This document shows, one piece after another, positions 1 to 64,000 of a stretch of 64,000 bases of DNA. The stretch is from Ralstonia pickettii DTP0602 (lineage in GTDB: Bacteria > Pseudomonadota > Gammaproteobacteria > Burkholderiales > Burkholderiaceae), in contig CP006668.1 of NCBI GenBank assembly GCA_000471925.1, positions 248,001 through 312,000 of the forward strand, read 5' to 3'. Position 1 is the first letter of the stretch. Each line of letters starts with the position of its first letter. The translations under genes and the position numbers were made by a program. The notes beneath the pieces were generated by a model. That model was given only the letters and a program-made list of their open reading frames with translations. It had not been told where the DNA came from and made no database searches.

Positions 1-1
1 G

Positions 2-1024
2 ATCCGCAGCCTGATGACGGAGATCATCAACAGCCAGCCGGACATGGAAGTGGTGGGCACCGCGCCCGACCCGCTGGTGGCGCGCGACCTGATCAAGCGC
101 CTGAACCCGGACGTGCTGACGCTGGACGTCGAAATGCCGCGCATGGACGGCCTGGACTTTCTCGAGCGGCTGATGCGGCTGCGGCCCATGCCCGTGCTGA
201 TGGTGTCGTCGCTGACCGAGCGCGGCTCCGAGATCACCATGCGCGCGCTGGAGCTGGGCGCGGTGGACTTCGTCACCAAGCCCAAGCTGGGCATCCGCGA
301 CGGGCTGCTGGAATACACCGACACCATCGCCGACAAGCTGCGCGCCGCCGCGCGTGCGCGCGTGCGCGCGGCTGCGCAGCCCACGGCCGCGGCGGAAGCC
401 GCACCGATGCTGCGCAGCCCGCTGCTGTCGACCGAGAAGCTGATCATCCTGGGCGCCTCCACCGGCGGCACCGAGGCCATCAAGGAATTCCTGATGCCGC
501 TGCCGCCGGACAGCCCGGCGGTGATGATCGTCCAGCATATGCCGGCCGGCTTCACGCGTTCGTTCGCGCAGCGCCTGGACGGGCTGTGCCGCATCACTGT
601 CAAGGAGGCGGTGCACGGCGAGCGCGTGCTGCCGGGCCATGCGTATATCGCGCCGGGCGACTCGCACCTGCGCCTGGCGCGCAGCGGCGCCAACTACGTC
701 GCGCACCTGTCGCAGGAAGCGCCGGTGAATCGCCACCGCCCGTCCGTGGACGTGCTGTTCGATTCGGCCGCCGAGCATGGCGGCAAGAACGTGATCGGCG
801 TAATCCTGACCGGGATGGGCAAGGACGGCGCGCGCGGCATGCTGCGCATGCGCGAAGCCGGCGCCTACAACCTGGCCCAGGACGAGCACACATGCATCGT
901 GTTTGGCATGCCGAAGGAGGCGATTGCCGCCGGCGGCGTGCATGAAGTCGTGCCCTTGCCGGCGATGACCCAGCGCGTGATGGCGCGCCTGGCCACCTAC
1001 GGCACGCGCGCGCAGCGGGTGTAA
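2..1024 (+). CDS. cheB: CheB chemotaxis methylesterase/glutamine deamidase (5' end outside window)
   Basis: Response regulator that demethylates and deamidates glutamates on chemoreceptors to reset signalling gain. The reading frame is open to the window edge and the residues before the first in-window ATG (position 14) read IRSL, as in the receiver helix 1 of CheB, so the true start and the acidic pocket of the receiver lie upstream of this window. The phosphoacceptor region is visible as [10 protein letters not shown], and the methylesterase domain shows the catalytic Ser in GASTGGTE, the His in QHMPAGFT and the Asp in GMGKDGARG. It is followed by cheY and cheZ on the same strand. Only the far N-terminus is missing; identity is secure. 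Confidence 0.97.
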
Positions 1025-1111
1025 ATGAATCGGGGAGGGCGCGCATGCATGCCGGCATGCGGCGCCCGCCCTGGCAACAAGCCATAACTGTATTTACTTG
1101 GAGCCGTCAAA

Positions 1112-1498
1112 GTGGACAAGAGCATCAAGATCCTGGTCGTGGATGATTTCCCGACCATGCGCCGGATCATCCGCAACCTGCTCAAGGAGCTGGGTTTCGT
1201 CAACGTCGAGGAAGCCGAGGACGGCGCCGCCGGCCTGGAGAAGGCCAGGGACGGCAGCTTCCAGTTCGTGATCTCGGACTGGAACATGCCCAATATGGAC
1301 GGCCTGTCCATGCTGCAGGCGATCCGCGCCGATGCCAATATCGGCAAGACCCCGGTGCTGATGGTGACGGCCGAGGCCAAGAAGGAGAACATCATTGCAG
1401 CAGCCCAGGCGGGCGCCAACGGCTATGTGGTCAAGCCGTTCACGGCGGCCACGCTGGACGAGAAGATCACCAAGATCTTCGAAAAGCTCGGCGGCTGA
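1112..1498 (+). CDS. cheY: CheY chemotaxis response regulator
   Basis: Single-domain receiver (128 aa) whose phosphorylated form binds the flagellar switch protein FliM and changes rotation direction. The acidic pair is in VVDDFP near residue 12, the phosphoacceptor Asp in [10 protein letters not shown], the conserved Thr in VTAEA and the Lys in VKPF, so all key CheY residues are present. The start is GTG at 1112, supported by TTGGAG 8 nt upstream. It sits between cheB and cheZ, which encodes its phosphatase. Confidence 0.97.
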
Positions 1499-1515
1499 GC
1501 CAGGGGAGCGTTTCC

Positions 1516-2151
1516 ATGACTCCAACCCTGAGCAACGATTCCGCCGAGCAACTGATCCTGCGCATCGGCAACCTGACGCGGATGCTGCGCGACAACATGC
1601 GTGAGCTCGGCCTGGACAAGGAGATCGAGCGCGCCGCGCAGGCCATCCCCGATGCGCGCGACCGGCTGAATTACATCGCCGCCATGACCGAGCAGGCGGC
1701 CGAGCGCACGCTCAACGCGGTCGAACTCGCGCAGCCGATCCAGTCCGACATCGAGCAGCAGGCCGAAACGCTGGACAAGCGCTGGGAGGCCTGGTTCGAG
1801 AAACCGGAGGAGCTGGCCGACGCCCGCACGCTGGTGCTCGACACCCGCGCCTTCCTGTCCGGGGTGCCCGGCCAGGCGCGCGCCACCAACAGCCACCTGC
1901 TCGACATCATGATGGCGCAGGACTTCCAGGACCTGACCGGCCAGGTCATCAAGAAGATGATGGACATGATCCGCGCGCTGGAGCAGGAGCTGCTGCAGGT
2001 GCTTATCGACAATGTTCCGTCCGAGCGGCGGGTGGAGACGCAGTCGGCTGGCACGCTGATGAACGGGCCGCAGATCAACCCGGAGGGCAAGCCGGATGTG
2101 GTGTCGGATCAGTCGCAGGTGGATGATCTGTTGGCGAGTTTGGGGTTCTGA
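1516..2151 (+). CDS. cheZ: CheZ CheY-P phosphatase
   Basis: Cytoplasmic phosphatase (211 aa) that dephosphorylates CheY-P. The long helical-hairpin segment contains the conserved active-site stretch DFQDLTGQVIKKM, whose Gln inserts into the CheY active site. The extreme C-terminus, QVDDLLASLGF, is the typical CheY-binding amphipathic tail. It starts 17 nt after the cheY stop with AGGGGAG upstream. It is the last gene of the chemotaxis block; a GC palindrome and a sigma28-like promoter separate it from flhB. Confidence 0.96.
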   Translation: MTPTLSNDSAEQLILRIGNLTRMLRDNMRELGLDKEIERAAQAIPDARDRLNYIAAMTEQAAERTLNAVELAQPIQSDIEQQAETLDKRWEAWFEKPEELADARTLVLDTRAFLSGVPGQARATNSHLLDIMMAQDFQDLTGQVIKKMMDMIRALEQELLQVLIDNVPSERRVETQSAGTLMNGPQINPEGKPDVVSDQSQVDDLLASLGF

Positions 2152-2200
2152 GGCGAGGCAGGCCTGCTGACGCAGGCGGCTCTCCCGCTGCCGGTTTGCT

Positions 2201-2226
2201 CCCCTCTCCCGCCTGCGGGAGAGGGG
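2201..2226. repeat. REP-like GC palindrome, intact copy (cheZ-flhB)
   Basis: Perfect inverted repeat with 12-bp arms CCCCTCTCCCGC and GCGGGAGAGGGG around a 2-nt loop. It lies between cheZ and the flhB promoter and could act as a transcript-end hairpin, though no T-run follows. Closely related palindromes downstream of flhE and flgJ have each been split by an IS copy, so this one serves as an unoccupied comparison site. Confidence 0.85.
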
Positions 2227-2289
2227 ACCGGCCTGTGGTGGCTCCATCGACTTCGCGCGGCGCAAGCCTGCCCCGAGGGGCTGTTCCAC

Positions 2290-2316
2290 TAAAGTCCATC
2301 CCCGGGGCGCCGTTAA
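2290..2316 (+). promoter_or_regulatory. sigma28 (FliA)-type promoter for the flhB operon
   Basis: TAAAGTCC, an 11-bp spacer and GCCGTTAA match the flagellar sigma28 consensus (TAAAGTTT-N11-GCCGATAA) at most positions and with exact spacing. It lies about 125 bp before the flhB ATG. A FliA-dependent promoter here would make flhBA-flhFG-fliA partly self-activating. Confidence 0.8.
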
Positions 2317-2442
2317 CTCCACCGCCCCCCCATTTCCCAAACAACACCCAATTCCCCCGCCTTTTCGCGCGAATGGGAATCCCACCCCGCTTCGATAATC
2401 CCTCCTGACGAATAGCGGCTTGCCGCTTCGCACGGAGCGTGG

Positions 2443-3585
2443 ATGTCCGAAGAAAGCGATCTCGAGAAAACCGAACCCGCCTCACCCCGGCGCCTGGAAA
2501 AGGCGCGCGAGGAGGGGCAGGTGGTGCGTTCGCGCGAGCTCGCCACGTTCATCATGCTGATTGCGGGCGTCACCGGCCTGTGGACGCTGGGCGGCCATAT
2601 GGGCCGCAGCCTGAACCAGGTCATGCAGGGCGCGCTGCGCTTCGAGCGCGATACGGCGTTCGACACCTCGCGCATGCTGTCGCGCTTCGGCGTCATGGTG
2701 TGGGACAGCCTGCTCGCCTTCCTGCCCCTGCTGCTGCTGTTCGGCGTGGCCGCCCTGGCCGCGCCGCTGCTGCTGGGCGGCTGGGTGTTCTCGGCCAAGT
2801 CGTTCGCGCCGCAGTTCTCGCGCATGTCGCCGATAGTGGGGCTGGGCCGGATGTTCTCCGCCCATTCGCTGGTGGAACTGCTCAAGGCCGTGGCCAAGTC
2901 GCTGCTGGTCGGCAGCGTCGGCGCCTGGGTCTTGTGGCGACGACTGCCGGAGGCCATCGCGCTGATGAACGCGCCGGTGCAGGAAGCGCTGCTGCACATG
3001 GTCGACCTGGTGATGTACTGCTGCCTGGTGGTGTCGCTGTCGCTGCTGGTGGTGGCGGCCATCGACGTGCCGTGGCAGTACTGGGAGTTCTTCAAGAAGC
3101 TGCGCATGACCAAGGAAGAGGTCAAGCAGGAATTCAAGGAAAGCGAGGGCGACCCGCATATCAAGGGCCGCATCCGCCAGCAGCAGCGCGCCATGGCGCG
3201 CCGCCGCATGATGACCGAGGTGCCCAAGGCCGACGTGGTGGTGACCAACCCCACGCACTTTGCCGTGGCGCTGCGCTATGAGGAAGGGCGCATGAGCGCG
3301 CCGCGCGTGGTGGCCAAGGGCACCGGCGAGGTCGCTGCGCGCATCCGCGCCGTGGCTGCCGAGCACCGTGTGCCGCTGATGTCGGCGCCGCCGCTGGCGC
3401 GCGCGCTGCACCGCCATGTCGAACTCGGCCAGGAAATCCCGGCCGGACTCTATACCGCCGTGGCCGAAGTGCTGGCCTGGGTCTATCAACTGAAGCACTG
3501 GCACCACTCGCAAGGCCCGCAGCCGCAGGCGCCGGCGGACCTGCCGGTGCCCGATGAACTCGCCGTACCGGAAAGTCGCGCATGA
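2443..3585 (+). CDS. flhB: FlhB flagellar export switch protein
   Basis: Inner-membrane component (380 aa) of the flagellar type III export gate that switches secretion from rod/hook to filament substrates. The first half has four hydrophobic segments; the cytoplasmic half carries the autocleavage motif N-P-T-H at residues 269-272, at the same position as in E. coli FlhB. The start at 2443 has GGAG 5 nt upstream. Its stop overlaps the flhA start by 4 nt (ATGA). The C-terminal tail is proline-rich, as is common for FlhB. Confidence 0.97.
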   Translation: MSEESDLEKTEPASPRRLEKAREEGQVVRSRELATFIMLIAGVTGLWTLGGHMGRSLNQVMQGALRFERDTAFDTSRMLSRFGVMVWDSLLAFLPLLLLFGVAALAAPLLLGGWVFSAKSFAPQFSRMSPIVGLGRMFSAHSLVELLKAVAKSLLVGSVGAWVLWRRLPEAIALMNAPVQEALLHMVDLVMYCCLVVSLSLLVVAAIDVPWQYWEFFKKLRMTKEEVKQEFKESEGDPHIKGRIRQQQRAMARRRMMTEVPKADVVVTNPTHFAVALRYEEGRMSAPRVVAKGTGEVAARIRAVAAEHRVPLMSAPPLARALHRHVELGQEIPAGLYTAVAEVLAWVYQLKHWHHSQGPQPQAPADLPVPDELAVPESRA

Positions 3586-5663
3586 ACGCTCTGAACGCTT
3601 TGTTCAACCTGCCAGGCCTGCGCTCGGCCGGCCAGCTCAAGGCCATGACCGGGCCGCTGCTGATCATCATGATCCTCGGGATGATGATCCTGCCGCTGCC
3701 GGCCGTTGTGCTGGACCTGCTGTTCACCTTCAATATCGCGCTGGCGATCATGGTGCTGCTGGTCAGCATGTACACGCAGAAGCCGCTGGACTTTGCCGCC
3801 TTCCCGGCGGTGCTGCTGTTCACCACGCTGCTGCGCCTGTCGCTGAACGTGGCCTCCACGCGCGTGGTGCTGCTCGAAGGCCATACCGGCCCGGACGCCG
3901 CCGGCAAGGTGGTGGAGGCCTTCGGCCACTTCCTGGTGGGCGGCAACTTTGCGGTAGGTATCGTCGTGTTCGCGATTCTGGTGGTGATCAACTTCATGGT
4001 GATCACCAAGGGCGCGGGCCGTATCGCCGAAGTCGGCGCGCGCTTCATGCTGGACTCGATGCCCGGCAAGCAGATGTCGATCGATGCCGACCTGAACGCC
4101 GGCCTGATCGACGAAGCGGCCGCCAAGAAGCGCCGAGCGGAAGTGGCGCAGGAATCCGACTTCTACGGTGCCATGGACGGTGCCAGCAAGTTTGTGCGCG
4201 GCGACGCCGTGGCGGGCCTGCTGATCATGTTCATCAACGTCGCCGCCGGCATGGTGGTGGGCATGGTGCAGCACGACCTGGACTTCGGCACCGCCGTGCA
4301 CAACTACACGCTGCTGACCATCGGCGACGGCCTGGTGGCGCAGATCCCGGCGCTGGTGATCTCCACCGCCGCCGGCGTGATCGTGTCGCGCGTCTCGAAC
4401 GAGCAGGACGTGGGCGAGCAGCTCACCGGCCAGCTCTTCGCCAACCCGCGCGTGCTGTACCTGACCGCCGGCATCATCGGCCTGATGGGCATCATCCCCG
4501 GCATGCCGCACTTCGCCTTCCTGCTGCTGGCGGGCGTGCTGGTGTGGATGGGCCGCTATATGTCGCGCCGCGCAGCCACGCAGGAACAGCTCAAGCAGCG
4601 CGAGGAACGCGCGCCGGCAGTGGCGCAGGAATCGACCGAGGCAAGCTGGGACGACGTCACGCTGGTCGATCCGCTCGGCATGGAAGTGGGCTACCGCCTG
4701 ATCACGCTGGTGGACCGCGCGCAGGACGGCGAGCTGCTGGGCCGCATCAAGAGCATCCGCAAGAAGGTGGCGCAGGAAATCGGCTTCCTGGTGCCGGTAG
4801 TGCATATCCGCGACAACCTGGAACTCAAGCCCAACGCCTACCGCATTACGCTCAAGGGCGTGGAGATCGGCCGCGGCGAAGCCATGCCGGGCCAGTGGAT
4901 GGCGATCAACCCCGGCCAGGTCAGTGGCATGCTGCCGGGCGCGGCCACGCGCGACCCGGCCTTCGGCCTGCCGGCGGTATGGATCGACGCGGGCATCAAG
5001 GAACAGGCGCAGTCGTACGGCTACACCGTGGTCGATGCCAGCACGGTGGTGGCCACGCACCTGAACCACCTGATCCACATGCATGCGGCCGAACTACTGG
5101 GCCGCCAGGAAGTGCAGGCGCTGCTGGACCGCATCGCCAAGGACTCGCCCAAGCTCACCGAAGACCTGGTGCCCAAGACCATCACGCTGACGGCTCTGCA
5201 GAAGATCCTGCAGAACCTGCTGGACGAAGGCGTGCCCATCCGAGACATGCGCACCATCCTCGACGTGGTGGCCGAGCACGCCCCCAAGGTCAGCGATCCC
5301 AACGAGCTGACCGCGATGGTGCGCGTGGCGCTGGGCCGCGCGATCACGCAGCAGCTGTTCCCGAACAACGCCGACCTGCAGGTGATCGGCCTGGATGCCG
5401 GCCTGGAGCGCGTGCTGTCGCAGGCGCTGACCAACGGCGGCGGCATCGAGCCGGGCCTGGCCGACGCACTGCTGCAGCAGACCCAGGGCGCGGTCACGCG
5501 GCAGGAACAGATGGGGCTGGACCCGGTGCTGCTGGTGCCGTCGCAACTGCGTCCGCTGATGGCGCGCTTCCTGCGCCGCACGATGCCGCAGCTGAGGGTG
5601 TTGTCGCATTCCGAAGTGCCTGACAACCGCAATATCCGCATCACCGCAATGATCGGCGCGTGA
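3582..5663 (+). CDS. flhA: FlhA flagellar export gate protein
   Basis: Large export-gate subunit (693 aa). The N-terminal half holds about eight membrane segments and the FHIPEP-type cytoplasmic loop; the C-terminal half is the soluble substrate/chaperone docking domain. It forms the nonameric ring above FlhB in the type III secretion apparatus and couples proton flow to export. It is translationally coupled to flhB by the ATGA overlap, and flhF follows after 10 nt with GAGGAGCAAGAG as ribosome site. Length is normal for the family. Confidence 0.97.
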   Translation: MNALNALFNLPGLRSAGQLKAMTGPLLIIMILGMMILPLPAVVLDLLFTFNIALAIMVLLVSMYTQKPLDFAAFPAVLLFTTLLRLSLNVASTRVVLLEGHTGPDAAGKVVEAFGHFLVGGNFAVGIVVFAILVVINFMVITKGAGRIAEVGARFMLDSMPGKQMSIDADLNAGLIDEAAAKKRRAEVAQESDFYGAMDGASKFVRGDAVAGLLIMFINVAAGMVVGMVQHDLDFGTAVHNYTLLTIGDGLVAQIPALVISTAAGVIVSRVSNEQDVGEQLTGQLFANPRVLYLTAGIIGLMGIIPGMPHFAFLLLAGVLVWMGRYMSRRAATQEQLKQREERAPAVAQESTEASWDDVTLVDPLGMEVGYRLITLVDRAQDGELLGRIKSIRKKVAQEIGFLVPVVHIRDNLELKPNAYRITLKGVEIGRGEAMPGQWMAINPGQVSGMLPGAATRDPAFGLPAVWIDAGIKEQAQSYGYTVVDASTVVATHLNHLIHMHAAELLGRQEVQALLDRIAKDSPKLTEDLVPKTITLTALQKILQNLLDEGVPIRDMRTILDVVAEHAPKVSDPNELTAMVRVALGRAITQQLFPNNADLQVIGLDAGLERVLSQALTNGGGIEPGLADALLQQTQGAVTRQEQMGLDPVLLVPSQLRPLMARFLRRTMPQLRVLSHSEVPDNRNIRITAMIGA

Positions 5664-5673
5664 GGAGCAAGAG

Positions 5674-8013
5674 ATGAGCGTAGCCAAATTCGTCGCGGCC
5701 AACGGCCGTGAAGCCATGCGCAAGGTGCGCGAAGCCATGGGCCCGGATGCCGTGGTGCTGTCCAACCGCACCGTGGAAGGCGGCGTCGAGATCGTCGCCA
5801 TGCGCGATACCGATCTTGGCAGTGTGTCCGCCACGGCGCAGGTCTATGTGCCGCCCGCACCGGTGGTCGAGCCCGTCGCCATCGGCGACCTGCGCGGCGA
5901 ACTGCAGTCGATGCGCGCGATGCTCGAGCGACAGCTGGCCGGCATCAGCCCTGCCGCGGGCGCGGCCGCCCACGGCGTTGCCGCCAGCGACCCGCTGCGC
6001 GAGTCGCTGTTCGAGTGGATGGTCGGCGCCGGCTTCTCCGGGCAACTGGCGCGCATGCTGCTGGCACGGCTGCCGCTCGGCTACGACCGGCCGGCAGCGA
6101 TGACGTGGATCCGCACTGAACTGGCCAGCAAGGTGCCGGTGGTGGGCGATGAAGACAGCCTGTTTGCGCAAGGCGGCGTGCTGGCGCTGATCGGACCCAC
6201 CGGCGTGGGCAAGACCACCACCACCGCCAAGCTGGCAGCGCGCTTCGTGCTGCGCCACGGCGCCGACAAGCTGGCGCTGCTGACGACCGACAGCTTCCGC
6301 ATCGGCGCGCACGAACAGCTGCGCATCTACGGCGACATCCTGGGCGTGCCGGTGCATGCGGTGAAGGACGCCGCCGACCTGCGCTTTGCGCTGGCGGCGA
6401 TGAAGGACAAGCACCTGGTCATCATCGACACCGTCGGCATGAGCCAGCGCGACCGCAGCCTGTCCGAGCAGATCGCCATGCTGGCCGGCGTGCCCGCGCC
6501 GGTGCAGCGCGTGCTGCTGCTCAATGGCGCCAGCCACGGCGATACCCTCAATGAAGTGGTGCACGCCTACCGTCATGACACCGCGCCGGAAAGCGGTGGC
6601 ATCGACGGCTGCATCATCAGCAAGCTCGATGAAGCCACGCACCTGGGCTCGGTGCTGGACGTGGTGATCCGCCACCGCCTGCCGGTGTTCTATGCCTCTA
6701 CCGGCCAGCGCGTGCCGGAGCACCTGGAACTCGCCAGCAGCACCGCACTGGTGGAGCGCGCTTTCCTCACGCCGCGCCGCGGCTCGGTGTTTGCCGATGC
6801 CGATGCGGCGCGCCGCCGCCAGGCCGCTGGCGATGATGCCGTGCAGTCGAAGGGCGGCGCCGACGATGTGCTGCGCTCGCTGACCGACAGCGCCGACGCG
6901 CTCGGCCAGTGCGTGACTGAACTCAACAGCTCGGGCCTCGGCTTCGACCTCGCCCGCTCGCTGTGGCAACAGCGCGGCGCCGATGCACCGGCCCTGCGCA
7001 CGATGGCGCAGCAGGTGCGCGAAGCGGTGTGCCGCGACGTCAACCGCCTGTGCGACCAGTACGTGCTGGCGCTCGCCACCACGCTGCAAGTGAATGTTCC
7101 GGGCCGCCGCGCGCCCCAGCCGATGCAGCACACGCTGTGGCTGGCTGACCGCGACGGCACGCCGCTGGCGGCCACGGTGACGGCCACGGGCCGCGCCGGC
7201 CAGCCGCTCGGCGAAGCCGATGCGGAAGCCGCCAACCTGCGCGCCGCCATGAGTGCCGCGCGCAAGGTCGTCAACCTGCTTGAAGCGGTACCGTCCGCCG
7301 CCACGCTGGCGCGCTGGCAGCAAGCCGGCGAGCGTTGGGTCGCCAATGCGCGCAAGACCGCGCGCGTAATCAGCGCCGGCGCCGCGTGGAAGCTCGATGC
7401 ACTGGCCGACACGCTCACCTTCCACGCCGTGGGCGATGCCACCGTGCGCGAGCGCGATGCCGTGCGCTGGCTGGCCAGCGCCGACGTGCGCCTGCCGGAA
7501 AGCCCGGTACGCGGCAAGGGCGCGCCCGAAGGCGGCATCGACGCCTGCCTGGTGGTAGCGCGCCTGGTCGACCGCGCGGCCGGCGAACTGCTCGAGACCC
7601 GCTACCTGCTGTGCGATCCGGCGCTGGCGCAAGACGCCGCACAGGTCGCGCGCTGGGCGCCGTGGACCGATACCGCCGATGCGCGCCTGCGCACGCTGCG
7701 CCATGCCGCCGACCACTTCGCGCAGGATGCGGAAGCCGGCCACGCCGCCGGCGCCGCGCTGGCGGCGCTGCAACTGGGCCTGTCGGTGCTGCGCCTGGAA
7801 CACGCGCCGACCGCCACCGCACCCGCCTTCCTCGCACGCCTGGCGGGCCGCACCGCGCGCCAGGGTGCGCCGGTGGCCGGCACGGTGCTCAACGAAGGCA
7901 TGGGCCGCATGCTGGCGCTGCTCGACGTGCTGGAGAACTACCCGGGCCGCGGCGCTGCCACGTCGGCCGCTGGTATCAACACGAACGCCGACGCGATGGG
8001 GGTCCTGCAGTGA
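5674..8013 (+). CDS. flhF: FlhF SRP-type GTPase with unusually long C-terminal extension
   Basis: Signal-recognition-particle family GTPase that recruits early flagellar components to the cell pole. The G1 P-loop GPTGVGKTTTT is at residues 174-184, the G3 region reads DTVGM near 252 (usually DTAG), and the G4/G5 region contains SKLDEA near 316. The G domain ends near residue 375, yet the protein continues to 779 aa. The roughly 400-residue Ala/Arg-rich extension has no motif I recognise; most FlhF proteins end shortly after the G domain. It overlaps flhG by 4 nt (GTGA). Identity is firm; the role of the extension is unknown. Confidence 0.93.
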   Translation: MSVAKFVAANGREAMRKVREAMGPDAVVLSNRTVEGGVEIVAMRDTDLGSVSATAQVYVPPAPVVEPVAIGDLRGELQSMRAMLERQLAGISPAAGAAAHGVAASDPLRESLFEWMVGAGFSGQLARMLLARLPLGYDRPAAMTWIRTELASKVPVVGDEDSLFAQGGVLALIGPTGVGKTTTTAKLAARFVLRHGADKLALLTTDSFRIGAHEQLRIYGDILGVPVHAVKDAADLRFALAAMKDKHLVIIDTVGMSQRDRSLSEQIAMLAGVPAPVQRVLLLNGASHGDTLNEVVHAYRHDTAPESGGIDGCIISKLDEATHLGSVLDVVIRHRLPVFYASTGQRVPEHLELASSTALVERAFLTPRRGSVFADADAARRRQAAGDDAVQSKGGADDVLRSLTDSADALGQCVTELNSSGLGFDLARSLWQQRGADAPALRTMAQQVREAVCRDVNRLCDQYVLALATTLQVNVPGRRAPQPMQHTLWLADRDGTPLAATVTATGRAGQPLGEADAEAANLRAAMSAARKVVNLLEAVPSAATLARWQQAGERWVANARKTARVISAGAAWKLDALADTLTFHAVGDATVRERDAVRWLASADVRLPESPVRGKGAPEGGIDACLVVARLVDRAAGELLETRYLLCDPALAQDAAQVARWAPWTDTADARLRTLRHAADHFAQDAEAGHAAGAALAALQLGLSVLRLEHAPTATAPAFLARLAGRTARQGAPVAGTVLNEGMGRMLALLDVLENYPGRGAATSAAGINTNADAMGVLQ

Positions 8014-8819
8014 GCGCACTCGCCATGGACCAGGCTGAAAGCCTGCGCCGGATGCTGGCCCCGCGCACGACCCGCCGCATCGCCGTGGTCGCCAGCGAGC
8101 GCGGCGCCGGTGCCACCACGGTGGCACTGGGGCTGTCGCATGCGCTGGCGATGCAGGGCGAACGCGTGCTGCTGCTCGACGAAGACCCGGCTACGGCGCG
8201 CGCGACGCGCTTGGCCGGCGCCGCCCCGGCAGGGACCCTCGCCGACGTGCAGGACGGGCGCATGCCGCTGGAAGCCGCCGCGGGCGCGGGTACCAGCGCT
8301 GCAGTATCGCTGCTGCCGGCGGGCCGGCAGCGCGCCAGCCTGGACTTGCCGGCGTCGGCGCTGGCCGCCTTTCGCAGCGTGCTGGTCGATGCGGCAGCCG
8401 ATGCCGACGGTGGGCTGTCGCCATTCGCGGGCGGTGCGCACAACGTGCTGATCGTGATGCGCCCGGAGCTGGCGTCGATCACCGCCGCGTACGCCTGCAT
8501 CAAGCGCCTGCATCACCTGTACGCATGGCGGCGCTTCCACCTGATCGTCAACATGGCGGCGACCGAAGCCGCCGTGCAGGCGATCATGCGCAACCTGGCG
8601 CGCACCGCCGGCCAGTACCTGGGCGTAGAGGCGATCTGCGCGGGCTGGCTGCCGGCCGATCCGCTGGTGGCCCGTGGCTTGCAACTGGGGCGCTGCGTGG
8701 TCGAAGCCTTTCCGGCCGCGCCCGCCACCACCGCGCTGCGCCGCACCGCCGGCAGTATCGGCGGCTGGCCGCTGCGCGCCGATACGCCCGCACCTGCCGC
8801 GGCGCCCGCGATGGCCTGA
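8010..8819 (+). CDS. flhG: FlhG/FleN flagellar number regulator, MinD-like with degenerate Walker A
   Basis: MinD/ParA-type partner of FlhF (269 aa) that limits flagellar number. The start is the GTG at 8010, which overlaps the flhF stop (GTGA); an ATG at 8025 is a second choice. The N-terminus has DQAESLRRML, matching the DQAxxLR helix by which FlhG stimulates FlhF GTPase activity. The deviant Walker A, normally KGGxGKT, reads SERGAGATT, so both lysines needed for ATP handling are gone. This suggests a pseudo-ATPase that kept its FlhF contact. fliA follows after about 100 nt. Confidence 0.88.
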   Translation: MSALAMDQAESLRRMLAPRTTRRIAVVASERGAGATTVALGLSHALAMQGERVLLLDEDPATARATRLAGAAPAGTLADVQDGRMPLEAAAGAGTSAAVSLLPAGRQRASLDLPASALAAFRSVLVDAAADADGGLSPFAGGAHNVLIVMRPELASITAAYACIKRLHHLYAWRRFHLIVNMAATEAAVQAIMRNLARTAGQYLGVEAICAGWLPADPLVARGLQLGRCVVEAFPAAPATTALRRTAGSIGGWPLRADTPAPAAAPAMA

Positions 8820-8915
8820 GCCCGCCCCATGCCAACCAACCGAACCGGACCCTGAGCCAGCCGGCCGCCATATGGCGTGCCGGTCCAGCAATCCAGCATC
8901 CACGAGAATTGCACC

Positions 8916-9632
8916 ATGTACACGATCCAGGGAAAGCTCGAACAGGCCGATGTGGTCAAGGCGCACGCACAGCTGGTGCGGCGCATCGCCCTGCAACTCG
9001 CCGCCAAGCTGCCCGCCAGCGTGCAGATCGACGACCTGATCCAGGCCGGCATGATCGGCCTGCTCGACGCTGCCAAGCGCTATGAAGACACGCACGGCGC
9101 GCGCTTCGAGACCTATGCCAGCCAGCGCATCCGCGGTGCCATGCTCGACGAGGTGCGCGCCAACGACTGGCAGTCGCGCAGCCTGCGCCAGTTCACGCGC
9201 CGCATCGAACGCAACCAGCGCGGGCTGGAGCAGAAGCTCGGGCGCACGCCGCTGGACTCCGAAGTGGCCGAGGCCATGGAGATGGGGCTAAACGAATACC
9301 AGCAACTGCTCAACGAAGTCTATGGTTGCCAGTTGTTGCATTACGAGGATTTCGAACGCTCTGGCGAAGAAGACTTCCTCGATCGCCATCTCGGCGGCAG
9401 CGATGACGGCAACCCGCTGACCGTGCTGATGGAAAGCGGCATGCGCGAAGCGCTGATCCGCGCCATCGATCGCCTGCCTGAGCGCGAGAAGCTGGTGCTG
9501 TCGCTGTGTTACGACCAGGAGCTGAACCTGCGCGAGATCGGCGCGGTGCTCGATGTGACCGAGTCGCGCGTGTGCCAGATCCGCGGGCAGGCGATTACGC
9601 GGTTGCGGAACCAGTTGCGCGGGATGTTGTGA
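8916..9632 (+). CDS. fliA: FliA flagellar sigma factor (sigma28)
   Basis: Alternative sigma factor (238 aa) that directs RNA polymerase to late flagellar promoters and is held inactive by FlgM until the hook is built. Region 2 contains IDDLIQAGMIGLLDA and RFETYASQRIRGAM; region 4 ends with a helix-turn-helix (LREIGAVLDVTESRVCQIR). The ATG at 8916 gives the usual FliA length; the frame is open further upstream but with no family support. The stop overlaps the flhE ATG (TGATG). FliA-type promoters are visible before flhB, flgM and flgK. Confidence 0.97.
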   Translation: MYTIQGKLEQADVVKAHAQLVRRIALQLAAKLPASVQIDDLIQAGMIGLLDAAKRYEDTHGARFETYASQRIRGAMLDEVRANDWQSRSLRQFTRRIERNQRGLEQKLGRTPLDSEVAEAMEMGLNEYQQLLNEVYGCQLLHYEDFERSGEEDFLDRHLGGSDDGNPLTVLMESGMREALIRAIDRLPEREKLVLSLCYDQELNLREIGAVLDVTESRVCQIRGQAITRLRNQLRGML

Positions 9633-10069
9633 TGCGGGTGTTGGTCGGCGCCGTGCGCGGCGCTTGCTTGATGCTTGCCGCAGTGTCGTGTTGCGCATGG
9701 GCTGCGCAGGATGGCGGAACCCGTCATGCGTGGATCGGTTCGGTCAATGGCCCCGCGCTATACGGCCGCGGGCAGCGTGTAGTGTCGCCGCCGATCCAAC
9801 CCACCGGGGTGTTACCCCAGTCCGAAGGCGTCATTACTTCCGTGCGCTGGCGCTACAGCTTTGCCAAGACGCCACCTGTGGAACTGCAGGCGTATCTCTG
9901 CAATGCGCAGCGCTGCGTGTTGCTGCCGCAGGCCGAAGGGAAGACGGATGCGTTCTCCGGGGATGACGCGACCAAGGGTTTTGTGTTTGCGTTCCGGGTG
10001 CCGGGGCAGGGGGGCCTGGTGCCGGTGTTGCAGGGCAAGAGTAATGAGGTCGTGGTGGGGTTTCGGTAG
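9632..10069 (+). CDS. flhE: FlhE periplasmic flagellar protein
   Basis: Small secreted protein (145 aa) with an N-terminal signal sequence ending near CCAWA-AQ. The mature part follows the FlhE pattern seen in enterics: an SVRWRY strand, then AYLCNAQRCVLL with the paired cysteines, and a C-terminal GGLVPVLQGKSNEVVVGFR, which matches E. coli FlhE's GGRLIPALKVQSNQVIVNYR closely. FlhE is reported to influence proton leakage through the export gate. Here it is coupled to fliA by a one-base TGATG overlap rather than following flhA. The gene is followed by an IS-split GC palindrome. Confidence 0.85.
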   Translation: MRVLVGAVRGACLMLAAVSCCAWAAQDGGTRHAWIGSVNGPALYGRGQRVVSPPIQPTGVLPQSEGVITSVRWRYSFAKTPPVELQAYLCNAQRCVLLPQAEGKTDAFSGDDATKGFVFAFRVPGQGGLVPVLQGKSNEVVVGFR

Positions 10070-10122
10070 ACCTTGATACCGAAGTGCGGCGTCAATTTTG
10101 CCGTTGTGGGACTCCCCTCTCC

Positions 10123-10132
10123 CCCTGAGGGG
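10123..10132. repeat. Left target-site duplication of IS copy 1
   Basis: CCCTGAGGGG, repeated exactly at 11632-11641. It includes the loop and inner right arm of the palindrome CCCTCTCCCC-CTGA-GGGGAGAGGG that existed before insertion. Confidence 0.9.
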
Positions 10133-11631
10133 CTTGCCTTTACCCACATCTCGATAGGAAAGGTTGTAAACCGGATTGGACGGTGTTAACTTCGGGTGAA
10201 GTTGACAATCAGTGGTGGCAATTTTGCCTGATACGGAAGATCTGGAAGACTGGGCCAGCGACGAATTCGGTGGCGCTCAGTTGGGCGATGCACGTCGCAC
10301 GCAGCGCCTTGTGGCATTGGCGCGCGGACTGGCGCAAAAAGCCCATGTTTCGTTCCCGCAGGCCTTGAGTGGTGCCCAACTCAAGGCGGCATATCGCTTC
10401 TTTGATAATGAGGCGGTCGACCCGGACGGAATACTGGCGAGCCACGTCGTTCAAACCGTGGGTCGCATGCAGCAGGTGCCTGTCGTCCTGACGGTGCAGG
10501 ACACCACGGAATTCAATCTGGCAAATTTGCCCGCGACTGAGGGACTTGGTCACGGCACGGGCGGCAATTTGCACGGATTCATGTTGCACAGCGTGCTGGC
10601 GGTGACGCCTGAGGGCCTGCCACTGGGCGTGTTGAGCATGAAGACGTGGGTGCGTGCGCCGCAAGCATCGGGCAAGGCCAGGCAGCGCCGGGCGCTGTCC
10701 ATTCGCGAGAAGGAAAGCGTGAAGTGGCTGGAGGGGCTGGAATGCCTTGAGCCGCTCAAGATGCAGTGTCCGGACACGCACCTTGTTGCCGTCAGCGATC
10801 GCGAGGGCGATGTGTATGACGTGTTTCTGGCGCCGCGCCCAGCGGGGGTGGACTGGTTGGTGCGGGCCGCCTGGAATCGGGGCGTGGACCACCCAGAGAA
10901 GTATCTGTGGGAGACGGTTGCCGCGGCTCCTGTACTTGGGGAGACCGTACTGCACGTGCCCAGGTCCGGCGCCAGGCAGGCACGTAGTGCCCGACTGGCT
11001 TTGCGCTGTGTGCCGGTCCAACTGCGAGCGCCGCGCAGCCGCGGTGCAGAGGGGCTACCGAGTCTCGAAGTGTTTGCCATTCACGCGCTGGAAATCGAGC
11101 CGCCCGAAGGCGTTGAGCCGCTCGAATGGATGTTGCTCAGTTCGATGCCCACCCAAACGCTGGAAGATGTGCTCGAACGGCTGAGCTGGTACGCCCGGCG
11201 CTGGACCATTGAATCCTGGCATCGTGTCCTGAAAAGTGGCTGCCAGATCGAGGCCCGGCAGTTCGGGACGCTGGAGCGGTTCCTGCGGGCCACGGCGCTG
11301 TTCGCCGTGATCGGCTGGCGCATTATGTACGCGACCATGCTGGGCCGGCTCGAAGCCGATATCCCTTGCTCGGTGCTACTGCAATCGCTCGAATGGCGGG
11401 CTTTGTACTGCCGCACGCACGGCACCACCAAGCCACCGGAGCAGGCGCCCAAACTCAGCGAAGCTGTCCTTTGGATCGCCAAGCTCGGTGGCTACCTGGG
11501 TCGCAAAAACGACGATCCCCCGGGAGCCACCGTCCTGTGGCGCGGCTTCCTCGCCCTGCACGAAATCACCGAAATGTATCGGATCTTCCAGAAAAACGAG
11601 TAAGCCGCCGGAAGTTGTGGGTAAAGGCAAG
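10133..11631 (+). mobile_element. IS4-family (IS50-like) insertion sequence, copy 1
   Basis: A 1,499-bp element bounded by perfect 16-bp terminal inverted repeats (CTTGCCTTTACCCACA at the left, its complement at the right) and a 10-bp target duplication. One transposase gene fills it. Between the left end and the transposase start is a hairpin (positions 10185-10206, stem GTTAACTTC-like with a GGGT loop) that could limit transposase translation from readthrough transcripts. It sits in the loop of a REP-like palindrome between flhE and flgN. A second copy of identical length lies at 21373-22871 in the opposite orientation. Confidence 0.95.
10212..11603 (+). CDS. IS4-family transposase (copy 1)
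   Basis: 463-aa DDE transposase. The N-terminal 75 residues (EFGGAQLGDARRT then AAYRFFDN) are the Tn5/IS50-type DNA-binding domain. Catalytic residues are D97 (QDTTEF), D195 (SDREGD) and E333 in a perfect Y-(2)-R-(3)-E-(6)-K signature at residues 326-340. The start codon is GTG. It appears intact and differs from copy 2 by about a dozen residues, so the two copies are not a very recent duplication. Confidence 0.95.
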   Translation: MVAILPDTEDLEDWASDEFGGAQLGDARRTQRLVALARGLAQKAHVSFPQALSGAQLKAAYRFFDNEAVDPDGILASHVVQTVGRMQQVPVVLTVQDTTEFNLANLPATEGLGHGTGGNLHGFMLHSVLAVTPEGLPLGVLSMKTWVRAPQASGKARQRRALSIREKESVKWLEGLECLEPLKMQCPDTHLVAVSDREGDVYDVFLAPRPAGVDWLVRAAWNRGVDHPEKYLWETVAAAPVLGETVLHVPRSGARQARSARLALRCVPVQLRAPRSRGAEGLPSLEVFAIHALEIEPPEGVEPLEWMLLSSMPTQTLEDVLERLSWYARRWTIESWHRVLKSGCQIEARQFGTLERFLRATALFAVIGWRIMYATMLGRLEADIPCSVLLQSLEWRALYCRTHGTTKPPEQAPKLSEAVLWIAKLGGYLGRKNDDPPGATVLWRGFLALHEITEMYRIFQKNE

Positions 11632-11641
11632 CCCTGAGGGG
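11632..11641. repeat. Right target-site duplication of IS copy 1
   Basis: CCCTGAGGGG, identical to 10123-10132. The following AGAGGG completes the right arm of the interrupted palindrome. Confidence 0.9.
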
Positions 11642-11713
11642 AGAGGGAGAACACCTTGCTTAGGCTAGCTCGGGTGCTGCTGGAGCACCCAAAGCCACAA
11701 CCTGCTTTTGACG

Positions 11714-12175
11714 CTAGCCTGCCGCCAGACTGACCCCACCAACCCCCGCCGCCGCCTTCCCATCCTTCCCATACAACCCCGCATCACCACCGCCATGCTG
11801 GCGCAGTGCCTGGATCGCTTCGCGGGTGAAGTCGAGATGCGCGCTGATGACGGCGCCGTTCAGGGCATTGCCGTCGCGCGTGGCGCGTGCGGCGAAGATG
11901 AGCTTGCGCCAGGCGGCGGCGACTGCCGGGTCGATCTGGCGGCCGAGCAACTGGCCTTCGGGGCCGGCGCGCAGGCCGTGCGCGCCCATCTGGGCTTCGC
12001 GGGCCCTGACTTGGCGGGAGAGGGCCTGGCCCAGTTCTACCTTGCGCGTCAGCAGTTCGCTGAGGGACTGGAAGTCGCCGCGCTTGAGAGCGTCGCGTTC
12101 TTCGGTGAGGAGTTGGCCGAAGGCCTGGATGGCTTCGGTTTCGCGCTGCAGGGACTGGATCAGGCTCTGGCTCAT
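11714..12175 (-). CDS. flgN: FlgN-type export chaperone for FlgK/FlgL
   Basis: Helical cytoplasmic chaperone (153 aa) for the hook-filament junction proteins. The start is the ATG at 12175 (MSQSLIQSL); the frame is open upstream but that part lies inside the adjoining MITE-like element. The long amphipathic N-terminal helix with LLTEERDALKRGDFQSL is typical of FlgN. There is no ribosome site before the ATG: the ancestral arrangement appears to have been an ATGA overlap with flgM, which a 160-bp insertion has broken. flgN expression may therefore be reduced. The family call rests on helix pattern and position after flgM. Confidence 0.85.
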   Translation of the reverse strand: MSQSLIQSLQRETEAIQAFGQLLTEERDALKRGDFQSLSELLTRKVELGQALSRQVRAREAQMGAHGLRAGPEGQLLGRQIDPAVAAAWRKLIFAARATRDGNALNGAVISAHLDFTREAIQALRQHGGGDAGLYGKDGKAAAGVGGVSLAAG

Positions 12176-12184
12176 GATGGGTAG

Positions 12185-12344
12185 GTCCACTAAATCACTG
12201 AAATTGGTCGGTGCCTGCCATGTCAGGCGGGCACCTCGCGTCGTTGCAAATGCTCGCAATAGCTGTGCTATTGCTGCGCTTTGCCCTTAGCGCTGAATCC
12301 CGCCTGACATGTCCTTCACCGACCATTTCAATGATTCAGTGGAC
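12185..12344. mobile_element. 160-bp MITE-like inverted-repeat element between flgM and flgN
   Basis: Arms at 12185-12231 and 12299-12344 are about 46 nt long and pair over most of their length (GTCCACT...TGTCAGGCGGG against CCCGCCTGACA...AGTGGAC). The centre has a nested perfect hairpin GCAATAGC-TGT-GCTATTGC (12256-12274). The element is flanked by a possible 3-bp duplication TAG (12182-12184 and 12345-12347). It contains no gene. Its outermost base completes the TAG stop codon of flgM. Such size and structure fit a non-autonomous element or a dispersed palindromic repeat. Confidence 0.75.
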
Positions 12345-12652
12345 TAGGTCGGGTCGGCCTGGCCGAGCTCGCGCAGGGTGGCGAGCAGGCCGTCGGCAAT
12401 CTTGCCCGGGTCGATCTTGATCCGGCCTTCGGCAATGGCCTGGCGGATCTCTTCGACCTTGGCGGTATCGATATCGTCGTCGGTTTCCTGCGTCAGGCGG
12501 GCGCTGATCTCGCGCACCTGGGCGGCCAGCGGGCTGACGCTCAGGCCGGCGGACGGCGCGGCGGCGCTGGCCGGCGCGGCCTGGGGCCGGGCGGCGGCGT
12601 CGCCCGCGGGAGCGTCGGCGGGCCGGGACGAGGTGGAGTGGTTGATCTTCAC
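12344..12652 (-). CDS. flgM: FlgM anti-sigma28 factor, C-terminus altered by insertion
   Basis: Anti-sigma factor (102 aa) that binds FliA and is exported once the hook is complete. The N-terminal part is disordered and Ala/Pro-rich; the C-terminal FliA-binding half (DTAKVEEIRQAIAEGRIKID, then PGKIADGLLATLREL) is intact. The start is GTG at 12652 with AAGGA upstream, and a sigma28-type promoter precedes it. The TAG stop is formed where flgM runs into the MITE-like element. Joining the flanks at one TAG copy restores three more codons (Tyr-Pro-Ser) and a TGA overlapping the flgN ATG. Confidence 0.93.
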   Translation of the reverse strand: MKINHSTSSRPADAPAGDAAARPQAAPASAAAPSAGLSVSPLAAQVREISARLTQETDDDIDTAKVEEIRQAIAEGRIKIDPGKIADGLLATLRELGQADPT

Positions 12653-12679
12653 GGGCGTTCCTTGCTGGTTTCCTATGGC

Positions 12680-12706
12680 ATTACGGCCGCGGCTGCGAAA
12701 TCTTTA
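12680..12706 (-). promoter_or_regulatory. sigma28-type promoter for flgM
   Basis: On the minus strand TAAAGATT, an exact 11-bp spacer and GCCGTAAT match the FliA consensus. The -10 end is 28 bp from the flgM GTG. Autoactivation of flgM by FliA is the usual feedback in flagellar systems. Confidence 0.82.
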
Positions 12707-12814
12707 GGGGCTGGTGCCCCGGATTCGCGCTGCGGCAGGGCCGGCGGCATTTTCGCACGCCGGGCGCCGCCTGGTTCCAGCCTGTTGGCCACGATTAAGG
12801 CACTTTCCTAGGGG

Positions 12815-13609
12815 CTACTGCAGCACGACCGTGTCGCCGCTGCGCACCAGGCCGTTGACCACCTGCCCGTTGCGCAGGCGCACCTGCACGGTGTTGCCGG
12901 TGGCAGCGTCGGCCAGCACCTTGCCTTCGCTGGTGATCTGGAAGGCGTCGCCCTCCACGGCCACGGTAACGGTCTGGCCCTGGCGCACGGCGATGGCCTT
13001 GCGCAGCAGGTCGGCGCGCAGCGGCGAGCCGGCGGCGATGCGGTTGGTGGTGATCGCGCCGGCGAGCTGCGCCGGATCGGTGATCACCGCGCGCGGCAGC
13101 GTGGCCAGGTCGCCCTGGCGCACTTCGATATCGGCGTGGCCGACCGGTTCGCCCGGGCCCAGTGCGCGCGCGGCGACGTAATAGTCGGTCAGCACCGAGA
13201 CGCGCGCCTGCATGTAGCGCACCCACGGCCGCTCGCCGCCGCAGCGCACGCCCACCGAGACCCGGCCCCAAGGCGATGCGCCGGCGGGCAGGAAGGGATC
13301 GGGCGCGACGCAATCCGGCGCGCGGCCGCCCGAAGGCGGCGCCACCTGCACACTGACCTTGCCCGGCAGGCCGGCGGTCTGCTGCAGCAGGAAGCGTTCG
13401 ACGGCGACGCGCGCCGGGTCCTCGGTAAAGGGGCTGGCAGCGCCGGCGGCCTGGCCGGCCGGCGCCTGCATGGCGACAGGCGTCACCTGCGCCGGCGCGG
13501 CGCCGGTGGCCGCGGCGGTGCACAGCAGGCAGGCCGTCAGCAGGGCTTGCATCTTGCTGCGGCCATGGCGGCGGAGATAGCGGCGGAGAGTGCGGCGGTT
13601 GGGGTTCAT
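12815..13609 (-). CDS. flgA: FlgA P-ring assembly chaperone
   Basis: Periplasmic chaperone (264 aa) needed to assemble FlgI into the P ring. It has a basic N-region and signal peptide (LLTACLLCTAAATGA), a variable middle with ERFLLQQ, and a C-terminal SAF domain (AARALGPGEPVGHADIEVRQGDL, then DAFQITSEGKVLADA). The ATG at 13609 has GGGAAG 5 nt upstream; an internal Met at 13552 would shorten the N-region. It is transcribed divergently from flgB, the usual arrangement. Confidence 0.93.
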   Translation of the reverse strand: MNPNRRTLRRYLRRHGRSKMQALLTACLLCTAAATGAAPAQVTPVAMQAPAGQAAGAASPFTEDPARVAVERFLLQQTAGLPGKVSVQVAPPSGGRAPDCVAPDPFLPAGASPWGRVSVGVRCGGERPWVRYMQARVSVLTDYYVAARALGPGEPVGHADIEVRQGDLATLPRAVITDPAQLAGAITTNRIAAGSPLRADLLRKAIAVRQGQTVTVAVEGDAFQITSEGKVLADAATGNTVQVRLRNGQVVNGLVRSGDTVVLQ

Positions 13610-13851
13610 CTGTACTTCCCGGCAAGGACGGCACGGCCTGCGCTGGCATGCCTGGCGCGCTGCCCCGTGATTGGCCGCACACCCCGTCTACATCAGTCAT
13701 CGGGTTCCGATTGTAGGCAGCCCCTCGCGCGAGGGCGGGCCGAAATGCACGGATTTCCCGTCCTTATTCATCCGATTGGCGTGACAAGGCCCCGCCTAAG
13801 ATGGCAACCCTGAAGAAGGTCGTCCCTTCGCTATTCGCTAGTTTGGTGTTC

Positions 13852-13868
13852 GCTTACGTTCCGTAAGC
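13852..13868 (+). promoter_or_regulatory. Hairpin in the flgB leader
   Basis: Perfect 7-bp arms GCTTACG and CGTAAGC around TTC, directly before the flgB ribosome site (GGGAG). It could affect leader folding or mark an operator for the divergent flgA/flgB pair; no function is proven by sequence. Confidence 0.4.
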
Positions 13869-13882
13869 AGGGAGATGCCAGG

Positions 13883-14290
13883 ATGATTGACAGACTCGAC
13901 GCAGCGCTACGCTTCCAGCAGGAAGCGCTGAGCCTGCGCAACCAGCGGCAGTCGGTGATTGCCTCCAACATCGCGCACGCGGACACGCCCGGCTACAAGG
14001 CGCGCGACTTCGATTTCTCGAGCACGCTGGCGCAGAGCGTCGAACGCGGTCATCGCAACGAAGGGATGTCGCTGTCGACCACCTCGGTGCGCCACCTGCC
14101 CGCGCAGGCGCCGGGCCGCGAAGCGTTCGACCTGGCCTACCGCATCCCGCTGCAGTCCAGCGCGGACGGCAACACCGTGGAAATGGATACCGAGCGCGTG
14201 GCCTTCGCCGACAACGCCGTGCACTTCGAGTCCGGCCTGACGGTGATGAACTCCAGGATCAAGACCATGCTGGCCGCCATCCAACAATAA
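13883..14290 (+). CDS. flgB: FlgB proximal rod protein
   Basis: First rod subunit (135 aa), built onto FliE in the periplasm. It has the N-terminal flagellar rod/hook signature ([24 protein letters not shown]) and ends with a helical segment ([20 protein letters not shown]). It heads the flgBCDEFGHIJ series on the plus strand. Its length is typical. Confidence 0.96.
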
Positions 14291-14313
14291 ATCGAGCAGT
14301 CAGGAGAGAGCGC

Positions 14314-14721
14314 ATGCCGGCAATGAACATCTTCGACGTCGCGGGTTCGGCCATGGCCGCGCAGTCGCAGCGCATGAACGTGACCGCGTCCAACCTGGCC
14401 AACGCCGACAGCGTGGTCAGCCCAGACGGGCAGGCCTACCGTGCCAAGCAGGTCGTGTTCGGCATGGCGCCGACACCCGGCCAGACCGACGTGGGCGGCG
14501 TGCAGGTAGCCGGCGTCACCGAAGACCCGTCGCCGCCGCGCATGGTGCACAACCCTACGCACCCGATGGCCAACGCCCAGGGCTACGTGGTGATGCCCAA
14601 CGTCAACCCGGTGGAAGAGATGGTCAACATGATCTCGGCCTCGCGCTCCTACCAGGCTAACGTCGAAGTGCTCAACACCGCCAAGAACATGATGCTCAAG
14701 ACGCTGACGATCGGCCAGTGA
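14314..14721 (+). CDS. flgC: FlgC proximal rod protein
   Basis: Second rod subunit (135 aa). The N-terminal signature [14 protein letters not shown] and C-terminal [20 protein letters not shown] and [15 protein letters not shown] are diagnostic of FlgC. The ATG at 14314 is preceded by AGGAGAG. It lies 23 nt after flgB in one transcription unit. Confidence 0.97.
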
Positions 14722-14782
14722 CGAGCCTCTCCATCCGATTGCCTCCAACAGATCGTACAGAACGCAAGGGCCGGACCGCCAC

Positions 14783-15448
14783 ATGACAACCACCTCCTCG
14801 GTCAGCAGCAACACCCAGGGCATCAATGACGCCCTCAAGAGCGGGAGCGCCAGCGCTTCCGAGCTGCAGGAAAATTTCCTGAAGATGCTCGTCACGCAGA
14901 TGAACAATCAGGATCCGCTCAACCCGATGGACAACTCGCAGCTGACCTCGCAGCTGGCGCAGATCAGCACGGTGAGCAGCATGCAGACCATGAACGCCAC
15001 GCTGTCGCAGCTGCTGGCACAGGTCAGCGCCAGCCGCGCGATGGACTCCGCCGCGCTGATCGGCCACACCGTGATGGTGCCGGGCAAGCAGGTTTCGGTC
15101 GAGGGCGGCGTGCCGGGCAAGATCGGCGTGGACCTGCCGTCGACCGCCGAATCGGTCACCGTCGACGTGCTGGACAAGGATGGCAACGTGGTGCGCACCA
15201 TCGACATGAAGGGCCAGACCGCGGGCGTGCACGACATCCCCTGGGACGGCAAGAACAATGCGGGCGTGGCCGTGGCCGACGGCGACTACACCTTCAAGGT
15301 CACCGCCACCGCCAACGGCGCCTCGGTGCAGCCGGTGGCACTGGTCTACGGCAAGGTGCAGAGCATCAGCGGCGACTCGACCGGCGTGCTGGTCAATCTC
15401 GGCGATGGCCAGACCGCCAACGTCGACGACGTGCGCCGCATTCTCTAA
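14783..15448 (+). CDS. flgD: FlgD hook capping/assembly protein
   Basis: Scaffold protein (221 aa) that caps the growing hook and guides FlgE addition; it is not retained in the finished structure. The N-terminus has the conserved LQENFLKMLVTQMNNQDPLN segment. The middle holds the Ig-like fold (VDVLDKDGNVVRTID, then HDIPWDGKNNAG), followed by a Tudor-like C-terminal part ending DVRRIL. No strong ribosome site is visible. Confidence 0.96.
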   Translation: MTTTSSVSSNTQGINDALKSGSASASELQENFLKMLVTQMNNQDPLNPMDNSQLTSQLAQISTVSSMQTMNATLSQLLAQVSASRAMDSAALIGHTVMVPGKQVSVEGGVPGKIGVDLPSTAESVTVDVLDKDGNVVRTIDMKGQTAGVHDIPWDGKNNAGVAVADGDYTFKVTATANGASVQPVALVYGKVQSISGDSTGVLVNLGDGQTANVDDVRRIL

Positions 15449-15516
15449 TCGCAGGCGCCGGTCGCGCGCGAGCGCGGGGCCGGCTTCAACGACAGCTAAG
15501 TCAAAGGAAGGTTTCC

Positions 15517-16767
15517 ATGGGTTTCGGTCAAGGGGTAAGCGGCCTGAACGCCGCCGCGTCCAATCTGGATGTGATTGGCAACAACATCGCCAACGCGAAC
15601 ACGGTTGGCTACAAGCAGTCCACCGCGCAGTTCGCCGACGTCTACGCCGGCAGCAAGATCGGCCTGGGCGTGCGCGTGAACTCGGTGGTGCAGTCGTTCA
15701 ACCAGGGCAATATCGAGGCCTCCGGCCGCTCGCTGGACGTCGCCATCACCAACGGCAACGGCTTCTTCCGCATGACCAGCCCGGACGGCGCGATCTATTA
15801 CTCGCGCAACGGCCAGTTCCAGCGCCAGGACGACGGCCGCATCACCAACATGCAGGGCCTGCAGGTCACCGGCTACCCGGCGGGCGTGACCGCCGGCGCT
15901 GGCGTGCAGCCCCAGCCGCTGGTGATCAGCAACGCGCAGATGGCGCCGCAGGCCACCAGCACCATCACGGCCAAGTTCCAGCTGGATTCGCGCAGCACGG
16001 TGCCGGCCACGCCCTTTGCCAGCGCGCCGGGCACGCCGCCGACCACCAGCATGTTCAACTACAGCACGGCGATCAACGTCTATGACTCGCTGGGCAACAA
16101 GCAGCAGCTGACGGCGTACTTCGCCAAGGTCGCGGACGCACCCCCGCCCGCGGTCCCGCCGCACCCGACGGTTCCCGGTGGCACCGACTGGAACATGTAC
16201 GTGACCGATGCCAACGGCAATATGGTCGGTGGCGCGCCGTTCACGATGGCGTTCGACAACGCCGGCGCACTGCAAGCGCCCGCGGCCGGCGCCATCACGC
16301 TGACGCAGCCGGCCGCCGGTGGCGCGCAACCGATGGCCATGAAGCTGGACCTGACCGGCACTACGCAGTTCGGCGCCGACAACGACGTCAAGCAGCTGGT
16401 CCAGAACGGCTACACCTCGGGCAGCCTGCTGGGCTACTCCGTGGATTCGGACGGCACCATCATCGGCAGCTACTCCAACGAGCAGACCCAGAAGCTGGGC
16501 CAGATCGTGATGGCCGCGTTCGGCAACGTCGAAGGCCTGAAGCCGGAAGGCGACAACGTCTGGTCCGCTACCGGCTCCTCGGGCCAGGCCCTGCTGGGCG
16601 TGGCCGGCGGCAGCATGGGCACGCTGCGCTCGAACGCGGTGGAAGCCTCCAACGTGGACCTGTCCGGCCAGCTGGTCAACCTGATCGTGGCGCAGCGCAA
16701 CTACCAGGCCAACGCGCAGACCATCAAGGCGCAGGACACGGTCATGCAGACCCTGGTCAACCTGTGA
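15517..16767 (+). CDS. flgE: FlgE hook protein
   Basis: Main hook subunit (416 aa). The N-terminal rod/hook signature (AASNLDVIGNNIANANTVGY) and C-terminal domain (EASNVDLSGQLVNLIVAQRN, then ANAQTIKAQDTVMQTLVNL) flank variable surface domains. The ATG at 15517 has AAAGGAAGG upstream. The length is within the usual FlgE range. Confidence 0.97.
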   Translation: MGFGQGVSGLNAAASNLDVIGNNIANANTVGYKQSTAQFADVYAGSKIGLGVRVNSVVQSFNQGNIEASGRSLDVAITNGNGFFRMTSPDGAIYYSRNGQFQRQDDGRITNMQGLQVTGYPAGVTAGAGVQPQPLVISNAQMAPQATSTITAKFQLDSRSTVPATPFASAPGTPPTTSMFNYSTAINVYDSLGNKQQLTAYFAKVADAPPPAVPPHPTVPGGTDWNMYVTDANGNMVGGAPFTMAFDNAGALQAPAAGAITLTQPAAGGAQPMAMKLDLTGTTQFGADNDVKQLVQNGYTSGSLLGYSVDSDGTIIGSYSNEQTQKLGQIVMAAFGNVEGLKPEGDNVWSATGSSGQALLGVAGGSMGTLRSNAVEASNVDLSGQLVNLIVAQRNYQANAQTIKAQDTVMQTLVNL

Positions 16768-16793
16768 TCGCCACGCTGAGCTGAGCCGCCGCC

Positions 16794-17537
16794 ATGGACC
16801 GCATGATCTACACCGCCCTGTCGGGCGCCAAGCAGATACTCGACCAGCAAGCGGCGGTATCGAACAACCTGGCCAACGTCTCGACCCCGGCCTTCCGCGC
16901 GCAGGTCAACCTGTACCGCGCGGTGCCGGTGGTCGGGCCGGAGGCCGGCACGCGCGCCTTCACGCTGGCGTCGACGCCGGGCGCCGACATGCGCGCCGGC
17001 CCGCTGACCTACACCGGCCGCGCGCTCGACGTGGCGCTGCAGGGCAACGGCTGGCTGGTGGTGCAGACGCCCGACGGCGGCGAGGCCTACACCCGCGCCG
17101 GCGCGCTGCAGGTGTCGCAGGACGGGCAGGTGCAGACCATCACCGGGCTGCCCGTGATGGGCGATGGCGGTCCGCTGGCGGTGCCGCCGGGCTCGCAGGT
17201 GAGCATCGGCACCGATGGCACCATCACCGCGCGCGGCCCGGGCGAAGCCTCGGCAGGTCTCGCGCAAGTGGGCCGGTTGCGCGTGGTCAACCCGCCCAAC
17301 GAGGCCATCGCGCGCGGCGATGACGGCCTGTTCCGCCTGCGCGCCGGCGCGCAGGCGCTGGAAGCCGATCCCACCGTGCGCGTGATCTCGGGCGCGCTGG
17401 AAGGCAGCAACGTCAATCCGACCGAAGCAATGGTCGAGATGATCGCCAATGCCCGCCGCTTCGAGATGCAGATGAAGATGATCCAGGGCGCGGACAGCAA
17501 CGACCAGCGCGCCAACCAGCTGCTGTCGACCAACTGA
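16794..17537 (+). CDS. flgF: FlgF proximal rod protein
   Basis: Rod subunit (247 aa) between FlgC and FlgG. It starts [19 protein letters not shown], carries the signature [16 protein letters not shown], and ends with [20 protein letters not shown] and a final helical segment. It lies 26 nt after flgE and before flgG as in most flagellar operons. Confidence 0.96.
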
Positions 17538-17604
17538 TGGCCTGACGCAGCGGCCCGGACAAGCGGGCCAGCAAAGCCCTTACAAGACCCCAGCAAGGAC
17601 CAAC

Positions 17605-18390
17605 ATGATCCGCTCTCTCTGGATTGCCAAGACCGGCCTAGATGCGCAGCAGACGCAGATGGACGTGATCTCGAACAACCTGGCCAACGTGTCGACCAAC
17701 GGCTTCAAGCGCGGCCGCGCGGTGTTCGAGGAACTGATGTACCAGACCATCCGCCAGCCCGGCGCGCTGTCGTCGGACCAGACCACGCTGCCCTCGGGCA
17801 TGCAGCTGGGCACCGGCGTGCGCCCGGTCGCGACCGAGCGCATCCACACGCAAGGCAACCCGCAGCAGACCGGCAATTCCAAGGACGTGGCCATCATCGG
17901 CCAGGGCTTCTTCCAGGTGGCGCTGCCCGACGGCACCACCGCCTACACCCGCGACGGCTCGTTCCAGGTCGACCAGAACGGCCAGCTGGTGACCTCCAGC
18001 GGCTTCGTGATCCAGCCCGCCATCACCCTCCCGGCCAATACGCAGACGATAACCGTTGCGCGCGACGGCACGGTGTCGGTGACGCAGCCGGGCTCGAGCG
18101 CCAACGTGCAGGTGGGGCAGCTGCAGCTGGCCACCTTCATGAACCCGGCCGGCCTGGAAAGCATGGGCGAGAACCTGTATGTGCAGACCGACGCCTCGGG
18201 CGCGCCCAATACCACCGTGCCCGGCCTGAACGGCGCCGGCACGGTCCAGCAGAACTACGTCGAGTCCTCCAACGTCAACGTCGTGGAAGAACTGGTCAGC
18301 ATGATCCAGACGCAGCGCGCGTACGAGATCAACAGCAAGGCCGTGCAGTCGTCCGACCAGATGCTGCAGCGCCTGGCGCAGCTCGGTTGA
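17605..18390 (+). CDS. flgG: FlgG distal rod protein
   Basis: Distal rod subunit (261 aa). [20 protein letters not shown] followed by [18 protein letters not shown] and the C-terminal [20 protein letters not shown] are classical FlgG features. The ATG has AAGGA upstream. The length matches E. coli FlgG (260 aa). Confidence 0.97.
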
Positions 18391-18401
18391 TTGGAGTGAA
18401 C

Positions 18402-19100
18402 ATGGCCACCTTGCTTTCCCGCCTGGGCGCGCGTGCGCTGTATTGCCTGGCCGGCGTGGCATTGCTGGCCAGCGGCGGCTGCGCGCTGGTGCCGCGCGAG
18501 CCGCTGGTGCAACTGCCCACCAGTGCGCGCGCCGAGCCGCGCCCGATGGGGCCGGCCTCCGGGTCGATCTACCAGTCGTCGTACGCTGGCAATCCGCTGT
18601 TCGAGGACCGCCGTCCCCGCAACGTGGGCGATATCCTGACGATCCTGATCACCGAGAACGTCAACGCCAGCAAGAATTCCGGCACCAACGCCAGCCGCAC
18701 CGGCAGCGGCGCGCTGGCGTTCGACGCGGTGCCGCGCGCGCTCGGCGGGCTGTTCGGTGCGAGCCAGAACGCCAACATGAGCGGCGCCAATTCGATGAAG
18801 GCAAGCGGCGGCGCCAGCGCGGCCAATACCTTCAACGGCACCATTACCGTGACGGTGCTGGAAGTGCTGACCAACGGCAACCTGGTGGTCTCGGGCGAGA
18901 AGCAGCTCGCCATCAACCAGGGCGCCGAATTCATCCGCTTCTCGGGCGTGGTCAACCCGCGCACGATCACCGGCGACAACGCCGTGCTGTCCACGCAAGT
19001 GGCCGATGCGCGCATCGAATACACCGCCAAGGGCGTGATCGACGAAGCGCAGAACATGGGCTGGCTGCAGCGCTTCTTCCTCAATGTTTCTCCGTTCTGA
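18402..19100 (+). CDS. flgH: FlgH outer-membrane L-ring lipoprotein
   Basis: L-ring subunit (232 aa) forming the bushing in the outer membrane. The ATG at 18402 has GGAG 5 nt upstream. It has a lipoprotein signal with ASGGC, the lipidated Cys being about residue 27, then the FlgH core ([20 protein letters not shown]). The tail [18 protein letters not shown] is typical. Its end lies within 10 nt of the preferred flgI start. Confidence 0.96.
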
Positions 19101-19107
19101 CCGCGCC

Positions 19108-20253
19108 ATGTCCGCTTCCATGCTCGCCTATATCCTGTCCCGCCTGCTGCGCGTGAGCGTGGTCAGCCTGGCACTCGGCGTGGCGTTCGGCGCCTTCGCC
19201 ACCGGCGCCAAGGCCGAGCGCCTGAAGAACCTGGCCACCTTCCAGGGCGTACGCGAGAACCCGCTGGTGGGCTACGGCCTGGTGGTCGGCCTGGACAACA
19301 CCGGCGACCAGACCATGCAGACGCCGTTCACTACGCAGAGCCTGACCAACATGCTCTCGCAGTTGGGGATCACGCTGCCGGCCGGCAAGAACATGCAGCT
19401 CAAGAACGTGGCCGCGGTGATGGTCACGGCTTCGCTGCCGGCCTTTGCGCAGCCCGGCAGCCAGCTTGACGTGGTGGTGTCGTCGATGGGCAATGCCAAG
19501 AGCCTGCGCGGCGGCACGCTGCTGATGACGCCGCTCAAGGGCGCCGACGGCCAGGTCTATGCCATCGCGCAAGGGAATATGCTGGTGGGCGGCGCGGGCG
19601 CGTCGGCCAACGGCAGCAAGGTGCAGGTCAACCAGCTGGCGGTGGGACGCATCGCCAACGGCGCCATCGTCGAGCGCGCGGTCGCGGCGTTCCAGCCGGA
19701 CGGCGGCGTGCTCAACCTCGAACTGAAGGACACCGACTTCGGCACCGCCGAGCGAGTGGTCGAAGCCATCAACCGTTCGATGGGCGGCGGTGTCGCCGCG
19801 GCGCTGGACGGCCGCGTGGTGCAGGTGCGCGCGCCGGCCTCGGCAGCGGCCCGCGTGGGCTTCCTGGCCCGCATCGAGAATCTCGACGTGACCCCCGCCA
19901 AGGCGGCCGCCAAGGTCATCCTGAACGCCCGCACCGGTTCGATCGTGATGAACCAGGCGGTGACGGTGGAAGACTGCGCGGTGGCGCACGGCAGCCTGTC
20001 GGTGGTGATCAACACGCAGCCGGTGATTAGCCAGCCCGCGCCATTCAGCGGCGGGCAGACGGTGGTGGCGCCGGTGTCGCAGATCGACATGCGGCAGCAG
20101 GGTGGCTCGCTGCAGGTGGTCAAGGCGGGCGCGTCGCTGGCCGCCGTGGTCAAAGGCCTGAACGCGCTGGGCGCGACCCCGGCCGACCTTCAGACCATCC
20201 TGGAAGCCATGCGCGCGGCCGGTGCGCTGCGCGCAGAGCTCGAAGTGATCTGA
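19108..20253 (+). CDS. flgI: FlgI P-ring protein
   Basis: Periplasmic P-ring subunit (381 aa from the ATG at 19108). It has a signal peptide ([16 protein letters not shown]) and the highly conserved core ([17 protein letters not shown]), and it ends with helical [21 protein letters not shown]. An earlier ATG at 19084 would overlap flgH by 17 nt and a later one is at 19120. None has a clear ribosome site, so the start is uncertain. FlgA is its chaperone. Confidence 0.94.
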
Positions 20254-20254
20254 C

Positions 20255-21295
20255 ATGAGCACGGCACTACCTCCGCAGGCGGAGCTGACGCAGCGCTTCG
20301 CGCTGGATACGCAGGGCTTCGAGGCGCTCAAGCACAGCGCCCGCAATGGCGCGGATGCCAGCACGCTGCGGGCCGCGGCCAGGCAGTTCGAGGCGGTGTT
20401 CACGCAGATGGTGCTCAAGAGCATGCGCGACGCCACGCCGCAGGACGGCATCTTCGACAACGAGCAGAGCAAGCTCTACATGTCCATGATGGACCAGCAG
20501 CTCGCGCAGCAGATGTCGTCGCGCGGGATCGGGCTGGCCGAGGTGATGGTGCGCCAGCTGGCGCGCGCGGCCGGCACGCCGATGCCGGCCGGCATGAATG
20601 CGATGAGCCCGGCCGAGTCGGGCAAGGCCGCGGATGCCGAGATGGCGCGCCTGCTGGACAGCCGCGGCGCCGGTGCCATGCCTTCCGACAACGGAGAACT
20701 CGCCGACCTTCCGGCCATCGGCACCATCGTGCCGGGGCAGAACTGGAATCCCATGGCGGGCCTGCGCCAGTACCAGCCGCAGTCCTATGCCGACCGCGGC
20801 CAGGGTGAAGACTCGCTTGGCCGGCTCCCGGACGACGCGCCGGCGCATGTCAGCGCCTTCGTGGCTCGCATGGCCGCACCGGCGGAGGCTGCCGCGCGCG
20901 CCAGCGGCGTGCCGGCACGGCTGATCGTCGGCCAGGCCGCGCTGGAATCCGGCTGGGGCCAGCGCGAGATCACGCACGCGGACGGCTCCACCACGTTCAA
21001 CGTCTTCGGCATCAAGGCTGGCGCGAACTGGAAGGGGCGTGTGGCGGAGATCACCACCACGGAATATGTCGACGGCCAGCCGCAGAAGGTGCGGGCCAAG
21101 TTCCGGGCCTATGGCTCGTATGACGAAGCCTGTGCCGACTACGCGCGCCTGCTGACCACCAACCCGCGCTATGCGGGGGTGGTGAGCGCGGCATCGGCCG
21201 AGGAAGCGGCACATGGGCTGCAACGCGCGGGTTATGCCACGGATCCGGCGTATGGGCACAAGCTGGTGAAGATCATGAAGAAGGTGGCGGTCTGA
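20255..21295 (+). CDS. flgJ: FlgJ rod-capping muramidase
   Basis: Two-domain protein (346 aa). The N-terminal rod-binding domain (AARQFEAVFTQMVLKSMRDA, then SKLYMSMMDQQLAQQM) caps the rod. The C-terminal glucosaminidase/muramidase domain (VGQAALESGWGQ with the catalytic Glu, then NVFGIKAG) cuts peptidoglycan for rod passage. It starts one base after the flgI stop. An IS copy lies about 78 bp downstream. Confidence 0.96.
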   Translation: MSTALPPQAELTQRFALDTQGFEALKHSARNGADASTLRAAARQFEAVFTQMVLKSMRDATPQDGIFDNEQSKLYMSMMDQQLAQQMSSRGIGLAEVMVRQLARAAGTPMPAGMNAMSPAESGKAADAEMARLLDSRGAGAMPSDNGELADLPAIGTIVPGQNWNPMAGLRQYQPQSYADRGQGEDSLGRLPDDAPAHVSAFVARMAAPAEAAARASGVPARLIVGQAALESGWGQREITHADGSTTFNVFGIKAGANWKGRVAEITTTEYVDGQPQKVRAKFRAYGSYDEACADYARLLTTNPRYAGVVSAASAEEAAHGLQRAGYATDPAYGHKLVKIMKKVAV

Positions 21296-21363
21296 GGGCT
21301 GGGCCATAGCTCCAGCGCCAGCCGTTGCTGACACCGCCTGAACAAGGCCACCCCACTCCCGCC

Positions 21364-21372
21364 CTGCGGGAG
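21364..21372. repeat. Left target-site duplication of IS copy 2
   Basis: CTGCGGGAG, repeated at 22872-22880. With the preceding CTCCCGC it forms the core of a REP-like hairpin downstream of flgJ. Confidence 0.88.
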
Positions 21373-22871
21373 CTTGCCTTTACCCACAACTTCCGGCGGC
21401 TTACTCGTTTTTCTGGAAGATCCGATACATTTCGGTGATTTCGTGCAAAACGAGGAAGCCGCGCCAGAGGACAGTAGCACCGGGGGGATCGTCGTTTTTG
21501 CGACCCAGGTAGCCACCGAGCTTGGCGACCCAAAGGACCGCTTCGCTGAGTTTGGGTGCCTGCTCTGGTGGCTTGGTTGTGCCGTGCGTGCGGCAGTACA
21601 AGGCCTGCCATTCGAGCGATTGCAGTAGCACCGAGCAAGGGATATCGGCTTCGAGCCGGCCCAGCATAGTTGCGTACAAGATGCGCCAGCCGATTACGGC
21701 GAACAGCGCCGTGGCCCGCAGGAACCGCTCCAGCGTCCCGAACTGCCGGGCTTCGATCTGGCAGCCACTTTTCAGGACACGATGCCAGGATTCAATGGTC
21801 CAGCGACGGGCGTACCAGCTCAGCCGTTCGAGCACATCTTCCAGCGTTTGGGTGGGCATTGAACTGAGCAACATCCATTCGAGCGGCTCAACGCCTTCGG
21901 GCGGGTCGAGTTCCAGCGCGTGAATGGCAAATACTTCGAGACTCGGTAGGGCCTCTGCACCGCGGCTGCGCGGCGGTCGCAGTTGGACGGGCACACAGCG
22001 CAAAGCCAGTCGGGCGCTACGCGCCTGCCTGGCGCCGCTCCTGGGCACGTGCAGTACGGTCTCCCCAAGTACAGGAGCCGCAGCAACCGTCTCCCACAGA
22101 TACTTCTCTGGGTGGTCCACGCCTCGATTCCAGGCGGCCCGCACCAACCAGTCCACCCCCGCTGGGCGCGGCGCCAGGAACACGTCATACACATCGCCCT
22201 CGCGATCGCTGACGGCAACAAGGTGCGTGTCCGGACACTGCATCTTGAGCGGCTCAAGGCATTCCAGCCCCTCCAGCCACTTCACGCTTTCCTTGTCACG
22301 AATGGACAGCGCCCGGCGCTGCCTGGCCTTGCCCGAGTCTTGCGGCGCACGCACCCACGTCTTCATGCTCAACACGCCCAGTGGCAGACCCTCAGGCGTC
22401 ACCGCCAGCACGCTGTGCAACATGAATCCGTGCAAATTGCCGCCCGTGCCGTGACCAAGTCCCTCAGTCGCGGGCAAATTTGCCAGATTGAATTCCGTGG
22501 TGTCCTGCACCGCCAATACGACAGGTACCTGCTGCATGCGACCCACGGTTTGAGTGACGTGGCTCGCCAGTATTCCGTCCGGGTCAACCGCCTCATTATC
22601 AAAGAAGCGATATGCTGCCTTGAGTTGGGCACCACTCAAGGCCTGCGGGAACGAAACATGGGCTTTTTGCGCCAGTCCGCGCGCCAATGCCACAAGGCGC
22701 TGCGTGCGACGTGCATCGCCCAATTGAGCGCCACCGAATTCGTCGCTGGCCCAGTCTTCCAGATCTTCCGTATCAGGCAAAATTGCCACCACTGATTGTC
22801 AACTTCACCCGAAGTTAACACCGTCCAATCCGGTTTACAACCTTTCCTGTCGAGATGTGGGTAAAGGCAAG
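21373..22871 (-). mobile_element. IS4-family (IS50-like) insertion sequence, copy 2
   Basis: A 1,499-bp element with the same 16-bp terminal inverted repeats as the copy at 10133-11631, but in opposite orientation and with a 9-bp target duplication. Removing it restores a CTCCCGC-CCT-GCGGGAG hairpin followed by AGGGGG. It separates flgJ from flgK, but a sigma28-type promoter for flgK lies on the far side of the insertion. Confidence 0.95.
21401..22792 (-). CDS. IS4-family transposase (copy 2)
   Basis: 463-aa DDE transposase with the same N-terminal IS50-type DNA-binding domain, D97, D195 and Y-(2)-R-(3)-E-(6)-K signature as copy 1, and a GTG start. It differs at about twelve residues spread along the chain, for instance Thr for Val near residue 80 and Asp for Ala near 151. 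No frameshift is seen, so it is presumably active. Confidence 0.95.
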   Translation of the reverse strand: MVAILPDTEDLEDWASDEFGGAQLGDARRTQRLVALARGLAQKAHVSFPQALSGAQLKAAYRFFDNEAVDPDGILASHVTQTVGRMQQVPVVLAVQDTTEFNLANLPATEGLGHGTGGNLHGFMLHSVLAVTPEGLPLGVLSMKTWVRAPQDSGKARQRRALSIRDKESVKWLEGLECLEPLKMQCPDTHLVAVSDREGDVYDVFLAPRPAGVDWLVRAAWNRGVDHPEKYLWETVAAAPVLGETVLHVPRSGARQARSARLALRCVPVQLRPPRSRGAEALPSLEVFAIHALELDPPEGVEPLEWMLLSSMPTQTLEDVLERLSWYARRWTIESWHRVLKSGCQIEARQFGTLERFLRATALFAVIGWRILYATMLGRLEADIPCSVLLQSLEWQALYCRTHGTTKPPEQAPKLSEAVLWVAKLGGYLGRKNDDPPGATVLWRGFLVLHEITEMYRIFQKNE

Positions 22872-22880
22872 CTGCGGGAG
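22872..22880. repeat. Right target-site duplication of IS copy 2
   Basis: CTGCGGGAG, identical to 21364-21372, followed by AGGGGGG of the interrupted GC palindrome. Confidence 0.88.
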
Positions 22881-22987
22881 AGGGGGGCAAACTTGCAGGG
22901 CGCGACGTGATGGCGTCCTGGCCGAGCGCCTGCCACGCGCCGCCGTTTGCAGCTAAGCAAACATGCCCAATCTTCCACTCGCCCCAC

Positions 22988-23015
22988 TAAAGTCCCGCCC
23001 CCAACCAGCCGATAT
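22988..23015 (+). promoter_or_regulatory. sigma28-type promoter for flgKL
   Basis: TAAAGTCC, a 12-bp gap and GCCGATAT. The -10 element matches seven of eight consensus bases and the spacing is one base longer than in the flhB and flgM promoters. It lies between the IS and flgK, 64 bp before the ATG, and would keep flgKL transcribed despite the insertion. Confidence 0.8.
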
Positions 23016-23078
23016 CTCCCACATCCACCACCGCCGGCCCACGCCGCGGCAGTCCAACAAAACCAGGGTCATTGCACA

Positions 23079-25001
23079 ATGTCTCTCTTCAGTATTGGTC
23101 TTTCCGGCCTGAACACCGCGCAGAACGCGCTGACGACGACCGGCCACAACTTCGCCAACTCGGCGACTGAGGGCTACTCGCGCCAGAACACCATCGTGGC
23201 CTCGGCCGGCGGCCAGTACACCAGCCAGGGCTTCTACGGCTACGGCTCCAACACCACCACGGTGATCCGCGTCTATGACGAGTTCCTGACCGGCCAGCTG
23301 CGCGGCGCCACCTCGGCCAGCGCATCGCTGGCGGCGTACTCGGACCAGATCGCGCAGATCGACAACTTGCTGGCCGACCAGAAGGGCGGCCTGGCACCGC
23401 TGATGCAGAAATTCTTCGCGGCGGTGCAGGCCGTGGCCGACACGCCGGCCGATCCGGCCGCGCGCCAGGGCATGCTCTCGGCCGGCCAGGCGCTGGTGGG
23501 GCAGGTTCGTTCGGCCAGCAACTACTTCAAGCAGCTGCAGTCCGGTGTCAACGACCAGGTCGGCACCGCGGTCTCACAGGTCAATGCCTACACCAAGCAG
23601 ATCGCCAACCTGAACCAGGAAATCACGCGCCTGAAGGCCGCTTCCGGCGGCCAGCCGCCCAACGACCTGCTCGACCAGCGCGACCAGGCCGTGGCCGAGC
23701 TGACCAAGCTGGTCGGCGCCAAGGTGGTGGTGCAGGACGGCGGCACCTACAACGTGTTCGTCGGCAACGGCCAGCCGCTGGTGATGGGCAGCGACTCGTA
23801 CGACCTCAAGGCCGTGCCCTCGGCAGCCGATCCAAACCGCACCGTCGTCGCCTACACCCTGCCCAACGGCAGCGTGTATGAAAGCGAGGCGGGCGCGATC
23901 AAGGGCGGCTCGCTGGGCGGCCTGCTGCAGTTCCGCACCGAGACCCTGGATGCTGCGCAGAGCGCGATCGGCCGCCTGTCGCTGGCGATCGGCGAGAGCT
24001 TCAACGCGCAGCACAAGCTGGGCATGGACCTGAACGGCGCCGTCGGCACCGACATGTTCAAGCTGGGCACCGCCACCGTGCTGCCCAACGCTAACAACAC
24101 CGCCATTACCACGGTCGCAACGGCCACGATCAACAACGCCTCGGCGCTGACCACCAGCGACTACTCCCTGCACTTCGACGGCACCAACTACACGCTGACG
24201 CGGCTGTCAGACAACAAGCAGGTGGTCACGCCGGTACCGGGGGGCGGCGCGACCTATCCGCTGGCGTTCACCGCCGACGGCTTCTCCGTGCAGATCAACG
24301 CGGCGATGGGCACCAACGATTCGTTCACGATCCAGCCCACGCGCAACGCCGCCACTGGCTTCGACATGGCGATTACCGACCCGGCCAAGATCGCCGCGGC
24401 CTCGCCGGCACGCGCCGATGCGGCGGCCACCAACAAGGGCAGCGGCACCGCCAGCCTGAGCAATGTCGCCCCGGGCTTTACGCTGCCGGCCGGCAAGATC
24501 ACCGCCACCTTCGATGGCACCAACTACGTCTTCACCGACGCCGGCGGTGCGCCGCTGGTGCCGGCGCCGGTCGGCGTGCCCAACGGCAGCAATACCGACT
24601 ACACCATCAATGGCCTGACGTTCAGCTTCGGCGGCGCGCCCAAGGCGGGCGACTCGTTCACGCTGGGCAGCAATGCCGGCGGGGTGAAGGACAACGGCAA
24701 CATGCTGACGCTGGCCAAGCTGCAGAACGCCAAGACCATCGGCGGCGTGTCCAGCTTCAGCGAAGCCTATGCGCAGCTGGTCAACGACGTCGGCACGCGG
24801 GCCAAGTCGGTCAAGATCGCCTCGGCCTCGCAGGACAGCATCACCACCCAGATCAAGACCGCGCAGCAGTCGGTGTCCGGCGTCAATATGGACGAGGAAA
24901 CCGTGTCGATGCTGCGCTTCCAGCAGCTGTACCAGGCCAACGCGCGGGTCATCCAGACCGCCAGCTCGCTGTTCGACACCATCATCGGCATCGGCGTCTG
25001 A
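23079..25001 (+). CDS. flgK: FlgK hook-filament junction protein (HAP1)
   Basis: 640-aa junction protein. The start is the ATG at 23079 (MSLFSIGLSGLNTAQNALTT): the longer open frame would begin upstream of the sigma28 promoter. The N-terminal signature FANSATEGYSRQN and C-terminal VSGVNMDEETVSMLRFQQLY, with QANARVIQTASSLFDTII, are typical. The central part is variable and contains two similar Thr/Asn-rich segments (near residues 370-440 and 470-530). FlgN is its export chaperone. Confidence 0.96.
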   Translation: MSLFSIGLSGLNTAQNALTTTGHNFANSATEGYSRQNTIVASAGGQYTSQGFYGYGSNTTTVIRVYDEFLTGQLRGATSASASLAAYSDQIAQIDNLLADQKGGLAPLMQKFFAAVQAVADTPADPAARQGMLSAGQALVGQVRSASNYFKQLQSGVNDQVGTAVSQVNAYTKQIANLNQEITRLKAASGGQPPNDLLDQRDQAVAELTKLVGAKVVVQDGGTYNVFVGNGQPLVMGSDSYDLKAVPSAADPNRTVVAYTLPNGSVYESEAGAIKGGSLGGLLQFRTETLDAAQSAIGRLSLAIGESFNAQHKLGMDLNGAVGTDMFKLGTATVLPNANNTAITTVATATINNASALTTSDYSLHFDGTNYTLTRLSDNKQVVTPVPGGGATYPLAFTADGFSVQINAAMGTNDSFTIQPTRNAATGFDMAITDPAKIAAASPARADAAATNKGSGTASLSNVAPGFTLPAGKITATFDGTNYVFTDAGGAPLVPAPVGVPNGSNTDYTINGLTFSFGGAPKAGDSFTLGSNAGGVKDNGNMLTLAKLQNAKTIGGVSSFSEAYAQLVNDVGTRAKSVKIASASQDSITTQIKTAQQSVSGVNMDEETVSMLRFQQLYQANARVIQTASSLFDTIIGIGV

Positions 25002-25038
25002 ATCGTTCAAGCCCTACGGATTCGAGAGGTAAATCACC

Positions 25039-26265
25039 ATGCGCGTTGCAAGCTCCACCCTGTACCAGCAAGGCCTGGCGTCGATGAACTACCAGCAGGG
25101 CTCGCTGCTGCATATCCAGCAGCAGCTCGGCACCGGCCGCCGCATCCTCACGCCCTCCGACGACCCGGTCGGCGCCACGCGCGCGCTGGGCGTTAGCCAG
25201 GCGCAGGCCGTCAACGGCCAGTACGCCACCTCGCGCAACCAGGCCAATATCGCCCTGAGCGCAGAGGAGAACGCGCTGCAGTCGGTCACCACCATCACGC
25301 AGAATATCCAGACGCTGCTGGTGCAGGCCGGCAACGGCACCATGAGCGACAGCGACCGTGCCTCGGTGGCAACCTCGCTCGAAGGCCTGTACAACCAGCT
25401 GCTCGGCCTGGCCAACTCCGACGACGGCAACGGGCAGTACCTGTTCGGCGGCACCCGCTCCGGCAATGCGCCGTTCACGCAGAGCACTGGTGCCGGCAAC
25501 TACATCGGCGACACCGGCCAGCAACTGTTGCAGGTCGACGTGGCCCGCCAGATGCCGGCCGGCAACAACGGCCGCGAGGTCTTCATGAGCGTGACTGGCG
25601 GCGCCGGCTACGTGGTCAAGGGCAACAGCGCCAATACCGGCAGCGCCAGCTTTGGCACGGTATCCACCACCGATCCGAGCAATGCGCTGTACGGCCATTC
25701 GCTGCAGGTCACCTTCCAGGCCAACGCCGCCGGCCAGATGGAATACAGCGTCACCGACCTGTCAGTGCCGGCTCCGCCGCCAGTGGTGGCGGGCCCTCTC
25801 GCCTACAACTCGCCGGCACATATCGAAGTGGGCGGTGTCAGCTTCAACGTCACAGGCGATCCCAAGAACGGCGACACCCTGACCATGCAGCCCGCCAGCG
25901 AGGCCGGCACCGACATGTTCGCCAACCTGCAGACCGTGATCGACACGCTGCGCCAGCCCAACTCCACCGCCAGCAGCCAGGCCAACCTCAACAACGTGCT
26001 GGCCACCGCCACGCGCCAGTTCTCCAACTCGCTCGACAATGTGCTGACGGTGCGTTCGTCGGTGGGCTCGCGCATGCAGGAGCTGGATGCGCTGGATGAT
26101 GTGGGGACCAACCGCGACCTGACATATTCGCAGACGCTATCTGGTATCCAGGACCTGGACTATGCGGCGGCGATTACCGAGTACTACCAGCGGCAGATGG
26201 CGCTGCAGGGGGCGCAGCAGTCGTTTATGCAGATTCAGGGGATGAATTTATTTAAGTTTCTGTAG
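25039..26265 (+). CDS. flgL: FlgL hook-filament junction protein (HAP3)
   Basis: 408-aa junction protein attaching the filament to FlgK. The N-terminal MRVASSTLYQQGLASMNYQQ and RRILTPSDDPVGATRAL, with C-terminal LSGIQDLDYAAAITEYYQRQ followed by ALQGAQQSFMQIQGMNLFKFL, are flagellin-like ends typical of FlgL. It follows flgK by 37 nt with GAGAGG upstream. It is the last flagellar gene in the window. Confidence 0.95.
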   Translation: MRVASSTLYQQGLASMNYQQGSLLHIQQQLGTGRRILTPSDDPVGATRALGVSQAQAVNGQYATSRNQANIALSAEENALQSVTTITQNIQTLLVQAGNGTMSDSDRASVATSLEGLYNQLLGLANSDDGNGQYLFGGTRSGNAPFTQSTGAGNYIGDTGQQLLQVDVARQMPAGNNGREVFMSVTGGAGYVVKGNSANTGSASFGTVSTTDPSNALYGHSLQVTFQANAAGQMEYSVTDLSVPAPPPVVAGPLAYNSPAHIEVGGVSFNVTGDPKNGDTLTMQPASEAGTDMFANLQTVIDTLRQPNSTASSQANLNNVLATATRQFSNSLDNVLTVRSSVGSRMQELDALDDVGTNRDLTYSQTLSGIQDLDYAAAITEYYQRQMALQGAQQSFMQIQGMNLFKFL

Positions 26266-26293
26266 GTTGCGGCTTATCTCATAGCCGGCAACC
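26265..26293 (+). terminator. Possible hairpin terminator after flgL
   Basis: GGTTGCGGCT and AGCCGGCAACC pair with one bulged G around an 8-nt loop, starting at the last base of the flgL stop. There is no T-run, so factor-independent termination is doubtful. Confidence 0.35.
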
Positions 26294-26305
26294 GTTGTGC
26301 CGGAG

Positions 26306-26397
26306 TATTAAAGGTTGAGAAGCAACCTATTAAAGGTTGAGAGGGGAGGCCAAAATCGCCCGGAAACCCGCGCCGCGTATGGGCTTCTCAACCTTTA
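26306..26397. repeat. Short repeat cluster at the flagellar/accessory boundary
   Basis: TATTAAAGGTTGAGA occurs twice in direct orientation (26306-26320 and 26328-26342). An inverted copy GCTTCTCAACCTTTA (26383-26397) matches the first copy over 15 nt. The cluster sits where high-GC flagellar genes give way to the accessory region, so it may mark an old recombination junction. No integrase is visible nearby. Confidence 0.5.
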
Positions 26398-26572
26398 GGC
26401 ACATTTTGGAAGTCGACTGATACGGCTCCGAAATGTGGCTTCCGCTTACCTTCTCGACCCTTGCGCCGTCATTACGGACGCGCTCCCGTCGGACGAGTCG
26501 AGAGGTAGCCAAACCTCAATGCGTCTTTTTCAATATATACCACCATCGGACCCACGCGGCAAAAAGGTGAGG

Positions 26573-27058
26573 TCAGTCGCCACGGCGGGTGTGGATCTGC
26601 ATGAGCAGATTCGCGACTGACTGATTCGCATGGGCAGTGCGTTCTATCTCGGTGGAGTAGCCATATAGCCGGTTCAGTGCCAGCGCGATTGCGCACGACC
26701 TCGAATACCCGCCTTCACAGTGCACGACGATAGTTGTCACCTGCGCCGGTAGCTCCTGCACGAACTCCCGAATCGCTTCTGCATGCTCCGGCCGGAAGGC
26801 ATATGCGAGCTTCTCCTTGGCCCTAGCCGAAAGGTCCGGGTTCATGAAGTCTACGTCCGCGAAACTTTGCCGTAGGACGCGCTCGAAACCACCTAGGCTA
26901 GCCGGTGGCCTTCCAGGCGCAGTCACGGAGATGACTGCAACCGACCCCAATCGCGGCAGCCTCTCCGCCACATCCCTCGACACAGCCAACACCTGGCGTG
27001 TACCGTCCTTCGGCGGGCGGTACAGCTTGTCGATGGCATCCTTCAGTTGAAGCGGCAC
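26573..27058 (-). CDS. Cys-based (dual-specificity-like) protein tyrosine phosphatase
   Basis: 161-aa soluble protein with the phosphatase P-loop HCEGGYSRS (C114-x5-R120) followed by a helical ALALNRLYG segment, as in dual-specificity phosphatases. Asp residues in the DVDFMNPD segment near 68-75 could supply the general acid. It would dephosphorylate Tyr/Ser/Thr or another phosphoester; the substrate is unknown. The start is GTG with AGGAGG upstream; that site overlaps the TAG of an upstream broken frame, suggesting a former operon. Confidence 0.8.
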   Translation of the reverse strand: MPLQLKDAIDKLYRPPKDGTRQVLAVSRDVAERLPRLGSVAVISVTAPGRPPASLGGFERVLRQSFADVDFMNPDLSARAKEKLAYAFRPEHAEAIREFVQELPAQVTTIVVHCEGGYSRSCAIALALNRLYGYSTEIERTAHANQSVANLLMQIHTRRGD

Positions 27059-27067
27059 GCTTCCCTC

Positions 27068-27214
27068 CTAGCCATCTGCTTTTGCCTGCAGCAGCACGCC
27101 GAGCCGTCGGATGAGCCAATCTAGTTCGTCCTCTGAACACCAGCCCTTCTGAGCCTCCCAAGCCCATGCGTTGACGATATCCGCGCCGCCTAGCCGGGCG
27201 CGGGTTTCTCGTCT
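27068..27214 (-). pseudogene. Fragment of an unknown gene upstream of the phosphatase
   Basis: A 48-codon open stretch ending in a TAG that overlaps the ribosome site of the phosphatase gene. It reads like real protein (AWAWEAQKGWCSEDELDWLI) but has no start codon after the in-frame TAA at 27215-27217. It is probably the 3' remnant of the neighbouring cistron. I do not recognise the family. Confidence 0.35.
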
Positions 27215-27363
27215 TTATTGAAAGGATGCGATTCTGAACGTAGCGACAGTGCCCTGGTTGATTCAATACTACGGGACTTGCGGTGTCACCAAACTGTACA
27301 ACCAGCAGGCCACTGCCAGCGGGCAGCACCTAACCGGCACGGCACCTGCCAGCCTCACCTTGC

Positions 27364-27891
27364 CTATTCCAGGAAGACGTAGTCCGACCGATACGGCATG
27401 CGATTCTCCTGTCCCTCCTGGGTGCAGGCCTGAGGGAGGGCCTGTCCGCCTTGCGTATTCAGCCGTTGCACGTAACGCGTCCTCGCAAGCAGGCCAGCCC
27501 CGCCGGTGCTCGTTGCCTGCAACAACAAGAGTGGAATGCTGTCCGGCTCCTGCGCATTGGGCGTCTGTCGCAGCACCTTGCCGGTCACCTTGCTGCCGTC
27601 AGGCGCTTCCCAGGTCGGCCCAGAGTAGTGTTTGACGACGAGTTGTCCGGTGTCGTCCTTCAGGGTTGCTTCCGGGGCCGAAAAGGTCCATAGCAACCGG
27701 CCGTCGCTCGCGCGCTTGCACTGATAAATCTGTACACCGGATGCGTGCAGCACCGCGATCGTTCCACGCGCGTCGGCGGGTTGGAGTTCGGGCGGAGCCG
27801 ATAGCCTCGGTGTGGTACACGAAACGAGCAAGCCTGCCACGCAGAGAACAGTGAGATTCGCTTTGCGAAAATGCCGAGAACTTTGCGACAT
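27364..27891 (-). CDS. DUF3455 family lipoprotein
   Basis: 175-aa predicted lipoprotein: signal peptide with lipobox LLVSC (Cys about residue 25), then the DUF3455 pattern of GVQIYQC, LWTFSAPEATL, KHYSGPTWEAPDGSKV, IPLLLLQA and YVQRLNTQGGQALPQAC. The function is unknown. The ATG is preceded by AAGGAGG. It is monocistronic as far as seen; the neighbouring stretch up to about 28236 has no recognisable gene. Confidence 0.85.
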   Translation of the reverse strand: MSQSSRHFRKANLTVLCVAGLLVSCTTPRLSAPPELQPADARGTIAVLHASGVQIYQCKRASDGRLLWTFSAPEATLKDDTGQLVVKHYSGPTWEAPDGSKVTGKVLRQTPNAQEPDSIPLLLLQATSTGGAGLLARTRYVQRLNTQGGQALPQACTQEGQENRMPYRSDYVFLE

Positions 27892-28236
27892 CTGGCCTCC
27901 TTACCTGAGCCCATGGGAGGATAGTACTTCCCGAGCCACGTTGCCAGTTGCGCCCGCGCGGGTCCGGACGGTGCCGGCCAGCAGGGCGGACACCATCGGC
28001 GAACGAGTCCCGGCACCCACTTGCAAAAATCCGGCGGGTTGCTTTTCAGAATAGCGGCGGCGGTGAGAGCGATGGGGGCCGACTGCGGCCAACTGAGTGG
28101 AGGGCGCCGGTCGGCGCTTCCCGACCCCTACGGACGTTCGCACGCCCACTCTGCGAACGACCGAAGCTTCGGTCAACGCGGCCATTGGCCAATTTTGGAC
28201 TGATTGGCGGAATTTTTCCGGCGGGCTAGTGCGGCG
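27892..28236. other. Intergenic stretch without a recognised gene
   Basis: Several open frames exist on both strands but none has a ribosome site plus protein-like composition. It contains a perfect 16-bp palindrome GACCGAAGCTTCGGTC (28159-28174) and a shorter ATTGGCCAAT just after it. Confidence 0.6.
28159..28174. repeat. Perfect 16-bp palindrome
   Basis: GACCGAAGCTTCGGTC. It could be a regulator-binding site; nothing nearby decides this. Confidence 0.5.
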
Positions 28237-28461
28237 TCACCGCTGCGGCTCCCGTTGCTTGTCGCCGCACGCGTTGTGCAAGTGCACATCCCCGTCGTGA
28301 CGATGTATGTGCAATTCGGCGTTCTCTCGCCTGGCCACGTCCCAACCCGCAGCGATTGCCGCTTCCATGGTCGGAAATCTCTGGGCCATTATATTGAGTT
28401 CGCCGAACTCCAATGCCCAACCATGTTCTGCGGGCAGAACGCGAATGATCCGCGATTGCAT
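28237..28461 (-). CDS. DUF2188 domain protein
   Basis: Small protein (74 aa) matching the DUF2188 layout: an N-terminal strand (IIRVLPAEHGWALEFGE), a helix (TMEAAIAAGWDVARRE) and a final strand (ELHIHRHDGDVH). The biochemical role is unknown. The ATG at 28461 has GAGGGG upstream. The region is AT-richer than the flagellar genes. Confidence 0.75.
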   Translation of the reverse strand: MQSRIIRVLPAEHGWALEFGELNIMAQRFPTMEAAIAAGWDVARRENAELHIHRHDGDVHLHNACGDKQREPQR

Positions 28462-28714
28462 AATGACCCCTCTCTAAATTTTTCCCGCGACGTGTAACGG
28501 GCGTCGCCGCGTACTGTCGAGCAAAAACACGTTCCCGCGGACAAGCGTGGCTGGGTAAGAGCTGGTCATCCGGGAGAAGCCGCATCGAGGGTACGTCATG
28601 CATCGCTGTGCCTGCGCCGGCAACAGAAGAGCTACCATTTCGTCCACTGATCTCGTTGATCGCGCCCGTCGAATTCTGGCCTGGAACAGCAATGGCCTGC
28701 GTGAGTGATGCGAT

Positions 28715-28951
28715 TCAGCGAGAAGTCCCAGACGTCGGCGAACAGCACGAGCAAGACTGTTGCTGCATGGGCGGGCACCTTTCGGTGCCATACGAGCAGA
28801 AGACGCAGCAATCACCGGCCTTGGGCCTTAGTACCGCGTGGCAGCGCTCGCACTCATAGCACCACTGGCAGGCATCAATGGGCATAGTTTCTTCTTTTGC
28901 ATGCGCGCACTTGGGGTAGGTGATGATTGACTGCAGCTTGACGGCGCTCAT
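28715..28951 (-). CDS. GDCCVxC-motif small cysteine-rich protein
   Basis: 78-aa protein with the hallmark GDCCVFCSYG and ten cysteines, including Cx2C pairs (CYECERC) and a Cys-rich tail (SCSCCS). Members of this family (sometimes selenoproteins) are small presumed metal or redox proteins. I prefer the second of two adjacent ATGs (28951), with AAAGGAA at better spacing. It is divergent from merR and lies directly downstream of a mercury-type operator-promoter, so it is the likely sole target of that regulator here. Confidence 0.85.
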   Translation of the reverse strand: MSAVKLQSIITYPKCAHAKEETMPIDACQWCYECERCHAVLRPKAGDCCVFCSYGTERCPPMQQQSCSCCSPTSGTSR

Positions 28952-29069
28952 CATTTTCCTTTGCCATCACTGCCGATGGGCAGTAGACGGTCACCGTGCC
29001 TGGCGACCTGATCCCCGGCGTTGCCCATCGAAATGCAATTCGCCCTTCCCTTATGTGCGGTTTAGGAAT

Positions 29070-29100
29070 AGCCTAGGTCCGTACCAAGGTACGGAGTCAA
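29070..29100 (-). promoter_or_regulatory. Mer-type operator/promoter for the GDCCVxC gene
   Basis: On the minus strand: -35 TTGACT, a 19-bp spacer and -10 TAGGCT. The spacer contains the perfect dyad CCGTACC-TT-GGTACGG (29079-29094). An overlong 19-bp spacer with a central dyad is the hallmark of MerR-activated promoters, and TTGACTCCGTAC is identical to the start of classical mer operators. The merR ribosome site overlaps its end. Confidence 0.88.
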
Positions 29101-29103
29101 GCG

Positions 29104-29544
29104 ATGGAGCACACACTGACAATCGGGAAGCTGGCCAAGGCGGCTGGTGTTGGCGTGGAGACGGTACGCTACTACCATCGGTGCGGGCTGCTGCCGGTGC
29201 CAGAGCGTGCCTATGGCGCCATTCGCCAGTATTCGCAACAGAGCTTGCAGCGGCTTCATTTCATTCGCCAGGCCCAGTCGCTCGGGTTCACCCTGGATGA
29301 AGTCCGAGTACTGCTGCGACAGAACGATGGCGGCACGTGCAGCACAGCCCGCGCACTGGCCGAGCAAAAGCTCAGTCTTGTGGAGGAAAGATTGAAGGAT
29401 TTGCGACGATTGCGAGCGGAACTGAAGAATCTCATTGGGCAATGCCACGCCAATGGCAATGAGGCTTCTTGCCCCTTGATTGACACCTTGTCTGCCAACA
29501 TGAGATCAGAGAACGCTCGCGACGCTCCATTTCGGCGTCGGTGA
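29104..29544 (+). CDS. merR: MerR mercury-type transcriptional regulator (orphan)
   Basis: 146-aa MerR protein. The N-terminal winged helix (LTIGKLAKAAGVGVETVRYY) is followed by a dimerisation helix. C79, C114 and C123 keep exactly the 35- and 9-residue spacing of the Hg(II)-binding cysteines of Tn501 MerR (82/117/126). It should therefore sense Hg(II). The ATG has GGAG 7 nt upstream. There is no merT, merP or merA in the window; the divergent gene encodes a GDCCVxC protein. Confidence 0.92.
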   Translation: MEHTLTIGKLAKAAGVGVETVRYYHRCGLLPVPERAYGAIRQYSQQSLQRLHFIRQAQSLGFTLDEVRVLLRQNDGGTCSTARALAEQKLSLVEERLKDLRRLRAELKNLIGQCHANGNEASCPLIDTLSANMRSENARDAPFRRR

Positions 29545-29615
29545 ACGAGGTCCGCTGACTGAGACGGTTCGGCCGTTTTCCCTGCGACTTGCCACACCGC
29601 CGCGAGATGCGCACC

Positions 29616-30623
29616 ATGCACCTGGGAAAATCGTACACATTATCCGAGTTCACGTTCTGGTCGAGACGGCAACTTTATGCTTCGCTGGCATGCGGTTCGC
29701 TGCCCGTTGTCCTTTATCAGTTCTTCGGGCTGAAATGGCTGTCGATCCCGGTCTCGGTTGTGGTGCTGCTGGGCACCGCCACGTCATTCATCGTGGGTTT
29801 CCGGAACGTGCAGACCTACAGCAGGGCCTTGGAGGCACAGCAGATCTGGACTGATATCCTGAATGGCAGCCGGTTTCTGGGTGTGATGAGCCGGGACCTT
29901 CTGGCAGGGCAGGCGGCCGGGCGGGAACTGATTCTCCGGCATTGCGCGTGGCTGACGGCGCTCCGCTATCAACTGAGAACCCCAAGGATCTGGGAAAATG
30001 CGGGCAAGGTATCCAACTTGGAGTACCGGAAGTACTACCGGGTCCCAGAATGGGAGACTCCATTGGAACAGGCGCTTGCGCGGTATCTGCCCCAGGCCGA
30101 GCTCGACTCGGTTTTGCACGCCGAGATCAAGACAACCCGGTTGCTCGGAACGCAGTCAGCGAGGATCAAGTGGTTGCTTGACGCCGGCGAAATCGGCAAT
30201 GCCTTCTATTTGGAGCTGGCAGGATCGCTCAGGGGCTTCTTCGCGCAGCAAGGACGGGCGGAGCGTATCAAGGACTTTCCGTATCCCAGGCAATATGCGG
30301 TCATCAATAAGCTCTTTGTCCGTACCTTTTGCCTGCTGCTGCCTTTTGGCATTCTTACGGAGTTCGAAAAGCTCAATGCCAACGTTTCAGGCATCATGCA
30401 TGGCAACATGATCTGGCTGGTCATTCCATTCAGCACGATGATCTCGTGGATGTGCCTCGCGCTGGAGCAAGTGGGCGAAAGCACGGAGAACCCGTTCGAA
30501 GGAAACGCCAATGATGTGCCCATGGCACAGATCTGCCGGAAGATCGAACACGAACTCATGGACATGCTTGGCGAGAAGCGCGATTTCCCCGCGCCAACGG
30601 CCGAGCACGGTATTGTCCTCTAG
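29616..30623 (+). CDS. Bestrophin-family (UPF0187/YneE) anion channel protein
   Basis: 335-aa membrane protein of the bestrophin family, which forms pentameric anion channels. It shows hydrophobic segments near residues 23-65 and 235-285, the conserved FRNVQTYSRALEAQQIW stretch, and a C-terminal ENPFEGNANDVPM motif typical of bestrophins. I chose the ATG at 29616 (MHLGKSYTLSEF); ATG 29607 or TTG 29589 are possible. It follows merR by 71 nt on the same strand, but a functional link is not evident. Confidence 0.87.
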   Translation: MHLGKSYTLSEFTFWSRRQLYASLACGSLPVVLYQFFGLKWLSIPVSVVVLLGTATSFIVGFRNVQTYSRALEAQQIWTDILNGSRFLGVMSRDLLAGQAAGRELILRHCAWLTALRYQLRTPRIWENAGKVSNLEYRKYYRVPEWETPLEQALARYLPQAELDSVLHAEIKTTRLLGTQSARIKWLLDAGEIGNAFYLELAGSLRGFFAQQGRAERIKDFPYPRQYAVINKLFVRTFCLLLPFGILTEFEKLNANVSGIMHGNMIWLVIPFSTMISWMCLALEQVGESTENPFEGNANDVPMAQICRKIEHELMDMLGEKRDFPAPTAEHGIVL

Positions 30624-31562
30624 ACCATTCAAGCGAGATGGCCATATCGGGTCGCGATGGCTGACGAGGGGTTCGCGCTCTGAGACATCTGATAATCGCG
30701 ATGTTCGTCATGGCCACAAATGCCGCGGGCCAGGCCATCTATTAATGTCGAAGCGCCACGGGGCATGTCACGTTGCAGGATGCCTCGTGCCAGAACGACG
30801 CAAAGACTGAGGTGGTGAGGAAATCCAGTGGCAAACATAATGCCAGCGTCGACCCTGAAGGCAACTAGTGTTCAAGTGCGACGCGTGTCGCACTTGAACA
30901 CTATCCCCGGGAGCGCTTCACGCAAGGGGCGGTGATGGATATCTCCTTTGAACGGCGAGTCAGTCGCGCTGTCAGCGCGAACCGCAGTCGATTTCGATAG
31001 TGCCGGCGTCGAGATATCGGTTTTCCACGATATGCTGAACCCCACTGCGTGGCAACTGATGGCTGCGCGGCAGTATCGCAACCGACGGGCCTGCTCCTGG
31101 TCGCCGGCAGCCAGGGGGAGAGTTCGGGAGCCATGGGTGCATCAACTCGGCGATGCCCTGGCGGCGGGCATTGCGCCGGCCCCGATGCGCGCAATGGCTG
31201 GCGACCTGGCCGTGGTGGCCCTGGGGGTCAACGTGCAAGGCGATCCGGCGCTAGCCCAATGGCGCCATGGCAGCGGCGATAGCATCGTTTGCCATAGGCG
31301 CATGCCAATGAACACGGTGCCGTAGAATTTTCAAACATAAAGCTCGTATGTCGCCCCATGGTGGCGCAGCAGACGGCAAGTGGTCCCGTTGCCACCGTCC
31401 GGCACTCAGAGCGATCTGGCCTGGAAGGGGTGCAGTATCTCGTCGGTAGAAAATGACGTTAGCTGACCAGCAGCACACCTGCCGCCTGCTATCGATTTAC
31501 AGACGTTCGCACATACTTCCATGCGCGACTGAAGTTCGGCCGAAGCGGAAGCTCCGGGCCCT
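30624..31562. other. Long gene-poor stretch
   Basis: About 940 bp between the bestrophin gene and a convergent PEBP gene. Overlapping open frames of up to about 125 codons exist on both strands near 30900-31330, but none has a convincing ribosome site or family. The main structured element is the 38-bp palindrome at 30866-30903. The stretch may include decayed coding DNA. Confidence 0.55.
30866..30903. repeat. 38-bp palindrome with perfect 17-bp arms
   Basis: Arms TAGTGTTCAAGTGCGAC and GTCGCACTTGAACACTA flank GCGT. No T-run follows on either strand, so it is not a simple terminator. Length and perfection suggest an operator for a dimeric regulator or a recombination site. Confidence 0.85.
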
Positions 31563-32129
31563 TCACCGCCCAAACCGTCCGACAAAGCTCTGGGCCTCCA
31601 GGGCATGCCCCTTGAGCAGAGCCATCAGTTCGTCGCGCGTCATGCCAGGAGGCAGGTTCGGCTCCAGATCCGTCGCGATGACCGTAACGACGTAATGGTG
31701 GGGCGTCTCGCCGGTTGGCGCGCAGGGACCGCGGTACGCCGCCTCGCCACGCACGTTCTTGCCGACTGCGATGCCAGGCCCGTCCGCCTTGCCTTCGCCT
31801 TCCTTCAGCTGACCGCGATTCGCGGCAATGTTGTAGGCGACCCAATGCGAGACCCCGAGACCGGCGGCGCCGTCCATGTCATACATCAGGATGGCGACGG
31901 ACTTTGCGCCCGCGGGAAGCTTCGACCACGAGACCTGCGGCGACACGCCCTTGCCACCGCAGGGCTTCTGGTCGCCGCCAATGCCATCATGCGCATACAG
32001 CGAAGCGATCGTGGCTCCCTCGGCGTACGAAGTGGACGACACCTGCATGCCGATGGCGTTGGCGTTGCCGATGCACAGGCACATCAACGCCCCGGCTAGC
32101 GGAGCGGAAACTGCGCTAGCGATTGTCAT
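31563..32129 (-). CDS. YbhB/YbcL-family (PEBP, Raf-kinase-inhibitor-like) secreted protein
   Basis: 188-aa protein with a signal peptide (LAGALMCLCIGNANA) and the PEBP fold signatures: GVSPQVSWSKLPAGAKS, YDMDGAAGLGVSHWVAYNI and the C-terminal GETPHHYVVTVIATDL. Family members bind phospholipid-like ligands; the bacterial role is unsettled. The ATG at 32129 is supported by GGAGG upstream, whereas the longer open frame lacks a signal. Confidence 0.88.
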   Translation of the reverse strand: MTIASAVSAPLAGALMCLCIGNANAIGMQVSSTSYAEGATIASLYAHDGIGGDQKPCGGKGVSPQVSWSKLPAGAKSVAILMYDMDGAAGLGVSHWVAYNIAANRGQLKEGEGKADGPGIAVGKNVRGEAAYRGPCAPTGETPHHYVVTVIATDLEPNLPPGMTRDELMALLKGHALEAQSFVGRFGR

Positions 32130-32790
32130 TCGAATCCTCCAGGAAGGGTCGGGTGGCGAGCGAACCGGCTCGCCTGCGGGCCTGGCGGCAAGACTCGGGG
32201 AAATCGGCAAAGGGCCGATTTCCCTCGCTTTCTTGACGCGATCCTGATTAACAGCCTATTCCTATGCCCGACGGCAGGATTGCCGCGCGCAGCCTCCAAT
32301 AGCAAGGATAGGGCAGTGCCTTGCCATAGGAGTGACGGGTTGCGCTGGTGTGATTTGCGGGCCACCTTGGCGCACGTCTTGTGCACCAAGTCGGCTGCGA
32401 GGGCGGGCGCATTCGATGCTGGGACTTCTCCCAGCTGCATTGAATGAGTGCACCAATTTCGTGCCTGCTTTGCCGTCACGACGACGGCAAACAACGAGAT
32501 CCATTCGCTCCCGGCCAGCAGGGCGAGTCGCCTGCAGTCCAACGGTCAGCGGAAACTGCCGGGCCGGTACCAACACCGCACCAATCCCGCCACACCGGCG
32601 TCAGCAATCGGCTTGGCCTGGCGGGGCCCGCCGGCCGTCGATCGCCGCGCCCCATGCCGCGTCCGCATGTCAACGCCGCGTCGTAATGTCATGCAGGGAC
32701 TGTAAGCTGCACATTTGGCAAGGCCTGGCCGAAAACTTGCTAGGTCAATGCAGAAGGTCGTAAGGCGACAGGCATCCGTTGGGAGGATCT
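32130..32790. other. Intergenic stretch without a recognised gene
   Basis: About 660 bp between divergent genes (PEBP protein on the minus strand, hypothetical on the plus strand). Open frames on both strands look like GC-driven shadows. I see no tRNA, repeat or clear promoter here. Confidence 0.5.
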
Positions 32791-33171
32791 ATGCAGCATG
32801 CACGCATCACTGCGCACAGGGGGATTCTGGTCGTCGAGCTGTTACCTGGCCAGGCGAACGGGGAAGGCACCTCGACCAACAAGCTCCGCAATCTGGCCAC
32901 GGTCATTCATGACACAGGACGGCACCTAGGTGTTTCAGAGGAAGCACTGGCGCTGCTGAAGATGGTGAAGCGCGGCCTTGACTGCATCGGCGACTTTGCC
33001 TGGTTCAGTAGTGACGACGGGAGAGATCATTTTGCGTGGTTGGGAGGCCCGAAGCGGCTGGTGAATCCCACGGCAGTGGCGGCTGCTCGAAGCTACGCGA
33101 TTCTTGCGCACCGGGTCATTCCGAACGAGGTGCCCGAGGGCGCCAGGATGGCCATCGAGGCGAACTTCTGA
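32791..33171 (+). CDS. Hypothetical protein
   Basis: 126-aa soluble protein that I do not recognise. The ATG at 32791 follows GGGAGG at good spacing. The sequence is mixed alpha/beta in look, with one Cys and several acidic/aromatic stretches (DCIGDFAWFSSDDGRDHFAW). No signal peptide or membrane segment is seen. Downstream is a broken-looking minus-strand frame and then a Bug-type binding protein. Confidence 0.6.
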   Translation: MQHARITAHRGILVVELLPGQANGEGTSTNKLRNLATVIHDTGRHLGVSEEALALLKMVKRGLDCIGDFAWFSSDDGRDHFAWLGGPKRLVNPTAVAAARSYAILAHRVIPNEVPEGARMAIEANF

Positions 33172-33389
33172 GTGCCAAGCACCTTGGTCGCGGCCTCGTC
33201 GCTGGGTCCTTTCTGAAAGCAGTCGCTGCAACCGATCGGCGGCCTGCCGGGCCCGCGATGGTTCATGCGTGCAAGCGTGCCAGCGCCGCCGGGTAGCACG
33301 AGGCTCTCGCTCTCAAGAAAGGCAGCCATGAACACCAGCTCGTCTATGCCTTCGGCGTAATCGCCGCCGCGCTCTGAACCAATGGGCCC

Positions 33390-34349
33390 TCAATCGGCCG
33401 TTGCTCCCGACCGCTTCACTACCGTCGCCCATTTCCGAATCTCGCTATCCACAAACTTTCCCGTCTCAACCGGCGTCATCGGCATCGGCTCCGAACCTCG
33501 GTCGGTAATGAACTTGTGCAGATCAGGCGATTGCAGCGCCTTCACCGTCTCCGCATTGAGTTGCTTGACGATAGCCGGCGGCGTGCCCGCGGGCGCCATT
33601 ATCACCGCCCATCCAAGCGCTTCGAAACCCGGTACGCCTTCTTCACGCACAGTCGGCACCGACTGCAACTGCGGCACACGCTTTGACGTTGTTACGGCCA
33701 GCGGCACGGCCTTGTTGGTCTGGATCAGCGGCATCGCGGCGGTGACGGAATCGACCATCAGCGGAATCTGGTTGCCCAGGAAGTCCGCCTGCGCGGGGCC
33801 GCTGCCCTTGTAGGGAATATGCACGATAAACACGCCGGTCTGTGCCTTGAGCATTTCTGCAGAGAGGTGCTGAGTGCCGCCGATGCCGGCGCTGGCGTAG
33901 CTGTACTTGCCCGGCGCGGCTTTGGCTTTGGCGATCAGGTCGCGCAATGACGTGAAGCCCGATTGCGGCGTGGCCAGGAAGATCAACGGCACCGAGAACA
34001 CACCCGAGATCGGCGCGAAGTCCTGGCGTGGATCGTAGTTAACCTTCTTGTAAAGCGTCTGGTTGATGGCCATTGCGCTGCCGCCCATGACAAGCGTGTA
34101 GCCATCGGCCGGGGCTTTCGCAGCCACTTCCATGCCGATGTTGCCGCCGGCACCGGCGCGGTTTTCCACCACGATTGACTGACCGAGCTGCTTGCCAAGC
34201 TTCTCGGCCAGGGCGCGTGCAAAGATGTCAGTGGCCTGTCCGGGCGGGAACGGCACGATCAGCTTGATGGGGCGGTCCGGATAGCTGGCGTGGGCGGTGC
34301 TGGACATGGCCAGCAGCAGCGCAACCAAGTGGTTCCTCGACGGCTTCAA
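33390..34349 (-). CDS. Bug-family tripartite tricarboxylate transporter substrate-binding protein
   Basis: 319-aa periplasmic binding protein of the Bug (TctC-like) family, very expanded in Cupriavidus and Bordetella. A signal peptide ([11 protein letters not shown]) is followed by [19 protein letters not shown] and [13 protein letters not shown]; the middle has [11 protein letters not shown] and [16 protein letters not shown], all typical ligand-pocket motifs. It is an orphan, with no TctA/TctB membrane genes beside it. The start codon appears to be TTG with GAGGAG upstream. Confidence 0.92.
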
Positions 34350-34784
34350 TGGAATCTCCTCAAATGATTGTCGATGACGTGACGTCTCTCGATGGCGTCT
34401 TCAGGTGAGATTCTACGCCCGCGCTTATTGCCAATTCGAACTGCATGAGAGGGGCTGTGCTTCCTTAGTACTTCTTGCGTGCGCCCATCACGGTGGCAAA
34501 ACTGATTGGCCCGGAAACAGCGCGCACGCGGCCAACGCCTGACAGATGACTTCAGGACGCAGGGACGAACGCGCTCTCACGGGCGGCTGGCTTGCGCCCG
34601 TATGGCAACGAGGTAATACGGGAAGTTGGGGATCTGCCTGCTGTAACCTGGCCGGTGCCCCGGGTGGTGGGAGTACGCCGCCCGGGCTGCTGACATGTGA
34701 CGATCCGGTAAAGCGGCTTGCCGATCCACGGCCCTTTCAGCGGTACGCGAACGGCGATTGCCTCGATGCCAGACGGAGGGCAAG
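34350..34784. other. Intergenic stretch without a recognised gene
   Basis: About 435 bp between the Bug protein gene and the terminator of the next minus-strand unit. It presumably contains the Bug gene promoter; nothing else is recognised. Confidence 0.5.
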
Positions 34785-34817
34785 AAAAAACCGACGCCCC
34801 GGAGGGGAAGGCGTCGG
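34785..34817 (-). terminator. Rho-independent terminator of the FAD-oxidoreductase unit
   Basis: On the minus strand CCGACGCC and GGCGTCGG form an 8-bp stem directly followed by six T. It lies 25 bp after the end of the oxidoreductase gene. Confidence 0.9.
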
Positions 34818-34841
34818 CCAACAGGGAGAAAGTAGAACGTC

Positions 34842-36050
34842 TTATTCGTAGCTGATATGGGGATTGCCTGCCGCAAGCGCCTGCTCGCGATCGGGAGCAG
34901 GCGGGTAGATCCATTGTGTGTTGATCATCTGCTTGCGCGCCTTGCCTTCCGCGTGGGTCAGCTTGACGTGCCGGTCCCAGCCTTCGGTATAGACCGCGCC
35001 CCACGCGCCCAGATCCAGGCAGGTGGCATAGAAAGGCTGGCGGTACTCGATGGTCGGGATGCCAAGCAGGTCGGCGGCAACGTTATAGCCGGCGAATCGG
35101 CCCATGAACAGCGCGTGCTGGCACGACATCAGCGAGTAGTGCTCCTCGTCGTCGGTAAGTGCCCGCACCACGTCGCCTGCGGCAAAGATGTCCTTCGCAC
35201 CGGTCACGCGAAGATCGCCAGTCACTTCCATGCGGCCCTGGCGATCAACGTTCGGCGATACCTGCGCGGTCAATCCGCTGGCCACCATGCCGCCCGTCCA
35301 GATGACGGTGTTGGCGTCGATGCGCTCGCCGGTAGCTGTGACGACCCCGCCGGCATCCACCGACACCACGCCCGCGCCTACGCGGGTTTCGATGCCGAGA
35401 TGATTCAGTGCCTCGATGACCGCCGGCCGCGGACCGGCGCCCAGATCCGGAGCGACGGCGTCCGAGCGCTCCACGATGATGATGCGCGGGCGGACGTTTT
35501 CGCCGAGGACGGTACGGAGATGCTCCGGCAGTTCCGTTGCCGCTTCAAGCCCCGTGAATCCACCGCCCACGACAACGAAGGTATTGCGGGCCGCAGTGTC
35601 CGGCTTCGAAGCCAGGCTTTCCAGGTGCTCGCGCAGCTCGACGGCGTCGCCGAGCTGGTCCACGGCCAATGCATGCTCGGCCAGGCCGGGCAGTGGCGGA
35701 CGGAACAGGCGGCTGCCGCTGGTCAGGACCAGACGGTCGTAGTTGACGGATTTCGTCTCGCCGCCCGCCGTGGTGACATCCACGCAGTGGTCCGCGGGAT
35801 GGATACGCTCGACCGTGCCTTCAATGAAGTTCACGTTGACGGCATCCAGCAACGGCAGGAACGGCACCGCCATCTGCTCGGGATTGACTTCATACAGGCG
35901 CGGCCGTACGTGAAGCTCGGGGTAGGGCGACACCAGCGTGATTTCGACATCCGAGCCGGCTTCGCGCTCCATATCGATGACACGCGCCGCACCGAGCGCT
36001 GCCCAAAGCCCGGCAAAGCCGCCGCCAACAATCAGGATATTTCGTTTCAT
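34842..36050 (-). CDS. NAD(P)/FAD-dependent oxidoreductase (type II NADH dehydrogenase-like)
   Basis: 402-aa flavoprotein. The N-terminal FAD-binding Rossmann motif is ILIVGGGFAGLWAA, the second NAD(P)-binding motif is FVVVGGGFTGLEAATEL, and the C-terminal FAD motif is DIFAAGDVVRAL. The arrangement matches NDH-2/ferredoxin-reductase-like enzymes that pass electrons from NAD(P)H to quinones or small acceptors. The ATG at 36050 has AGAGGT upstream. It is the last gene of a minus-strand series (regulator, SDR, AhpD-like, cupin, this enzyme). Confidence 0.9.
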   Translation of the reverse strand: MKRNILIVGGGFAGLWAALGAARVIDMEREAGSDVEITLVSPYPELHVRPRLYEVNPEQMAVPFLPLLDAVNVNFIEGTVERIHPADHCVDVTTAGGETKSVNYDRLVLTSGSRLFRPPLPGLAEHALAVDQLGDAVELREHLESLASKPDTAARNTFVVVGGGFTGLEAATELPEHLRTVLGENVRPRIIIVERSDAVAPDLGAGPRPAVIEALNHLGIETRVGAGVVSVDAGGVVTATGERIDANTVIWTGGMVASGLTAQVSPNVDRQGRMEVTGDLRVTGAKDIFAAGDVVRALTDDEEHYSLMSCQHALFMGRFAGYNVAADLLGIPTIEYRQPFYATCLDLGAWGAVYTEGWDRHVKLTHAEGKARKQMINTQWIYPPAPDREQALAAGNPHISYE

Positions 36051-36264
36051 AGTGGTTACCTCTCTTCTTACGCTGGATACTGCCGGCCTCAGAGGCGCGG
36101 CAGCCGATTTCGACTGGCAGAGGGCGGCCGCCGGCCGCGGGTCACGCGCGGACCGATGGATCGCAACTCTGGAAAACAGCGGGCGCGGCAAGAACATGCA
36201 GTGGCGCCGTTCTTGCCGGCAGGATGGCGGGCACCGGCGTTGCCGGTGCCTGAATGGGCCGCGG

Positions 36265-36669
36265 CTACTTCACCGGCGTCAGGATCGGTGCGCCCTTGTT
36301 CTTGATCAGGAACACGACAAACTTTGCCGGCTGCGTCTTGCTGGCATTGCGCCCGACGGTGTGGATATCGTTGGGGCCTTCGTGGAAGGTATCGCCCGGT
36401 TTGAGCGTCACTTCCTTTCCGCCCTTGAGGCCCATGATGATGCTGCCCTCGAGCACATAGACCAGGGCGTGCGCGTCATGGCGATGCACGGGATCGGCAG
36501 CGCCCGGCGCGTACTCCACGACGATCATCTCGGCTTCCTTCCCCGGATACTCGGGCAACGGCTCCGTGCGCAGCTGCTTGACACTCACATCCGGTGAGGC
36601 GACTGCCGGCGGTGCAACCATCAGGCACGACACGATCAGGGTTGCTGCAATGGAAACGACCGTCTTCAT
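36265..36669 (-). CDS. Secreted cupin-domain protein
   Basis: 134-aa protein with a signal peptide (LIVSCLMVAPPAVASP) and a single cupin: motif 1 DPVHRHDAHALVYVLEGSI (metal-binding His residues) and motif 2 KPGDTFHEGPNDIHTVG. It could be a metal-dependent dioxygenase, isomerase or binding protein in the periplasm. It starts 4 nt after the stop of the AhpD-like gene, so the two are probably co-translated. Confidence 0.87.
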   Translation of the reverse strand: MKTVVSIAATLIVSCLMVAPPAVASPDVSVKQLRTEPLPEYPGKEAEMIVVEYAPGAADPVHRHDAHALVYVLEGSIIMGLKGGKEVTLKPGDTFHEGPNDIHTVGRNASKTQPAKFVVFLIKNKGAPILTPVK

Positions 36670-36673
36670 GGCA

Positions 36674-37153
36674 TCACTCCAGATTGGCCTTGTCGAGCCC
36701 GAACATCTTGTCCAAGGAACCAGGCACCGTGCGGAACGCCACGTTCAGGCGGTTCCAGGTATTGATCGCCCCCACGAGGAACGTGAGATCCGACAGCTCC
36801 TTCTCGCTGTACTGGGTGCGCACGCGCTCATAGATGTCGTCGGGCACGCCATGGCCGGGAAGGTTGGTCAGCACCTCGGTCCAGGCCAGCGCGGCGCGTT
36901 CGCGCGGCGAGAACAGCGTCGACTCGCGCCAGATCGCCACGTGGTGCAGGCGCAATTCGCGCTCGCCGTGGATCTTTGCCGTCTTGATATGCATGTCGAC
37001 GCAGAACGCGCAGCCGTTGAGCTGCGATGCGCGAATCTCGACGAGTTCGCGAATGGGCTCCTCAATGGTGGTCTTCTGGAACAGCCCGCCGAACTCTACG
37101 AGCTTCTTGACCAGTTCCGGGGATTGCTGAAAGTAGTTTACGCGTTGCGTCAT
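36674..37153 (-). CDS. AhpD/carboxymuconolactone-decarboxylase-family protein
   Basis: 159-aa helical protein with the CxxC motif in NGCAFCVDMHIKTA, the thiol pair plus His typical of AhpD-like alkylhydroperoxidases. ERAALAWTEVLTNL and DLTFLVGAINTWNRL are also characteristic. It likely handles peroxides or acts as a disulfide reductase. The ATG at 37153 has AGGAG upstream; the longer open frame has no family support. Confidence 0.9.
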   Translation of the reverse strand: MTQRVNYFQQSPELVKKLVEFGGLFQKTTIEEPIRELVEIRASQLNGCAFCVDMHIKTAKIHGERELRLHHVAIWRESTLFSPRERAALAWTEVLTNLPGHGVPDDIYERVRTQYSEKELSDLTFLVGAINTWNRLNVAFRTVPGSLDKMFGLDKANLE

Positions 37154-37339
37154 GACATCTCCTGATGGGCTGATCGGGGTGGTGTTCACCGAACCTGCGC
37201 TGCAGTGCTTGCCGCAGGAACGGCTTGGGGTGAATCCTAGACTTCGGTACGGCATGCCGGTAGTACCGCCAAGGTGCCCACGTTGTTGTCACGTCGGCAC
37301 CAATCGCCGCGTCATGCATCGCCGTGGCTGGGCACCGGA

Positions 37340-38092
37340 CTATTTTTGTTGCGATTGACTCAGCCATGCCTCGAAGCCGATGCGCCCGAGGCGCGCCTTG
37401 CCTTCCGGTACGAGCGTATTCTCCTGAAGCTCGGCACCGAAGTAGCGCGTAGAAGGATCGGCCGCTACGGTCCGGGAGTCGCCAATCGCCTTGAGATAAC
37501 GTTGAACGAGGGCGCTCATCTGGAATTTCTCCGGCCCGGCGATCTCGACGATGCCGTTGACCGGATCGGCAACCGCGCTGTCGGCCACGGCGTGCGCGAC
37601 GTCATCCGAAGCGATCGGCTGGATCATTGCGGGAGAGAGTCGTACGGTGTCGCCTTCCGCAGCGGATTGCGTGATGCCGCCGAGAAATTCCATGAACTGC
37701 GTCGAGCGGACGATCGTATAGGGAATGCCGGCATTCCGGATCAGCGCCTCCTGGGCAATCTTGGCGCGGAAGTAGCCGCTCTGCGAGAGCTTGTCGGTGC
37801 CGACAACGGACAACGCGACATGGTGGGAGACGCCCGCCTCCTTCTCGGCTGCCGCCAGGTTGCGGCCCGACGTCTCGAAGAAGTTCAGGACGGCGTTGTC
37901 TTCAAACGAAGGGGAGTTCGCGACATCCACCACGACCTGCGCGCCGGCCAGCGCTCCCGCCAGGCCTTCGCCCGTCAACGCGTTGACGCCGGTTTGCGGT
38001 GCGGCGGCGACCACGTCATGGCCCTGTGCGGCGAGTCGCGCCACAACCTTCTTGCCGATCAGACCGGTACCGCCAATGACAACAATCTTCAT
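37340..38092 (-). CDS. NmrA-like atypical SDR NAD(P)-binding protein
   Basis: 250-aa Rossmann protein with the nucleotide motif VVIGGTGLIGKKV at the N-terminus and the NmrA/atypical SDR layout (HHVALSVVGTDKL, GYFRAKIAQEALI, YTIVRSTQFMEFLGG). Such proteins are NAD(P)H-dependent reductases or redox sensors. The ATG at 38092 gives the canonical N-terminus. It lies between the regulator gene and the AhpD-cupin pair on the same strand. Confidence 0.9.
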   Translation of the reverse strand: MKIVVIGGTGLIGKKVVARLAAQGHDVVAAAPQTGVNALTGEGLAGALAGAQVVVDVANSPSFEDNAVLNFFETSGRNLAAAEKEAGVSHHVALSVVGTDKLSQSGYFRAKIAQEALIRNAGIPYTIVRSTQFMEFLGGITQSAAEGDTVRLSPAMIQPIASDDVAHAVADSAVADPVNGIVEIAGPEKFQMSALVQRYLKAIGDSRTVAADPSTRYFGAELQENTLVPEGKARLGRIGFEAWLSQSQQK

Positions 38093-38282
38093 GATGCCTC
38101 TCCAGGTGGAAGGTGGAAGAATCCACGAGACCATGGTAGGTAAAGTGGTGTCCCCGCGCCAGATCGACTCGGAACGCACGGTGTTTCCTGTTTGGCATCA
38201 ATCCGGATGCGGGGCAGCTGCCTGCTTGTCGTCGATGGGGAGAATGCGAGTGGGTAAGGCTGTGTGGCGGGAAGCCGTGGAC

Positions 38283-39254
38283 CTAGCGATTCACCTTCAA
38301 CCGGTATTCGCTGGGAGAAAGCCCAAAGTGTCTTTGAAATGTCACCCGCATCCGCTCTTCGCTGCCAAAGCCGCACTCACGCGCGATCTGGTCGACCGGC
38401 CGGGTCTGGTCCTGCAACAATCGGCGGGCGGCTTCCACCCGGAAATGCTCGACGCCTTTGGCGGGCGTGCGCCCGGTCTTCTGCTTGTAGACCCGCGCAA
38501 AGTTCCGCGGGCTCATGCCTACGTGGTCCGCAAGCTGCTCGACGGAAAGCTCTTCCCTGGACAGGTTCTGGATGATCCAGAGATGCAGCGTCTCGAAGAC
38601 CGGCACCTGCCGGCTTTGCGTGATGAGGATCTCGCTGAGCTGGGGCTGCGCCCCGGGCCGCTTCATAAAGACCGCAAGTTCCTTCGCTGTACTCAGCGCA
38701 ACCTCGTGGCCATAGTCGGCCTCCACCATGGCAAGCGCGAGATCGATGCCAGTGGTGACGCCGGCCGAGGTCCAGAGATTCTCTTGCTGCACGAAGATGG
38801 CTTCTGGGTCCAGGTCTACCGTGGGAAACAGTGCGCGAAAATGGTCTTGCATCTGCCAATGGGTCGTAGCGCGCTTGCCGTCGAGCAATCCCGCGTAGGC
38901 CAGCAGGAATGCACCGCTGCATACCGAGGCGACGCGCCGGACTTCGCGGGGAACGGTGCGCAGCCACTCGATCAGCGACGCGGAGTTCTTCGCGACCTGG
39001 ATGATGTTCGCGGAGCCCGGGACAACGACCGTGTCGATGCTTCGCATGTCGAAGGATGCTATGGCCGCGGTCTGCAGCGTCGTCCCTTCCATCGCCGCGA
39101 CCGTGCCGCCAGACAGGCTGGCGGTATGACAGCGGTAGCCGGGCATGCCTCGCTCCCGCGCGTAGTTCGACGCAGCCCAGAACACCGTCTGGGGGCCAGC
39201 GAGATCGAGCAGGCTCACATCTGGATAGGCCACGAAGAGAATATTACGTGGCAT
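38283..39254 (-). CDS. GlxA-type AraC-family regulator (DJ-1/PfpI + HTH)
   Basis: 323-aa regulator. Residues 1-180 form a DJ-1/PfpI-like domain (DVSLLDLAGPQTVF, then SVCSGAFLLAYAGLLDGKRA with the nucleophile-elbow Cys). The C-terminal 100 residues are an AraC DNA-binding domain (VEQLADHVGMSPRNFARVYK and DQIARECGFGSEERMRVTF). It probably controls the SDR/AhpD/cupin/oxidoreductase genes downstream on the same strand; the inducer is unknown. Confidence 0.92.
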   Translation of the reverse strand: MPRNILFVAYPDVSLLDLAGPQTVFWAASNYARERGMPGYRCHTASLSGGTVAAMEGTTLQTAAIASFDMRSIDTVVVPGSANIIQVAKNSASLIEWLRTVPREVRRVASVCSGAFLLAYAGLLDGKRATTHWQMQDHFRALFPTVDLDPEAIFVQQENLWTSAGVTTGIDLALAMVEADYGHEVALSTAKELAVFMKRPGAQPQLSEILITQSRQVPVFETLHLWIIQNLSREELSVEQLADHVGMSPRNFARVYKQKTGRTPAKGVEHFRVEAARRLLQDQTRPVDQIARECGFGSEERMRVTFQRHFGLSPSEYRLKVNR

Positions 39255-40003
39255 GACTGGCCTCGGCACGGCGCGATGCCGCGCGATGGTCACCCCGCCG
39301 GGACCGGGCCGGCCGACGCGCACCATCGGTTCGGGCGCTCGCCGGACTGCGAGAGAGTATGGAAGACAATGAGGTCATGGATCGAATCCGGTGCTTCCGC
39401 GCATGATCAAGGCATGCGCCTGGCAAGCTGCATCGTGCTCTGCCGGAAGTCGCCGTCGCGACAGGGCGTAGGGAGTGAGTCTAGATACCCCCGATACAAG
39501 GGGTCAAGACGGCAGGGTGGGCGGCTGCGTTTCCATTTACGCACCAATCGCCGATCAGATCCGCGAGGGCGCGCAGAGCGGGGCTGGCAGTCTGGCAGAA
39601 AATTTGGGAACGCTGTCATTTACGACGCATGAGGGCGTTATTAACATCCAAGACTCGTCGGCAAGTGGGTGAGCGGTTGGGGCCGGCGTCAGTCAATTGC
39701 GAGATGCCAGGCACGCATTTTGCCGAAGTGGCTCTCGGCAGGCCGGCCTGTGAGCACGAACCCCCTTTCGTCTGACTCAACGTGACAGCTGCGCAACCAA
39801 CAGGCATTCGGCCTGGCCCCGGTAAACACCATGGCTGCGAATGTCGATGTTGATCCTGCACTGCAGCGCAGCAGCCTCGTCTCCGAAGCTCATTCACCCA
39901 CAAGGAGACGCCCGTAGTAGTCAGGAGGGCGCGCGACGGCCTGTGCTGCGTACGCAGCGGAGGAAACCCGGTCGAACATCGGAAATCTGTGGGAACACCA
40001 GAA
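39255..40003. other. Intergenic stretch between two regulator genes
   Basis: About 750 bp separating the divergent GlxA-like and LysR genes. Open frames are short and inconsistent with coding; I see no RNA gene or long repeat. It should hold both promoters. Confidence 0.5.
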
Positions 40004-41026
40004 ATGGATCAATCGGACACATCGGAGAATGGCTTCCGTCTCACCTTGCCGAATCGCGCTGATGCGTTGTCTACGAGCTTTGCAGCAAGCTATGCAGGGA
40101 TCATGGCGTTCATGGCCGTTGCCAGCGAGCGCAGCTTCGCCAAGGCCGGCGAGCGCCTTGGCATCGGCCGTTCGGCGGTGAGCAGGAATGTCCAGAAGCT
40201 CGAAGCGCAGCTGAGTACCCGGCTGCTGCTGCGCACTACGCGCACCACGCAACTGACCCGCGAAGGTGAACGCTTCTTCGAGAACTGCCACCAGGGTGTC
40301 ACGCATCTGGTGGAGGCCATGAACGACATGCTCGAGCTTCGCCAGGGCCCGCCACGCGGCCTGGTCCGCATCAGCGCGACGGTAGGCTTCGGCAGGAAGG
40401 TCGTTGCGCCTTTGCTGGCAAAGTTCGTGGAAGCCTACCCCGACATCGACGTCGATCTGCTGCTCGACGACCGGCTGACTGACTTTACTACCGAGCAGAT
40501 CGACGTCGCGTTCCGCAATGGCCGCATCGAGGATTCCAGCATCATTGCCAAGCAGCTGATTCCGATGCAAATGGCACTTTGCGCTGCCCCGTCCTATGTG
40601 GAAGCGCATGGCCTGCCGCAAACGCTGGAGGACCTGAGCCTGCATGAGTGCATCAACTTCCGCATTCCGAACGGCCGGGTATTCGAATGGGAGTTCAAGG
40701 TCGACGGTCAGGTACGGAAATACCATCCGAAGGCCCGGCTCGCGTTCAACGACTCGGACCTGGTCTTGCGGGCGGTGCTGCAGGGACGGGGCATCGCGCA
40801 GATGCCCGGCTATCAGATCTGCGACCACATCGCGGCCGATGAGCTTGTTGTGGCTCTGGCGAAGCATGCCCCAGACGATCGCGGGCACTACATCTGCTAC
40901 CTGAGCCGGCAACACCTGCCGACCCGCATTCGCGTCTTCATTGACTTCATGACGGAGGAGATCCGCACCCTCGATTTGCAGTGTCTGAGCGACTTCCAGG
41001 ACAAAAAGGGAACTGACAGCGCTTGA
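40004..41026 (+). CDS. LysR-family transcriptional regulator
   Basis: 340-aa regulator with a 25-30 residue N-terminal extension before the winged helix (GIMAFMAVASERSFAKAGER, then SAVSRNVQKLEAQLSTRLL). The effector domain has ADRL-type strands (IDVDLLLDDRLTDF) and ends with TRIRVFIDFM. I chose the ATG at 40004; a GTG at 39989 is an alternative. It converges on the Ohr-like gene; its target is not evident. Confidence 0.9.
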   Translation: MDQSDTSENGFRLTLPNRADALSTSFAASYAGIMAFMAVASERSFAKAGERLGIGRSAVSRNVQKLEAQLSTRLLLRTTRTTQLTREGERFFENCHQGVTHLVEAMNDMLELRQGPPRGLVRISATVGFGRKVVAPLLAKFVEAYPDIDVDLLLDDRLTDFTTEQIDVAFRNGRIEDSSIIAKQLIPMQMALCAAPSYVEAHGLPQTLEDLSLHECINFRIPNGRVFEWEFKVDGQVRKYHPKARLAFNDSDLVLRAVLQGRGIAQMPGYQICDHIAADELVVALAKHAPDDRGHYICYLSRQHLPTRIRVFIDFMTEEIRTLDLQCLSDFQDKKGTDSA

Positions 41027-41064
41027 CCACTCCGATCCGCACGTTCTCGCCAAAGTAGCCTTCC

Positions 41065-41568
41065 CTAGTCGACAACAGCCACGATATTGACAGTCCCTTG
41101 CCTGGCCATCTTCGCATACGGACATAGGCGCTCCGCATTTCGAACCAGCTCTTCTGCCACGTTTCGCTCAACGCCCGGCATCCGGACCCGGATATCGATG
41201 ATCAATGCGTAGCCTCCATCCATTGGATCACGGCCAAACGCAACCTCTGCCTCGACAGTGGTGTCGTTGATCTCCCTGTTGATACGCTTTCCGAGCAAAT
41301 TCAGCGCCCCGTGAAAGCAAGCCGCAAAGGCCGCGGCGAACAACTGCTCGGGATTGGTCCCGCTGCCAGGTCCTCCGAGTTCCGTGGGCAGGCGCAGATC
41401 CACATCGAGATTTCCGTCATCCGAACGGGCCACGCCAGACGCGCGGCCGTGTCCCGTCTGGCCGCCGGAAACGGTGACCGTCGTTGTGTACAAGGGCTCG
41501 AAATCCCGGCCCCGATACCTGTCGAGGAGGGAAACCGGCGGAGCTTGCAGCTTCTCGTTGTCCATCAT
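41065..41568 (-). CDS. Ohr/OsmC-family organic hydroperoxide peroxidase
   Basis: 167-aa thiol peroxidase. Active-site cysteines are in AAFAACFHGALNLL and in AERLCPYAK, the spacing and context of Ohr rather than OsmC. It reduces organic hydroperoxides using lipoylated proteins or thiols. It has about 25 extra N-terminal residues compared with typical Ohr (around 140 aa). The start is at ATG 41568 or the adjacent 41565, with GAGG upstream. No ohrR is adjacent. Confidence 0.9.
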   Translation of the reverse strand: MMDNEKLQAPPVSLLDRYRGRDFEPLYTTTVTVSGGQTGHGRASGVARSDDGNLDVDLRLPTELGGPGSGTNPEQLFAAAFAACFHGALNLLGKRINREINDTTVEAEVAFGRDPMDGGYALIIDIRVRMPGVERNVAEELVRNAERLCPYAKMARQGTVNIVAVVD

Positions 41569-41891
41569 GCACCTCGAACGTTGAGGAGACTTCGGGATAA
41601 CCCAAGTTAATATTAGGCCACTGCGGATCGTGGCGGTAGCGCCGGGGAAGGACTCAGGGTGTTTCCGGTTTTGCACCAATCCAGAAGGCGGATGAAGCTG
41701 GAGTATCCATGACGCTCGGAGGTGTGGATTCACGACTGGCGATGGCCGTGCGCATTGTTGTCGCGACGGAAACGGCGAGTGGTCGGATGCATATCTACTC
41801 CGCCAGGGACCCGGGACCTACTATGCCGACAAGCAACGCAGCTCGACCGAATGAGTTGACGAGTCGTTGAGTCCGTTATGGGAGAGCAATC

Positions 41892-41993
41892 ATGTTTCGT
41901 CTCGGACCTCTGTTCTGGTTAGCAAGCTGGATCATGCTGGTAGCGGCCAATGTCGGGCTTGCCATGGCAGCCGCGCTCAGCGGCTTGATCTGA
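41892..41993 (+). CDS. Possible 33-residue membrane peptide
   Basis: Small frame MFRLGPLFWLASWIM... that is almost entirely hydrophobic and fits one transmembrane helix. The ATG is preceded by GGGAGAG at 8 nt. Its codon use looks normal and it ends in TGA. Such short frames arise by chance, so the call depends on the ribosome site and the clear helix. It lies in a 670-bp gap between ohr and the LRAT gene. Confidence 0.4.
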   Translation: MFRLGPLFWLASWIMLVAANVGLAMAAALSGLI

Positions 41994-42240
41994 AATCCAA
42001 TATCCGCCCCCAAATCGCGATCCATTTTTGCCAGCGAATCCGTGCCTGACTGTCATTTAGTCGGCGCCGGCGGGTGAACGTAAGCCAACCGTGATGCAGT
42101 GAGCACTTTTCCTGGGAGGAACCTCCTCGGAGGCACTCGTTTTGCCTTCAGACAGGGGGAAGGATCATTTCCGCGCCGATGGGTTTATCCATGAGGTTCA
42201 CCAGCGGTACTTACATCGCTTTTAAGAATAGTGGCACGCC

Positions 42241-42792
42241 ATGGAAACTCTGTTTATTGATTGGCACACGACTTCGCCAGAGTTGGACAGCACGGAACGT
42301 ACGATCGAAGCTGGTGCCCATCTTATTAGCGAGCGGGATGGCTACACCCACCACGGCATTTATGTGGGAGATGGGCAGGTCATTCACTACGGGGGCTTTG
42401 ATCATTCGGCAAAACGGCGCCCCATAGAATACATAGCGTTGCGCGCCTTCGCGGCAGGAAGGGTTATAAAAATCAAGTCCGAGCCGGATGCCGTTTATGC
42501 CGGAATCGATGTGGTGGAGAGGGCGAAGGCCCGCCTTGGCGAAGACCAATATCAGTTCCTGACCAATAACTGCGAACACTTTTGCACATGGTGTGTGTCA
42601 GGTGTCGGGCGGAGCGAGCAGGTACGCCAGTGCTTATGGAATCCATGGGTAGGCATCAAGACGCTGTTAGCGCTCGCCAGGGCGAAAGTACATGCTTTCC
42701 GGGATCGCGCAAGGCGAGTTCGCCGGCATCGCCACGGCTTACCGCTGTTGGTGGCAGCGTTTTCAAGCGCTCCGCGAAGGCAACGGGCGTGA
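42241..42792 (+). CDS. LRAT/NC-domain (permuted NlpC/P60) protein
   Basis: 183-aa protein with the LRAT-type catalytic layout: GAHLISERDGYTHHGIYVGD (active-site His) and TNNCEHFCTWC (active-site Cys). Family members are thiol hydrolases or acyltransferases acting on lipids or peptides. After the domain (to about residue 125) comes a basic tail, RDRARRVRRHRHG, which may contact membrane or nucleic acid. No good ribosome site is seen before ATG 42241. The gene is clearly AT-richer than its neighbours, suggesting acquisition. Confidence 0.8.
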   Translation: METLFIDWHTTSPELDSTERTIEAGAHLISERDGYTHHGIYVGDGQVIHYGGFDHSAKRRPIEYIALRAFAAGRVIKIKSEPDAVYAGIDVVERAKARLGEDQYQFLTNNCEHFCTWCVSGVGRSEQVRQCLWNPWVGIKTLLALARAKVHAFRDRARRVRRHRHGLPLLVAAFSSAPRRQRA

Positions 42793-42796
42793 TCCC

Positions 42797-42831
42797 GCCC
42801 GCCGGTAATCAATGCAACGTTTCCGGCGGGC
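42797..42831. terminator. Hairpin between LRAT gene and TDO-like gene
   Basis: GCCCGCCGG and CCGGCGGGC form a 9-bp stem with a 17-nt loop in the convergent gap. No T-run follows; it could help end transcription in either direction. Confidence 0.45.
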
Positions 42832-42847
42832 TCCTTCATAGCCGTGA

Positions 42848-42882
42848 GAAGGCTGGCTTAGCAGGAATCAGCCTTCCTTTTT
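42848..42882 (+). terminator. Terminator for the plus strand, overlapping the 3' end of the TDO-like gene
   Basis: GAAGGCTG and CAGCCTTC form an 8-bp stem with a 13-nt loop, followed by C and five T. It would end the LRAT transcript. Confidence 0.7.
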
Positions 42883-43761
42883 GATATGGTGCGGGCAGCC
42901 TGCGGGCGGTTCGCCGATGAACCCCCTGGCCGACCACAACTCGGGAAACGGGAGTTCGTCCAGCGTTGGCTTCAGCCAGGCAATGCCTTCGGTGCCAAAG
43001 TAGGCAGGTCGGGCGCCGAAGGTACGGCGAGTGGCCATCAGATGACGGAACTTCCAGGTCGTAAAGGCTTCGGCGATATCCGCCAGCGTTTCGCCGAGTT
43101 GGACCAACCCGGCATTGCCTGCCTGGTCGGCGTAGATGGTTCGCCATACCTGTTCGACTTCCTCTTGCGGCACGTATGGCTCGCTCAGGCTTCGGGTCAG
43201 CAACGTCTCCGGAAGCTTCATGCCTGCGCGGGACAAGTACGCCAGCACGTCGTCGTAAAGACTCGGCTCGGACAATGCATTGTTCAGCAGGGCCCGGCGC
43301 TCCGGCTGGGGGACAAAGTGCTGGAGATGCTCGGCCTGCTTGATCCCCAGCAAGTACACCATGTGCCGGTATGTCCAGCCCTGGAGCGCCGTGTCCTGGC
43401 CATGCCGGGCGCCGACACGCGACAGGATGGAAAGCAGATCGGTTGGCGTCATCCAGGCGATCGAGCGCCATGTGGCATTGAGCGGTTCATGGTGGGCAAC
43501 GACACGCAGCAGCGCGCGCTGCGCTTCGATGAGATTGTTCGCGCGCAAGTGGGCCTGCGCCGCCTGGATCTCCCGGATGATCAGCATCCAGCAGAGTTCA
43601 GAGATCTGGGCGACGACGATGAATCCATACTCGCCGGGATGGTCGCTGACCGGGCGCTGCAGTGTGTGCAGCGCTTCGGTCTGCAGCCAGGAACTGTACG
43701 GCGTGTGTCCGGTCGCGCTTTCGATGGACGGGTCGTTTGCTGTCGCTTGTGCTTGTTGCAT
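42868..43761 (-). CDS. Tryptophan 2,3-dioxygenase-superfamily heme protein, divergent
   Basis: About 297-aa TDO-like protein. The proximal heme His is kept in WKFRHLMATRRTFG (about H241, close to H240 of the Xanthomonas enzyme) and ISELCWMLIIREI matches the N-terminal helix. Two features depart from true TDO. The distal-pocket His of the usual HQ..ELW motif is Ala (AQISEL, about residue 51), and the substrate loop GTGGSSG/GTGGTAG reads AYFGTEG. The substrate may therefore not be tryptophan. It is preceded by GGAGGAG, follows the amidase gene by 29 nt and is probably co-transcribed with it. Confidence 0.8.
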   Translation of the reverse strand: MQQAQATANDPSIESATGHTPYSSWLQTEALHTLQRPVSDHPGEYGFIVVAQISELCWMLIIREIQAAQAHLRANNLIEAQRALLRVVAHHEPLNATWRSIAWMTPTDLLSILSRVGARHGQDTALQGWTYRHMVYLLGIKQAEHLQHFVPQPERRALLNNALSEPSLYDDVLAYLSRAGMKLPETLLTRSLSEPYVPQEEVEQVWRTIYADQAGNAGLVQLGETLADIAEAFTTWKFRHLMATRRTFGARPAYFGTEGIAWLKPTLDELPFPELWSARGFIGEPPAGCPHHIKKEG

Positions 43762-43790
43762 GTTGTACTCCTCCGGGTTGGCAATGCTCT

Positions 43791-45182
43791 TCAGGCGTTG
43801 TTGGTGACGGAACTGGCATCGGGCTGGAGCATGCGCTCCATTTCCAGGGCGATTTTCAAAAGCGCGCCGTCGTCACCGGGGTGGGCAACGATCTGCATGG
43901 CCGCGGGCAGCATGCCCCTGGTGGAGAACAAGGGGATGGAGATGGCAGGAAAGCCCGCGATATTGAACGGCGAGGTATAGCTCATCAGTGCCTGGCGGAC
44001 CGTACCGGACCACCCGTCGATGGCAATGTCGCTGGCGTCCAGCGCCGGTGCCAGGCACGGGCAGGTGGGCAACACCAGGTAGTCCAGCGTTGCCATCCTC
44101 GCCTCGAGCCGGCGTCTCAGCCCGTGCCGCGTTTGCTGGGCGCCGGCATAGTCCCGCACCACCATGCCCTTTGCCAGGTCCAGGCGCTGCCGGGTCTCCT
44201 GGCTGTAGTGTCCGGCAATGCGGGCCTCGTCGTTTCGCCTGAAGTGTTCGATGCTGCCTTCGGTCAGGACGATGGATGCGAACGCGTCGTAGACACCATC
44301 AAACAGGTCCGCCGAGTCTACGGACTCGCACGCGAATATCTTCCGGAGTGTCTCGATGGCATTGGCGAATGCCGCGGAAACCGCCGGTTCGGCCGGCACC
44401 GGCGGAATGCCCTCCATGACGCCGAGCCGCGCTGACAGCCAGACGTCGCTTTCGGGAATGGCAATGTCGAAGGCCTCGGCAAGCACCGTGATGTCGTCGA
44501 CGCCCTGTCCGAGGATGCCCGGATGGTCCAGCGAGGGCGCCAGCGGAAAGATGCCGCGCGTGGAAAGTGTGCCCAGTGTCGGCTTGAAGCCCGCGACCCC
44601 GCAAAGGGCGGCGGGAATCCGCACCGAGCCGCCGGTATCGGTGCCAAGCCCTGCCGCAACCACGCCGGCGGCGATGGCCGCGGCGGCACCGCCGCTGGAT
44701 CCGCCCGGAATCAGTCGCTTGTCCAGGGGATTCAGGGTGTCTCCGAAGGCGACACTGGAAGTTGTTACCCCCCAGGCGAACTCATGGGTCGTGGTCTTGC
44801 CGATAATGATCGCGCCCTTGTCCACGAGCGCCTTGACAACGTCGGCGTCGGCGTTCGGAACGTGACCCATGTAGGCCAGGGAGCCGTAGCGTGTCTCGAT
44901 GCCTCTGGTATCGATCAGGTCCTTGACCGCTACCGGCAGGCCTTCCAACGGCCTCGGCCGGCCTGCCGCGTAGCGCCTGTCGCTTTCCGCGGCAGCCTTG
45001 AGGGCGCGGTCCCAGTCAATGACCGAGAAGGCATTGAAATCCTTCTTGCTGGCTTCGGCCCGGGCAAGCGCCAGTTCCGTCAGTGCATAGGCCGTCGTAC
45101 GTCCCCTGCCAAGGTTCGCGAGCGTCTCGCGAAGCCCCACGGCTGGCGCCGATGCGCTGGACGGTCCGTAGTCTTTTTCCAT
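43791..45182 (-). CDS. Amidase-signature family hydrolase
   Basis: 463-aa Ser-cisSer-Lys amidase: catalytic Lys in PVAVKDLID, the glycine-rich GGSSGGAAAAIAAG with the cis-Ser, and the nucleophile region GTDTGGSVRIPAALCG. It hydrolyses amides; in a nitrophenol/aminohydroquinone pathway it could release ammonia from an amide-type ring-cleavage product. The ATG at 45182 overlaps the stop of the upstream dehydrogenase (TGATG), so the two are translated together. GGAGAG supports this start over the upstream GTGs. Confidence 0.92.
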   Translation of the reverse strand: MEKDYGPSSASAPAVGLRETLANLGRGRTTAYALTELALARAEASKKDFNAFSVIDWDRALKAAAESDRRYAAGRPRPLEGLPVAVKDLIDTRGIETRYGSLAYMGHVPNADADVVKALVDKGAIIIGKTTTHEFAWGVTTSSVAFGDTLNPLDKRLIPGGSSGGAAAAIAAGVVAAGLGTDTGGSVRIPAALCGVAGFKPTLGTLSTRGIFPLAPSLDHPGILGQGVDDITVLAEAFDIAIPESDVWLSARLGVMEGIPPVPAEPAVSAAFANAIETLRKIFACESVDSADLFDGVYDAFASIVLTEGSIEHFRRNDEARIAGHYSQETRQRLDLAKGMVVRDYAGAQQTRHGLRRRLEARMATLDYLVLPTCPCLAPALDASDIAIDGWSGTVRQALMSYTSPFNIAGFPAISIPLFSTRGMLPAAMQIVAHPGDDGALLKIALEMERMLQPDASSVTNNA

Positions 45183-46300
45183 CACCACAGGCTCTCCAGG
45201 AAGCCATGGAGCGTCGCGCCATGGCCATCGCCCAGATCGCCGACTTCGTTCCTATAGTTTTGCTGCAGCAAAGCGGCGACTTGCGGCAGCTGTGCGCGGT
45301 CGAAGTCCAGCGCGCGAAGCCGGTCTGGAAGTCCGAGGTGCTCCACCACATTGGAGATCCTGTCGGCCAGCAGTGCCGCAGCGTTGCTGGTGGCGTAGCC
45401 GCGGCAGAAAACCTGGAGCTTGTCGCCGTAGCATTCCGCGCAGGCCCGCAGGACCGGGGCGAGGGTAATGCAGGAGGTGATGCTGTGTGGCAGGCCGAAG
45501 GTTCCACCCAGGATGTGCCCGATGCGGTGGCTCAGGCCATAGATGACCGATGCGGGAAAGAAGTAGGACTGCCAGGCGGCAAGCTGGAGTTGCAGCAGGT
45601 CATCGGTGCTGGCATGCCCTTCGCGCAGCGCCCGCTGCGTATCGAGTTGCTGCGGCCATTTCTCCAGCACGGCAAAGAAGCGCTCCACGCCAGCCGCCGC
45701 CAGGATGGCGTGCGGGTGGTCCACGGTGACCTGGCGCATGCCTTCCACGGCATGATCGATGCCCTTGATTGCCGAGGACAGCAGCAATTCACGCGGGGTG
45801 TTGAGCAGGAGCTTCGGGTCGAGCACAACGACTTTCGGCACCGTCTCCCGCACGGCATAGCTTCGCTTGAACGGCTGGGGTCCCGTGGTCTCGGTGATGC
45901 CGAAATAGTGCGAGAACTCGGAGCCCGACAACGTGGTCGGAAAGGCGGCGATGGCCAGGTGGCGGCCGGTCTCCTGATGGTGGAGATGGGAGACAGCCTT
46001 CGCGGCGTCAATCACGGAGCCGCCGCCCAGGGCGATGATCGAGTCCGCACCGGCATGCAGGCACGCCCCCAGCGCGCGACGCACCCCGAAATCCGGCGCA
46101 TGCGGCGGCAGGTCGGTAAAGACGCCGACGCCTCCCTTCACGTGCGCCTGCAGGTGTTGCGCGTGGAAGTCCCGCAGCGGCTCGACGGTAAAGGTCAGCG
46201 GGCGCCGGATGCCGTGCTGGTCGAGCGACGCGACAGCCGTCGGAAGTATGTCGTGGCCCCAGAAGATCGCGTCTTGTGGCAGGCAGTTCAGCTGGTTCAT
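45182..46300 (-). CDS. Iron-type alcohol dehydrogenase, maleylacetate reductase-like
   Basis: 372-aa enzyme of the Fe-ADH superfamily. The nucleotide loop is GGGSVIDAAKAVSH, and the TTLSGSEFSHYFGI and SHRIGHILGGTFGLPHS segments match maleylacetate reductases, which reduce maleylacetate to 3-oxoadipate. The ATG at 46300 is chosen because GGAG lies 8 nt upstream; a GTG at 46309 overlaps that site. The gene is coupled to the amidase. The neighbouring dioxygenase would supply a maleylacetate-type product. Confidence 0.85.
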   Translation of the reverse strand: MNQLNCLPQDAIFWGHDILPTAVASLDQHGIRRPLTFTVEPLRDFHAQHLQAHVKGGVGVFTDLPPHAPDFGVRRALGACLHAGADSIIALGGGSVIDAAKAVSHLHHQETGRHLAIAAFPTTLSGSEFSHYFGITETTGPQPFKRSYAVRETVPKVVVLDPKLLLNTPRELLLSSAIKGIDHAVEGMRQVTVDHPHAILAAAGVERFFAVLEKWPQQLDTQRALREGHASTDDLLQLQLAAWQSYFFPASVIYGLSHRIGHILGGTFGLPHSITSCITLAPVLRACAECYGDKLQVFCRGYATSNAAALLADRISNVVEHLGLPDRLRALDFDRAQLPQVAALLQQNYRNEVGDLGDGHGATLHGFLESLW

Positions 46301-46478
46301 GTATTCCACTCCAGGGTGACGTTGCGGTTGGCTTATCCCTGGTTGGAAACGATAGTTGATCTGCCCGGCATTGGAAGCTGGCTGGCGCCGAACGCAGCGT
46401 CCATGAATATGGAACGCCGCGGCGGGCCACAGCGGGCATGGCCCGCGTACCGTTGGAGGGGAAGGAGGTCGTGCCGGG

Positions 46479-47390
46479 TCAGCGGCCGTCGAACGCGATG
46501 ACCTTGGGCAGCTCTATGGCGAGGAAATCGACCAGCGACCGCACCGCGGGAAGCAGGCCGGTCCGATAGGGAATCAGGGCGGAGATGCGCGCATCCGCGG
46601 CGATCCAGCCCGGCAGTATTTGCCGCAGCATGCCGGACTGCAGCTCGGCGCGGCAGATATACCCGGGCAGGGCTGCTACGCCAATGTTGGCGCAGGCAGC
46701 CTCCTTCACGGACATCATGCTGTTGCTCTGGAATCGTGGCTCGATCGGGATGGTGACGAGCCTGCCGTCGGGGCCGTGCAATTGCCACTGCGGCGGCCCT
46801 TTGCGCACCGCCGAGATGATGGCATGGGTTGCCAGTTGCTCCGGTTCCTCCAGGGGTGGCATCCGTTCGAGGTAGTCGGCACCCGCAAACAGGCACCACG
46901 GCGCCCTGGCAATGGGCCGTTGCACCAGGTTGGAATCCTGCAGTGCCGAGGTATGCCCGCGGATTGCCAGGTCGAAGCCCTCGCCGACGACGTCGACGAG
47001 CCTGTCCGTGGCAAATTCCACGATGCTGACCTTGGGATTGCTGCTCAGGAACGTCGGCAGGATCTCGCGCAGCGCAAACTGCGCAAGCTCGACCGCTACC
47101 GTCACGCGAATGATGCCGCTGGGTTCCACAAGCCTCTGGCGCATCGCCTGTTCCGCGACATCGGCGCTCTGCAACACGGCGACAGCGTACTGGTAGAACT
47201 CCGCGCCCACGTCGGTCACGGCGAACTGTCGCGAGGTCCGGTTGATCAGGCGCACGCCCAGCGACGCCTCCAGTTCTTTGACCCTGTGACTCAACGTCGA
47301 CTTGGGCATTCCCAGGCTGTTACCGGCAGAGGTGAAGCCACCGCGGTCGACCACTTGCACGAAGTAATAAATGTCTTTCAGGTCCAGCAT
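46479..47390 (-). CDS. LysR-family regulator of the aromatic cluster
   Basis: 303-aa regulator with the N-terminal winged helix (LKDIYYFVQVVDRGGFTSAG, then KSTLSHRVKELEASLGVRL) and a periplasmic-binding-type effector domain. The ATG at 47390 gives the canonical N-terminus. It is divergent from the nitroreductase gene and upstream of the reductase/amidase genes on its own strand, so it is well placed to control both arms. Confidence 0.92.
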   Translation of the reverse strand: MLDLKDIYYFVQVVDRGGFTSAGNSLGMPKSTLSHRVKELEASLGVRLINRTSRQFAVTDVGAEFYQYAVAVLQSADVAEQAMRQRLVEPSGIIRVTVAVELAQFALREILPTFLSSNPKVSIVEFATDRLVDVVGEGFDLAIRGHTSALQDSNLVQRPIARAPWCLFAGADYLERMPPLEEPEQLATHAIISAVRKGPPQWQLHGPDGRLVTIPIEPRFQSNSMMSVKEAACANIGVAALPGYICRAELQSGMLRQILPGWIAADARISALIPYRTGLLPAVRSLVDFLAIELPKVIAFDGR

Positions 47391-47619
47391 CAGGCGGCCT
47401 TGGTAGCGGTTGGTCCGATCGTGTGTGTCCATCGCATGGTACTGCATGGGGTACGCGCGGTGCCATGGTCCGGCACCGCCATCGACCGCCATTGCCATGC
47501 CTTCCGCCAGCGCACCCCTCGGCCGTACAGAAGACAGTGCGCCCGTTCCGCGCGCCTGGGCCAGCCGATCGTTCGCGTCCCTTGAACCCAGCGTACAAGC
47601 ACCAGGCCTTCTCAAATGA

Positions 47620-47646
47620 AATGGAGCGACTAAGCTCTGTTCCATT
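47620..47646. promoter_or_regulatory. Dyad before the nitroreductase gene
   Basis: AATGGA and TCCATT flank a shorter GAGC-GACTAA-GCTC repeat directly before the ribosome site. It may be part of a LysR site or a leader hairpin; the divergent gap (47391-47658) must hold both promoters. Confidence 0.35.
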
Positions 47647-47658
47647 AAAAGAGGAGAC

Positions 47659-48348
47659 ATGAAGATGGATGCAGCTGTTGTTGTCGACGCGCTGATCCGC
47701 GGGCGCCAGACCAAACGCGGTTTTCTCGATCAGGCGGTGCCCCTCGACACCGTGCGCGAGATTCTTTCCGTGGCGAAGTACGCGCCGAGTTCGAGCAATA
47801 CCCAGCCCTGGCGCTGCTACATCGTCGTCGGCAAGGCCAGGGACCGGATCGTCGAGGCCGCGGTCGAGGCATACCGGGCCGACCCGGAAGACCTGGCGCC
47901 CGAATACCCCTTCTTTCCCAACCCACTGCACGAGCCTTACGCGGAACGCTTTAACACCTTCCGTGGCCAACTCGGCGATGCACAGGGTGTCCACAGGAGC
48001 GACAAGGTCGGACGCAGGCGCGATGTGGAGCGCCAGTTCAGGTTCTTTGACGCGCCCATCGGCATCATCTTCACGATGGACCGGCGCCTGGAGCGGGCCA
48101 GCTTCATCTGCTACGGCTGCTTCCTGCAGAGCATCATGCTGGCCGCCCGGGCCAGGGGCCTGGATACCTGTCCACAGCAGATCTGGTCGCTGCAGTTCCC
48201 CGTGCTGCGGGAGCATCTGGACATCCCTGAAACCGAGATGGTCATCGCAGGGATGTCGCTCGGCTACGCCGACGACAGCCTGCCAGAGAACAACATGCGC
48301 ATGCACAAGCTCGAGCTTGATGAATTCGTATCGGTCGTCGAAGCGTGA
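47659..48348 (+). CDS. NAD(P)H nitroreductase (nitrophenol/nitrobenzoate reductase-like)
   Basis: 229-aa FMN nitroreductase-family protein. RGRQTKRGFLDQAVP and YAPSSSNTQPWRCYIV are the FMN/dimer signatures; GMSLGYADDSLPENNM is the C-terminal motif. In nitroaromatic pathways such enzymes reduce the nitro group to hydroxylamine. ATG 47659 is only 2 nt from GAGGAG; the second ATG at 47665 has better spacing and may be the true start. It heads the plus-strand arm with dioxygenase and quinone reductase genes. Confidence 0.88.
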   Translation: MKMDAAVVVDALIRGRQTKRGFLDQAVPLDTVREILSVAKYAPSSSNTQPWRCYIVVGKARDRIVEAAVEAYRADPEDLAPEYPFFPNPLHEPYAERFNTFRGQLGDAQGVHRSDKVGRRRDVERQFRFFDAPIGIIFTMDRRLERASFICYGCFLQSIMLAARARGLDTCPQQIWSLQFPVLREHLDIPETEMVIAGMSLGYADDSLPENNMRMHKLELDEFVSVVEA

Positions 48349-48428
48349 TGCGACAGAAGTGCCGATGCATTCCCTGACGGCAGATGCCGTGTCTTTTCAC
48401 ATCCCTCAACCTTGAGCGGGAGATTTAA

Positions 48429-49379
48429 ATGTCGATTATCAAAGGATTTCATCACCTGACGGCCGGTGTCAGCGGCGCGCAGGAAGACGTGGATTTCTAT
48501 GTCAAGCTGCTCGGACAGAGCCTGGTGAAGAAGACCGTGCTGCTCGATGGCGAAGACCCGATCTACCACCTCTACTACGGCAACGCCAATGGCGATCCCG
48601 GTACCCTGGTGACCTCGTTTCCCTTCAGGCAAAAGGGCGTGAAGGCCAGGCCCGGATCCGGACAGGTTCGCGTCATCAACTACTCGGTACCGCGTGACTC
48701 GCTGGATTTCTGGCGAGACCGGTTCCGTGCGCATGGGGTGTCGTATGCCCAGGACGTGACCGAGCGCTTTGGCGAAAGGCGGCAGCGGTTCTTCCACCCC
48801 TGCGGCATTGAATTCGACCTCGTGGAAACGGATCAGGATGCGCGGCCCGCCTGTGCGGCAGACGATATTCCCGATGGGGTGGCGATTCGCGGCGTGCACA
48901 GCGTCACGCTGTCGCTGCGCGAGGTCGCCGAATCGATCATCTTCATGACCGATGCACTCGATTTTCGCCATGTCGGTGACGCCGGTCCATACCATCGTTT
49001 CGAGACCAGCACGGGTGGCCCGGGCATGGTGGTTGAGTTTCTGCATGAGCCCGAGCGTCACCAGGGCTCGTCCATCTATGGCGAGGGTACCGTCCATCAC
49101 GTGGCCTTTGCCGTCGACAATATGGACCAGCAGATGATCCTGAAGGAGCGGTTCATGGCAATGGGCCATATCGATACGTCCGAGTCGGTCCATCGGAACT
49201 ACTTCCGCTCCATGTACTTCAAGATGCCAGGCGGTGTGATGTTCGAAGCGACAACGACCGACATCGGCTTCGCGATCGATGAGGAGCCCGGACACTTTGG
49301 CGAGGAGTTCCAGGTGCCGCCCTGGCTGAAAAGCCGCAAGGACGAGTTGCTCGGCCGGCTTGAGCCGATCGCCGTGTAA
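48429..49379 (+). CDS. VOC-superfamily ring-cleaving dioxygenase (hydroquinone/aminohydroquinone type)
   Basis: 316-aa two-module vicinal-oxygen-chelate enzyme like PcpA, LinE and MhqO. Candidate Fe(II) ligands are His8 (GFHHLT), His224 (TVHHVAF) and Glu273 (VMFEATTT), which keep the spacing of His11/His227/Glu276 in PcpA. These enzymes open para-hydroquinones to acyl or semialdehyde products that lead to maleylacetate. GGGAG lies 7 nt before the ATG. Its position between nitroreductase and quinone reductase suits a (2-amino)hydroquinone substrate. Confidence 0.88.
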   Translation: MSIIKGFHHLTAGVSGAQEDVDFYVKLLGQSLVKKTVLLDGEDPIYHLYYGNANGDPGTLVTSFPFRQKGVKARPGSGQVRVINYSVPRDSLDFWRDRFRAHGVSYAQDVTERFGERRQRFFHPCGIEFDLVETDQDARPACAADDIPDGVAIRGVHSVTLSLREVAESIIFMTDALDFRHVGDAGPYHRFETSTGGPGMVVEFLHEPERHQGSSIYGEGTVHHVAFAVDNMDQQMILKERFMAMGHIDTSESVHRNYFRSMYFKMPGGVMFEATTTDIGFAIDEEPGHFGEEFQVPPWLKSRKDELLGRLEPIAV

Positions 49380-49415
49380 GCCCCCGACACAACCTGAAAA
49401 CGAAAGTCACACACA

Positions 49416-50042
49416 ATGTCAAAACCTAAAATTCTGGTTGCCTTCTACTCCCGTAATCGCTCGACGGAGTTGTTGGCCAAAGCCGTTGCCGAAGGCGCCA
49501 TGGAGCTTGGTGCGGAAGTGCGCCTGCGGCGCGCACGGGAGGTGGTGGGCCCGGAGGTCATGCGCCAGGCGCCGGGCTGGCTGGAGAACGCCAACGCAAT
49601 GAACGCGCGCTACGAAGCGCCGACGGAGGCGGACGCCGAATGGGCGGATGCCATCGTGTTCGGTACGCCGACACGGTTCGGCTCGATTTCCACGGAGCTG
49701 AAGGCTTATATCGATGGTCTCGGCGGCCTCTGGTTCCAGGGCAAGCTGAACGGCAAGGTCGGCTCCGTATTCGGATCGACGTCCTCCCTGCACGGGGGCA
49801 ATGAGTCGACGCTGCTTTCCATCTATACCCCGATGGCGCATCTCGGGCTGATCATCGTGCCGCTCGGCTATGCCGATGCGGTGATGTTCAAGGCCGGCAC
49901 GCCATACGGCGCCACGCACGTCTCGAACCGCGACGCCGACAAGCCGGATGAAGACCACCTTGCCGTGGCGCGATTCCAGGGCCGCCGGGTGACGTCCGTT
50001 GCGCTGGCCTTGCATCCCGAACGGGAAGCCGTACCTGCCTGA
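49416..50042 (+). CDS. WrbA-type NAD(P)H:quinone oxidoreductase
   Basis: 208-aa flavodoxin-fold protein. The FMN phosphate loop is YSRNRSTELLA, followed by FGTPTRFGSISTELKAYID and STSSLHGGNESTLLS, the WrbA signatures. It reduces quinones by two electrons. In hydroquinone pathways this keeps the dioxygenase substrate reduced. It follows the dioxygenase by 36 nt and ends the plus-strand arm just before a strong hairpin. Confidence 0.9.
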   Translation: MSKPKILVAFYSRNRSTELLAKAVAEGAMELGAEVRLRRAREVVGPEVMRQAPGWLENANAMNARYEAPTEADAEWADAIVFGTPTRFGSISTELKAYIDGLGGLWFQGKLNGKVGSVFGSTSSLHGGNESTLLSIYTPMAHLGLIIVPLGYADAVMFKAGTPYGATHVSNRDADKPDEDHLAVARFQGRRVTSVALALHPEREAVPA

Positions 50043-50050
50043 CGCGGATG

Positions 50051-50083
50051 TGCCAGGGGCCGGCGGTCGCCGGCCGCCTGGCA
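50051..50083 (+). terminator. Strong hairpin after the quinone reductase gene
   Basis: TGCCAGG-GGCCGGC pairs with GCCGGCC-G-CCTGGCA: 14 bp, one bulged G and a 4-nt loop, starting 8 bp after the stop. There is no T-run. It lies in a convergent gap and may serve both directions. Confidence 0.6.
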
Positions 50084-50111
50084 GGATGCGCGTCCTGCCT
50101 CGACATGCACG

Positions 50112-50738
50112 TCAAGCAGTCAGCGCGCCGCTGCGCAACGATTGCGTGGCCAGGGCCTCGATGACGGATCGAGGCACTTCCGCAGAGGCCAGACCCGTCG
50201 CGTGCGTAAACCGGACGTCCTTGAGTCCGATGATGCCAAGCACTGCCGTCAGGTACGGGCGAAAGAAATCGGGCTGGACCGGCGGATCGCGGAACATGGC
50301 GCCGCCGGATGTTACCGCCACGAAGGTCGGGCGATCACGCAACAATCCAACTTTTCCTGTGGGCGTGTTGGTGAAGGTCACCTCGCGTCGAACCACGAGA
50401 TCGATCCAGTGCTTGAGGACGGCCGGCACCGTGAAGTTGTGCACCGGAGTGGAAATCCAGAGCAGATCGGCCTGTTCGAGCTCCCGGATCAACGCGTCCG
50501 ACACGGCAAGCGCTGCGCCATGGCGTTCCTTTGCCTCGGCGGCGGACAGCAGCAGCGCCTCCGCGTATTCAGCGGTGATGGCCGGTAGCGGCTCGGTACC
50601 AAGGTTGCGTCTCCTGACATGGATCTCGCGCCCGAAATGCGCGGACAACGCAGGCAGCAGTTGCTCGGTCAGGTGCCGGCTCGTGGAATAGTCACGGCGC
50701 GGGCTGCAATCGAGCAGCAGCAGGTTGAGGGGGATCAT
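50112..50738 (-). CDS. FMN-dependent NADH-azoreductase-like flavoprotein (AzoR family)
   Basis: 208-aa flavodoxin-like reductase. The N-terminal LLLDCSPRRDYSTSRHLTEQ is the FMN-binding start of AzoR, and the middle has STPVHNFTVPAVLKHWID and TFVAVTSGGAMF. Such enzymes reduce quinones, azo and some nitro compounds. The ATG at 50738 overlaps the stop of the GNAT gene (ATGA), so translation is coupled. The much longer open frame upstream is a shadow of the GNAT gene. Confidence 0.9.
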   Translation of the reverse strand: MIPLNLLLLDCSPRRDYSTSRHLTEQLLPALSAHFGREIHVRRRNLGTEPLPAITAEYAEALLLSAAEAKERHGAALAVSDALIRELEQADLLWISTPVHNFTVPAVLKHWIDLVVRREVTFTNTPTGKVGLLRDRPTFVAVTSGGAMFRDPPVQPDFFRPYLTAVLGIIGLKDVRFTHATGLASAEVPRSVIEALATQSLRSGALTA

Positions 50739-51172
50739 TGCAGATCCATGCTGAAGTGCAGGCCCCGGGCGAGCAGGCCTGAACGGAAATAGAAACGCTG
50801 GGCCAGCGCGTTCGCGAGCGCGGTATCCAGGACAAGTTGCTGGCAGCCTTCGGCGCGTCCAAGCTCGCCGAGCGCTTGCAGCAGACGTTCGCCGTGGCGC
50901 TGGCCCCGGCCTTCGGCGTCGGTGACCAGATCGTCGACGTACAGGAAGCGCCCGTGGATCATGTTGTCGAGACGGCGATATCCGGCCAGCGCAACAGGTT
51001 TGCCATCGTCCCAGACCGCGAGCAGCCGATATCCTTGCTCGCCCTGCAGCGTGACATTGGCCAGGAGGTCTTCCGGGGTTTGCAGTTGGGGACGCAGTTG
51101 CCGCATGACAGGGAAACAGGCACGGATGTCCGCCTCCGTCTCCGCATGTCTGAGAATCAGGTTGTTTGCCAT
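50735..51172 (-). CDS. GNAT-family N-acetyltransferase
   Basis: 145-aa acetyltransferase. The acetyl-CoA binding loop is in VTDAEGRGQRHGERLLQAL (a variant of Q/RxxGxG/A) and the C-terminal RFYFRSGLLARGLHF is typical. The substrate is unknown. The ATG at 51172 gives the normal length; a TTG at 51184 is possible. It is coupled to the azoreductase gene. Between it and the aceE-like gene are 268 bp with no recognised gene. Confidence 0.88.
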   Translation of the reverse strand: MANNLILRHAETEADIRACFPVMRQLRPQLQTPEDLLANVTLQGEQGYRLLAVWDDGKPVALAGYRRLDNMIHGRFLYVDDLVTDAEGRGQRHGERLLQALGELGRAEGCQQLVLDTALANALAQRFYFRSGLLARGLHFSMDLQ

Positions 51173-51440
51173 GGTGCCGATCAATGCTGGTTTGTGCAGG
51201 CTTCAATGTAGCTGACCGATGACACGGTCAACAGGTGCATGTTTCTAGTTTTTGACTAGGCCATGATTTGGGCGCCTGCTCGATCCGCGAGCAGATTTAT
51301 GCGCTTTCCCGCACGTGGATTGAACAGGCAGGCGTGCCGTAGTCGGCCCCGAAGCCGTTGGCAGTGCTGGCGCCACCGCCTTTTTGCGTCGCCCGGACAG
51401 TGGCGTCGACGAGGACGACCGGCGTCGGCTGCAGCTGCGC

Positions 51441-54164
51441 TCACGCCTTCCATGCCGCAGGCTGGGCCACCGATTTCCCGTAGCGTTCGCGCGCGGACCT
51501 GACCACTTCGATCGGCAGCTTGCCGTCATCCACCAGCGCCCGCAAAGCGGCGACCACGACGGAGAACCGATCCACCTCGAAGAACTCGCGCAGCGCCTGT
51601 CTGGTGTCGCTGCGCCCGAATCCATCCGTGCCGAGCGTCACATAGCGGCCAGGCACATAGGCGCGAATCAGTTCGGGCACCGCCCTGACATAGTCCGTGG
51701 CAGCAATCACCGGGCCGTTCGACTTTGCCAGAGTCGTCTCCACATACGATCCGGCGTGTTGGTCGCTCAGCCGGTTCGTCCGTTCCACCTCGATGGCCTC
51801 GCGCTGCAATTCGGTAAAGCTGGTGACGCTCCACACCTGCGCCACCACGCCCCAATCTTCTGCAAGGATTCGCGCGGCGGCGATGACCTCTGGCAGGATC
51901 GCGCCCGATCCCAGCAGGCTGACCTGGCTCGCGGCCTGGTTCTCCGGCGTCAGCGAGTACATGCCTTTCAGCATGCCATCGCGCAATGCTTCCGCTGACC
52001 CGCCGTGGCAGTCCGGTCCCGTCGGCATCGACGGTTGCGCATAGTTCTCGTTGCCGACCGTGACATAGTAGAAGACATCGCGCTGCTGTTCGCCCATCTC
52101 GCGCATGCCATGCTCCACGATCACCGCGACCTCGTAGGCAAATGCGGGGTCCCAGGCGCGGCAGTTCGGAATGGTCGATGCGGCAAGGTGGCTGGTGCCG
52201 TCCTGGTGTTGCAGGCCTTCGCCGCCCAGCGTGGTCTTGCCGGAAGTGGCGCCGATCAGGAAGCCGCGGGCGCGCTGGTCCGCGGCCGCCCAGATCAGGT
52301 CGCCGATGCGCTGGAAGCCGAACATCGAGTAGTAGATGTAGAACGGCAGCATCGGCAGGTCGTGCACGCTGTAGGCGGTGGCGGCAGCGATCCATGACGA
52401 GATCGCGCCGGCTTCGGAGATGCCTTCTTCCAGGATCTGCCCGCCGGTGGATTCGCGGTAGTAGAGCATCGAGCCCAGGTCCTCGGGCTCATAGCGCTGG
52501 CCGAGCGGGGAATAGATGCCGACCTGCCGGAACAGGTTGGCCATGCCGAAGGTGCGGGCCTCGTCGGCCACCACCGGCACGATGCGCGGGCCGAGCGCGG
52601 CATCCTTCAGCAGGCTGCCGAGCATGCGGACGACCGCCATTGTCGTCGACATCTCCTTGCCGCCTGCGTCCAGCGCGAAGCGCGCCCAGTTGTCCAGTGC
52701 CGGCACGGCGAGCCCCTCGGTCGCGGTCTGGCGGCGTCGCGGCAGGTAGCCGCCCAGCGCGGCGCGGCGCGCATGGAGATAGCGCATTTCCGGGCTGTCC
52801 GGCGCCGGCTTGTAGAACCGCACTTCCGCGACGTCCTCGTCCGACAGCGGCAGCTGGAAGCGGTCGCGGAACGCCTTCAGGTCATCGAGATCGAGCTTCT
52901 TCTGCTGGTGGGTAGTCATGCGGCCCTGGCCGGCCGCGCCCATGCCGAAGCCCTTCATCGTCTTGGCAAGGATCACGGTCGGCTGGCCGTGGTGGTCCAT
53001 GGCCCTGGCATAGGCGGCATGGAGCTTGCGCAGGTCGTGGCCGCCGCGGCGCAGGCGATCGATATCGTCATGGCTCAGGTGCGCGGCCAGCGCGGCAAGC
53101 TCCGGGTTTTGCTGGAAGAAGTGTTCGCGGTTGTACGCCCCGTCGTTTGCCGAGAAGGTCTGGAACTGGCCGTCGACCGTCTGGGCGAAGGCGCGCAGCA
53201 GGGCCCCGGAACGATCGCGAGCGAACAGTTCGTCCCAGTCTGAACCCCACAAGACCTTGATCACATTCCATCCCGCGCCGGCGAACAGGGCTTCGAGTTC
53301 GTCGACGATGCGCCCGTTGCCGCGCACAGGCCCGTCGAGCCGCTGCAGGTTGCAGTTGATGACGAACACCAGGTTGTCCAACTGCTCACGGGCGGCGAGG
53401 GACAGCGCGCCGATCGACTCCGGCTCGTCCATCTCGCCGTCGCCAAAGAACCCCCAGACCTTGCGCTCTGATGCCGGCAGCAACCCGCGATTCTGCAGGT
53501 AGCGCATGAAGCGCGCCTGGTAGATCGAGTTGATCGGCCCGATGCCCATCGACCCCGTCGGGAACTGCCAGAAATCGGGCATCAGCCACGGGTGGGGATA
53601 CGAACACAGGCCCGGCCCGGCGATTTCCCGGCGGTAGTGTTCAAGATGCGACTCGCTGAGGAACCCTTCGAGATAGGCGCGCGCATACACGCCTGGTGCC
53701 GAGTGAGGCTGGAAGTAGACGAGGTCGCCACCTTGTCCGGCATCGGCTGCGCGGAAGAAATGGTTGAACCCCACCTCGAACAAGTCCGCAGCGGAGGCAT
53801 AGCTGGCGATATGCCCGCCCAGTTCTCCATAGGCGCGGTTGGCGCGCACCACCATGGCCAGCGCATTCCAGCGCAGGGCGGCGCCCAGGCGTGCCTCGGT
53901 CTCCAGGTCGCCCGGATAGGGCGGCTGTGCTTCGACGGGGATGGTATTCACATACGGGGTCGAAGTGATGCGCGCGGCCGCGAGGCCCCTGGTCGATGCA
54001 TGGGCGGCCAGGCGCTGGAGCAGGAACTGCGCGCGCGCGTTGCCTGCGTGCGCGACGACGCCCTCCAGCGCGTCCAGCCACTCGCGCGTTTCCTGTGGAT
54101 CGCTGTCCTCGTTGGCAGAGGGCAGGGCGAGCATCGATTGCATACCGTTTGACACATCCGTCAT
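51441..54164 (-). CDS. Homodimeric pyruvate dehydrogenase E1-type 2-oxoacid dehydrogenase (AceE/MdeB-like)
   Basis: 907-aa thiamine-diphosphate E1 subunit. Diagnostic parts are YFQPHSAPGVYARAYLEG, the ThDP motif GDGEMDEPESIG followed by NCNLQRLDGPVRGNGRI, ILAKTMKGFGMG, and VVADEARTFGMANLFRQVGI. It is full length for the family. No aceF or lpd gene is adjacent, unlike the main PDH operon. It is divergent from an Lrp-type gene, the arrangement of Pseudomonas putida mdeB (2-oxobutyrate E1) with mdeR. It may therefore act on 2-oxobutyrate, borrowing E2/E3 from PDH. Confidence 0.92.
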   Translation of the reverse strand: MTDVSNGMQSMLALPSANEDSDPQETREWLDALEGVVAHAGNARAQFLLQRLAAHASTRGLAAARITSTPYVNTIPVEAQPPYPGDLETEARLGAALRWNALAMVVRANRAYGELGGHIASYASAADLFEVGFNHFFRAADAGQGGDLVYFQPHSAPGVYARAYLEGFLSESHLEHYRREIAGPGLCSYPHPWLMPDFWQFPTGSMGIGPINSIYQARFMRYLQNRGLLPASERKVWGFFGDGEMDEPESIGALSLAAREQLDNLVFVINCNLQRLDGPVRGNGRIVDELEALFAGAGWNVIKVLWGSDWDELFARDRSGALLRAFAQTVDGQFQTFSANDGAYNREHFFQQNPELAALAAHLSHDDIDRLRRGGHDLRKLHAAYARAMDHHGQPTVILAKTMKGFGMGAAGQGRMTTHQQKKLDLDDLKAFRDRFQLPLSDEDVAEVRFYKPAPDSPEMRYLHARRAALGGYLPRRRQTATEGLAVPALDNWARFALDAGGKEMSTTMAVVRMLGSLLKDAALGPRIVPVVADEARTFGMANLFRQVGIYSPLGQRYEPEDLGSMLYYRESTGGQILEEGISEAGAISSWIAAATAYSVHDLPMLPFYIYYSMFGFQRIGDLIWAAADQRARGFLIGATSGKTTLGGEGLQHQDGTSHLAASTIPNCRAWDPAFAYEVAVIVEHGMREMGEQQRDVFYYVTVGNENYAQPSMPTGPDCHGGSAEALRDGMLKGMYSLTPENQAASQVSLLGSGAILPEVIAAARILAEDWGVVAQVWSVTSFTELQREAIEVERTNRLSDQHAGSYVETTLAKSNGPVIAATDYVRAVPELIRAYVPGRYVTLGTDGFGRSDTRQALREFFEVDRFSVVVAALRALVDDGKLPIEVVRSARERYGKSVAQPAAWKA

Positions 54165-54256
54165 GGCACGACTCCGGTCCGAATTGCGGGGAAGGGATAG
54201 ATCCTGTTGTCAACAAAGGCTACGCCTGGAGCTGCGGAATGTGTGTCTGTTTTATC

Positions 54257-54284
54257 TTGTGGAAACCGGTGGAGGCAGTATAAA
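54257..54284 (+). promoter_or_regulatory. Probable sigma70 promoter of the lrp-like gene
   Basis: TTGTGG, a 16-bp spacer and TATAAA, ending 37 bp before the Lrp ATG. The gap to the divergent E1 gene is 157 bp, so an Lrp site here could control both. Confidence 0.5.
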
Positions 54285-54321
54285 TTCTCCTGGAAGATGT
54301 CATTTAGAGGAATAGTTACAT

Positions 54322-54846
54322 ATGCTCGAAAATGCACAAAAGCTGGACCGTACCGACATTGCGATCCTCAACCAGCTTCAGCAGAACGCCCGCATCACCA
54401 ACGCCGAGCTCGCGCGCGCCGTGAACCTGTCGCCGACACCCTGTTTCAACCGGGTCAAGGCCCTCGAGAAAGCGGGGCTGATCAAACAACAGGTCACGCT
54501 GCTGAATCCGGAGCCGCTGGGGCTGCGCATCAATGTGTTTATCCAGGTCAGCCTGGAGAAGCAGGTGGAAGATGCCTTGCGTCGCTTCGAAGAGGCGATC
54601 GACAAGCGTCCCGAGGTGATGGAGTGCTACCTGATGACGGGCGACGCCGACTACCTGCTGCGCGTGGTGGTGCCAAGCATGCAGAGCCTGGAGCGCTTCA
54701 TCCTGGAGCAGCTCACCAAGATCCCTGGGGTCTCCAATATCCGCTCGAGCTTTGCGCTGAAGCAGGTGAGATACCGCACGGCGCTGCCGTTGCCGCCGGG
54801 CGGCTTGACGTTGAGCGTGGATAGCGAGGAGGACGCGTGGCGGTAG
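54322..54846 (+). CDS. Lrp/AsnC-family regulator
   Basis: 174-aa feast/famine regulator. The N-terminal HTH ([20 protein letters not shown], then [19 protein letters not shown]) is followed by a RAM ligand-binding domain ([20 protein letters not shown]). It is divergent from the E1 gene, which it presumably controls in response to an amino acid. It resembles Lrp itself, with an extended C-terminus of about 20 residues. Confidence 0.93.
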
Positions 54847-54880
54847 ATACGGCACCTGAAGCGCGGTTCTAAATCCTGCC

Positions 54881-54909
54881 TTGCCAAACTCTGCTCAGGC
54901 AGCTATATT
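54881..54909 (+). promoter_or_regulatory. Promoter/operator of the first marR gene
   Basis: TTGCCA, a 17-bp spacer and TATATT. The spacer holds TGCTCAGGCA (54892-54901), which differs at two positions from the perfect TGCCTAGGCA in the pump promoter, consistent with autoregulation by the same MarR protein. Confidence 0.6.
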
Positions 54910-54937
54910 CCAGCCAACCGAATCTGGAGGCTTGGCC

Positions 54938-55393
54938 ATGGACGCAAAGAAACGATCAGTGATTGCAGAACTGAGTACTGGCGAACTTGGCTTTCTCGTC
55001 ACAGAGGTGCGCAACCATTTGCTTGCCGGCGTCGAGCGCGAGCTGGAACCGTTGCAGATCACAGCGGCTCAGTTCGTGGTGCTGAACAGCATCATGTCGG
55101 GCAAGGGCCGCACGCTCAGCGAATTCTGCCGGCTGCTCGGCTACGATTCGGGCGCCATGACGCGGCTGCTGGACCGCATCGAGGCCAAGGGCATCATCCG
55201 CCGCGTGGAGAACCCGGCCGAACGGCGCAGCCACATCGTGGAACTGACCGAGCAAGGCAAAGCGGTGTTCCCTCAGGCGCGGCTGGGTACCGAGGTGGCG
55301 ATTCGCCGCCTGCTTGCCGGCTTCAGCGAAAACGATGCCGAGGCGCTGCGCGGGATGCTCAAGCGCATCCTGGCAAATGCGGCCGAGGGCTGA
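54938..55393 (+). CDS. MarR-family regulator of the efflux operon
   Basis: 151-aa MarR protein with a winged helix (FCRLLGYDSGAMTRLLDRIE) and wing residues in NPAERRSHIVELT. The ATG at 54938 has GGAGG 7 nt upstream. It is on the same strand as, and 73 bp before, the outer-membrane factor gene. A perfect palindrome in that promoter is its likely operator. The ligand is presumably a phenolic or drug-like pump substrate. Confidence 0.9.
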   Translation: MDAKKRSVIAELSTGELGFLVTEVRNHLLAGVERELEPLQITAAQFVVLNSIMSGKGRTLSEFCRLLGYDSGAMTRLLDRIEAKGIIRRVENPAERRSHIVELTEQGKAVFPQARLGTEVAIRRLLAGFSENDAEALRGMLKRILANAAEG

Positions 55394-55408
55394 TCCGGCC
55401 GGCTTTTT

Positions 55409-55437
55409 TTGAATATTTATCTGCCTAGGCATATTAA
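55409..55437 (+). promoter_or_regulatory. Efflux operon promoter with MarR-type operator
   Basis: TTGAAT, an exact 17-bp spacer and TATTAA. The spacer contains the perfect palindrome TGCCTAGGCA (55422-55431), so a bound MarR dimer would occlude RNA polymerase. A run of seven T at 55404-55410 just upstream may also help end the marR transcript. Confidence 0.75.
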
Positions 55438-55466
55438 GCCTGGGCAAAGAGATGCGGAGAAAGGCG

Positions 55467-56972
55467 ATGACTATTCCACGAAAGGCGCGAACCGTCCCGG
55501 CCTTGCGGCGCCTCGGCGTGCTGGGTGCAGCCGTGCTCCTGGCGAGCTGCGCCAGCATGACGGGGCTGGAGACGCAAGCCACGGTCGATGATGCCAACCG
55601 CCTCGCCGCGACCGCATCGCTGGGCGCTACCCCGGTGTCGCCGGCGGCATGGCCGGAGCGTGCATGGTGGCAGGGCTTTGGCGACCCGCAGCTGGATGCA
55701 CTGGTCGAGGCGGCGCTGGCCGGAGAGCCGACGCTGCGCGTCGCCGCGGCGCGAGTGCGCCAGGCGGATGCGCTGGCGGGCGGTGCCGAAGCCGCGCTGT
55801 CTCCGCAAGTCAACCTGAACGCCCGGAGCACGCGCCAGCGCTTCAGCGAGAACAGTGTCGCGCCGCGGCCGCTGGCAGGCAGCTGGAAATGGGCCAGCGA
55901 CGTGCAGCTTGGCCTCGGCTACGAACTGGACTTCTGGGGCAAGAACCAGGCGACCTTCGACGCCGCGCTCGACCGCGCCCGCGCCGCGGAAGTCGACTAC
56001 CACGCGGCGGAACTGATCCTGACCACGTCCGTGGTGCGGACCTACCTGAAGCTCGACGCCGCCTATGCGCAGCGCACGCTGACCGAACAAACCTATCGCC
56101 AGCGCCAGAACACGCTGGACCTGACACGCCAGCGCGTGGCCGCGCAACTCGACTCGCGGCTCGACATGAAGCAGGCCGAAGCGGCGCTGCCGGCCACGCG
56201 CGAGCGGCTTGCCGCGATCAACGAGATCATTGCGCTGACCCAGAACCAGCTCGCCGCCCTGGTCGGCAAGGGCCCGGACGCCGGCGCCGATATCCGCCGC
56301 CCGCAGCTTCGCAATGACTACGCGGTAGCAGTCCCGGCTTCGCTGCCGGCCGAGCTGATCGGCCGCCGGCCGGACGTGGTCGCGCAGCGCTGGCGCGTGG
56401 AAGCCGCCAGCCATGACATCAAGGCGGCCAGGGCCCAGTTCTATCCCAACATCAGCCTGACCGCGTTTGCCGGCCTGCAAAGCCTGAGCCTGTCGGACCT
56501 GCTGACGGCGGGCAGCCGCACCTTCGGCATCGGCCCGGCGATCTCGCTGCCCATCTTCGATGGGGGCCGGCTGCGCTCCAACCTCGGCGCGCGGCAGGCG
56601 GAGTACGACGCCGCCGCGGAGCAATACAACGCCACGCTGGTCACCGCGCTGCACGACGTGGTCAGCCAGCTGGTGTCGCTGCGCTGGCTGGCCGAGCGCG
56701 CCGGCGAACAGCACCAGGCGCTGCAGCTGACGCAGGAGGCCTACGACATGGCCGTGTCGCGCTATCGCAGCGGCGTCGGCAACTACCTGCAGGTGCTGTC
56801 GGCCGAAGGCCAGGTCCTGCAGCAGAAGCAATTGCTGATCGATCTCGAAACCCAGGAACGCACGCTGCACCTGGAACTGATCCGCGCCCTCGGCGGCGGA
56901 TACGAAACGGCTGCCGCGCCCGCCAACGACACGGGCACGGCCAAAACCCCCGCGACACGGAGCGCATCATGA
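55467..56972 (+). CDS. NodT/OprM-family outer-membrane efflux lipoprotein
   Basis: 501-aa outer-membrane factor of a tripartite pump. The lipoprotein signal has LLASC, the protein shows two OEP repeats (WWQGFGDPQLDALVEAAL, LGYELDFWGKN, then LPAELIGRRPDVVAQRWRVE) and GPAISLPIFDGGRLRSNLG. The ATG at 55467 has GGAG 7 nt upstream; ATG 55452 is less well placed. It overlaps the EmrA-like gene by 4 nt. Confidence 0.94.
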   Translation: MTIPRKARTVPALRRLGVLGAAVLLASCASMTGLETQATVDDANRLAATASLGATPVSPAAWPERAWWQGFGDPQLDALVEAALAGEPTLRVAAARVRQADALAGGAEAALSPQVNLNARSTRQRFSENSVAPRPLAGSWKWASDVQLGLGYELDFWGKNQATFDAALDRARAAEVDYHAAELILTTSVVRTYLKLDAAYAQRTLTEQTYRQRQNTLDLTRQRVAAQLDSRLDMKQAEAALPATRERLAAINEIIALTQNQLAALVGKGPDAGADIRRPQLRNDYAVAVPASLPAELIGRRPDVVAQRWRVEAASHDIKAARAQFYPNISLTAFAGLQSLSLSDLLTAGSRTFGIGPAISLPIFDGGRLRSNLGARQAEYDAAAEQYNATLVTALHDVVSQLVSLRWLAERAGEQHQALQLTQEAYDMAVSRYRSGVGNYLQVLSAEGQVLQQKQLLIDLETQERTLHLELIRALGGGYETAAAPANDTGTAKTPATRSAS

Positions 56973-58147
56973 ATCCCGCAAGCCAACCCAATCCCACGAA
57001 CAAGACACCGGCGGAGCAGGGCGATGCCCGCCCGTCGCGCCGCCGGCGCATCGTCGCCGCGGCCTCGCTCGCGGTGGCCCTTGCCGCGGCGGCGGGCTAC
57101 TGGGTGCAATACGGGCGCCACCAGGTGTCGACGGAAGATGCGTATGTCGAGGGCAATGTGGTGCAGGTGACGCCGCAGGTAGGCGGCGTGGTGACTGCGA
57201 TTCTTGCCGACAACACCGACCTGATCGAGTCCGGAAAGACGCTGGTCGAACTGAACGGCGTCGATGCACAGCTCGCTCTCGCCGCGGCGCAGGCCCAGCT
57301 TGCGCGCACGGTGCGCCAGGTGCGTGGCCAGTTTGCCGCCGCCGGCCAGGACCGCGCCAACGTGGAACTGCGCTCGGTCGACCTGGCGCGGGCCCAGGAA
57401 GATCTGGCGCGCCGCTCGGCGCTGGCCGCAAGCGGCGCGATCTCGGGCGAGGAGCTGGTCCACGCCACGCAGACCGTGCGCACCGCGAAGGCGTCGCTGG
57501 CCATGGCGAGCGAGCAGCTCAAGCGCAACCAGGCACTGGTCGAGCGCACCTCGGTGGACTCCCACCCCGACGTGCAGGCGGCGGCCGCCCAGGTGCGCAA
57601 TGCCAGCATCGCGCTGTCGCGCACGCACATTCCCGCGCCGGTCGGCGGCGTGGTCACCAAGCGTTCGGTGCAAGTCGGGCAGCGTGTCAGCGCCGGGGTG
57701 CCGATGATGTCGGTGGTGCCGCTGGACCACCTGTGGGTCACGGCCAACCTGAAGGAATCGCAACTGCGCGATATCCGCCTGGGCCAGCCGGTCACGCTGA
57801 CCACCGACCTGTACGGCGACGGCGTGGTGTTCCACGGCCGTGTCATCGGGCAGGACGCCGGCACCGGCAGTGCCTTTGCATTGCTGCCGGCGCAGAACGC
57901 CACCGGCAACTGGATCAAGGTGGTGCAGCGCGTGCCGGTGCGTATCGCGCTCACTCCCGCGGAAGTCGCGGCCCACCCGTTGCAGATCGGCCTGTCGATG
58001 AAGGTTTCGGTGGATACGCGTTCGCGCGACGGCAAGCGGCTGGTCGCCGTCGATGCGTCGGGCCAGAACTACCGCACCACGGTGTTCGCCGACGAGCTGG
58101 CGCGCGCCGACGAACTGGTGCGCCGCATTGTCCAAGAGAACCTGTAG
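56969..58147 (+). CDS. emrA: EmrA/HlyD-type membrane fusion protein
   Basis: 392-aa periplasmic adaptor: one N-terminal membrane anchor (residues about 25-42), a barrel-sandwich start STEDAYVEGNVVQVTPQVGG, a long alpha-helical hairpin and a C-terminal half with HIPAPVGGVVTKRSVQVGQ. It links the inner-membrane EmrB-like pump to the outer-membrane factor. Its ATG overlaps the stop of the OMF gene (ATGA). Confidence 0.93.
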   Translation: MNPASQPNPTNKTPAEQGDARPSRRRRIVAAASLAVALAAAAGYWVQYGRHQVSTEDAYVEGNVVQVTPQVGGVVTAILADNTDLIESGKTLVELNGVDAQLALAAAQAQLARTVRQVRGQFAAAGQDRANVELRSVDLARAQEDLARRSALAASGAISGEELVHATQTVRTAKASLAMASEQLKRNQALVERTSVDSHPDVQAAAAQVRNASIALSRTHIPAPVGGVVTKRSVQVGQRVSAGVPMMSVVPLDHLWVTANLKESQLRDIRLGQPVTLTTDLYGDGVVFHGRVIGQDAGTGSAFALLPAQNATGNWIKVVQRVPVRIALTPAEVAAHPLQIGLSMKVSVDTRSRDGKRLVAVDASGQNYRTTVFADELARADELVRRIVQENL

Positions 58148-58174
58148 GCACCGCAACACAACGGAGACGCCGGC

Positions 58175-59698
58175 ATGAAACCCGCTAAACCCCAAGGCCT
58201 GCTGCTGCTGACGATCGGTGCGCTGACCTCGATCGACTTCCTGCAGAACGGCATGGTGGCCTTCGCCACCGCTCCCATCATGGGCGAGATCGGCGCCAGC
58301 CCCGAGGAGTACAGCACCGTCGCGGCGGCATACGCCAGCGTGGCCGTGGTGGTGATTGCGCTGCAGCGCTGGATGGTGGAGCGCGTGGGATGGCGCCGCT
58401 ATGTCCAGGCCGCGCTTGGCGCGGCTGCGATCGGTGCGATCCTGTGTGCCACGGCCGAGAGCTATCCGGGCTTCCTGGTCGGCCGCATGGTGATGGCGCT
58501 CGGCTGCGCGGGCATGCTGACCTCGTCGCGGCTGGCGGTGAACCTGATCCCTCCGAGTCCGGGCAGGTTCCTCGGCATCAAGGCGCTGGCCACGGGCATT
58601 TGCTGCGGTACGGCGATCGGGCCCTGGCTGGCCTCCGTCATCGTCACGGCAGACCGGTGGCCCCTGATCTTTTGGCTGGTGGCCGCTGCCGTGCTGGCGT
58701 TGCTTCCGGCCACCCGCGTCCTGCCCACGGCCACGCTGGCGCCGGCGCAACGCTCGGACGCCCATCCGGTTCGGCTTGCGGCGCTGGCGGTCGGCAGCTT
58801 CCTGCTCCTGTTCGTGCTGCAGCGTTCCTATTACGACTTCTACGCCGACCAGCTGTGGCTGGTGATCGGCGCGGTTGCGGGCGCCACCGCGCTGCTTGCC
58901 TTTATCTGGACGGAATCCAGAAGCACACGTCCGCTGCTCAAGCTGCGCAGCCTGGTCGAGCCGCGCTACCTGAGCGGCCTGGCGCTCTTTACCTTCTGCT
59001 ATGTGACGCTGGGCGCGAACGGCTACCTGCTGCCGATCATGCTGCAGCGCTCGTTGGGGCACTCGTGGTCCACCGCCGGACAGTTCTATGCGCTCGGGCT
59101 TGGCGCCGGCGTCGCGACCTGGCTGACAATGACGCGCCTGCTGCCGCGCTGGCCCAGCCCGCGCAAGTACTTTGTCGCGGGCTTCCTGGCGCTGGCGGCC
59201 TCCGCCTGGCTGATGAGCCGGACCACGCCCGCGCCCGACCTGTGGGGCCATATCCTGCCCGCGCTCGCGCTCTATGGGGTCTTCATCATGATGCTGATGC
59301 CGGTCACGGCCATGCAGACCTTCAACGGCGTCATGCACGACGAGTCGGTGTTCTCGCACGCGCAGCAGACCAAGAACATGCTGGGGCAGATGGGCCAGGC
59401 GCTGGGCGTGACGCTTGCCACGGTCGGGCAGCAGTGGTTGACGACGTGGCACTACAGCACGCTGCACGGCGCGATCAATCCTGCCAATCCGCAGTACCAG
59501 GAGACCCACGCGCGCTTCACGGCGGCGTTCTCGAACGCGATGGATCCCGTCCGCGCCGCGGAACTGGCCACCGCGCAGATCGCTCAGGTGCTGGCGCAGC
59601 AGTCCGCGCTGCTGGCTAACCTCGACCATTTTCGCGCGCTGGCGGTGGTGGCGGTGCTGGCGGTCGCGGTGAGCCTGGTCCAGAAGGTGATCCGATGA
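58175..59698 (+). CDS. emrB: EmrB-type MFS drug:proton antiporter (DHA2)
   Basis: 507-aa transporter with about 14 hydrophobic segments, typical of DHA2 pumps working with EmrA. It begins with LLLTIGALTSIDFLQNGMVA, where EmrB usually has a D-T-I-V motif, so the N-terminal helix is divergent. It shows WMVERVGWRRYVQAAL in loop 2-3 and GRMVMALGCAGM afterwards. It is coupled by a 4-nt overlap to a second marR gene. The substrate is unknown. Confidence 0.9.
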   Translation: MKPAKPQGLLLLTIGALTSIDFLQNGMVAFATAPIMGEIGASPEEYSTVAAAYASVAVVVIALQRWMVERVGWRRYVQAALGAAAIGAILCATAESYPGFLVGRMVMALGCAGMLTSSRLAVNLIPPSPGRFLGIKALATGICCGTAIGPWLASVIVTADRWPLIFWLVAAAVLALLPATRVLPTATLAPAQRSDAHPVRLAALAVGSFLLLFVLQRSYYDFYADQLWLVIGAVAGATALLAFIWTESRSTRPLLKLRSLVEPRYLSGLALFTFCYVTLGANGYLLPIMLQRSLGHSWSTAGQFYALGLGAGVATWLTMTRLLPRWPSPRKYFVAGFLALAASAWLMSRTTPAPDLWGHILPALALYGVFIMMLMPVTAMQTFNGVMHDESVFSHAQQTKNMLGQMGQALGVTLATVGQQWLTTWHYSTLHGAINPANPQYQETHARFTAAFSNAMDPVRAAELATAQIAQVLAQQSALLANLDHFRALAVVAVLAVAVSLVQKVIR

Positions 59699-60171
59699 GC
59701 CGCGACCCGCAGCCGTCGGATGCGGTGGCACTGTCCGCGGTCCTGGTAGCGACCAGCCGCCTGCGGCGCGCCACCCAGCATGGTGCCATTCCGGTGTTGC
59801 GCGACGCGGACCTGACCGTGTCGCAGTGGCTGATCCTGTGCCATCTGCGCGGCGCCGACGGCAGCACCCTCACCGAAATCGCCGCCGCCATCGACCATGA
59901 CGCTGGCGCGCTGTCGCGCGCGGTGTACCTGCTGCGCGAGCGCGAACTGATCGTGGCGCTGAAGGTGCCAGGAGACCGGCGCAGCGTCAGTTTGTGCATC
60001 AGCCCCTCGGGAGAGGCCCTGTGCGGCAAGGTCGATGCCCAACTGCGCAGGCAGATGGCCGACGCGCTCGATGGCGGCATGGCGGGGCCGGAATTGCGCA
60101 TGTTGCTGCATCTGATGGACAAGGCCGTTGCGGCGCTGTCAGGGCCCGCCAGGCGGCCGCTGGCGAGCTAG
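59695..60171 (+). CDS. Second MarR-family regulator, at the end of the efflux operon
   Basis: 158-aa MarR protein with a winged helix (TLTEIAAAIDHDAGALSRAV) and wing (VPGDRRSVSLCISPSG). It is the last gene of the pump operon (ATGA overlap with the transporter) and converges on a LysR gene 7 bp away. Its sequence is clearly different from the first MarR, so the two are not a recent duplication. Confidence 0.9.
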   Translation: MSRDPQPSDAVALSAVLVATSRLRRATQHGAIPVLRDADLTVSQWLILCHLRGADGSTLTEIAAAIDHDAGALSRAVYLLRERELIVALKVPGDRRSVSLCISPSGEALCGKVDAQLRRQMADALDGGMAGPELRMLLHLMDKAVAALSGPARRPLAS

Positions 60172-60178
60172 TGCAGGC

Positions 60179-61102
60179 TCAGCGCGCGTCGAAGCGCGTT
60201 GCCAGCCTCCCGTGGCGGAAAGCGTCGACAACGAAATCGATGAACACCCGCGTCTTCGGGGGCAGCAGTTTCTTGTTGGGGTAGTACAGCGAGACCGGGC
60301 CGTTGTCGGCATACCAGGCCGGCAGCAGCCGCATCAGCGCACCGCTCTCCAGCCACCTGGCGGCATGCGGGGTCGGCAGCAGCGCAACGCCCAGGCCGAG
60401 AATGGCCGCATGCGCCATCGCTTCCGGGTCGTCGAAGACCATCCGCGTGCGGTGCTCGGCTGGCGCCTCTTCGCCGACCTGGTTGCGCAGCGTCCACGCG
60501 CGCAGCCGGCCGGTCGAACCTGAGCGCCGCACGATCCCGTCCAGCACGGCAAGATCGCGCGGATGCTTCGGCAACGGCCTGCCTTTCATGTACGCGGGCG
60601 ATGCCGTCACCACGATGTGTGTAGGCGCCAGCTCGCGCGCGACCACGCCGTCGGTCAACTCGATCCCGCCGCCGATCGCGGCGTCGAAGCCGTCCTGGAT
60701 CAGGTCCACGGGCCGGTTCTCGAAGTGCCAGTCCGGCACGATCGCGGGATAGCGTTCCAGGAATTCTCCCAGCAGCGGTACCAGGTATTCCCTGCCGAAG
60801 GCGAGCGCCATGCTGACTTTCAGCACCCCCGCGGGTTTGCCGGCGTCTTGCGAGGCACTGGCAAAGGCGTCGCGCAGGGTCGAGAACGGATCGGATACCT
60901 GCCGGAGAAACTGTTCGCCGCTTGCGGTCAGCGTCAGCTGGCGCGTGCTGCGCTGGAACAGCCGCAGGCCAAGGTGCGATTCCAGGCGCGCCACGTTCTT
61001 GCTGATCGCGGCAGGCGTCAACCCAAGCTGGCGTGCGGCGGCCGAGAAACTGCCGGCTTCGGCACTCCGGACGAACGATTCGAGGAGATTGAGCGCTTCC
61101 AT
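60179..61102 (-). CDS. LysR-family regulator divergent from an SDR gene
   Basis: 307-aa LysR protein. The HTH (LLESFVRSAEAGSFSAAARQ, then AISKNVARLESHLGLRLFQR) and effector domain place it in the CrgA-like branch; the C-terminus has LLPPKTRVFIDFVVDAF. It is divergent from the SDR gene with a 111-bp gap, the standard layout for a LysR protein and its target. Confidence 0.92.
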   Translation of the reverse strand: MEALNLLESFVRSAEAGSFSAAARQLGLTPAAISKNVARLESHLGLRLFQRSTRQLTLTASGEQFLRQVSDPFSTLRDAFASASQDAGKPAGVLKVSMALAFGREYLVPLLGEFLERYPAIVPDWHFENRPVDLIQDGFDAAIGGGIELTDGVVARELAPTHIVVTASPAYMKGRPLPKHPRDLAVLDGIVRRSGSTGRLRAWTLRNQVGEEAPAEHRTRMVFDDPEAMAHAAILGLGVALLPTPHAARWLESGALMRLLPAWYADNGPVSLYYPNKKLLPPKTRVFIDFVVDAFRHGRLATRFDAR

Positions 61103-61213
61103 GCCACCAGCTTATACCAGCGGTTGAAAAAGTTGATGCCGACTAGTGACTACCGGCGATGCAATGCGCCAACCATACTGGTCTCACCAACTTCTCATGT
61201 TCAGGAGCACTTC

Positions 61214-61954
<741 letters not shown>

Positions 61955-61967
61955 CTTTTGGTGCGAT

Positions 61968-61987
61968 GGCGGCCTCACGCGGCCGCC
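61968..61987. terminator. GC hairpin at the SDR/RibF-like convergent junction
   Basis: GGCGGCC and GGCCGCC pair around a 6-nt loop. It overlaps the 3' end of the RibF-like gene. There is no T-run. Confidence 0.35.
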
Positions 61988-62811
61988 GCGCGTAGCCGCC
62001 TCGCGGTAAAGCGCAGCAGGATCCGGCTGCCTTCCGGTAGCCTGGCCGCGTCGCGCGTGTGCAGCGTCACGCCGCACACGCCCGCGCGGACCTGCAGCAT
62101 GGCCGGCATCCATCTCCCATCACCCGCTTGCGCCACCGCGCCGTCGTAATCGTCCGGGGCGGGCGTGCAGATCCCCTGCGGCAGCCTCACTGCCAGCGCA
62201 TGAGCTGCCGGCCCGGCCATGACGGTGCCGGCCAGTTCGTGCGGATGCCCCAGCACGGCGCCGGCAAGCTCCACGTCGCCGGCCGATACCAGCTGCCGGG
62301 CGTAGGTCGAGGAGCACGGTGCATCGCTGCCGGCTTCGGCTGCCTGCCGCAGTGCCACCGGGTTGACCGTAAAGCCGTGGCGCAGCCCGGCTTGCACCAG
62401 GTAAGCCACGTCCCCCTTGCGCTGGTGCCCGCACGCAAAATTCTCTCCCACCACCAGGGCCCGCATGCCGAGCCCGCCCAGCAGGGTCTGTTCGACGAAT
62501 GCGTCCACGGGCTGCGTGCTGCGCGCACGGTCAAAGCGGATCACCAGGCAGGCATCCACGGCACCGCTCGCGGCCAGCAGTGCCAGGCGCTGCCCGACGC
62601 TGCCGAGCAGCGGCGGCGCGCGGTGCGGCGTGACCACGGCACGCGGGTGCGGATCGAAGGTGACCACCACGGCAGGCAGCCCCAGCGCATCGCCGCGGGC
62701 GCGCAACTGCGCCAGCACGGCGCGGTGTCCGCGATGCACGCCATCGAACATGCCGATCGATACCACGGCGCCGGAGGGCGCGAAGGCTTCTGCTTCGGAG
62801 AGTAGCTGCAT
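61975..62811 (-). CDS. RibF-like FAD synthetase-domain protein without a recognisable riboflavin kinase domain
   Basis: 278-aa protein. The N-terminal 185 residues match the FMN adenylyltransferase domain of RibF: SIGMFDGVHRGH (nucleotide HxGH), TFDPHPRAV, and GENFACGHQRKGD. The usual SSTRIR reads SSTYAR. The C-terminal part aligns with the kinase domain only at its start (LAGTV) and then diverges, lacking the GFPTAN motif. It may be a paralogue with altered function. The ATG at 62811 has GGGAG 7 nt upstream. Confidence 0.78.
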   Translation of the reverse strand: MQLLSEAEAFAPSGAVVSIGMFDGVHRGHRAVLAQLRARGDALGLPAVVVTFDPHPRAVVTPHRAPPLLGSVGQRLALLAASGAVDACLVIRFDRARSTQPVDAFVEQTLLGGLGMRALVVGENFACGHQRKGDVAYLVQAGLRHGFTVNPVALRQAAEAGSDAPCSSTYARQLVSAGDVELAGAVLGHPHELAGTVMAGPAAHALAVRLPQGICTPAPDDYDGAVAQAGDGRWMPAMLQVRAGVCGVTLHTRDAARLPEGSRILLRFTARRLRAAAA

Positions 62812-62920
62812 GGGAGGCTCCCGATGAAACATGAGAGCCATGCTAGGCGGCACCGGCCCGGGCTGCCAGCGGGCGCGCCGGCATAGCCACCATAACCAGC
62901 GCGATGGTGAGGGCTTCCCC

Positions 62921-63871
62921 CTATGCCTCGGCCACGGCCGACGCGTGCTGCTGGAACAACTCGCGCAGTACCCCGCGTATCCACTGGTTGCCACTCTCGC
63001 GATGCACGCGGTCGTGCCAGTACATCGCAACCTCGATCTCGGGCAAGTCCAGCGGCGGCGTGACCAGTTGCAGTCCCATCTCGTCCGCCAGCATCCGCCC
63101 CAGCGTCATCGGCAACAGCACCACGGCGTCGGAGCGACACGCGATCAGCGCGGCGGTCGTGAACATGGGCACGCGACAGACGATCTTCTCGCGCGGCACG
63201 GCGGCCTCGACGGCGCGTTCCACCGACAGGTGCTCGTGCCCGGTCCCGGCCGCCGTCACCAGCACGTGTTGTTCCGCGATGAACGCGGCAAGGTCCGGGC
63301 GCGCGCCCAGGCGCGGGTGGCCGCGGCGCGTCACGGCGACATAGCGCTCGCGCCACAGCGGCTGGCGCCGCACGCCCTGCGTCAGGCCGGGGAACGAGCC
63401 GATGGCCAGGTCGACCAGCCCGGACTCCAGCCACAGGTCGATGTGCTGTGCGTCGCAATTGACGGCCTGCACATGCACGCCGGGCGCGCCGTTGGCCAGG
63501 CGGTTGATGAGCGGCGGCAGCATCTGCGCCCCGCCGGCATCGATGATGAAGAAGCTGAAGGTGCGTGATGACGTGGCTGGATCGAAGGCCACGTGGTCGG
63601 AACGCAGCGCGCGCATGCGTTCCAGGATGCCGCGCACCGGCTCGGCCAGCGCCAGCGCCTTGGGCGTGGGTTCCATGCGCAAGGCCACGCGCACGAACAG
63701 CGGATCGCCAAAGTACGTGCGCAGCTTTGCCAGCGTCTTGCTCAGCGCCGGCTGCGTGATGTTGAGCACGCGTGCGGCCCTGGTCAGGCTGCGCTCGGCG
63801 AGCAGCACGTCGAGCACCTGCAGGTGATGCAGGCCCAGATCGTCTTCATGCCGCTGAGGAATAGTGTCCAT
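62921..63871 (-). CDS. LysR-family regulator (NodD/LinR-like)
   Basis: 316-aa LysR protein with HTH LLAERSLTRAARVLNITQPA and SKTLAKLRTYFGDPLFVR, the NodD/PcpR-like pattern. The effector domain is complete. It is divergent from a gene that starts 59 bp away and runs off the window, which is its likely target. Confidence 0.9.
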   Translation of the reverse strand: MDTIPQRHEDDLGLHHLQVLDVLLAERSLTRAARVLNITQPALSKTLAKLRTYFGDPLFVRVALRMEPTPKALALAEPVRGILERMRALRSDHVAFDPATSSRTFSFFIIDAGGAQMLPPLINRLANGAPGVHVQAVNCDAQHIDLWLESGLVDLAIGSFPGLTQGVRRQPLWRERYVAVTRRGHPRLGARPDLAAFIAEQHVLVTAAGTGHEHLSVERAVEAAVPREKIVCRVPMFTTAALIACRSDAVVLLPMTLGRMLADEMGLQLVTPPLDLPEIEVAMYWHDRVHRESGNQWIRGVLRELFQQHASAVAEA

Positions 63872-63930
63872 GACGTCGTCTCAATAGTAGAAGTCCGGCG
63901 TTGCAACTAGTCTACGTGGAACGCGCAGCC

Positions 63931-64000
63931 ATGAATACAACAAGCGCGCATCGCGCCGGTGGCGAAACCTGGATCCGGATGCGAGAAGTCATCACCAAAG
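63931..64000 (+). CDS. Start of an unknown gene cut by the window end
   Basis: Open frame from ATG 63931 (MNTTSAHRAGGETWIRMREV...) to the end of the sequence, 23 codons. A weak TGGAA ribosome site is present. It is divergent from the LysR gene, with a gap holding an ACTAGT palindrome. The family cannot be judged from so few residues. Confidence 0.4.
   Translation, partial: MNTTSAHRAGGETWIRMREVITK

Follow-up and report, generated by a model that had tools for sequence, protein, structure and literature searches.

The flgM-flgN junction of Ralstonia pickettii DTP0602 raises the question of what kind of sequence has come to lie between these two genes of a flagellar control operon, and whether its arrival altered the end of the one or the start of the other. 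Within the window, i.e., the whole 64,000-nt stretch of DNA analysed here, flgM (12344..12652, minus strand, 102 aa; Pfam FlgM, E 1.9e-14) closes with a TAG stop at 12346-12344, and flgN (11714..12175, minus strand, 153 aa; Pfam FlgN, E 2.6e-28) opens with an ATG at 12175-12173, 168 nt past that stop. Both frames are open and match their Pfam families, in agreement with the original prediction that they are still readable. On the plus strand, positions 12182-12347 read as TAG, a 160-bp element and again TAG. We take this element for an IS630-type MITE that left the flgM stop unchanged, and give this reading a probability of roughly 0.87; it was presumably mobilised in trans.

The element and its relation to IS630 transposons

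The element occupies positions 12185..12344 and was delimited from its sequence, its repeats, its predicted folds and end-aligned copies. It is near-palindromic and non-coding, and its termini form imperfect inverted repeats, with end A (GTCCACTAAATCACTGAAATTGGTCGGTG) at 12185..12213 on the plus strand and end B (GTCCACTGAATCATTGAAATGGTCGGTG) at 12317..12344 on the minus strand. Each strand is predicted to fold into a single long hairpin, at -89.3 kcal/mol for the plus strand (z -11.8) and -99.2 kcal/mol for the minus strand (z -12.7), none of 200 shuffles being as good in either case. The ORFs running across it are chance extensions; at 160 bp and with no transposase gene of its own, it falls within the size range of MITEs (below about 300 bp). 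A consensus scan found no sigma-70-like promoter or terminator inside it, an Rfam search of 11900-12700 gave no match at E up to 1, and the host genome carries only this one copy. We also considered a phage-borne element and rejected it, as there was no phage match and the exact core or end pattern was absent from viral contigs. The MITE-like element originally proposed is confirmed in its coordinates, its terminal repeats and the TAG on both sides, and can now be tied to IS630.

The first 20 bases of end B are identical (20/20) to the left end of a plasmid-borne IS630 of Variovorax paradoxus (CP063168.1), an intact transposon with an annotated IS630 transposase and CTA/TAG flanks. End A agrees with the same left end at 18 of 20 bases and, by eye, resembles the right end of that transposon. 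An IS630 in another genome (G029), with the ends GTCCACTGCGTCATTGAAA, is also flanked by CTA and TAG, and its two ORFs score 133.4 and 51.4 bits against NCBIfam IS630, i.e., above and below the 100-bit cut-off, respectively. A further genome (G007) contains, at locus L128 (G007:C3, about 2596-3008), an internally deleted IS630 relative with the same 20-bp end as the Variovorax element; it measures about 0.4 kb, has kept its outer ends intact and may represent a stage between IS and MITE. In the host genome, there are two decayed IS630 copies with outer bases 14/16 alike, whereas a search there for an intact IS630 whose ends match closely, at up to 3 mismatches, gave nothing. On the basis of the ends shared with IS630 transposons and of the decayed copies in the host genome, we file the element as an IS630-type MITE. 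The similarity between the element and the IS is limited to the ends. A search for the core of the element within IS630 elements was unsuccessful, the best ungapped matches at 11 IS loci having 7-10 mismatches per 23 bases. Movement in trans would have required an IS630-family (Tc1/mariner type) transposase, which, judging from these comparisons, was probably supplied by an IS630 relative now decayed in the host genome.

IS630 reportedly prefers CTAG, going by the title of a 1991 paper by Tenzen and Ohtsubo, and insertion of the element would have occurred at the TA within CTAG with duplication of the TA. In a search of 148 relatives at E 0.001, matches to the element were detected in 21 genomes, the host's own included, some of them near full length and some restricted to the core. 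We recognized 33 distinct copies with paired ends (the window copy among them), mostly of 55, 71-72, 159-160 or 239 bp. CTA is present at both ends in ten of these, while TA is found at both ends in 12, at one end in 14 and at neither in 7. The 239-bp forms (L011, L070) hold about 79 extra, partly palindromic bases in the core. In the window, CTAG is rare, with 32 occurrences per 64 kb vs about 207 expected from base composition.

The target duplication of the window copy itself is not clean. On the flgN strand, the TAG that borders it on the flgN side (12182..12184, plus strand) becomes CTA, although a TA duplication in CTAG would leave TAG there. The TAG on the flgM side (12345..12347, plus strand) reads CTA on the flgM strand and, together with the adjoining G of the element, makes up the C-TAG that holds the flgM stop; the outermost base of the element, 12344, is indeed the G of this stop, as had been proposed. 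Transposases of this kind do at times leave irregular borders: a study of ISY100, in which the IS630 family is stated to duplicate its TA target, lists 39 insertions in vitro, comprising 34 normal TA duplications, 2 of AA/TT and 3 in which one side has TA and the opposite side a lone A (PMC2170065).

With the IS630 family (IS630, ISY100 and their Tc1/mariner relatives) and the MITEs derived from it, the element has in common bona fide IS630 ends, TA borders and a non-coding interior, as well as the CTAG target seen in its sister copies. It departs from IS630-derived MITEs in its modular lengths (55, 71, 159/160 and 239 bp), in its optional conserved core and in the unclean border of the window copy. 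A MITE of Geobacter uraniireducens, Chunjie, is said to be inserted in an operon whose structure it leaves undisturbed. The Correia elements of Neisseria (CREE/NEMIS) differ from the window element in their core, presumably also in their end sequences, and in that the window element has no promoter in the sigma-70 scan. They resemble it in being about 155 bp long, with paired ends and a conserved core, in falling into size classes and in lying next to genes (PMC2649163). QMITE2 of Coxiella burnetii, at the end of enhC, is likewise a MITE at a stop codon for which RNase III has been suggested, but there the protein is extended (PMC5896051), whereas in the window the flgM stop is rebuilt. As a miniature transposon, the element is of a common kind; what is unexpected is that its core recurs in many differently ended elements of related bacteria.

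The flgM-flgN junction in relatives

FlgM is present in 57 of 60 genomes of the genus, the host's own counted, and the element lies at flgM-flgN in 1 of these 57. We read the junction in 56 relatives, using coordinates at 32 loci that were either more distant or irregularly parsed. The nearest empty site was found in Cupriavidus necator A5-1 (G041), with flanks about 93-95% identical to those of the window and a junction reading ...GACC TAG CCCATC ATG, that is, the flgM TAG stop, 6 nt and flgN. The last FlgM residue is identical in A5-1 and the window, and the gap of 6 nt in A5-1 vs 168 nt in the window differs by 162 nt, which is what the insertion would add between the genes (160 + 2). In the 56 relatives, the gap measures 1-12 nt in 43 and 32-105 nt in 13, the latter without the element there; these counts take the MSQ-type ATG as the flgN start of G042 and include an 8-nt gap read by eye in G052, where no 100-aa FlgN frame was listed. 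The smallest gap is 1 nt (G027 and G028), and an ATGA overlap of the flgM stop with the flgN start was seen in 0 of the 56. An IS4/Tn5-type transposase element (window about 10127-11631; NCBIfam IS4) adjoins flgN and is missing from A5-1 as well; thus, flgN is bracketed by two insertions absent there.

The original prediction held that the insertion rewrote the flgM stop, shortened FlgM by Tyr-Pro-Ser and destroyed an ATGA overlap, thereby uncoupling flgN. Its arithmetic is sound, since the window borders look like a perfect 3-bp TAG duplication and the flanks, joined at one TAG, give an flgM frame that ends in PTYPS with ATGA; the corresponding pre-insertion sequence would be CCTACCCATCATGA. 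As an ancestral state, this is not supported, because the joined site would lack a G that A5-1 has; for a history with an unchanged stop the corresponding sequence would be CCTAGCCCATCATG. A5-1 is also just the kind of relative that the prediction had itself named as speaking against it: it lacks the element, and its flgM has the same last residue, followed by TAG. Together with the lack of ATGA in the relatives, this argues that the insertion neither rewrote the stop nor broke such an overlap. Moreover, the window copy is the only one of the 33 with the TAG-border pattern, the clean ones having CTA/TAG. We consider the history with a rewritten stop very improbable, and equally hard to credit is a variant, less likely than an unchanged stop, in which a private loss of the G before insertion and an unusual 3-bp duplication would have produced the overlap for a time. 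What stands of the broken coupling is the altered spacing, from 6 to 168 nt. The preferred reading, an IS630-type insertion with an unchanged stop, has to accommodate the flgN-side border, which is CTA.CCC in the window where duplicating the TA of the A5-1 site would give TAG.CCC; to explain this departure takes either three substitutions or the gain of one base and the loss of another.

Since the target is CTAG and the element starts with G, insertion after the CTA of a C-TAG stop rebuilds TAG. With TAG restored at once, FlgM is the same protein as before, and the insertion in this flagellar control operon is self-repairing at the protein level. Across the copies, a coding-like frame is ended by the junction TAG in 14 of 30 cases vs 20 of 221 unoccupied CTAG sites, a heuristic count in which coding was called solely from the length of the frame and its third-position GC, the control sites were taken from the window and selected loci and are not a random sample, and L066, L068 and L129 (3 of the 33) and copies with only one end found were omitted. 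The binomial P of 9e-8 for this enrichment is only a guide, as the copies are non-independent and the control loci non-random.

A hairpin core shared by differently ended palindromes

The central part of the element, a hairpin core of about 56 nt (12239..12294, plus strand; models R1 and R2), is conserved more widely than the arms and is common to palindromes with other ends. The exact core pattern recovered only the window across the order (1 of 300 genomes) and was too strict, so a covariance model was used instead. With rough E-values in both cases, the first core model, built from 19 cores, has matches in 35 of 200 genomes of the order and 28 of 108 genera (E 0.001), and the second in 60 of 274 genomes of the class (E 0.0001). 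The window core scores 67.5 bits with R2, while the next best place in the window reaches 14.6 bits; over 72 loci not selected for the core (211 kb), the second score after the window locus is 15.4 bits.

Of the pair cells in an alignment of 38 core matches, 95.9% are standard. Both partners have changed in 12 of 15 pairs, and covariation scores 0.518, whereas slid versions reach no more than 0.077 and shuffles no more than 0.140, although this alignment was fitted to the structure and flatters covariation. The signal is weaker in a small MAFFT alignment, with double changes in 2 of 15 pairs, a value reached by 129 of 500 shuffles, and a covariation score of 0.105, reached by none. The stem varies by compensation, while the unpaired CGNCGTTGC and the GCGCCTWGC borders are kept. 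The core is the tip of a longer palindrome, as a 14-bp inverted pair surrounds 28 of 33 core loci vs 4 of 66 control places. Around the cores (loci L204-L261), some twelve types of end can be told apart by eye, partly from an end-pair search whose individual rows are only a guide; several are bordered by CTAG and some not, so that the transposases involved may come from more than a single family, and an IS partner was identified for just two end types. Among the loci examined, L222 and, near contig ends, L242, L254 and L255 (3 of 29 stretches) were read at a wrong position. In several genomes, e.g., at G445:C48, cores come in pairs about 110 bp apart on opposite strands.

A strand-specific RNA role of the core was considered and set aside, because orientation to genes is unbiased: with crude gene calling at 46 loci, 13 cores lie on the same strand as the gene, 16 on the opposite strand, 13 between opposed genes and 3 within a called frame, and 1 is undetermined. 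Rfam returned no match at E up to 0.1 for 17 core loci, and the core sequence strings retrieved only titles on other subjects from open-licence literature.

Possible RNA roles and flgN expression

The original prediction was right that flgN has no good ribosome site, but this is not a consequence of the insertion, as the relatives pair even less with the anti-SD: for the 20 nt upstream of flgN, the calculated pairing energy is -3.0 kcal/mol in the window, against +0.6 to -0.4 kcal/mol across 14 relatives. If anything, the element is predicted to add a weak ribosome site before flgN. The start region of flgN is predicted to be about as open as in relatives, with a mean unpaired value of 0.47 vs 0.51-0.62 and, for the ATG, 0.65 vs 0.06-0.89. 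A long hairpin in the transcript could nevertheless separate translation of flgN from that of flgM, or serve as the substrate of a double-strand RNase, and the outcome would be a modest fall in FlgN or none. We consider a real fall less likely than not; lower FlgN with altered FlgM-FliA timing would be a possible result.

Two alternatives see the element mainly as RNA. The one would make it a control device whose hairpin is either cleaved by RNase III or stands in the way of ribosomes, so that FlgN falls and FlgM/FliA timing shifts. The very stable fold and the widening of the gap to 168 nt are consistent with this, and by analogy so are the Correia elements, which are described as bound and cut by RNase III when present in mRNA (PMC2649163, PMC10969869); processing of the hairpin would on these grounds be plausible here, and nothing more. 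However, start-site accessibility is predicted to be as in relatives, anti-SD pairing is slightly better than theirs, gaps of 32-105 nt occur in 13 of the 56, and neither a sigma-70-like promoter nor a terminator matched within the element, which together make such a device rather unlikely. The other alternative, a gene for a structured RNA that is fixed in the genus and does not move, could draw on the strong conservation and covariation of the core, but it is hardly tenable given that the junction is occupied in a single genome of the genus and empty in others, that further copies lie in unrelated places, and that the core shows no preferred orientation to neighbouring genes.

For the IS630-type MITE that we prefer, the locus serves as a caution against inferring ancestral frames from a single genome. 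The rebuilding of a C-TAG stop by an element that starts with G and targets CTAG offers a simple reason for the pile-up of such elements at gene ends. As for the core, we put it at somewhat less than an even chance that it is a module of its own, handed on between miniature transposons whose ends, and probably whose transposase families, differ, in beta- and gammaproteobacteria. Its compensating stem, its kept unpaired borders and the absence of gene orientation bias suggest that it may act on DNA, as a folded single strand or cruciform that some factor of the host recognises or that the surveillance of palindromes lets pass. If so, any MITE with this core at its tip would survive or spread better. 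A covarying hairpin that is found in differently ended palindromes and absent from Rfam provides a testable entry into why miniature transposons share cores.
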